NCBI GenBank assembly: GCA_902576605.1
Contig: CACGVI010000009.1
Coordinates: 1 to 38,688 of the forward strand
Direction: 5' to 3'
DNA: 38,688 nucleotides
From: an uncultured Candidatus Actinomarina sp.
GTDB taxonomy: Bacteria > Actinomycetota > Acidimicrobiia > Actinomarinales > Actinomarinaceae
Numbering within the stretch: the first letter of the stretch is position 1; the number at the start of each line of letters is the position of its first letter. Of the stretch, positions 1 through 38,688 are shown piece by piece. The notes below the pieces were generated by a model that saw only the letters and a list, made by a program, of their open reading frames with translations, made no database searches and was not told the DNA's origin. Both the position numbers and the translations under genes were made by a program.

Positions 1-2
1 CC

Positions 3-725
3 TTTTTCTTTATAGCTGTATTAGGTGCATTCATAACTGCTTTTTATATGACTAGAGCAGTTTGCCTTACTTTCTTAGGAGAGTATAGAGGTCACGGGCA
101 TCCACATGAGTCAGATTCCATGATGACAACACCTTTAGTTGTACTTGCTGTATTTGCAGCGGCTTCTGGATGGGTTAATATTCCAGGGGTTTACACAGGC
201 TTTACCAAATGGGTAACTACTCGTAAAAATCCTATTATTGAATATCACCCAGAAAGCTTTGATTTATTTGCACTAGGGCTTGGTTTAACTGCAGGATTGC
301 TTGGAATAGGTCTAGGTTACTATTTATACCAACTTCAAGGAAGTGCTGAGACTGGAGACGATAAAATTAAAATCGAACCAATTTGGAAAGTATTAGAAAA
401 TAAATACTACATTGATGATTTCTATTTCAGATTTATTATTGATCCAATCAAATTAAATATGGCTAAAGCAGTTGATGCATTTAACACAAATGTAATAGAT
501 AGATTTATAAATGGTTTCGGTCAGCTTGCATCATTTATGGGTGCAATAGTTTATAACAATATTGATCAAAAGGGAATTGATAAGGTTTTGAATATGTCTT
601 CCACAGGAACTGATAGCTTTGGTGGAAAAGTTAAGTTACTACAAACAGGTAGAACACAGCAATATTTAATGTTGTTTTTAGGTGGCGTTGTGACGATTAG
701 TTTATTAATTTTGTTTATTATATAG
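3..725 (+). CDS. nuoL: NADH-quinone oxidoreductase subunit L, C-terminal part (5' end outside window)
   Basis: Frame stays open upstream of the listed ATG at 48 (FFFIAVLGAFITAFYMTRAVCLTFLGEYRG...). The ITAFYMTR motif and downstream nuoM/nuoN support NuoL. Confidence 0.93.
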   Translation, partial: FFFIAVLGAFITAFYMTRAVCLTFLGEYRGHGHPHESDSMMTTPLVVLAVFAAASGWVNIPGVYTGFTKWVTTRKNPIIEYHPESFDLFALGLGLTAGLLGIGLGYYLYQLQGSAETGDDKIKIEPIWKVLENKYYIDDFYFRFIIDPIKLNMAKAVDAFNTNVIDRFINGFGQLASFMGAIVYNNIDQKGIDKVLNMSSTGTDSFGGKVKLLQTGRTQQYLMLFLGGVVTISLLILFII

Positions 726-733
726 GAGGAAAA

Positions 734-2302
734 GTGGAATTATTAACAAACGGTACAGGATTGACGGTAGTAGTTTTTCTGCCTTTAATTAGTGCATTAA
801 TTTTGACCGCAATACCAAAAAGCCAAGAGCTTTTAATTAAAGGCTTCGCATTAGTTTCATCAATAGTCACATTTATTATAAGTGCCTTACTCCTACCTCA
901 GTTTGATTTTTCTAATGCAGACAAATTACAACTCGGTAATAAAATTTCATGGATAAAAAGCATCAACGCAAATTATGAAATTGGGATAGATGGAATATCT
1001 CTTCCTTTATTAATTTTGTCTACATTTATTACAGTTTTAGCAATTATTTATTCAATTGAACATCTACCAGAACCAAAAAGTCCTAAGGGATTTCTTGCAT
1101 TAATTCTAGTTTTAGAGACTGGTATGAATGGCACATTTGTCGCACTTGATTTAATATTGTTTTTCGTATTTTTTGAAATAGTTCTACTTCCAATGTACTT
1201 CATGATCGGAATTTGGGGAGATAAAACTGTAAGAACTGTAGCAGGATTTAAAAATCAAATTGAAACAAGACTATATGCAAGTATTAAGTTTTTTGTTTTT
1301 ACTCTATTTGGTTCCGCATTTATGTTACTTGGCTTTTTAGGGTTGTATTACAGAGGTAATCGAACTTTCAGCATACCTGAATTAATTGAACTCGGAACTA
1401 ATGGTGCATTTACAGGAACATTTGCGATGCTAGTTTTTGCAGTTTTGTTTCTTGGATTTGCGGTTAAAGTACCAATGTGGCCGTTGCATACCTGGCTTCC
1501 AGATGCACACACGGCAGCTCCTACAGTTGGTTCAGTATTGTTAGCAGCTATACTCTTAAAATTAGGATCTTATGGTTTTGTTAGAATCGCAATACCAATA
1601 CTTCCAGAACAAGCAAAAGCCTGGGCTCCTGCGATTGCAATTCTTTCTGCAATAGGGATTATATATGGTTCACTTGCATGTTTAGCTCAAACTGATCTAA
1701 AGAGATTAATCGCATTTTCTTCCGTTGGCCATATGGGTTTTGTAATGTTGGGTATAGCTTCATTAACACCAATTGGTATAAATGCCGCAATGATTGGTAT
1801 GGTCGCGCACGGAGTAATCACTGGCTTATTATTTTTCCTATCAGGCTCTATGGCTCACACATATCACACTCGAGATATGGGAAGGTTAGGTGGAAATATG
1901 AAACTACTCCCAAAGACTGGAGCACTGCTAGGGTTTACTGCAATGGCTTCTTTAGGCCTGCCTGGACTAGCTGGATTTTGGGGAGAGTTTATGGCATTAC
2001 TTGGAGCATTTAATCCACTTGATGGGTTAAATGTTACGGTTTTTCGAGGATCAATGGTCGCTGGCGCTATTGGAACTGTATTAACCGCAGGATATTTGTT
2101 GTGGATGTTGCAAAGAGTTAATCTTGGTGAACCTTCTGATGAATGGAATGAAATGGAGCTTCATGATGCAGATGGCTATGAATTAGCTGCATGGATTCCA
2201 CTGGTAATTCTAACAATTCTTATTGGTGTATTTCCAAAGCTAATATTTGGAGCAACTAATGATGCTGTTGTAAGCCTTCTTTCTAAAGCATTTGGAGGAT
2301 AA
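734..2302 (+). CDS. nuoM: NADH-quinone oxidoreductase subunit M
   Basis: 522 aa, GTG start after AGGAGG. Proton-translocating motifs (VKVPMWPLHTWLPDAHTAAPTVGSVLLAAILLKLGSYG) are typical of NuoM. Confidence 0.96.
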   Translation: MELLTNGTGLTVVVFLPLISALILTAIPKSQELLIKGFALVSSIVTFIISALLLPQFDFSNADKLQLGNKISWIKSINANYEIGIDGISLPLLILSTFITVLAIIYSIEHLPEPKSPKGFLALILVLETGMNGTFVALDLILFFVFFEIVLLPMYFMIGIWGDKTVRTVAGFKNQIETRLYASIKFFVFTLFGSAFMLLGFLGLYYRGNRTFSIPELIELGTNGAFTGTFAMLVFAVLFLGFAVKVPMWPLHTWLPDAHTAAPTVGSVLLAAILLKLGSYGFVRIAIPILPEQAKAWAPAIAILSAIGIIYGSLACLAQTDLKRLIAFSSVGHMGFVMLGIASLTPIGINAAMIGMVAHGVITGLLFFLSGSMAHTYHTRDMGRLGGNMKLLPKTGALLGFTAMASLGLPGLAGFWGEFMALLGAFNPLDGLNVTVFRGSMVAGAIGTVLTAGYLLWMLQRVNLGEPSDEWNEMELHDADGYELAAWIPLVILTILIGVFPKLIFGATNDAVVSLLSKAFGG

Positions 2303-2304
2303 AA

Positions 2305-3783
2305 ATTACTATAAACTACTTTGCAATTTCAACTGAGTTAATAGTTATATTCACTATTGTTGGAACTTTAATATTAGATTTAATTCTTCCAAGAAAATCA
2401 AAATATTATGTTGCAGCTTTTGCTCTTTTTGGGACATTAGCATCTTTAGCACCCTTAGTAATTCAGTGGGCTACTTACTCAGATCCAATTTATACTTTTG
2501 GCAACAGCTTTGTAGTAGATAAATTTTCAATCATTCTTAAAGGTCTGTTTATACTCATCACTTACTTAACATTTTTACTTTCAATAAACTTTATAGAAAG
2601 TGATAAGTTTTATCAAGGGGAGTATTATTACCTTCTCCTCAGCTCTCTACTTGGCGCTTTAGTAGTAAGTTCTTCCAGGGACCTACTCACAATATTTATT
2701 GGAATTGAGTTAGCATCAACGCCAATGTTTTTATTATCTGGTTGGAAAAAGGGAGACAGAAAATCTAATGAAGGTGCGATTAAATTCTTCTTACTAGGAG
2801 TTCTCTCGGCTTCTCTAATATTGTATGGATTCTCATTAATTTATGGATTAACAGGTCAATTAGTTTTTGCAGATATATCTACCTATATACTTGCAAACTC
2901 ATTAGGTTCTTCACCTGTACTTTTATTGAGTGCTATTTTAGTTATTTCAGGAATTGGATTTAAAATATCTGTCGTTCCCTTTCACTCATGGGCTCCAGAC
3001 ACTTATGAAGGGGCACCTTTGCCAATAACCGCATATCTTTCAGTTAGCTCCAAAGCTACAGGCTTTGTTGCACTGATTGTACTTTTGACGAAGGTGTTTG
3101 AAAGTTCTGGGCAAAGTTGGGGCGTAATTTTAGCAATTGTTTCAGGTGCAACAATGACTTTAGGAAATTTAGTAGCATTGCAGCAAACAAACCCAGTAAG
3201 GTTACTGGCATATTCTTCAATATCTCAGGCGGGATTTATTATCGCACCACTCGCTGTATCTGGAATAACTGGTAATTATCAAGATGGTATTTTTGCAAGT
3301 GTCACTTATTTAATTATTTATGCCTTTATGAATATAGGGGCCTTTTTATCAGTACATCTTTTTACGAACTTTACGAAATCAGATAATTTTTATGAATGGG
3401 GAGGTATTGCGAAACACTCACCTCTTGCGGCAGTTTTAACAACTGTTTTCTTTTTCTCTTTGGCAGGCATACCTCCGCTTGGAGGTTGGTTTGCTAAGTT
3501 TGTGGTCTTTAGAAGTCTTTTGAGTACTGGGGAAATAATCGGTATTTCTCTCGCTATAGTAGGTGCGATAAATGCAGTTATTGCACTTGTTTACTACGCA
3601 AGAATATCAAAAGTTATATGGATGGATGAACTAAGAAATCCTGAAGAAGAAAAATCATTTGAATTTCAAAGTCCTCTTAAAGTTGTAGGAGCTCTTACAG
3701 TTCTCATAACATTTGTTGCAGGTATTTTTCCTGGGATATTCAGTTACCTTGGTGAAGTCTCTTCGATTTTTTTTGGTAATTAA
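2305..3783 (+). CDS. nuoN: NADH-quinone oxidoreductase subunit N, apparent non-canonical ATT start
   Basis: The frame is open from just after an in-frame stop at 2284-2286. NuoN-like N-terminus (ITINYFAISTELIVIFTIVGTLILDLILPRKSKYYVAAFALFGTLASL...) precedes the track's ATG at 2725. No ATG/GTG/TTG occurs in frame before 2725. GGAGG at 2294-2298 is 6 nt before ATT at 2305. C-terminal part contains VVPFHSWAPDTYEGAPLPITAYLSV. Confidence 0.88.
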   Translation: MTINYFAISTELIVIFTIVGTLILDLILPRKSKYYVAAFALFGTLASLAPLVIQWATYSDPIYTFGNSFVVDKFSIILKGLFILITYLTFLLSINFIESDKFYQGEYYYLLLSSLLGALVVSSSRDLLTIFIGIELASTPMFLLSGWKKGDRKSNEGAIKFFLLGVLSASLILYGFSLIYGLTGQLVFADISTYILANSLGSSPVLLLSAILVISGIGFKISVVPFHSWAPDTYEGAPLPITAYLSVSSKATGFVALIVLLTKVFESSGQSWGVILAIVSGATMTLGNLVALQQTNPVRLLAYSSISQAGFIIAPLAVSGITGNYQDGIFASVTYLIIYAFMNIGAFLSVHLFTNFTKSDNFYEWGGIAKHSPLAAVLTTVFFFSLAGIPPLGGWFAKFVVFRSLLSTGEIIGISLAIVGAINAVIALVYYARISKVIWMDELRNPEEEKSFEFQSPLKVVGALTVLITFVAGIFPGIFSYLGEVSSIFFGN

Positions 3784-3786
3784 AAC

Positions 3787-4803
3787 TTGGAATTCAAAGA
3801 ATTTAATAACTATCTTCTAAAAAAATATAATACCAACAAAATATTTTTTGATGAGTATATGGAGGAAGCTCTTTATTCAAAATATGGTTTTTTTAATAAT
3901 GAAAAAGTTAGATCAAAGAAAAGTGGAGATTTTCTAACTTCTCCAGAAGTTTCTGAATATTTTGGAAAAATTATTAATAAATGGATTCAAAAAAATAATT
4001 TAGATTTAAATATTACTGAATTTGGTTCTGGAACAGGATCACTTATTGAACAAATTGACACTAAAAATAAATTTGCTGTTGAAATATCTTCGACAGCTAG
4101 AGCAGAGTTAAGTCAAAAAAATGTCCAAAATGTTTCAAGCCTTGATGAGCTTACTTATAAAAATAGTGATTTGGTTTTTGGAAATGAAGTTTTAGACAAC
4201 ATCCCTTGTTCAATTGCAATATATAAAGATGGTAAATGGCAGGAAAAAATAGTTAGCTTTAATGATGGAATCTTTTTATATGATTTTGTTGACGCAAGAA
4301 CAAAGATTGTTGAGTGGATTGAATGGAACCGTATAAAGGCTGATGAAAATATAGACGTGGAAATTCAAACAAATATTGATATATTTTTAGAAAAAATAAT
4401 CAATAAATTAAATCCAAAAAATATTCTTTTTTTTGATTATGGTTATGAACAAAAGGATAGAAGTAAAAGAAAGTACAGGTCATTACTTAGGACTTATAAA
4501 GACCACCACCTTTCTGTTGATCCAATATTAGAACCGGGAAATGTAGATATTACTTATGATATTAATTTTTCTGCAGTAATGAGAAAACTAAAAACCCTGG
4601 GCTATGAATCAATATTGTCACTACAGAGAGATTTTTTAATCACTAATGGTTTTGATGAGTATTTTGATAATTTGCAAAACAAACTTTTATTATCTGAAGG
4701 TATAGAAAATTTAAAAATTAATAGTCAACTGTCCGGGCTTAAGGCTCTTATTGACTCAAACGGACTTGGAGGTTTTTATTGTTTGGAAGCAAAAAAAATA
4801 TAA
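3787..4803 (+). CDS. SAM-dependent methyltransferase, MidA/NDUFAF7 (DUF185) family
   Basis: Contains KSGDFLTSPEVSEYFGKII, ITEFGSGTGSLIEQI, FGNEVLDNIPC and FFDYGYEQKDR, the typical DUF185 motif order. TTG start 3 nt after the nuoN stop. Confidence 0.85.
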   Translation: MEFKEFNNYLLKKYNTNKIFFDEYMEEALYSKYGFFNNEKVRSKKSGDFLTSPEVSEYFGKIINKWIQKNNLDLNITEFGSGTGSLIEQIDTKNKFAVEISSTARAELSQKNVQNVSSLDELTYKNSDLVFGNEVLDNIPCSIAIYKDGKWQEKIVSFNDGIFLYDFVDARTKIVEWIEWNRIKADENIDVEIQTNIDIFLEKIINKLNPKNILFFDYGYEQKDRSKRKYRSLLRTYKDHHLSVDPILEPGNVDITYDINFSAVMRKLKTLGYESILSLQRDFLITNGFDEYFDNLQNKLLLSEGIENLKINSQLSGLKALIDSNGLGGFYCLEAKKI

Positions 4804-4827
4804 TTATTACAAATTTATAATTAAATT

Positions 4828-5664
4828 ATGAACTTTGTAAAAACTACACTATTACTGACATTAATGACTTTGGTTGTCTTATTTTCGGCGACTGCATTAG
4901 GATTTGATGTAATTTCTGCACTCTTTTTTGCTGTAATTTTTAATTTTTTTATATACTTTTTTTCTGGTAATTTAGCTATTAAATCAACAAGAGCTCAACT
5001 AATAAAAGATGGAGAATTCGAAGAAGTTACCCAAATAATATCCCACCTTATACAAAAAGAAAAAATGCCAATGCCGGAGTTATATGTAATTAACAGTGAT
5101 CAACCAAATGCTTTTGCAACTGGCAGAAATCCAAAAAATGCAAAAGTTGCAGTAACAACTGGCATCTTAAAGCTTTTGAATAGAGATGAATTAGAAGGAG
5201 TCCTTGCACATGAATTATCACATATTAAAAACAGAGACATTCTAGTTTCAAGTATTGCAGCAATGTTGGCCGCTGCTATTTCCTTTATGTCCAGAATGGT
5301 ATTTTGGGGTGGTGGTAACAGGAACAGAAATACACATCCAGCAATAATAATTATCGCAATGATTGCTGCACCAATAGCTTCATTAATTATTAGGATGGCA
5401 ATTTCTAGAACAAGGGAATTTGGTGCAGACAAAACTGGTGCAGAGATTTCTGGCAATCCTTTAGCATTAGCATCTGCTTTAGAAAAAATTGAAAGGTATG
5501 CAAAAGTTCCAATGGATGTAAATCCAGCTATCAGTCAATTATTTATCTCAGATCCACTTAAGGCATTTTCCGGAAATAGTTTTAGCAAATTATTTTCTAC
5601 CCATCCTCCTACAGCTGAAAGAGTAAGAAGATTGAGGCAGCGCCAAAGTGGTATTAGGTATTAA
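4828..5664 (+). CDS. htpX: M48 family zinc metalloprotease HtpX
   Basis: N-terminal TM segments, VLAHELSHIKNRD (HExxH), downstream SRTREFGADKTGAE glutamate ligand motif, C-terminal FSTHPPTAERVRRL. Confidence 0.95.
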   Translation: MNFVKTTLLLTLMTLVVLFSATALGFDVISALFFAVIFNFFIYFFSGNLAIKSTRAQLIKDGEFEEVTQIISHLIQKEKMPMPELYVINSDQPNAFATGRNPKNAKVAVTTGILKLLNRDELEGVLAHELSHIKNRDILVSSIAAMLAAAISFMSRMVFWGGGNRNRNTHPAIIIIAMIAAPIASLIIRMAISRTREFGADKTGAEISGNPLALASALEKIERYAKVPMDVNPAISQLFISDPLKAFSGNSFSKLFSTHPPTAERVRRLRQRQSGIRY

Positions 5665-5998
5665 CAATACACCTTCAATAGAACCAGAAAATCTTGAAGA
5701 CTTACTTCAAGAGGGCTATCAATTGATCGATGTAAGAGAACAGGATGAATGGGACGCTGGCCACCACAAACATGCAAGCCACCTACCAATGGGAGAGGTT
5801 GTAGAAAAGATTGACAATTTTAACAATAATAAAAAATATATTTTCGTATGTCGTTCAGGAGCCAGATCTGAAAGGGTGACCAATTTTATGATTTCTAAGA
5901 ATGTTGAATCATACAATTTAACAGGCGGCATGAAGCAGCTTAAAAATTTTACTGATGAAATTTATAATTTAGAGGGTAATTCTGGACAAATCATCTAA
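5648..5998 (+). CDS. Rhodanese-like domain protein
   Basis: GTG start overlapping htpX by 17 nt. LIDVREQDEWDAGHHKHASHLPMGE and active-site loop FVCRSGARSERV. Confidence 0.9.
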   Translation: MVLGINNTPSIEPENLEDLLQEGYQLIDVREQDEWDAGHHKHASHLPMGEVVEKIDNFNNNKKYIFVCRSGARSERVTNFMISKNVESYNLTGGMKQLKNFTDEIYNLEGNSGQII

Positions 5999-6007
5999 AA
6001 TTTATTT

Positions 6008-6964
6008 GTGATAATTTGTATTGGAAATGCACTTGTTGATTCATTAACTCAAATAGAAGAATCTAAAATTGATGAGTTGAAATTAAACAAAGCTCGGATG
6101 ACTCTTGTTGACAAAGATCGTTCGAATTTTCTTCTGGAAAATATGAAGGATCCAATATATGAAGCTGGCGGTTCTGCAGCAAACACTGCATATTGGATTT
6201 CTCAATTAGGCGGAGATGTCGGGTTTATAGGAAAAATATCAAATGACGATTTAGGCAAACAATTTCAAACAAGTCTCAAGGTTTCAGGTTTAAGGGATTT
6301 TACTGTTTACGAGACAGACGATAATCAAACTGGATTATGCGCAATCTTTATTACACCCGATGGCGAACGAACAATGAATACATATTTAGGCGCTGGCGAG
6401 CATCTTTCAGTTGAAGATTTAAATGAGAGTTCAATTAGAGATGCAGAAATTTTATATATGGAAGGGTACTTGTGGGACAAGCCCTCAAGCAAAGAAGCTT
6501 TTCTTCATGCAGCAAAATTAAATAAAGAATCGGGAGGGTTGAATGCTATAAGTTTATCCGATGTTTTTTGTGTAGACATGCATAGAGAGAGTTTTATAGA
6601 CTTTATTAAGAGTGATATAAATTTTGTATTTTGTAATGAAGATGAATTAAATGCACTTTTTCAGACAGGAATTACAACTGAAGCAATTAAATATTTTGAT
6701 AGAGAATTTCCTAATACCCAGCAATTAATTTGCACTCTTGGAGCAGATGGCGTTCTGATTCTGGATGAAGGAAAACAATATAACTTTAACTCAACAGAAG
6801 CCAACGTAATAGATAAAACTGGCGCAGGTGATTTTTTTGCTGCTGGATATCTTTTCGGACTCCAAAAAGGATTAACGATAAATGAATCTGCAGACATTGC
6901 TAATAAAAGTGCTGCGCATGTTATCAGTGAAATTGGGGTAAGACCTAAAAATAAATTTGTTTAA
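6008..6964 (+). CDS. PfkB-family carbohydrate/nucleoside kinase (adenosine kinase-like)
   Basis: GTG start. AGGSAANTAYWISQLGGDVGFIGKISNDDLG (PfkB motif 1) and DKTGAGDFFAAGYLFGL (PfkB motif 2). Confidence 0.9.
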   Translation: MIICIGNALVDSLTQIEESKIDELKLNKARMTLVDKDRSNFLLENMKDPIYEAGGSAANTAYWISQLGGDVGFIGKISNDDLGKQFQTSLKVSGLRDFTVYETDDNQTGLCAIFITPDGERTMNTYLGAGEHLSVEDLNESSIRDAEILYMEGYLWDKPSSKEAFLHAAKLNKESGGLNAISLSDVFCVDMHRESFIDFIKSDINFVFCNEDELNALFQTGITTEAIKYFDREFPNTQQLICTLGADGVLILDEGKQYNFNSTEANVIDKTGAGDFFAAGYLFGLQKGLTINESADIANKSAAHVISEIGVRPKNKFV

Positions 6965-7731
6965 TTAGTCCAACCTATTAAATTTTGTATTTCTCTTTCT
7001 TCATTATCAAAAACTTTCAAATTTACTTCTGAAAATTCAATTTTTCCCGATTTGGATTTCTTATTTTTGGAAAAAATTATAAAATTTTCCTCCGAGTCTA
7101 ATGCTGCAATATAGTCACCGTTTGGAGACCAATGTAGAGACTTAAAGTAATAGTTAGTAGGTGCTTTCGATTTGAAGACTTCTATGTTCTCCATTCTATT
7201 TGTATAGTAAACTCCAATTACCCTTGAGCTATAATCAGAAGTGTCCCATGGATCATTTAACTTTTCACCATATACATTGATCCTATTTCTGTCTTCAGAG
7301 TAAAAATTTGGTTGTTGTATCTTATCAACTATTTTTTTTGTCTCTATATTTATTACTAGCCCCATTTCGTCACCTGATGATTCATCCCAGTATCTGAGTA
7401 AGATATTTTCGTCTTCAAAAATTTCAGTATCGTAAAAGTAAATATCATATGTCATTTCGTAAAGGTCGCTACTACAAATTATTTTTTCTTCTTTAAATGA
7501 ATTAGCTTCAAAGTCAATTGATAAAATACATTGGTCCATAATATCTGGCGCTGGAGGAATTAAATTTTGACTTTGAACCTGAACATGGTAAATTAATTTT
7601 CCTTTGAGTCCTTCTTCATTCTTTAAGATTTCATATTCAGGCAAAGGCACGACTCCAAATATAGCAACAATGATTGTAGTTATGAGAAGTATTGCTAGTG
7701 ATAAGAATAAAGGAGTATTTCTTTGCTTCAT
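6961..7731 (-). CDS. Hypothetical membrane-anchored/exported protein with a possible C-terminal beta-propeller-like blade
   Basis: 256 aa with an N-terminal hydrophobic anchor (LFLSLAILLITTIIVAIFGVV) and a WD/TolB-like stretch LHWSPNGDYIAALDSEENFIIF. No stronger family assignment by eye. Confidence 0.7.
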   Translation of the reverse strand: MKQRNTPLFLSLAILLITTIIVAIFGVVPLPEYEILKNEEGLKGKLIYHVQVQSQNLIPPAPDIMDQCILSIDFEANSFKEEKIICSSDLYEMTYDIYFYDTEIFEDENILLRYWDESSGDEMGLVINIETKKIVDKIQQPNFYSEDRNRINVYGEKLNDPWDTSDYSSRVIGVYYTNRMENIEVFKSKAPTNYYFKSLHWSPNGDYIAALDSEENFIIFSKNKKSKSGKIEFSEVNLKVFDNEEREIQNLIGWTN

Positions 7732-7738
7732 GTTTTTT

Positions 7739-8725
7739 TTATTCTGTATCAGTAGATATAATATTTCCTCTTATTGAATTTAAATATAAACCTACTACTA
7801 CAAGTACTCCTCCCACTAAGAAAAGAATTAAAGGTGGCCATATGTTATCTGGCAATATTTCAGTTATCAACCTTGGAAGGTTTATAACTAGACCCAAACC
7901 ACCAATAAAAAATATTACTTGTTCAGAGAGCTGAATACTTGCCCAAACATAAAATATTGATCCCAAGATTAAAATTAAAATACTAATTATTTCAATTTGA
8001 ATGAGGTCTTCTATCAAAATTATTGTTCCTATAGAAACGGTAGATACTGATAGAAAATAACCCAACCAGCTTGGTTTAAGAAGTGTTGAGTAAGTATTTA
8101 TACCCCAAATGCTTCCAATAGCAATTAGAAAAAGCCCAACAGCCCAAGGTTCGATATTTGGAAATAATAAATTCCCAATAGCACCCAGATGAAAACATAT
8201 ACAATAAAATAATGCTGCATGTTGAAAAATTAATTTTGTTCTTAAAAATAAATAAATTGCGTAAAGTAAAACAAAAAACGAAACAAGAACAAAGGATATC
8301 TCTTCACTAAAATTTACTATCTCTGTTTCTTGGAGAATATTTATAGAAAAAGTTACCGAGGCCCCAAATGAAATATTTGAAATCAAGAAGAGAAAGGAGC
8401 TAACTCTTTCTGTTGATTTAAAAATGAATAGTTTTTCGTCTTCTAAGTTTTCGCTATAAGTGGCTGCATAAAATAAGAAGTAAGTAGTTGCTACTAAAAG
8501 TCCTAGTTGTGCCCAATATGCAAGATTCATCCACAATAGAGGTATCGTTCCAAGAAGACCAGATAAAAGAAATAAACCCCCAATTAAAGTTATTGCTCTT
8601 GCAATTTTAGATTTTTGATTTGGATTTGATTCTTGTTCAAACTTTACTATTTCTTCATAAGAAGCTTGAGTAATTAGACCATTTTCGAGCCATCTATTTA
8701 AAAATTCTCTTACCTTTTTGTCCAT
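7739..8725 (-). CDS. DUF2157-like multi-pass membrane protein
   Basis: 328 aa. Soluble N-terminal helix region (MDKKVREFLNRWLENGLITQASYEEIVKFE) followed by many TM helices, the DUF2157 layout. Confidence 0.72.
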   Translation of the reverse strand: MDKKVREFLNRWLENGLITQASYEEIVKFEQESNPNQKSKIARAITLIGGLFLLSGLLGTIPLLWMNLAYWAQLGLLVATTYFLFYAATYSENLEDEKLFIFKSTERVSSFLFLISNISFGASVTFSINILQETEIVNFSEEISFVLVSFFVLLYAIYLFLRTKLIFQHAALFYCICFHLGAIGNLLFPNIEPWAVGLFLIAIGSIWGINTYSTLLKPSWLGYFLSVSTVSIGTIILIEDLIQIEIISILILILGSIFYVWASIQLSEQVIFFIGGLGLVINLPRLITEILPDNIWPPLILFLVGGVLVVVGLYLNSIRGNIISTDTE

Positions 8726-8770
8726 AAAACAATCCTAATCTATTAAAAATTCATCTCACTAATTTTTATT

Positions 8771-8776
8771 TATAAT
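8771..8776 (+). promoter_or_regulatory. Putative -10 element for the tRNA-Tyr/Thr/Met-rpmG unit
   Basis: Exact TATAAT about 29 nt before the tRNA-Tyr start. No convincing -35 seen. Confidence 0.4.
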
Positions 8777-8804
8777 CTAAACTTTATAGAGACTTTAATG
8801 TTTT

Positions 8805-8886
8805 GCCGAGATGCCCGAGCGGCCAAAGGGAGCAGACTGTAAATCTGCCGGCTACGCCTTCGTAGGTTCGAATCCTACTCTCGGCA
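8805..8886 (+). tRNA. tRNA-Tyr (GTA)
   Basis: Acceptor GCCGAGA/TCTCGGC, anticodon loop CTGTAAA, long class II variable arm, T-loop GGTTCGAATCC. CCA not encoded. Confidence 0.95.
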
Positions 8887-8891
8887 CTAAA

Positions 8892-8964
8892 GCCCTCTTA
8901 GCTCAGTTGGTAGAGCACTTCCATGGTAAGGAAGAGGTCTCCGGTTCAATCCCGGAAGAGGGCT
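8892..8964 (+). tRNA. tRNA-Thr (GGT)
   Basis: Acceptor GCCCTCT/AGAGGGC, anticodon stem CTTCC/GGAAG with loop ATGGTAA, T-arm CCGGTTCAATCCCGG. CCA not encoded. Confidence 0.95.
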
Positions 8965-8986
8965 CAGAGGCTAAACTAAGTCTTAA

Positions 8987-9060
8987 GGCGGCGTAGCTCA
9001 GTTGGTAAGAGCGCACGACTCATAATCGTGAGGTCGGCAGTTCAAGTCTGCCCGCCGCTA
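8987..9060 (+). tRNA. tRNA-Met (CAT)
   Basis: Acceptor GGCGGCG/CGCCGCT (G1-U72), anticodon stem CACGA/TCGTG with loop CTCATAA, T-arm GGCAGTTCAAGTCTGCC. CCA not encoded. Confidence 0.93.
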
Positions 9061-9081
9061 CAAAACTAAGAAAGGAAAAAA

Positions 9082-9243
9082 ATGGCGTCTGACAAAAGGC
9101 CACCAATCACTTTGGTGTGTACAGAAACGGGTGATCACAATTATGTGACGACTAAAAATAAAACAAACACACCTGATAGGCTAGAGCTAATGAAATATAG
9201 CCCTAGGTTGAGAAAGCACACTCTTCATAGAGAAAAAAGGTAG
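9082..9243 (+). CDS. rpmG: 50S ribosomal protein L33, C-minus type
   Basis: Short ORF missing from the track: [54 protein letters not shown]33 fold signature with only one Cys. Confidence 0.93.
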
Positions 9244-9280
9244 ATTTATCAATTTTTCATAATTATTCTTACATTAAGTA

Positions 9281-9865
9281 ATGAAAAACGTTTCTAATAT
9301 AGAAAACTACAACGATGACATCTCTAATGCAGAGTTGGTAAAAAAATCACAGTTTGGTGATAAATCTGCATTTGAACAATTAGTTGTTAGGCATCAGGAT
9401 TTAGTCTTTTCATTGGCTTACAAATTAACTGGCAACAGGGAAATGGCAAATGATGTTGCTCAAGAGTCATTCATTAGAGCATGGAAAGCAATTGAAAAGT
9501 TTCGTGGAGACTCTACATTCAGTACCTGGATTTATAGAATTACTGTTAATACAGCATGGACTCTAAGAAAAAAAGCAAAGAAACATAATACTCTTAATAT
9601 AGAAGACACTTATGAGCCAATTGTTATTGATGAAAAAAAAGATCCAGAGTTAGTTGCAATAAATTCTGACTTATCTTCTGTTTTAGTTAGTGCTTTAGAT
9701 AAGATTCCAATAGATCAGAGAATAATTGTTGAGTTAAAAAACATTGAAGGTAGATCACACAAAGAGATTGCCGATTTTCTTGGAATTAGTGTTACAGCTG
9801 CAAAAGTAAGATTACATAGAGCTCATCAAAAATTAAGACAGATATTAGAGGAAGTAGAAAGATGA
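9281..9865 (+). CDS. RNA polymerase ECF-type sigma-70 family factor
   Basis: Sigma region 2 (AYKLTGNREMANDVAQESFIRAWKAIEKFRGDSTFSTWIYRITVNTA) and region 4 (IEGRSHKEIADFLGISVTAAKVRLHRAHQKLR). Confidence 0.94.
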   Translation: MKNVSNIENYNDDISNAELVKKSQFGDKSAFEQLVVRHQDLVFSLAYKLTGNREMANDVAQESFIRAWKAIEKFRGDSTFSTWIYRITVNTAWTLRKKAKKHNTLNIEDTYEPIVIDEKKDPELVAINSDLSSVLVSALDKIPIDQRIIVELKNIEGRSHKEIADFLGISVTAAKVRLHRAHQKLRQILEEVER

Positions 9866-10236
9866 AAGATATTTTTTCAAACTTGAAGACAAACATACTT
9901 TGTAAAAGAACTAGAAATAAAATGTTGTCTTCTTACCTAAGTAATCAATATTTTGGTTTTGATAACAATGCACATGCCTCTTCATGTATCAAATGTCAAG
10001 TATCTGGAAAAAGATATAAAGCTTTTAAAGAGGAATTAGATAATGAGTTCAAAAAAGAAGTAGAAGTACCGACAGACTTTGCCTCTAAGGTAATGTCATC
10101 ATTAGATAAAAAAGTAAAAACAACTACAAGTAAGAGCACAAAAATAATATTATTGACATTGCTCGGAATATTATCAATCGTATTTTTAGTATTTGGACGC
10201 AAGCGCTCATCTAGCAAATTAGAGAAGGAGCAATAA
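9862..10236 (+). CDS. Putative ZAS-type (zinc-binding) membrane anti-sigma factor
   Basis: ATGA overlap with the sigma gene. HASSCIKC matches the HxxxCxxC ZAS motif. C-terminal TM helix (IILLTLLGILSIVFLVFG). Confidence 0.72.
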   Translation: MKDIFSNLKTNILCKRTRNKMLSSYLSNQYFGFDNNAHASSCIKCQVSGKRYKAFKEELDNEFKKEVEVPTDFASKVMSSLDKKVKTTTSKSTKIILLTLLGILSIVFLVFGRKRSSSKLEKEQ

Positions 10237-10239
10237 CTT

Positions 10240-10313
10240 AGGGGTGTAGCTCTAATTGGCAGAGCGACGGTCTCCAAAACCGTAGGTTGTGAGTTCGAGT
10301 CTCACCGCCCCTG
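10240..10313 (+). tRNA. tRNA-Trp (CCA)
   Basis: Acceptor AGGGGTG/CGCCCCT, anticodon loop CTCCAAA in ACGGT/ACCGT stem, T-arm GTGAGTTCGAGTCTCAC. 3' CCA not encoded. Sits before secE. Confidence 0.95.
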
Positions 10314-10324
10314 CTGAGGTAATT

Positions 10325-10627
10325 ATGAATGAAATGAACAGAGAAATGAGAAGAATGTCTGAACGTGAAGAACGTTTGGCAAAAAAGGCTGATAGAAATA
10401 TTGGTAAGCATCAATCAGGTGAAAAAGTTTCAAGGTTTAAAAGAATTTCAAATTATTTAGGTGAAGTAAGAACTGAACTCAAAAGAGTAAATTGGCCAAG
10501 CTACTCGACATTATCATCATTTACTATTGTCACTGTTGTTACTATCGCCTTTTTTACTTTTTTTATTTTTGGAATGGACTTTAGTTTTAAAAATACATTG
10601 ATTAACCTATTATCTTTCGGAGAATAA
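10325..10627 (+). CDS. secE: Preprotein translocase subunit SecE
   Basis: FKRISNYLGEVRTELKRVNWPSYSTLSSFTIVTVVTIAFFTFF. Start reassigned to ATG 10325 after GAGGT, because the track start lies inside tRNA-Trp. Confidence 0.94.
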   Translation: MNEMNREMRRMSEREERLAKKADRNIGKHQSGEKVSRFKRISNYLGEVRTELKRVNWPSYSTLSSFTIVTVVTIAFFTFFIFGMDFSFKNTLINLLSFGE

Positions 10628-11257
10628 ATGTTAGAAGACACAGCTACAACTGAAGAAAATCAGTCTACTGAAGAAGTTGAAATTGAAGATACTTCAGTTC
10701 AAACACATCCATATGATATGCCTGGTGAATGGTTTGTGCTTAATGCTCAATCCGGACATGAAAAAAAAGTAAAAACAAATATTTTAACTAGAATAAAAAA
10801 CCTTCATTTAGAAGACAAAGTTTACGATGTTGTTATTCCTACAGATGAAGTTGTGGAAATTAGGAATGGCAAAAAAGTAAACTTAGAAAAGAAAACTTTT
10901 CCTGGATATGTCTTGGTAAGAATGGACTTGGATGATACAACTTGGTATGAAATTAGAAATACACCCTCAATAATTGGTTTTGTTGGATCTGGCAAAAGAC
11001 CAATAGCCCTTTCAAGAAGAGAAATTGAGAGAATATTAGGTTCAAACGAAGTGGAAGAAGTAAAGAAAGAATCACCTAAATTTAAGCCAGATTTTGAAGT
11101 TGGTGAAACTGTAAGAGTAACTACTGGGCCTTTTGCTGACTTCAATGGAATCATTGAAGAAATTAATTTAGATCAATCAAAAGTTACAGTTTTAGTTAAT
11201 ATATTTGGACGAGAAACTCCTGTTGAATTGGGTTTTACAGATATAGTAAAAAATTAA
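10628..11257 (+). CDS. nusG: Transcription termination/antitermination protein NusG
   Basis: [22 protein letters not shown]... [11 protein letters not shown]... KOW region [24 protein letters not shown]. Confidence 0.97.
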
Positions 11258-11265
11258 GGAAAGAT

Positions 11266-11691
11266 ATGGCAAAACCAGTTAAAGCATTATTAAAACTTCA
11301 AATTCCCGGTGGCGGCGCTACGCCAGCACCTCCAGTTGGTTCTGCTTTGGGTCAGTACGGAGTTAACATTATGGACTTTGTCCAGGCATTTAACAATGAT
11401 ACTGCTAGCAGGCAAGGTGAAACTGTTCCTGTTGAAATTACAATATATGAAGATAACTCTTTTACATTTGTTACAAAAACAGCTCCCGCCTCATATTTAA
11501 TTAAAAAAGCTATCGGCATAACCTCAGGATCTCCAGAGCCACATAAAGAAAAAGTAGCTTCAATCACAAGAGACCAGCTTAAAAATATTGCTGAAGCAAA
11601 AATGGAAGACTTAAATGCAAACGATATAGATGCAGCTATTTCTATCATTGCTGGAACAGCAAGGTCTATGGGAGTAACTGTAGAAAACTAG
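11266..11691 (+). CDS. rplK: 50S ribosomal protein L11
   Basis: [30 protein letters not shown]... Confidence 0.98.
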
Positions 11692-11701
11692 AATACTTAT
11701 T

Positions 11702-11731
11702 TTTGGGAGACTAAAAGTCGTTTGAACCAAA
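11702..11731 (+). promoter_or_regulatory. Candidate L1-binding leader hairpin upstream of rplA
   Basis: TTTGG (11702-11706)/CCAAA (11727-11731) enclosing GAC/GTC (11709-11711/11717-11719), with GGGAGA...GAACC internal-loop sequence, abutting the AGGAGG SD. Confidence 0.45.
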
Positions 11732-11740
11732 GGAGGAAAA

Positions 11741-12427
11741 ATGAAAAAAATAGGCAAAAAGTACAAATCAGCTAAAGAAGCTATCCCAGCTGAAAAGCAG
11801 TCAAAATCAGAAGCAATAAGCTTGTGTAAAAACAACGCTCCTGCAAACTTTGATGAGTCAGTAGATGTTGCATTCTCATTAGGCATAGATCCAAAAGATG
11901 CTGAACAGAACATAAGAACAACAGTCTCATTACCAAATGGAACTGGTAAGGATGTTCGAATTGCCGTATTTGCTGGTGGAGAAGCCTTAACAGAAGCTGA
12001 ATCAGCTGGAGCAGAAATTGTGGGTGGTAAAGAGCTTGCTACTAAAGTTGCATCCGAACAAAAACTAGATGCAGATATAGTTATTTCTACACCTGAAATG
12101 ATGGCTGAGGTTGGTCAGTTAGGTAAAATTTTAGGACCACAAGGGTTAATGCCCAATCCAAAGACTGGTACAGTAACTCCTAATGTTGCAAAGGCAGTTG
12201 AGGACTTTAAAAAAGGAAAAGTTGAAATTAAGAATGACAAATTAGGCAATGTACACTTGTCTATTGGAAAAGTCTCTTTTGATGAAGCTAAGTTAGCTGA
12301 AAATTTAGACGAGGTTATTGCTGTTTTAACAAAAGCTAAACCTTCATCATCTAAAGGCGAATTCATAAAAACTGTACATATGTCTTCAACTATGGGTCCA
12401 TCAATTAGTGTCGATATAAACATATAA
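11741..12427 (+). CDS. rplA: 50S ribosomal protein L1
   Basis: [11 protein letters not shown]..., [37 protein letters not shown]. Confidence 0.98.
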
Positions 12428-12432
12428 ATAAT

Positions 12433-12462
12433 TTGCATTTATTTTTTGATATGGTTTATATT
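12433..12462 (+). promoter_or_regulatory. Putative promoter for rplJL
   Basis: TTGCAT (12433-12438), 18-nt spacer, TATATT (12457-12462). Confidence 0.35.
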
Positions 12463-12480
12463 TAAATCTGACAATTAAAA

Positions 12481-12557
12481 CCAAAGACCGTTAGTAAACA
12501 AATGTAAATCTAACGCAGGTAAAGCTTACAGGTCCTTGGTATTGAAGGACTTTTTTT
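12481..12557 (+). promoter_or_regulatory. L10 leader-like RNA with attenuator hairpin
   Basis: CCAAAGACC (12481-12489) can pair with GGTCCTTGG (12531-12539). CGTTAG/CTAACG (12489-12494/12510-12515) forms an inner stem. The alternative hairpin GTCCTT/AAGGAC (12532-12537/12545-12550) is followed by T7 (12551-12557) and the rplJ ATG. Confidence 0.65.
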
Positions 12558-13151
12558 ATGGTACGAGAAGATAAGGTAAAAGTTGTAAAAGACTTAGAAG
12601 ATTTATTCAAATCTGCAAATGCTTTAGTGCTTGCAGAGTATAGAGGGCTTACTGTTACCCAGCAAACAAAGCTAAGGCGTGAATTAAAAAATGCTGGTGC
12701 CTCATTCAATGTAGTCAAAATGTCTTTAGCTAAAAGAGCCGCAGAAAATATTGGATTAGATTCTTTAAATGATTATTTTTCTGGTCCTACAGGAGTGGCA
12801 GTAATTGAATCTGACCCAGTCGAAGCTGCAAAAGTCCTAAAAGAATTTTCAAAAGAAAATGAAGCCTTTGTAGTTAAAGGTGGTTTGATGGATTCTGAAC
12901 CATTAACTGTAGACCAACTTAATGTTCTAGCTGAAATTGAACCTAGAGATGTACTTCTAGCAAAAATTGCTGGTGGCTTCAATGCACCATTGGTGAAGGT
13001 TGCTGCTGGTGCAAAAGCTGTAATCAATAAGGCTGGCTATGCATTGAGTGCTTTAGTAGATAAAAAAGCAAGCGGAGAAGAAGTTTCTGAAGCTGCTGAT
13101 TCAGTTAAAGAAGAAGTAGCTTCTGAAGAAGTTAAAAAAGAGGAGGAATAG
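12558..13151 (+). CDS. rplJ: 50S ribosomal protein L10
   Basis: VREDKVKVVKDLEDLFKSANALVLAEYRGLTVTQQTKLRRELKNAGASFNVVKMSLAKRA. Confidence 0.97.
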   Translation: MVREDKVKVVKDLEDLFKSANALVLAEYRGLTVTQQTKLRRELKNAGASFNVVKMSLAKRAAENIGLDSLNDYFSGPTGVAVIESDPVEAAKVLKEFSKENEAFVVKGGLMDSEPLTVDQLNVLAEIEPRDVLLAKIAGGFNAPLVKVAAGAKAVINKAGYALSALVDKKASGEEVSEAADSVKEEVASEEVKKEEE

Positions 13152-13154
13152 CAA

Positions 13155-13538
13155 ATGGCAAAAATGACAACTGATGAGTTGCTTGGTGTCTTTGAGGAAA
13201 TGACTGTCTTAGAACTAAAAGAGTTTTTAGATGCATTTGAAGAAAAATTTGATGTTACTGCCGCAGCCCCTGTAGCTGTAGCTGCTGCACCAGCTGGTGG
13301 AGGAGATGATGCAGGAGCAGCAGAAAAAGATTCATATGATGTAGTCCTTTCTGATGCAGGATCACAAAAAATACAAGTAATTAAGGAAGTAAGAGGCCTT
13401 ACTAGTCTTGGACTAAAAGAAGCAAAAGAGCTTGTAGACGGTGCTCCATCAGACATTTTGACTGGTGTTTCTAAAGAAGATGCTGATAAAGCAAAAGAAG
13501 CTTTAGAAGGCGCTGGCGCAACTGTAGAACTCAAATAA
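13155..13538 (+). CDS. rplL: 50S ribosomal protein L7/L12
   Basis: C-terminal [56 protein letters not shown]. Confidence 0.98.
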
Positions 13539-13550
13539 TTTATTAATTAT

Positions 13551-13579
13551 TTGTTTACTTAAATAAAAAGTACTAATAT
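13551..13579 (+). promoter_or_regulatory. Putative rpoBC promoter
   Basis: TTGTTT (13551-13556), 17-nt spacer, TAATAT (13574-13579), about 40 nt before the rpoB start. Confidence 0.45.
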
Positions 13580-13621
13580 ACTCTACCTTTCGGGTAGCTG
13601 TTATTTAATTTTTGAGGAGGC

Positions 13622-16600
13622 TTGTTGTCCGCTGTTCAGAATTCTAGACTTTCATTTGCAAAAATTCCTAAAGTTCTAGATATTCCAGATTTGTTAATTA
13701 TACAAAAAGATTCTTTCAAGTGGTTTATTGAAGAGGGTTTAAAAGAGATTTTAGATGAAATTTCTCCTATTGAAGATTTCTCTGGTAGATTTTCTTTAGA
13801 ATTCTTAAATCATTATTTCGAAGAGCCATTAAAAACTCTTGAAGATTGTAAGATAACAGACTCAACTTATTCACAACCTTTATATGTAACTGCTCAATTT
13901 TTAGATCGTGAAACCGGTCAAATAAAACAACAAACAGTTTTCCTTGGTGATTTTCCAATCATGTCAGATACTGGAACTTTCATTATTAATGGAACAGAAA
14001 GAGTTATTGTTAGTCAGTTAGTCAGATCACCTGGAGTATATTTTTCTCAAGAAATAGATAAAACATCTGACAAGGAAGTCTTCATTGGAAAAATGATTCC
14101 TGGAAGAGGTGCATGGCTTGAATTCGACACAGACAAACGAGACACTCTTGGTGTAAGAGTAGATAGAAAAAGAAGACAACACATCACTGGTTTCTTGATG
14201 GCCCTTGATGTAATTGAAAATAAAGAAGATGCAATAGAGTTATTAGGAGATTACCCATCCGTAAGAAACACTATTGAACGAGATCCTGACACAACAAGAG
14301 AAGCAGCACTTATTGATTTATACAGAAAGTTAAGACCAGGAGAACCTGCAACAGTTGAATCTGCTAGAAACTTGGTTAAACAAATGTTTTACACTCCTAA
14401 AAGATATGACTTAACAAAAGTTGGCCGATACAAAGTTGAACAAAAGTTAGGAAGACAATACGGCGAAAAAGATGCTGAGTCTTATACAACTGAAGATGAC
14501 GGAATGTTAAGAATTGAAGATATGATTGATTCAATTAAATATGTCATCGCTCTACACGCAGGTGAAGATAGCTTTATTAACAATAAAGGTAAAGAAATTC
14601 CTGTTCGTCTAGATGACATTGATCACTTTGGAAATAGAAGAATTAGAACAGTAGGTGAATTAGTTCAAAATCAAGTAAGAGTAGGTCTTAGTAGATTAGA
14701 AAGAGTAGTTAGAGAAAGAATGACAACCCAGGAACCGGAAGCGATTACACCTCAGTCACTAATTAACATTCGTCCAATTCAAGCATCATTAAAAGAATTT
14801 TTTGGTACAAGTCAATTAAGCCAGTTCATGGATCAACCAAATCCAATTGCAGGTTTAACCCACAGAAGAAGACTGTCAGCTTTGGGTCCTGGAGGTTTGT
14901 CAAGAGAAAGAGCAGGATTTGAAGTTAGAGACGTTCACCCTTCCCACTATGGAAGAATGTGTCCTATTGAGACACCAGAAGGACCAAATATTGGTCTAAT
15001 AGGTACCCTTGCTACATATGGTCGCGTTAACAAATTTGGATTTATTGAGACACCATATTGGAAAGTTGAAAATGGGGTTGTCAAAACAAATAAAGCAGTG
15101 TACTTAACTGCTGCTGAAGAGGATAATTTTACAATTGCTCAGGCTAATGCTCCCTTAAAAGAAGATGGAACTTTCCAAAATAAGAGAGTTCTCTCTCGAC
15201 AAAATGGGGGAGAAGTTGCATTCGTTTCAGATAAAGAAATAGATTATATGGATGTCAGTCCTAAACAAATCTGTTCAGTCACTACAGCTCTTATTCCATT
15301 TCTTGAGCATGATGATGCAAACAGAGCATTGATGGGATCAAACATGCAGAGACAGGCAGTTCCATTAGTTAAAACTGAAGCACCTTATGTAGGTACAGGA
15401 ATGGAAGAAAATGTTGCAAGAGATTCTGGAGAAGCTCTTATATCTAATATTTCTGGAACTGTTGAAGAAGTATCTGGTGATGAAATCACAGTAAAAGAAG
15501 AAGGTACTAATAAAAAACATAGATTTGAAGTTTTAAAATTCAAAAGATCCAACCAGGCTACAAGTTGGAATCAAAAACCACTTGTCAAGGTTGGTACAAA
15601 AGTTAAACCAGGAGACGTATTAGCTGACGGTCCAAGTACACAAGGTGGAGAGTTAGCTCTAGGTAAGAATTTACTTGTTGGATATATGCCGTGGGATGGC
15701 TATAACTTTGAAGATTCAATTGTAATATCTGAAAGACTTGTTAAAGAAGATGTCTTAACTTCTGTACACATAGCTGAACATGAAATAGAAGCACGAGATA
15801 CAAAACTTGGTGAAGAGGAAATAACAAGAGATATTCCTAATGTAGCTGAAGAAGTTTTAATGGATTTAGATGAAATGGGAATTGTTAGAATCGGTGCCGA
15901 AGTATCACCAGGAGATTATCTTGTCGGAAAAGTTACTCCAAAGGGAGAAACCGAGTTAACACCTGAAGAAAGACTTTTGAGAGCTATTTTTGGTGAAAAA
16001 GCAAGAGAAGTTAGAGATACCTCTTTGAGAGTTCCTCATGGTGAAAGAGGAAAAGTTATAGATGTACAAATTTTAAAGCGTGATGATGGAGCGGACTTAC
16101 CTCCTGGCGTCAATCAAAAGGTAAGAGTATATGTCGCAATACAAAGAAAAATTCAAGTTGGCGACAAGCTATCAGGTAGGCACGGAAACAAAGGTGTTAT
16201 ATCAAAAATTCTTCCAATTGAAGACATGCCTTATATGGAGGATGGTACACCTCTAGATATTATGCTCTCACCTCTAGGTGTTCCTAGCCGAATGAATCTG
16301 GGACAAATTTTAGAGACACATCTTGGTTGGGCAGCCGACCAGGGTTGGAATGAATACAAAGGCCAAACAAAAGCATCTAGTGGTGCAAAGCCTGGAACTC
16401 TTATCTCAACGCCGGTGTTTGATGGGGCAGATGAAGATGAAATACATGAAATTTTAAGAAATGTAAATCCAAACAGAGATGGAAATTTGATGGTTGATGA
16501 AAATGGTAAAGCAACTCTATATGATGGTCGAACTGGTGAATCTTTTGATTCAAAAATTACTGTTGGATACACATATATATTAAAGCTTATTCACTTAGTT

Positions 16601-17014
16601 GATGAAAAAATTCATGCAAGATCAACTGGTCCTTACTCCATGATTACTCAGCAACCATTGGGTGGTAAAGCTCAATTTGGTGGCCAAAGATTCGGAGAAA
16701 TGGAAGTTTGGGCGTTAGAAGCTTATGGTGCTAGCTATGCACTTCAAGAACTTCTTACTATTAAATCTGATGATACTGTCGGTAGGGTAAAGGTATATGA
16801 ATCAATAGTTAAGGGTGATAATATTCCTGAGCCAGGCATACCAGAGTCTTTTAAAGTTCTATTAAAAGAAATGCAAAGCTTATGTTTGAATGTTGAAATT
16901 CTTTCAGCAGGTGAGGAAATTTCAATGAAAGATATAAGCGATGAATATGTCAAGACAGCTGAAACTTTAGGAATTGATATGACACGCCCAGAACAAGACG
17001 AGGCTGAGGTATAA
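13622..17014 (+). CDS. rpoB: DNA-directed RNA polymerase subunit beta
   Basis: 1130 aa, TTG start behind GAGGAGG. Rif region [68 protein letters not shown]. The exact TTG (13622 or 13625) is uncertain. Confidence 0.98.
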
Positions 17015-17016
17015 AT

Positions 17017-20000
17017 ATGGATAAAGTTTTTGATGAGTTAAGTATCAGTCTTGCAACCTCAGATCAAATGAGGAGTTGGTCCTTTGGTGAAGTTAAAAAA
17101 CCAGAAACAATTAATTACAGAACTTTAAAGCCTGAGAAAGACGGTCTTTTTGATGAAAGAATTTTTGGACCTACAAAAGATTGGGAATGTTCTTGTGGAA
17201 GATATAAAAGAATTAGATATAGAGGAATTGTTTGTGAAAGATGTGGTGTTGAAGTAACCAGACGTGAAGTTAGAAGAGAGAGAATGGGACATATTGAACT
17301 CGCTGCACCAGTTACTCACATTTGGTACTTTAAGGGAGTTCCAAGTAGATTAGGTTATTTCTTAGACATGTCTCCAAAAGAGCTTGAAAAAGTAATTTAT
17401 TTCGCAGCATATTTGGTAGTTTCCATCGATTCTAAAAAGAGAACAAAAGATTTAGCGGAGCTTGAAGAAGCAGTTGTTGCAGAAGTAGAGATTGTTAATG
17501 AAGATTTTGAAGAATGGGAACAAAAAAGAATTAAACAGATGGATACTGAAATTAAAGCCATGGAGAATGCAAAAATTCCTGAGCCAGAAATCCAAATTAG
17601 AAAAAAAGAAGTTGAAAAAGAAATAAAACAAAAAAAAGCTAAGTCTGATGCTGAAATTAAAGTTATCGAAGAAGCCTTCTCTACTTTGAAGACACTTAAG
17701 CCAAAAACACTCATAGAAAATGACACATTGTGGCGTGAAATGATTGACAAATATGATGAGTATTTTACTGGTGGTATGGGAGCAGAAGCAGTTAGAGAGT
17801 TAGTACAACTTGTTGACTTAAAAGCTGAAATGGAAAAATTAGAGACAGACTTAGATTCTAAGTCAGCTCAAAGACGCCAAAGAGCTATTCAACGTATGAA
17901 AGTTATTAAGCCTTTTGCAGATGGAAAAAACCCTCCTGAAGCAATGATACTTGAAGTAGTTCCTGTTATTCCTCCTGAGCTTCGCCCTATGGTTCAGTTA
18001 GATGGTGGTAGATTTGCTACTTCAGATCTTAATGACTTATACAGAAGATTAATTAACAGAAACAATAGGCTGAAAAAACTTATTGAGCTTGGAGCACCAG
18101 ACATAATTATCAGCAATGAAAAAAGAATGTTGCAAGAGTCTGTAGACGCACTGTTTGATAACGGTAGAAGAGGACGTGCTGTTGCGGGTGCAGGTGGACG
18201 TGGACTCAAGTCACTTTCAGATATGCTTAAAGGAAAACAGGGAAGATTTCGTCAGAACTTACTTGGTAAAAGAGTTGATTACTCAGCAAGGTCTGTAATT
18301 GTAGTTGGTCCACATTTAGAACTTCAACAATGTGGTCTTCCTAAAATGATGGCGCTAGAGTTATTCAAGCCATTCGTCATGAAGAGGCTTGTCGAGCTTG
18401 GGCTTGCTCAAAATATAAAATCTGCGAAAAGAATGGTTGAAAGATCAAGGGCTCAAGTCTGGGATGTACTAGCTGAAGTAATTGAAGAACACCCAGTCCT
18501 TTTAAACAGAGCACCTACTTTACACAGGCTTGGTATTCAAGCATTTGAACCAATCCTTGTAGAAGGAAAGGCTATTCAAGTCCATCCTTTGGTTTGTGAA
18601 GCGTTTAATGCTGATTTTGATGGAGACCAAATGGCAGTCCATGTTCCACTTTCAGCAGAAGCACAAGCTGAAGCAAGAGTTCTTATGCTATCAACAAATA
18701 ATGTTTTGTCTCCAGCTTCAGGAAACCCTATTGTTTCACCAAGTCAAGACATGGTTATTGGGCTTTATTACATTACTGAATGTCATGAAGATTTAGAAAC
18801 TGCAAAATTTAATTTTGTTGACTTCAATGAAGCACAAGTTGCTTATGAAAATGGTCATATTGGGTTGCAAACACCAATTAATGTAAGAGTTGGAGATTTG
18901 GCTGGTAATCCAGAAATGCACTCTGAATTAAAAGGAAGATTCTCAGAACTGTTAACTGATCAACCAATTGACGGCAATCAGTTAATGCAAACAACGCTTG
19001 GAAGATTACATTTTAATTCAATTATGCCTACTGATTTCCCATATATTCAGGCTTCTGTCAGAAAACCAGAAATGAAAAAAATTATTTCTGAAGTTATTGA
19101 GCGTTACAATAAAGCTGAACTCAGAATATTTTTAGACTCAATGAAATCTGTGGGCTTTACATTTGGTGCTAAAGCAGGCTTGACTGTTGCCATGAACGAT
19201 GTGAAAACACCTCCAAGCAAAAACCAAATACTAGAAAAATATGAAGCAGAAGCCGAAAAGGTTGAAAAATTATTTTTAGATGACATTATTACTGAAACTG
19301 AGCGTAAGCAAAAAATTATTGAGATATGGAACGAAGCTACAGACCAAGTTCAATATGCTATGAGTGCTGAACTTGAAGCTGAACAGTTCAATCCAGTAGA
19401 CATGATGGTTAAATCTGGTGCTCGAGGAAACATGATGCAAGTAAGGCAATTAGCAGGAATGAGAGGCTTAGTTGCGAATCCTAAAGGTGACATAATTGAA
19501 CGACCAATTAAAAGTAACTTCAGAGAGGGTATGTCAGTACTTGAGTATTTTATATCTACTCACGGTGCTAGAAAAGGTCTCGCCGATACAGCTCTTAGGA
19601 CTGCAGACTCTGGTTATTTAACAAGAAGGTTAGTAGATGTTGCAGCAGGTATCGTGGTTAAAGATTTAGGGGATGAGAATATTGATTGGCGTGGTACTAA
19701 CAAAAAAGTTGTTATTGATGGAAAGTTAAGTCGATACCTGCACTCAACATTGTACGGCCGTGTTTTAGCTGAAGATATAAAGGTAGACAAAAAAGTAGTT
19801 GAGATGGAAAATGGCACCAAGTTGTCCAAAGGGACTTATATAGATGCCGAAGTCCTTGATGGAATTGCAAAATCTGGTGTAGAAGATGTAAGAGTTTTGT
19901 CCCCATTTAACTCCCTTAACCCTGAATCAATGGATCCATTATGTTACGGGTTTAGTTTGGCAACTGGAAAACCAGTTGAGGTAGGTGAAGCAGTTGGAAT

Positions 20001-20931
20001 AATTTCAGCACAGTCCATTGGTGAGCCTGGAACTCAGTTAACTATGAGAACTTTTCACACAGGTGGTGTGGTAGGTTTAGATATCACATCTGGTTTACCA
20101 AGAATTGTAGAATTATTTGAAGCAAGAACTCCAAAAGGAAAAGCTGTTCTCTCACCTATTCAAGGAAAAGTAAAATCAGTTGAAGTTACACCCGAAGGCA
20201 ATAGAAATGTAATTATTGGAAATGAAAAAGAAGAAGTAGAATTACTTGTTTTAAGAAGACAAACTTTGCTTTCTAATCAAGGAGACAAGGTTGAAGCCGG
20301 GCAGTCGCTTACAACTGGTCCTAAAGATCCTAAAGAAGTTTTACAAATTAATGGTGTAAGAACTTGTCAAGAATATTTGGTTGATGAAGTCCAAAAAACT
20401 TATAGAGACCAAGGAGTTGAAGTTCATGACAAGCATGTTGAAATGATAGTTCGTCAAATGTTAAGAAGAGTAAGAATCGTTAAATCAAACAATTCAGACT
20501 TTTTACCAAATGAACTTGTTGATTCAACTTTATTTAGAAAGACTAATCAAGAATTAGTCAAAAACGGGAAAGTACCTGCTGAGGGTAGACCAGAGCTTAT
20601 GGGTATCACAAAAGCTAGCCTTGCAACAGACTCATGGTTGTCAGCTGCCTCTTTCCAAGAAACTACAAGAGTACTCACCGAAGCCGCAATGAAAAGAAGT
20701 AATGACTCTCTTTCAGGCTTAAAAGAGAATGTTATTATTGGAACACTAATTCCTGCCGGAACTGGTTCCAATGCTTATCAAAGTATGAAACCTTCTCTTC
20801 CAGATGCTCCCGTAGTTTCTGAATTAGGATTTATGGAGCCAACTTCTGAGGATTCAGAAGACGAAGCTTTACCAAATCCTGCACAATGGCTAGCTATGTT
20901 AGGTGATGAAAATGAAGTGGAGGATGAGTAA
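17017..20931 (+). CDS. rpoC: DNA-directed RNA polymerase subunit beta'
   Basis: 1304 aa. [23 protein letters not shown] catalytic motif, N-terminal zinc site [21 protein letters not shown]-terminal [29 protein letters not shown]. Confidence 0.98.
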
Positions 20932-20950
20932 AAAACTTATAAAAATAAGG

Positions 20951-20979
20951 TTGTTGTAAGTTTAAATTCGTCATATACT
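20951..20979 (+). promoter_or_regulatory. Putative promoter for rpsL-rpsG-fusA-tuf
   Basis: TTGTTG (20951-20956), 17-nt spacer, TATACT (20974-20979) in the rpoC-rpsL gap. Confidence 0.5.
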
Positions 20980-21025
20980 TCTTTTTCGGTAAGCCAAATA
21001 AGTAAATTTTTAGATTGGAATAACT

Positions 21026-21394
21026 ATGCCTACAACGCAACAGTTGGTAAGAAAAGGTAGAAAGTCTAAAGTGTCAAAAGAAAAGACACCTGGACTAAAA
21101 GGATCGCCTCAGCGTAGAGGTGTATGTACACGCGTGTACACTGTTACTCCAAAAAAACCAAACTCTGCTTTGCGTAAAGTTTGTAGAGTTAGGCTTTCAA
21201 CAGGTACAGAAGTAACTGCTTATATACCTGGTGAGGGACATAATCTTCAAGAACACTCAATAGTTTTAGTTAGAGGTGGCAGAGTAAAAGACTTACCTGG
21301 TGTGAGGTATAAAGTTATCAGAGGAGCCCTCGATACAGCTGGCGTTACAGACAGGAAACAAGCTAGGTCGAGGTATGGAAGTAAAAAAGGTTAG
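21026..21394 (+). CDS. rpsL: 30S ribosomal protein S12
   Basis: [15 protein letters not shown]... [19 protein letters not shown]... [18 protein letters not shown]. Confidence 0.98.
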
Positions 21395-21397
21395 TAA

Positions 21398-21865
21398 ATG
21401 AGAAGAGGACCATCACTAAAGAGAAAGCCAGAACCTGACCCAATCTACAATAGTTTGTTGGTCTCTCAACTTATAAACCAAGTTTTATTAGATGGTAAAA
21501 AAGATTTAGCTAGTAATATTGTTTATTCAGCATTAGAGCTTGTTGAAAAGCAAACTGGTTCAGACCCAATAAATACACTAAAAGATGCTTTTGAAAATGT
21601 CAGGCCACAAATAGAAACAAAATCTAGAAGAGTTGGTGGAACAAATTACCAGGTACCTATGGAAGTTCCTCAAAGAAGAAGTACTACTTTAGCAATACGT
21701 TGGATGGTAGATTCCTCCAGAAAAAGAGGTGAAAAGACCATGTACGAAAGACTTGGGAGAGAAATTTTAGATGCTAGTAATAAAACCGGTGCTTCAGTCA
21801 AAAAAAGAGAAGATGTTCATAAAATGGCAGAATCTAATAGGGCCTTTGCTCATTACAGGTGGTAA
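21398..21865 (+). CDS. rpsG: 30S ribosomal protein S7
   Basis: [46 protein letters not shown]... NRAFAHYRW. Confidence 0.98.
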
Positions 21866-21868
21866 TTA

Positions 21869-23956
21869 ATGACTAGAGAAGTAGATTTAAACAACTTAAG
21901 AAACATCGGAATTATGGCTCATATTGATGCCGGTAAGACAACTCTTACCGAAAGAATCTTATATTATACAGGTAAAACTTACAAGATTGGTGAAGTCCAT
22001 GATGGTGCTGCTGTAATGGATTGGATGGAGCAAGAGCAAGAAAGGGGTATTACTATTACCTCAGCTGCTACAACATGCAGTTGGAACAAGCACACTATCA
22101 ATATAATTGATACACCAGGCCACGTTGACTTTACTGTTGAAGTTGAGAGGTCTTTAAGAGTTCTTGATGGCGCAGTTGCTGTGTTTGATGGAGTTGCAGG
22201 AGTTGAACCACAATCAGAAACAGTATGGAGGCAGGCTGATAAATATAATGTTCCAAGGATTTGTTTTGTTAATAAACTAGATAGAACTGGTGCAGATTTT
22301 GATTTCGATGTCCAATCAATTATTGACAGGCTAGAAGCAAAACCAGCAGTTTTACATATCCCTATTGGTTCAGAAGCAGACTTCGTTGGTGTTATTGATT
22401 TGGTAGAAATGAAATCTCACACATGGTCTAAAGATGATGGTTCTGAATGGGACATTAATGATATTCCCGAAGACATGCTTGACGAAGCCAACTCCAAAAG
22501 GCAACAACTTTTAGATGTTGTTGCTGAAGCAGATGATGATGTGTTAGAAAAATATTTTGCTGACGAAGAGCTCACTGTTGAAGATATTAAAAAAGCAATT
22601 AGAAAAGGCACTTTAGAAGGTATGTTTGTGCCTGTTCTTGCTGGAAGCGCATTCAAAAATAAAGGAGTCCAGCTCTTACTTGATGCAGTTGTTGATTATT
22701 TACCGTCACCCTTAGATATTGAAGATGTAACAGGTTTTAAGCCTGGAGATGAAGAAAATGAACTTTCAAGATCTCATAGTGACGAAGATCCTTTTTCTGC
22801 ATTAGCTTTCAAAGTAGTAAGTGATCCGCATGTAGGTAAGCTTACATATTTTAGGGTTTACTCAGGAACTCTTAATAAAGGTGACAAAGTAACCAATACT
22901 ACAACTGGAAAAGAAGAAAGATTAGGAAGAATCCTGAGGATGCACTCTAATTCAAGGGAGGATATTGATTTTATTTGTGCAGGAGATATTGTTGCAGGAG
23001 TTGGTCTAAAGAATGCAAAAACAGGAGACACTTTATCTGATTCTTCTCAATTAATACAGTTAGAGTCAATGACTTTTCCTGAACCTGTCATATCTGTCGC
23101 AATTGAGCCAAAATCAAAAGCTGATGAAGAAAAATTATCAGAAGGTTTACAAAAACTAGCTGAAGAAGACCCAACATTCCGTGTTCAATCTGATGAAGAA
23201 ACTGGACAAACAATAATATCTGGAATGGGAGAATTACATCTAGACATATTAGTGGATAGATTAAAAAGGGAATTTAAAGTCGAAGCAAATATTGGAAAAC
23301 CCCAAGTTGCTTACCGAGAGGCTTTAAAGAAGAAAACAGATGTTGAAGCAAAATATATAAGACAAAGCGGTGGTCGTGGTCAATATGGTCACGTGATTAT
23401 GGAATTAGAACCTATAGATGATGGGTATGAATTTGTAGACTTAATCAAAAGCGGAAGAATACCTAAAGAATATATACCATCTGTAAATGCAGGAGTTGAA
23501 GCTGCAATGGAAACAGGAGTTTTAGCCGGATATCCATTAGTAAATATAAGAGCAACCCTTAAGGATGGAACTTATCACGATGTTGATTCTTCTGAAATGG
23601 CCTTCAAAATTGCTGGTTCAATGGCACTTAAAGACGGTGCTAAAAAAGCTGGTGTTAAATTGCTCGAACCAGTTATGACTGTAGAGGTGGTAACACCGGA
23701 AGATTTCATGGGAGATGTTGTCGGAGATCTTTCCTCAAGAAGAGGAAAGATAGCTGAAATGGAGCAAAGAGGATCTGCAAAGGTCGTTAATGCAAAAGTA
23801 CCATTATCAGAAATGTTTGGGTACGCAACTGATTTGCGTTCTCGAACACAAGGCCGTGCAACATTTACGATGCAGTTTGATAGTTATGAAGACGTACCAG
23901 ACAGCATAACTAAAGAAATAACTGCGAGTATTCGTGGAGTAGAGGTAGAAGTTTAA
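21869..23956 (+). CDS. fusA: Elongation factor G
   Basis: [58 protein letters not shown]. Confidence 0.98.
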
Positions 23957-23993
23957 ACCTTAATAGGTTTAGATTTAAAAAAAAGGAGAAAAT

Positions 23994-25178
23994 ATGTCAA
24001 AGGAAAAATTTGACCGTAGCAAGCCTCATGTGAACGTTGGTACAATGGGACACATTGACCACGGTAAAACTACATTGACGGCCGCTATTACAAAAGTTTT
24101 AGCTGATGCTGGTTCAGGCGACGTTACAGCTTTTGAAGATATTGACAAAGCCCCTGAAGAGAGGGAAAGAGGAATCACTATCCAGATTGCTCACGTTGAG
24201 TATGAAACTGAAAACAGACATTATGCTCACGTAGACATGCCTGGTCACGCTGATTATGTTAAAAACATGATTACAGGTGCAGCTCAAGTTGATGGAGCAA
24301 TTTTGGTAGTTTCTGCAGCAGATGGTCCTATGCCACAAACTAGAGAGCACGTACTTCTAGCAAGACAAGTTGGTGTACCGGCCATTGCAGTATTTCTTAA
24401 CAAAGTCGATCAAGTTGATGATGATGAACTTTTAGATCTTGTAGAAATGGAAGTTAGAGAATTATTAAACGAGTATGACTTTCCAGGTGACGATGTTCCT
24501 GTAGTAAAAGGTTCAGCACTTGCCGCTCTTGAAGGAAAAGAAGAGGGTATCAATGCTGTTAAGGAATTAATGGACCAAGTTGATTCATATATAGAAGAAC
24601 CAACAAGAATTGTCGACAAACCATTTTTGATGCCTGTTGAAGACGTATTCTCAATTACTGGTAGAGGTACTGTTGTAACAGGAAGAATTGAACAAGGTAT
24701 TGTTAACGTTAACGAAGAAGTTGAGATTGTTGGAATTAGGGAAACTTCTAAATCAGTTTGTACTGGTGTTGAGATGTTTAGAAAGCTTCTTGATGAAGGT
24801 AGAGCAGGTGACAACGTTGGTCTTCTCTTACGTGGAGTTGATAAAGATGATGTTGAAAGAGGACAGGTTATTGCAAAACCTGGCTCAATAACACCTCATA
24901 CAAAGTTTGAGGCAGAAGTTTATGTTCTCACTAAAGAAGAAGGTGGAAGACACAATCCATTTTTCAAAGGATATAGACCGCAATTCTATTTCAGAACAAC
25001 TGACGTTACTGGAGAAGTAACTCTTAGTGAAGGTACTGAAATGGTTATGCCTGGTGACAACGTTTCTATCTCGGTAGAACTCATTTCTCCAATTGCAATG
25101 GAAGAGGGAGTGAAGTTCGCAATTAGAGAAGGCGGTAGAACTGTTGGAGCTGGTCAGGTGACAAAAGTTATCGAGTAA
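23994..25178 (+). CDS. tuf: Elongation factor Tu
   Basis: [25 protein letters not shown]... [43 protein letters not shown]. Confidence 0.98.
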
Positions 25179-25186
25179 TAAAAACT

Positions 25187-25221
25187 AACCGGGAGTAGAA
25201 TTTACACTCCCGGTTTTTTTT
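25187..25221 (+). terminator. Rho-independent terminator or attenuator between tuf and rpsJ
   Basis: AACCGGGAGT (25187-25196)/ACTCCCGGTT (25206-25215), 9-nt loop, T-run to 25221. Confidence 0.85.
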
Positions 25222-25230
25222 GAGGGAAAA

Positions 25231-25542
25231 ATGGCAAAAGGACAACAAATTAGAATAAAGCTAAAAGCTTACGACAACTATGTTGTTGATGAATCTGCAC
25301 GTAAAATTGCTGAAACAGTTTTAAAAACGCAAGCCAAAGTTAAAGGCCCTGTGCCTTTGCCAACTCAAATACATAGATATTGTGTAATCAGGTCACCTCA
25401 CGTAGATAAAAAGTCACGAGAACATTTTGAAATGAGAATTCATAAACGATTGATTGATATAGTTGAACCTACCCCAAAGACAGTTGATTCCCTTATGAGA
25501 CTTGATCTGCCAGCTGGTGTTGAAGTTGAGATTAAATTATGA
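25231..25542 (+). CDS. rpsJ: 30S ribosomal protein S10
   Basis: [71 protein letters not shown]. Confidence 0.98.
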
Positions 25543-26171
25543 ACACTTTAATAGCGAGAAAAGTAGGCATGACTCAGATATTTGATGAAAATTCTAATGC
25601 TCTAGGAGTTACCATTCTAGATGTTTCAGATTGTAGAGTAGTACAGATAAAAAACAACGAAGTAGATGGATATAGTGCAGCCCAGCTTACGATAGGAAAT
25701 AAAAAAAATTCTACTAAACCTCTCCAAAATCATTTCAAAAAACATAACTCTGAACCTGGAGAAATTGTTTTTGAAGTTGAAATAGATGAAAGTTTTGAAT
25801 TAGATCCTGGCTCCTTAGTAAAAGTTTCAGACGTGTTCGAGGTAGGACAAAAAGTTGACATTTCGGGTATTTCAAAAGGAAAAGGTTTTGCTGGAGTAAT
25901 GAAAAGGCATAATTTTTCAGGCCAAAAAGCTAGCCACGGTGTTCATAAAGTGCATAGAGCAGGTGGTTCTATTGGTAACGCTTCATATCCAGGTCACGTA
26001 TTTAAAGGTCAAAAAATGGCTGGAAGAATGGGAAATGAAAAGTCAACAATACAATCAGTGACCATAGTCGGTCTCAATGAAGAAAAAAATTACTTATTTG
26101 TAAACGGTTCAGTACCTGGTAACAAGGGAAACATTGTAAAAGTTCAAAAGGCTGTAAAGGTAAAACAATGA
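25539..26171 (+). CDS. rplC: 50S ribosomal protein L3
   Basis: [15 protein letters not shown]... [35 protein letters not shown]. Confidence 0.97.
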
Positions 26172-26788
26172 GTGTAAAATTAGATACCTTAAATACAAAA
26201 GAAAACAAAGTTTCAAAAAAACAATACAAATTTGAACCCATTGATGATATAAATATTGGCCTTTTACATCAAGTTGTGAAGGGAAGTAGGACAAACTTTA
26301 GAAATAACAATGCTTCAGTTAAAACTAGGGCTCAAGTTTCTGGTACTGGTGCAAAACCTTGGGCTCAAAAAGGAACAGGCCGTGCTCGTCAAGGTTCTTT
26401 AAGATCTCCACAATTTGTTGGTGGTGGTGTTGCTCACGGTCCTGGAACTAGGGTGTATAAAGACAGGACACCAAAAAAAATGAAAAGCAAGGCATTAGCC
26501 ATGGCGATTTCTCAAAGAATTTCAGAAGAATCAGTGTTTGTCATTGATGGGAATGGTATAGACTCTCCATCTACTAAATTAGCTGCTTTAGCCATAAAAG
26601 AATTTGATATTAAAAGAAGCTTTACATTGGTTTATTCTGATGAAGACGAAGTTTTATTCAAGTCATTCAGAAATTTGGAAGAATCAAAATTAGTTTCTGT
26701 AAGTAAAGTTGCTGCAATTGATATCATATCAACCGATGATACAATTTTTTCTGCAAACGCTATTTCAAAATATTTGGGGGGTAAATAA
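26168..26788 (+). CDS. rplD: 50S ribosomal protein L4
   Basis: TRAQVSGTGAKPWAQKGTGRARQGSLRSPQFVGGGVAHGP. Confidence 0.97.
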   Translation: MSVKLDTLNTKENKVSKKQYKFEPIDDINIGLLHQVVKGSRTNFRNNNASVKTRAQVSGTGAKPWAQKGTGRARQGSLRSPQFVGGGVAHGPGTRVYKDRTPKKMKSKALAMAISQRISEESVFVIDGNGIDSPSTKLAALAIKEFDIKRSFTLVYSDEDEVLFKSFRNLEESKLVSVSKVAAIDIISTDDTIFSANAISKYLGGK

Positions 26789-27075
26789 TGAAATACCTTG
26801 AAGATGTATTGATTGCCCCTGTTATTTCTGAAAAATCGTATGACAGAATTTCTGACTCAAATTCTTATACATTTTTTGTTCACCCAAAAACCGACAAGCC
26901 TCAAATCAAAAAAGCCGTTGAACAGATGTTTGATGTAAATGTACTCAGAGTTAACACAATGTACCGCAAAGGTAAGAAGAAAAGATTTGGATATGTATTT
27001 GGCCAGCAAAGTACTAGAAAAATAGCAATAGTTACACTTTCTGAAGGTGAAACTATTGAGGCTTTTGGAGTTTAA
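26788..27075 (+). CDS. rplW: 50S ribosomal protein L23
   Basis: [51 protein letters not shown]. Confidence 0.97.
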
Positions 27076-27077
27076 TT

Positions 27078-27911
27078 ATGGGTTCAAAAAAAATTCGACC
27101 AGTAACTCCAGGCATGAGAGGCCAGGTTTCAACAGATTTTAAAGACATTACAAAAAAGAAGCCTGAAAAGTCTTTGTTACAGTCTAAAAAATCTTCTGGT
27201 GGAAGAAATAATAAGGGTCGAATTACATCTCGCCATAGAGGCGGCGGACATAAACAAAAGTATAGAGTTATAGATTTTAAGAGAATTAAAGATGGAATTC
27301 CAGCAAGAGTAGCTGGCATAGAATATGATCCAAACAGGAATGCAAGAATAGCACTACTTCATTATGTTGATGGCGAAAAAGCTTACATCATCGCTCCAGA
27401 TGGAGTTGAAGTTGATTCAATTATCGAGTCAGGTTCTAAAGCAGATATAAAAGATGGAAACTGTCTTCCACTAAGAAATATTCCTGCTGGTACATTTGTT
27501 CATGCTGTTGAGTTAAGACCTGGTGGGGGAGCCAAAATGGCTCGATCTGCCGGTTCTTCAGTGCAGTTAATGAGCAAAGAAGGTGACAATGCGTTATTAA
27601 GACTTCCATCTGGTGAAATGAGAAATGTTCCTATGGACTGTAGAGCAACTGTCGGAACTGTCGGTAATGCTGAGGCAGAATTAACAAAGTTAGGAAAAGC
27701 TGGACGAAATAGATGGAAAGGTGTCAGGCCACAGACCAGAGGTGTTGCTATGAACCCTGTTGATCACCCACTTGGTGGTGGAGAAGGTAAATCTTCTGGA
27801 GGTCGTGTTCCTGTAAGCCCATGGGGGAAACCAGAGAAAAAGACTAGAAACAAAAATAAATATAGCAATAAGTCGATTGTTAGACGTAGATCTCAAAAGG
27901 GAAGAAACTAA
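27078..27911 (+). CDS. rplB: 50S ribosomal protein L2
   Basis: [26 protein letters not shown]... [31 protein letters not shown]. Confidence 0.98.
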
Positions 27912-27912
27912 T

Positions 27913-28176
27913 ATGTCAAGAAGTTTAAGAAAAGGACCATTTGTTGATGAACATCTACTAAAAAAAGTAGAAGAAGCTCAAAATACAGGCAACAAGGGCG
28001 TCATAAAGACATGGAGCCGTCGCTCAACTGTTGTCCCTGAAATGGTTGGTTTAACAATAGCTGTACACAACGGTAGACAACATTTACCAGTATTTATAAC
28101 AGAAGCAATGGTTGGTCACAAACTAGGAGAGTTTTCACCAACAAGAACATTCAAAGGACACCCAGGACAAAACTAA
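27913..28176 (+). CDS. rpsS: 30S ribosomal protein S19
   Basis: [23 protein letters not shown]... start moved to ATG 27913. The track start at 27877 lies within rplB. Confidence 0.97.
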
Positions 28177-28523
28177 TGGAAAAAACAACTGTAAAAGCAC
28201 AAAGTAAATATTTAAGACAATCTCCTTACAAAATGAGACTTGTTTTGAATCTCATTAGAGGGCTTGATGTACAAGATGCTTTAAATGTATTAACTTTTAC
28301 AAAAAGAAAAGCGGCAACTGAAATAAAACAGCTCCTCGAAAGTGCTATTGCAAATGCTGAAGCAAACTATAATTTAAATTCTTCTGATTTATATATTTCA
28401 AAAGCAATTGCTAATGAAGGGCCAACACTAAAAAGATTTAGACCACGTGCAAGAGGTAGGGCTGGAAGAATTAATAAGAGAACTACCCATTTACTAATTG
28501 AGCTAGAAAGTGTGGGTGAATAA
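28176..28523 (+). CDS. rplV: 50S ribosomal protein L22
   Basis: [57 protein letters not shown]. Confidence 0.97.
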
Positions 28524-29422
28524 TGGGTCAAAAAACACATCCATACGCATTTAGAATTGGTATTGTAAACGACTGGAAATCTCGTTGGTTTAACAGCAAA
28601 GATTACAAAGACTTGGTTAATCAAGATTATCAAATTAGAGACTTTCTATCACAACAGCTTCCTAAGGCTGCTGTCTCTCGTATCGATATTGAAAGAAGAG
28701 ACAAAGGAGGAACATTAACTGTAGACATACATACAGCTAGACCAGGTGTTGTAATCGGCCGTAAAGGTGTTGAAGCAGACAGATTAAGAAAAGGAATTGA
28801 AAAGCTATCTAAGCAGCCAGTAAAGCTAAATATATTAGAAATCAGAGAAGCAGAATTAGACGCCCAACTTTTGGCTAGAGGTATAGCAGACCAATTAGAA
28901 AACAGAGTAGCTTTTAGAAGAGCTATGAAAAGAGCTGTTACTGCTGCATTAAAAGCTGGTGCTGAAGGTGTCAGAGTTGAATGTTCAGGAAGACTTGGTG
29001 GAGCAGAAATGGGAAGAAGGGAATGGTACAGAGAAGGAAGAGTGCCTTTACATACATTACGTGCCGACATAGATTTCGGAAGAGCAGCAGCACACACTAC
29101 AGTTGGAGCAATTGGTGTAAAAGTTTGGGTCTATAAAGGTGATGTTGTTGGTTCGAACAAACTTAGACAAGAAAAAATATCTGCGGAAGCAAACCTAGCC
29201 AGTGGCGGTCCAGCAGCTGGAAGAGTTAAATCAGTTAAATCAAGAGCGGAAGCTGCTGTTGGAGAAAAGAAAGAATCAAAAATATTAGAAGCTGGCGGTG
29301 GTAAAAAAGCTAATGAGGAACAAGCATCAAAGATAGTTGAAGCTGGTGGAGGCAAAAAAATTACGAAAGAAGATGCTCAAGCAAAGTTTGAAGAAGAAAA
29401 ATCAATTTTAGAAGAAGAGTAA
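28523..29422 (+). CDS. rpsC: 30S ribosomal protein S3 with repeated C-terminal tail
   Basis: [23 protein letters not shown]... [20 protein letters not shown]... C-terminal tail holds a tandem 17-aa repeat. Confidence 0.97.
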
Positions 29423-29427
29423 AAAAT

Positions 29428-29841
29428 ATGTTAATGCCAAAAAAAACAAAATATAGAAAGTCTTTTCGAGGAAGAAGAAAAGGTAATTCAAAAGGCGGAA
29501 ACGTTGTTGCGTTCGGTGACTTTGGTATACAAGCAGTTGAAACCTCATATGTCACTGCCAGACAAATAGAAGCTGCAAGAATTACAATTACACGAACTAT
29601 GAAGCGTGGCGGTAAAGTATGGATTAATATATTTCCACACAAACCAATTACAAAAAAACCTGCAGAAGTAAGAATGGGATCTGGTAAAGGTAATGTTGAG
29701 TATTATGTGGCAGTTGTTAAGCCGGGTCGTATACTTTTTGAAATATCTGGTGTGCCAGAGGATGTTGCTCGTGAAGCAATGAGAAAAGCAGGCCACAAGT
29801 TACCTATGAAAACCAAATTTGTTATGAGGGATAACGTATGA
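29428..29841 (+). CDS. rplP: 50S ribosomal protein L16
   Basis: [38 protein letters not shown]. Confidence 0.97.
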
Positions 29842-30050
29842 GTGTTAATGATTTAAGAGAACTCTCTGCTCAAGAATTAGAAAATAAAATAGTTGATTTG
29901 AAAAAAGAACTCATGGATACTAGATTCGCACTTGCAACAAGCCAGATTGAAGACACTTCCGTTTTTAAAAAAATTAAAAAAGAGATTGCTCAAGCAAATA
30001 CAGTTTTAACTGAAAAACTAAATGAAATAAATAATGAGGTAACTGAATAA
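29838..30050 (+). CDS. rpmC: 50S ribosomal protein L29
   Basis: [52 protein letters not shown]. Confidence 0.95.
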
Positions 30051-30313
30051 TGGAAAGTATAGAGAGATCATCAAGAAAAGTAAGGACTGGAATTGTGGTT
30101 TCTGATGCTCGTGAAAAAACTGTAACAGTTGCAATAGAACTTCAATTTCCTCATCCAAAATACAAAAAAATTGTTAAAAAGACAAGAAAATTACATGCTC
30201 ATGATGAAAGTTTTGAAGCAAAGGTAGGCGATACAGTCAAAATAATGGAAACTAAACCATTTTCTAAAACAAAAAAATGGCGTGTCACTGAAGTAGTGGA
30301 GAGGGCAAGATGA
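30050..30313 (+). CDS. rpsQ: 30S ribosomal protein S17
   Basis: [42 protein letters not shown]. Confidence 0.96.
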
Positions 30314-30678
30314 TTCAAAAAGAATCTAGACTTAAAGTTGCTGATAACTCTGGTGCAAAAGAAGTACTATGTATCAAAGTTAAAGGAAGCTCACGAATTA
30401 GATATGCTGGCCTAGGAGATACTTTTGTTGCTACAGTAAAAGAAGCTATTCCAGGTGGTCAAATTAAAAAAGGTGACATAGTACAAGCTGTTGTTGTCAG
30501 AACTAAGAAAGAAACAAGACGAAAAGATGGAACTTATATTCGTTTTGACGAAAATGCATGTGTAATTATTAATGAACAAGAGCAGCCAAGAGGTACAAGA
30601 ATTTTTGGGCCAGTCGGTAGAGAATTAAGAGAAAAAAAGTTTATGAGAATAGTATCTTTAGCTCCGGAGGTTTTGTAA
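30310..30678 (+). CDS. rplN: 50S ribosomal protein L14
   Basis: [37 protein letters not shown]. Confidence 0.98.
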
Positions 30679-30980
30679 TGAAAATACAAAAAGGAGACAC
30701 CGTAAAAGTAATATCAGGAAAAGATGCTGGAAAAGAAGGCAAAGTTTTACAAGCATTTCCAAAAAAAGGAACTGTTCTAGTTGAGGGAGTTAATGTAAAT
30801 AAAAAACATCAAAAACCACAAGGTCAAACAATGCAAGGTGGAGTAATTGATAAAAGTATGCCAATAAATGTATCCAATGTTGCATTAGTTGTGAAAAAGA
30901 AATCCGGACGAGTCGGTTATAAGTTTGATAAAAATGGCAAGAAATTTAGAATATTAGTTCAAACAGGTGATGAAGTATGA
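30678..30980 (+). CDS. rplX: 50S ribosomal protein L24
   Basis: [47 protein letters not shown]. Confidence 0.97.
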   Translation: MKIQKGDTVKVISGKDAGKEGKVLQAFPKKGTVLVEGVNVNKKHQKPQGQTMQGGVIDKSMPINVSNVALVVKKKSGRVGYKFDKNGKKFRILVQTGDEV

Positions 30981-31522
30981 TTCCTAGACTAAAAGAACAG
31001 TTTAATACTGAATTGAAGAAAAAGATCATGTCTGATCTTCAATTGGATAATGTAAACGAAATACCAAGTCTTCAAAAAATAATCATCAATATTGGTGATG
31101 GAAAAGCAGCTACTGATGGTAGAGCGCTTGAGTCAATGGTTAATGAATTAACCGCCATTTCTGGACAAAAACCAGTGATTAGAAGAGCAAAAAAATCAAT
31201 TGCAGGATTCAAAATTAGAGAAGGAATGCCAATTGGTACATCTGTTACTTTAAGAGGTGACAGGATGTGGGAATTTTATGATAGGTTTGTCCAGGTTGTA
31301 GTACCCCGAATTCGTGACTTTAGAGGTTTTAATAAAAAATCCTTTGATGGAAACGGAAACTACACACTCGGATTAAATGAACAGTTAGTCTTTCCTGAAG
31401 TTGAATATGACAAGGTAAGAGACATCAGAGGAATGAATATTACAATTTGTACTTCTGCTAACGATAACGAAAAAGGTTATGTATTATTACAATCGCTAGG
31501 ATTTCCATTTAGGGAGAATTAA
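30977..31522 (+). CDS. rplE: 50S ribosomal protein L5
   Basis: [17 protein letters not shown]... FIGRFVQVV-type core ([42 protein letters not shown]). Confidence 0.97.
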
Positions 31523-31524
31523 TT

Positions 31525-31830
31525 ATGGCAAAAACGAGCAAAATAGTAAAAAACAATCAAAGAAAGAGAGCAATCTCAGTCTACGCTGAAAGACGCCAGG
31601 AGTTGCTTAAGATTATTAAAGATCCTAATACATCATATGACGAAAAGCGTGAGGCTCAAAAAAAGATTGCAAAAATGCCCAGAGATGCTTCTGCTACAAG
31701 ACATCGAAACCGATGCGAAGTAACAGGTAGACCTAGAGGCACCCTCAGAAAATTTGGAATGTCAAGAAATACATTTAGAGATTTGGCATTAAAAGGTGAG
31801 TTGCCTGGTATTAAGAAAGCTTCCTGGTAA
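31525..31830 (+). CDS. rpsN: 30S ribosomal protein S14, long zinc-independent (C-minus) form
   Basis: 101 aa ending in [49 protein letters not shown]. No CxxC pairs. Confidence 0.97.
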
Positions 31831-31832
31831 AA

Positions 31833-32231
31833 ATGAATTCAGACCCAATTTCAGACTTTCTTACAAGAATAAGAAATGCTTCAATGGTTAGTAAGCCAAC
31901 CGTTTCAGTTCCTCATTCAAAGTTCAAACTAGAACTTTCAAAACTTTTAAAGGAAGAAGGATACATTAGTGATGTTAAAGTTTCTGGAGATGGTTCAGGT
32001 AAAAAAATAGAAATAGATTTAAAATATTCTGAAAATGGTTCACCAGTTTTAGCTGGCTTAAACAGACTCAGTAAACCAGGAAGAAGACTTTATGTAGGTT
32101 CTGATTCACTTCCAAGAAACAATGGTGGTTTGGGAACTGTTGTAGTTTCGACTTCAAGAGGCTTATTACCTGATTCTGAAGCTCGAAAAAGAAAACTTGG
32201 TGGAGAATTGATTTGTGAGGTTTGGTCATGA
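31833..32231 (+). CDS. rpsH: 30S ribosomal protein S8
   Basis: DPISDFLTRIRNASMVSKPTVSVPHSKFKLELSKLLKEEGYI... STSRGLLPDSEARKRKLGGELICEVW. Confidence 0.97.
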   Translation: MNSDPISDFLTRIRNASMVSKPTVSVPHSKFKLELSKLLKEEGYISDVKVSGDGSGKKIEIDLKYSENGSPVLAGLNRLSKPGRRLYVGSDSLPRNNGGLGTVVVSTSRGLLPDSEARKRKLGGELICEVWS

Positions 32232-32779
32232 GTAGGATTGGCAACAAACCAATTGAAATACCTGAAAAAGTAGAATTAAAAATCGATGGCAATTTGATTT
32301 CTGTTAAAGGTCCCAAAGGTGAGCTAACAGTTGAGATTGTTGATGACAGAATAAATTATGAGATTAATGAAAACATTTTAAATTTCTCCAGAAGTTCTGA
32401 AGTTGCTGAAGTTAGAAGCCTTCATGGATTATATAGATCATTAATTGCAAACAATATTCAAGGTGTCATGGAAGGTTACAAGAAAACTTTACTATTACAA
32501 GGTGTTGGACATAGAGCAACTTTGAAGGGTAATGATATCGAGATTCTGTGTGGATTTTCACATCCTGTAATATTCAAAAAAGTTGAAGGTATTAATTTTG
32601 AAGTTCCAGATCAAAATACAATAATTATCTCTGGAATAGACAAAGCACTAGTTGGACAAGTTTCAGCAAATATTAGAGCTATTAAACCACCTGAGCCATA
32701 CAAAGGTAAAGGCATTAGGTATGAAGACGAATATGTCAGAAGAAAAGCAGGTAAAGCAGCAGTAACAGCCGGAGCATAA
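32228..32779 (+). CDS. rplF: 50S ribosomal protein L6
   Basis: [33 protein letters not shown]. Start moved to ATG 32228 (ATGA overlap with the rpsH stop). Confidence 0.96.
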   Translation: [183 protein letters not shown]

Positions 32780-32786
32780 AAATATT

Positions 32787-33134
32787 ATGAAAGTTAAAGA
32801 CAAAAGACAACACAGAAAAATAAGAATTAGAAAAAAAATTAATGGTACATCCTCTGTTCCTCGTTTAGCTGTTTTCAAAAGTAATAACAACATATATGTA
32901 CAGGCTATAGATGATTTAAATCAAGTAACAATAGCATCCGCAAGCACTCTTTCAAAAGAAGTTAAATCTAAAAATCTATCAGTTGATGCCTCAAAAGAGG
33001 TAGGAGAACTTATGGGTAAAAAGTTAAATGATCTTAAAATTTCAAAAGCAGTTTTTGATAGAGGTGGTTATATATACCACGGTCGAGTCAAATCTTTAGC
33101 TGATGGAATAAGAGATAAAGGAATTGAATTTTGA
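32787..33134 (+). CDS. rplR: 50S ribosomal protein L18
   Basis: [49 protein letters not shown]... [26 protein letters not shown]. Confidence 0.97.
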
Positions 33135-33685
33135 TGGCTGAACTAGAACTTCAAGAAAGTGTAATTCATATTAACAGAGTCGCCAAAGTTGTAAAAGGTG
33201 GAAGAAACTTTGCATTTACTGCCCTTGTAGCAGTTGGAGACGGAAATGGAAGGGCTGGAATTGGTTATGGAAAAGGTTCTGAAGTTCCACTAGCTATTCA
33301 AAAAGCTATAGAAAATGCTAAAAAAGATATTCAAGATATTCCAATGGCGGGTTCAACAATTGTTCACTCCATAATTGGAAAGCATGGATCTTCCAGAGTT
33401 CTTCTAAAACCAGCTGCTCCTGGTACAGGAGTTATTGCAGGAGGTGCAGCTAGGCAGGTACTTGAAGTCGCAGGTGTTAAAGATATACTTGCAAAATCTT
33501 TAGGTTCACCCACCCATCTCAATGTTGCCAAAGCCACAATTAATGGTTTGTTAAACCAAAGAACACCAGAAATGGTTGCTGGACTCAGGGGTAAAAAACC
33601 ATCCGAAGTCGCACCAGCTGGATTAGTTGAGGCATATGAAAAAACTAAAGCTGAAAAAAAAGTAAAGGCAGCAGATGAAAGTTAA
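33134..33685 (+). CDS. rpsE: 30S ribosomal protein S5
   Basis: [49 protein letters not shown]. Start set at ATG 33134. Confidence 0.97.
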
Positions 33686-33854
33686 AATTACTTTAAAAAG
33701 AAGCTTAATTGGACAAAAACCAAAAGCTCGAGAGACTGTAAGGAGTTTAGGACTTAAGAAAATTAACTCTTCAACTGAAAGAGAGCTCAACCCAATGGTT
33801 GAAGGTATGCTTCACAAAATTGAACATTTAGTAGAAATAGAAGAGATTAAATAA
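33675..33854 (+). CDS. rpmD: 50S ribosomal protein L30
   Basis: Short ORF missing from the track: [59 protein letters not shown]. Overlaps the rpsE end by 11 nt. Confidence 0.94.
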
Positions 33855-33855
33855 T

Positions 33856-34305
33856 ATGAAAAAGCTAAGGTTTCATCATTTAAAACCAACCCCTGGTTCT
33901 ACAAAACAAAGATTAAGAAAAGGTAGAGGAGAGTCAGGTAAAAGAGGAAAAACTGCAGGTCGAGGAACTAAGGGTACAGGCGCAAGAAAAACAGTTCCGG
34001 CATATTTTGAGGGAGGCCAAATACCTCTATATAGACGTATTCCTAAAGTGAGAGGCATTGGCAATGCTGCAAAGATGGCATATGTTGTTGTCAATGTCAG
34101 TGAACTAGAAGAAAAGAATTTAGAAGGTGAAGTTACTCCTGATATCCTAAGAGAGATGGGACTAACAAGAAAAAAAGGTTTGGTAAAAATATTAGGTGAT
34201 GGTGAAATTACTAAAAAAATAGATTTGAAAATTCATGCTATAAGTGAAGTTGCTAAAGGCAAAATTGAAAGTGCTGGCGGTACTGTAGAAATTATTAAAG
34301 AGTAA
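33856..34305 (+). CDS. rplO: 50S ribosomal protein L15
   Basis: LRFHHLKPTPGSTKQRLRKGRGESGKRGKTAGRGTKGTGARKTVPAYFEGGQIPLYRRIPKVRG. Confidence 0.97.
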   Translation: MKKLRFHHLKPTPGSTKQRLRKGRGESGKRGKTAGRGTKGTGARKTVPAYFEGGQIPLYRRIPKVRGIGNAAKMAYVVVNVSELEEKNLEGEVTPDILREMGLTRKKGLVKILGDGEITKKIDLKIHAISEVAKGKIESAGGTVEIIKE

Positions 34306-34307
34306 TT

Positions 34308-35621
34308 ATGCAACTATCTATTTTTAGATATATATTCAAAATTCCAGATTTAAGAAAAAGAATACTATTCACTCTATTCATGTTCGCTGTTTATAGATTG
34401 GGAGCTGCTGTACCAGTGCCAGGAGTAGATCTTGATGCTGTACAGAGACTTACAGATTCTGGGTCGCAGGCTGGTATTTACGGTTTACTTAATTTATTTT
34501 CAGGAGGCGCATTAGAGACTTTTTCAGTATTTGCTTTAGGAATAATGCCTTACATAACTGCTAGTATTATTCTTCAGCTGTTAACTGTTGTAATCCCAAG
34601 GTTGCAAAAACTTCAAGAAGAGGGTGAGTCGGGTAGAAAAGTTATCACCCAATGGACAAGATACATAACTGTTGTTTTAGCCCTTTTGCAATCTACAGCA
34701 TTAACTTACTTATTTTCCAGAGGAAGCTTAACCGGGGGAATTTCATTGATTCCAAACTACACACCTTCGAGAGTTGGGCTAATAGTCCTAACAATGACTG
34801 CTGGTACAGCATTTATTATGTGGATTGGCGAGCTTATTTCTCAAAGAGGTGTTGGCAATGGTATGTCTTTAATAATTTTTGCCAGCATTGTTAGTCAGTT
34901 ACCATCACAGTTTGGAAGCTCTTATCAAGTAACTGCCGGCCAAGGAAGAGTTGGTCAATTCGTGTTTCTAATGATTATGTTCATTCTTATGATTGTTGGA
35001 ATAATTTATGTAGAACAAGGCCAAAGAAGAATTCCTATACAGTTTGCAAAACGAGTTAGAGGAAGAAAAGTCATGGGTGGTCAGAGCACATATATTCCAT
35101 TGAAAGTTAATAGTGCTGGCGTCATTCCAGTTATATTTGCAACTAGTATTTTATTTTTCCCTGCGCTAGTAGCTACTTCCCTACCTCAGGACAATAATAT
35201 TACAGCTGCTATAAGAAATTGGATTGATATTAATTTAGCAAACTCTCAAGGAACAACTTGGTTTTATGTTTTCTTTCTTGGTATTTTGATTATTTTCTTT
35301 ACATACTTTTATACAACTATTCAATTTGATCCCGTTCGTCAGTCAGACATGATTAGAAGACAGGGTGGCTTTGTCCCTGGAGTTAGGCCTGGAATTTCTA
35401 CTACCAATTATCTTTCACATATTATTAACAGAATTACTCTTCCAGGATCAGTATTTTTAGCTTCAGTTGCAGTCCTTCCCTCAATAGCATCTGTCATATG
35501 GGACATACCTCTAGGATTTAGTGGTATATCAATTCTTATTACAGTAGGTGTAGCTTTGGAAACGATGAAGCAGATTGAGAGCCAATTAAGTATGCGAAAT
35601 TATGAAGGATTCATTGATTGA
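34308..35621 (+). CDS. secY: Preprotein translocase subunit SecY
   Basis: 437 aa multi-TM. FMFAVYRLGAAVPVPGVD... LGIMPYITASIILQLLTVVIPRLQKLQEEGESGRKVITQWTRY. Confidence 0.98.
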   Translation: MQLSIFRYIFKIPDLRKRILFTLFMFAVYRLGAAVPVPGVDLDAVQRLTDSGSQAGIYGLLNLFSGGALETFSVFALGIMPYITASIILQLLTVVIPRLQKLQEEGESGRKVITQWTRYITVVLALLQSTALTYLFSRGSLTGGISLIPNYTPSRVGLIVLTMTAGTAFIMWIGELISQRGVGNGMSLIIFASIVSQLPSQFGSSYQVTAGQGRVGQFVFLMIMFILMIVGIIYVEQGQRRIPIQFAKRVRGRKVMGGQSTYIPLKVNSAGVIPVIFATSILFFPALVATSLPQDNNITAAIRNWIDINLANSQGTTWFYVFFLGILIIFFTYFYTTIQFDPVRQSDMIRRQGGFVPGVRPGISTTNYLSHIINRITLPGSVFLASVAVLPSIASVIWDIPLGFSGISILITVGVALETMKQIESQLSMRNYEGFID

Positions 35622-36178
35622 GCAATTTAATAATCTTTCTAGGGCCACCTGGTGCTGGAAAAGGAACTCAAGCAGTTACAATAGCTAAAGAAAAAAATCT
35701 TGCTCACATATCAACAGGTGACATGCTTCGTGAGCATGTAAGCAATGAAACAGAGCTTGGAAAAATTGCTAAAACTCTTCTCGACGAAGGTAAACTTGTT
35801 CCAGATTCTTTAGTCATTGAAATGCTGCAAGAAAGGCTACTTTCTGTGGATTGTGTTAACGGGGCAATATTGGATGGCTTTCCAAGAACGATTGCACAAG
35901 CAGAAAGTCTAGATAAAATTAGCGACGATTTTAAAATTTCTAAAGTAATCGTTTTTGAAGCGGATCGTGATGAGTTAATTAAAAGAATTTTAAATAGAGG
36001 TGAAACTAGTGGTCGAAGTGATGATACAGAAGAGTCTGTAAGTGTCAGGCTAGAAGTATATGAAAAGGATACGGCCCCTCTAATTGAATACTATGAAATA
36101 AAAAATTTAGTTGCAAAGATAAACGCGGTTGGAGAAGTTGAAAATATTTATAAGTTAATACTGAAAGAATTTGAATAA
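35618..36178 (+). CDS. adk: Adenylate kinase (short form without a zinc lid)
   Basis: IIFLGPPGAGKGTQAVTIAKEKNLAHISTGDMLREHV... DGFPRTIAQAESLD. TTG start overlapping the secY stop. Confidence 0.97.
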   Translation: MSNLIIFLGPPGAGKGTQAVTIAKEKNLAHISTGDMLREHVSNETELGKIAKTLLDEGKLVPDSLVIEMLQERLLSVDCVNGAILDGFPRTIAQAESLDKISDDFKISKVIVFEADRDELIKRILNRGETSGRSDDTEESVSVRLEVYEKDTAPLIEYYEIKNLVAKINAVGEVENIYKLILKEFE

Positions 36179-36181
36179 ATA

Positions 36182-36949
36182 ATGCTTACATATAAAACTT
36201 CAGAAGATTTTGAGAAGATGGCAAGAGCAGGCAAAGTCGTTTCAAACATTCATTATGAAATATACAATTTAACTAAACCCGGTATGACTCTTAAAGATCT
36301 AGATGATATTGCTAAAAATATTGTAGAAAAGTCAAACGTTAAATCAAGTTTTTTTGGTTACGCACCCCCTGGACATGAACCTTATCCTGCTTACATTTGC
36401 GCCTCACCAAATGATGCAATAGTTCATGGGATTCCTAATGGTACAACTATACAGGAAGGTGACTTAATTTCAATAGATGTTGGAGTATCATTTGAAGGTT
36501 TTCATGCTGACGCTGCCTTTACTTATGGTGTAGGAGAAATTTCAAGTGAGGACAAGTTTTTAATTGACACGACAAAGCATGCATTAAACGAAGCATTAAA
36601 ACTAGTTAAAAACGGGCAAAAATTAGGAACAATTGGATATAAAATTGACAAAATAGCAACACGAAAAAACCTTGGAAATGTTAAAAACTATGTTGGACAC
36701 GGCATTGGCCAAGAAATGCATGAGGAACCGCAAGTACCTCACTATGGTAAAAAAAATACAGGCTTTGAGTTAAAAACAGGAATGGCTATTTGTATCGAAC
36801 CTATGTTTAACTTAGGTTCTGAAGAAACAATGGTAGATGACGACGGTTGGACAGTTAAGACAATAGATGGCCAAAATTCAGCCCATTGGGAGCATACAAT
36901 AGGATTAACTGAGGAAGGAACACGTGTTTTTACAGAAAACTTATTTTAA
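36182..36949 (+). CDS. map: Methionine aminopeptidase type I
   Basis: YICASPNDAIVHGIPNGTTIQEGDLISIDVGVSFEGFHADAAFTYGVG... VGHGIGQEMHEEPQVPHYG... MAICIEPMF. Confidence 0.97.
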   Translation: MLTYKTSEDFEKMARAGKVVSNIHYEIYNLTKPGMTLKDLDDIAKNIVEKSNVKSSFFGYAPPGHEPYPAYICASPNDAIVHGIPNGTTIQEGDLISIDVGVSFEGFHADAAFTYGVGEISSEDKFLIDTTKHALNEALKLVKNGQKLGTIGYKIDKIATRKNLGNVKNYVGHGIGQEMHEEPQVPHYGKKNTGFELKTGMAICIEPMFNLGSEETMVDDDGWTVKTIDGQNSAHWEHTIGLTEEGTRVFTENLF

Positions 36950-37015
36950 TTTTGTGTTTGTAATAGTTTCAAATCGCACTAATCTAGTAAATCGGTCACA
37001 TAATCAAGGCTAATT

Positions 37016-37240
37016 TTGGTAGAAAAAGAAAAAAACATAATTAAAGTTCAAGGAACAGTTATGGAGACTCTGCCAAATGCCTCTTTTAAGGTTCAGCTTG
37101 AAAGTGGTGCGGAAATTTTAGCCCATGTGTCTGGGAAAATGAGAATGAGGTACATAAGGATTTTACCTGGGGATACTGTTGAAATGGAAGTTTCACCATA
37201 TGATCCCACAAGAGGTAGGATTATTTGGAGACATAAATGA
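37016..37240 (+). CDS. infA: Translation initiation factor IF-1
   Basis: [70 protein letters not shown] start. Confidence 0.97.
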
Positions 37241-37353
37241 AAGTTAAATCAAGTGTTAAAAAGAGAGGCCCTAACGATCAAATCGTTAGAAGAAAGGGCA
37301 AGCTTTACGTAATAAACAAAAGAAATCCTCGTCACAAACAGAGGCAAGGTTAA
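37237..37353 (+). CDS. rpmJ: 50S ribosomal protein L36, cysteine-free form
   Basis: Short ORF missing from the track: [42 protein letters not shown] overlap with infA. Confidence 0.94.
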
Positions 37354-37359
37354 GTTTTA

Positions 37360-37737
37360 ATGGCGCGTATTTCAGGTATAGACATTCCTAGAGAAAAAAG
37401 GGTTATTGCATCACTACGTTATATACATGGTATCGGCGCAAAAAGAGCAGATGAAATTTGCACAGACCTCAACATTGATCCAAGTACACGTGTTAGCAAT
37501 CTTACAAATGATGAAGTTGCACAAATTAGAAAGTACATTGAGGCAAATTTCAGAGTAGAGGGCGACCTTAGAAGAGACGTTTCACAAAATATTCGAAGAA
37601 AAACTGAAATCGGCACCTATCAAGGTTTAAGACACAGGAAAGGACTTCCTGTAAGAGGTCAAAGAACTCATACTAATGCAAGAACAAGAAAAGGTCCGCG
37701 ATTTGCAATAGCTGGTAAAAAGAAAGCATTGAAGTAA
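37360..37737 (+). CDS. rpsM: 30S ribosomal protein S13
   Basis: [39 protein letters not shown]... [20 protein letters not shown]. Confidence 0.98.
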
Positions 37738-38120
37738 TGGCTGAACAAAAAACTAAAAAGAAAGTCAAAAAAAATGTACCTGCTGGAGTAGCACATATAA
37801 AAGCAAGTTTTAATAATACAATTATAAATATATCAAACCCGTCTGGTGAAACTATAGTTTGGACATCTGGTGGCTCAGTTGGCTTTAAGGGTTCTAGAAA
37901 GTCTACTCCTTATGCTGCACAAGTAGCAGCTGAGGAAGCTGTTAGAAGAGCTACTGAGTATGGAGTTCAAAAACTAGACATAATAATTAGTGGTACAGGT
38001 GCAGGTAGAGAAACCGCTGTAAGAACTTTACAAAACATGGGTATGGATGTTGGAACTATCAAAGACATAACCCCAACACCTCATAATGGATGCAGACCAA
38101 AGAAGAGAAGAAGAGGGTAA
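37737..38120 (+). CDS. rpsK: 30S ribosomal protein S11
   Basis: [52 protein letters not shown]... [18 protein letters not shown]. Confidence 0.98.
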
Positions 38121-38688
38121 TGGCAAGGTATACAGGACCTAGAATTAGAGTTTCAAGAAGAATAGGCTTTAATGTTTTTGAAAATAGAAAAGGTGATAAA
38201 GCGCTACAGGATAGGCCATACCCACCAGGTGAGAATGGTCGAAAACGAGTTCGAGAAACAGATTATGGGACTCAGTTGAAAGAAAAACAAAAAGTACGAT
38301 ACATGTATGGAGTTCTTGAGAAACAGTTTAGAAATTACTATAAAGAGGCTTCAAGAATGCCTGGTATTACCGGAGAGAACCTCCTTATTCTTCTTGAATC
38401 GAGATTAGATAATGTTATATATAGAGCTGGGTTTGCTTCTACAAGACCTCAAGCAAGGCAGTTAGTATCTCATAGACATTTTAAGTTAAATGGTAAATTT
38501 GTGGATGTTCCATCACATAAGGTAAAACCAGGCGATATGATTGAAATCAAAGATTCAAGCAAAGATTTAATAATTATCCAACATACTATTGATACTGGAC
38601 AGGACAATGTAATACCTAGCTGGTTAGATGTAGATAATAAAAAGAAATCTGTAAAAATTAATTCTGAACCATCTAGGAGCGATGCAAG
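38120..38688 (+). CDS. rpsD: 30S ribosomal protein S4, truncated by window end, cysteine-free
   Basis: Not in the ORF track (no stop in window). [77 protein letters not shown]... LESRLDNVIYRAGFASTRPQARQLVSHRHFKLNG. Confidence 0.96.
   Translation, partial: MARYTGPRIRVSRRIGFNVFENRKGDKALQDRPYPPGENGRKRVRETDYGTQLKEKQKVRYMYGVLEKQFRNYYKEASRMPGITGENLLILLESRLDNVIYRAGFASTRPQARQLVSHRHFKLNGKFVDVPSHKVKPGDMIEIKDSSKDLIIIQHTIDTGQDNVIPSWLDVDNKKKSVKINSEPSRSDA

Follow-up and report, generated by a model that had tools for sequence, protein, structure and literature searches.

In ordinary bacterial RNA polymerases, one cysteine after the bridge helix of the β′ subunit and three cysteines in a hairpin before the base of the trigger loop, the latter arranged as C-x6-C-x2-C-Y-G, clamp a structural zinc. 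This zinc, which occupies what is called zinc site 2 here, ties the loop that follows the bridge helix to the hairpin just before the trigger-loop base, and it is commonly regarded as a constant component of the bacterial enzyme. The known two-zinc RpoC proteins, such as those of E. coli, Thermus, and mycobacteria, are the closest described relatives of the protein considered here. A second comparison is offered by the zinc-free (C-) variants of the ribosomal proteins L33, L36, and S14, in which the cysteines for a structural zinc are likewise replaced within a conserved fold. These variants are commonly known as paralogues of zinc-binding forms, whereas RpoC is single-copy and essential. Such zinc-free forms are also present in the window, by which we mean the whole 38,688-nucleotide stretch analyzed here (GC content 33 to 37%), from an uncultured Candidatus Actinomarina sp.; its features are collected in Table 1.

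Over most of its length, the window RpoC is like the known two-zinc proteins. It is a full-length TIGR02386 equivalog (1626.7 bits over the whole length, against a cut-off of 963.5), all five Pfam Rpb1 domains are matched, and the catalytic motif is preserved. An earlier note on this DNA had described the N-terminal zinc site as intact and the flanks of the second site as normal, and both descriptions hold: zinc site 1 retains C58, C60, C73, and C76 in the spacing C-x-C-x12-C-x2-C, the 28-residue stretch downstream of the hairpin is normal, and the bridge-helix and trigger-loop flanks are as in known RpoC. The difference lies in zinc site 2, where the expected pattern of an upstream cysteine followed by C-x6-C-x2-C-[YF]-G is absent and new conserved loops are found instead. 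When RpoC is aligned with its relatives and the ligand columns are mapped, D886, S966, D973, and C976 occupy them, so that three of the four cysteines are gone; the same note's reading that only the last cysteine (LCYG) remains is confirmed, and the loss in this protein is real. The residue in the first-ligand column varies with gap placement, being D886 in two alignments and R892 in another, but it is never cysteine. The nine cysteines of the protein stand at positions 58, 60, 73, 76, 439, 527, 589, 976, and 1117, and C976 is the only one in the region of the second site. The first-ligand loop contains no substitute cysteine or histidine, and a supply of ligand cysteines from nearby positions, which could have accounted for the altered columns, is not found. 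A single rpoC was identified in the window and source assembly together, with no second copy in that assembly, which is 63% complete. The window protein is thus an otherwise ordinary RpoC minus one usual metal site.

Table 1. Features of the window that bear on zinc site 2 of RpoC and on zinc-free ribosomal proteins
Feature	Position	Strand	Remarks
Ribosomal protein L33, zinc-free form	9082..9243	+	One Cys
rpoB, RNA polymerase β subunit	13622..17014	+	Directly upstream of rpoC
rpoC, RNA polymerase β′ subunit, 1304 aa	17017..20931	+	Open frame; TIGR02386; Pfam Rpb1 domains 1-5
Zinc site 1, residues 58-77	17188..17247	+	Intact
Catalytic NADFDGD motif, residues 531-537	18607..18627	+	Intact
Former first-ligand loop of zinc site 2, residues 885-894	19669..19698	+	No Cys
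Former three-ligand hairpin of zinc site 2, residues 962-978	19900..19950	+	S966, D973, and C976 in ligand columns
Codon of C976	19942..19944	+	Sole retained ligand Cys
Ribosomal protein S14, 101 aa, zinc-free and not of type Z	31525..31830	+	PRK08881
Ribosomal protein L36	37237..37353	+	No Cys; closest NCBIfam model is type B L36, slightly below its cut-off

The same replacement is found throughout the order, which consists of a single genus with low-GC genomes of ~1.1 Mb. The Ca. Actinomarinales have been described as a marine, streamlined order with genomes of ~1.1 Mb (PMC7771536) and as members of the class Acidimicrobiia with a GC content of ~32.5% (PMC12008989). An RpoC match was obtained in 37 of 42 genomes of the order, and in each of the 34 sequences that were read, all from separate assemblies, the ligand columns are D-S-D-C or D-S-E-C. 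Apart from an exchange of arginine and lysine, the first-ligand loop is invariant (GDENIDW[R/K]GT), and the hairpin follows the lineage motif PFNSxxPESMDxLCYG; within the genus, C976 does not vary, and the acidic residues vary little or not at all. Counted across the 34 genomes, extra amino acids and extra synonymous codons number 1 and 18 in the loop, 10 and 37 in the hairpin, and 101 and 194 in the stretch that separates the two. These counts indicate that the replacement motifs, and the loop especially, are under purifying selection and do not represent a decaying remnant. As the same residues recur in all 34 sequences and are under such selection, we regard the loss as real and order-wide; a sequencing error in the region, a concern raised at the outset, is contradicted by its conservation in every relative read.

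Two fragments of the window RpoC were modeled with AlphaFold, one of them 820 amino acids long, with mediocre overall confidence (pLDDT 68.8 and 71.7). Within the 820-residue fragment, the region of zinc site 2 has a mean pLDDT of about 75 to 90 in a model that contains neither metal nor the usual set of cysteines, and a Foldseek comparison of the module with solved β′ chains gives only a loose fit (TM 0.44 to 0.52, rmsd 6.6 to 12 Å). As judged from the sequences, both elements of the site, loop and hairpin, are kept but rebuilt, and it can be hypothesized that side-chain packing, for example by the conserved tryptophan and phenylalanine, takes the place of the metal. The explanation that we favor, and hold with good confidence, is a genuine order-wide loss of zinc site 2, with a strongly conserved and most probably metal-free loop and hairpin standing in for the clamp and holding the module in place. 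The lineage-specific loop and hairpin would keep the module in the same position without metal, the fold would be maintained by packing of side chains, and transcription would otherwise be normal. The likeliest cause is that compensating residues make the site structurally dispensable, and once such residues exist, the site could be lost under varied pressures, among which there may be, in the Actinomarinales, a low supply of zinc in surface seawater.

Elsewhere, possession of the site is the usual state. When 74 relatives from several phyla are aligned, at least 90% of the rows have cysteine in the ligand columns. A first survey of the phylum to which the window belongs comprised 142 aligned segments, namely 141 loci and one E. 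coli segment included to mark the ligand columns. All four cysteines (CCCC) are present in 93 of them, all exceptions fall within the Acidimicrobiia, and the ~47 segments from outside this class are uniformly CCCC. That the substitution might simply be common across Actinobacteria therefore fails as a general statement, Brevibacterium being the sole later exception. A wider set contains 218 CCCC rows among about 315, in a sampling deliberately enriched for losses. With a relaxed DNA pattern, the C-x6-C-x2-C cluster was detected in 239 of 269 Pseudomonadota genomes and 256 of 270 Bacillota genomes. Most of the 44 negatives gave no RpoC match, and the full-length proteins read among them comprise two that are CCCC and one with a single Cys-to-Tyr change, so that no full loss was seen among the full-length RpoC read from these negatives. 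The protein with the Cys-to-Tyr change, C-C-Y-C in its ligand columns, comes from a Bacillota genome, and the change may be real or an error. A stricter pattern requiring GEAVG undercounts, since G[TD]AVG stands in its place in many families that are nonetheless CCCC by sequence, and its tallies are not used as rates. The site is nevertheless a usual and not a defining feature of the RpoC family, since the RpoC of Brevibacterium is also without it.

Several other lineages have lost the site as well. Within the Acidimicrobiia, the ligand columns read S/T-D-S-S in families f2 (in part), f7, and f27 and P-D-S-S/A/C in families f13, f25, f28, f81, and f83. In Brevibacterium, the site is absent in all 36 sequences read (T/A-A-S-H), while two sister taxa in its family are CCCC. 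In the Dehalococcoidia (Chloroflexota), a small clade of six genomes lacks the site amid CCCC relatives, with varied residues in its place (D-C-S-S, D-S-S-C, D-S-P-C, and D-S-S-S). The RpoC proteins of all these groups are like that of the Actinomarinales in missing three or four of the cysteines together, as would be expected once the metal is gone, and differ from it in their replacement residues. Zinc site 1 is intact in those losing lineages in which it was looked for. With the zinc segment left out of the tree, the minimum is seven changes of state, of which the starred branches force at least four. A topology that unites the three losing groups of the Acidimicrobiia in one clade is rejected (P = 9.8e-6). 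A loss shared by the Actinomarinales and the families with S/T-D-S-S is not rejected, with P values of 0.93 on a quick tree, which misplaced groups, and 0.088 on a careful one. For this reason we state that zinc site 2 has been lost at least four times, and probably five.

Among the alternatives, zinc sparing fares best. It holds that a zinc-poor surface ocean selected for fewer zinc sites, in parallel with the zinc-free ribosomal proteins, and the earlier note had proposed that such sparing extended to RNA polymerase. One part of that proposal stands: L33, S14, and L36 of the window are all without zinc cysteines, with S14 scoring above the cut-off for PRK08881 (135.5 bits) and below that of type Z (67.5 against 77). 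The marine, streamlined nature of the lineage (PMC7771536) fits the idea, and in a zinc-import mutant of Cupriavidus metallidurans, RpoC accumulates in inclusion bodies (PMC12632275), which marks RpoC as a zinc-sensitive client. The extension to RNA polymerase meets difficulty in other lineages, in a small sample of which the ribosomal operons downstream of rpoC were examined. Two Brevibacterium genomes have lost the polymerase site and carry zinc-type L36, and the genomes of families f2 and f13 have likewise lost it and carry zinc-type S14 and L36. Conversely, the genome of family f10 has a zinc-free S14, together with zinc-type L36, and keeps the polymerase site. Prochlorococcus and an uncultured picocyanobacterium also keep all four cysteines. 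Across this small sample, loss of zinc site 2 does not track zinc-free ribosomal proteins, and given the discordance in Brevibacterium, f2, f13, and f10, the two traits are not tightly linked. Zinc sparing may have contributed to the loss in the Actinomarinales, although as the explanation of it we consider it rather unlikely, and to judge from this small sample it is not the general cause of such losses.

Two further observations concern zinc in these genomes. The genome of family f7, in which the polymerase site is lost, combines a zinc-free S14 with a zinc-type L36, so that, together with f10, the zinc traits of S14 and L36 vary independently within the class. In the window itself, positions 9281-10236 contain an ECF sigma factor gene overlapping an open reading frame of 124 amino acids with H-x3-C-x2-C and a hydrophobic stretch. 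The latter has no Pfam or NCBIfam match; its product looks like the zinc-type anti-sigma factor of this sigma factor and is probably a retained zinc protein.

It is also conceivable that C976 and acidic residues (D886/E887/D890 and D973) still hold a metal at the site, be it zinc, iron, manganese, or magnesium. The constancy of C976 and of the acidic residues in the genus, and the presence of acidic residues in other ligand columns, would suit such a site. However, serine and aspartate are weaker zinc ligands than cysteine, and other losing lineages have serine, alanine, or histidine at the position of C976 and no matching acidic set, which makes a substitute metal improbable. That a dispensable site simply drifted into neutral decay, the genome being a streamlined one, would agree with the small, AT-rich genome, but it sits poorly with purifying selection on the replacement motifs and with the occurrence of the losses in genomes of 2 to 5 Mb as well, and we give it even less weight. 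An artefact of sequencing, assembly, or frameshift, for which one could cite a source assembly in 25 contigs and far from complete, is ruled out for practical purposes by the continuous reading frame and by the agreement of 34 sequences, drawn from separate assemblies, in these residues.

In a limited search of the open-access literature, no description of a natural loss of zinc site 2 from β′ was found. The paper on the Actinomarinales (PMC7771536) does not mention zinc, RNA polymerase, or rpoC, and that on UBA5794 (PMC12008989) mentions neither zinc nor RNA polymerase.

In conclusion, the near-universal zinc site 2 appears to be dispensable. It is likely that multisubunit RNA polymerases in nature can function without the second zinc of β′, its site having been lost at least four times, in the Actinomarinales, other Acidimicrobiia, Brevibacterium, and Dehalococcoidia, and replaced by varied but conserved metal-free packing; the zinc would then be a replaceable folding staple and not a catalytic requirement. 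The analysis also cautions that where small ocean genomes have lost zinc ligands, zinc sparing is not always the reason. The clean, repeated loss of zinc site 2 in nature brings the role of the second β′ zinc within reach of direct experiment, for which Brevibacterium provides hosts that can be cultured and are not streamlined.
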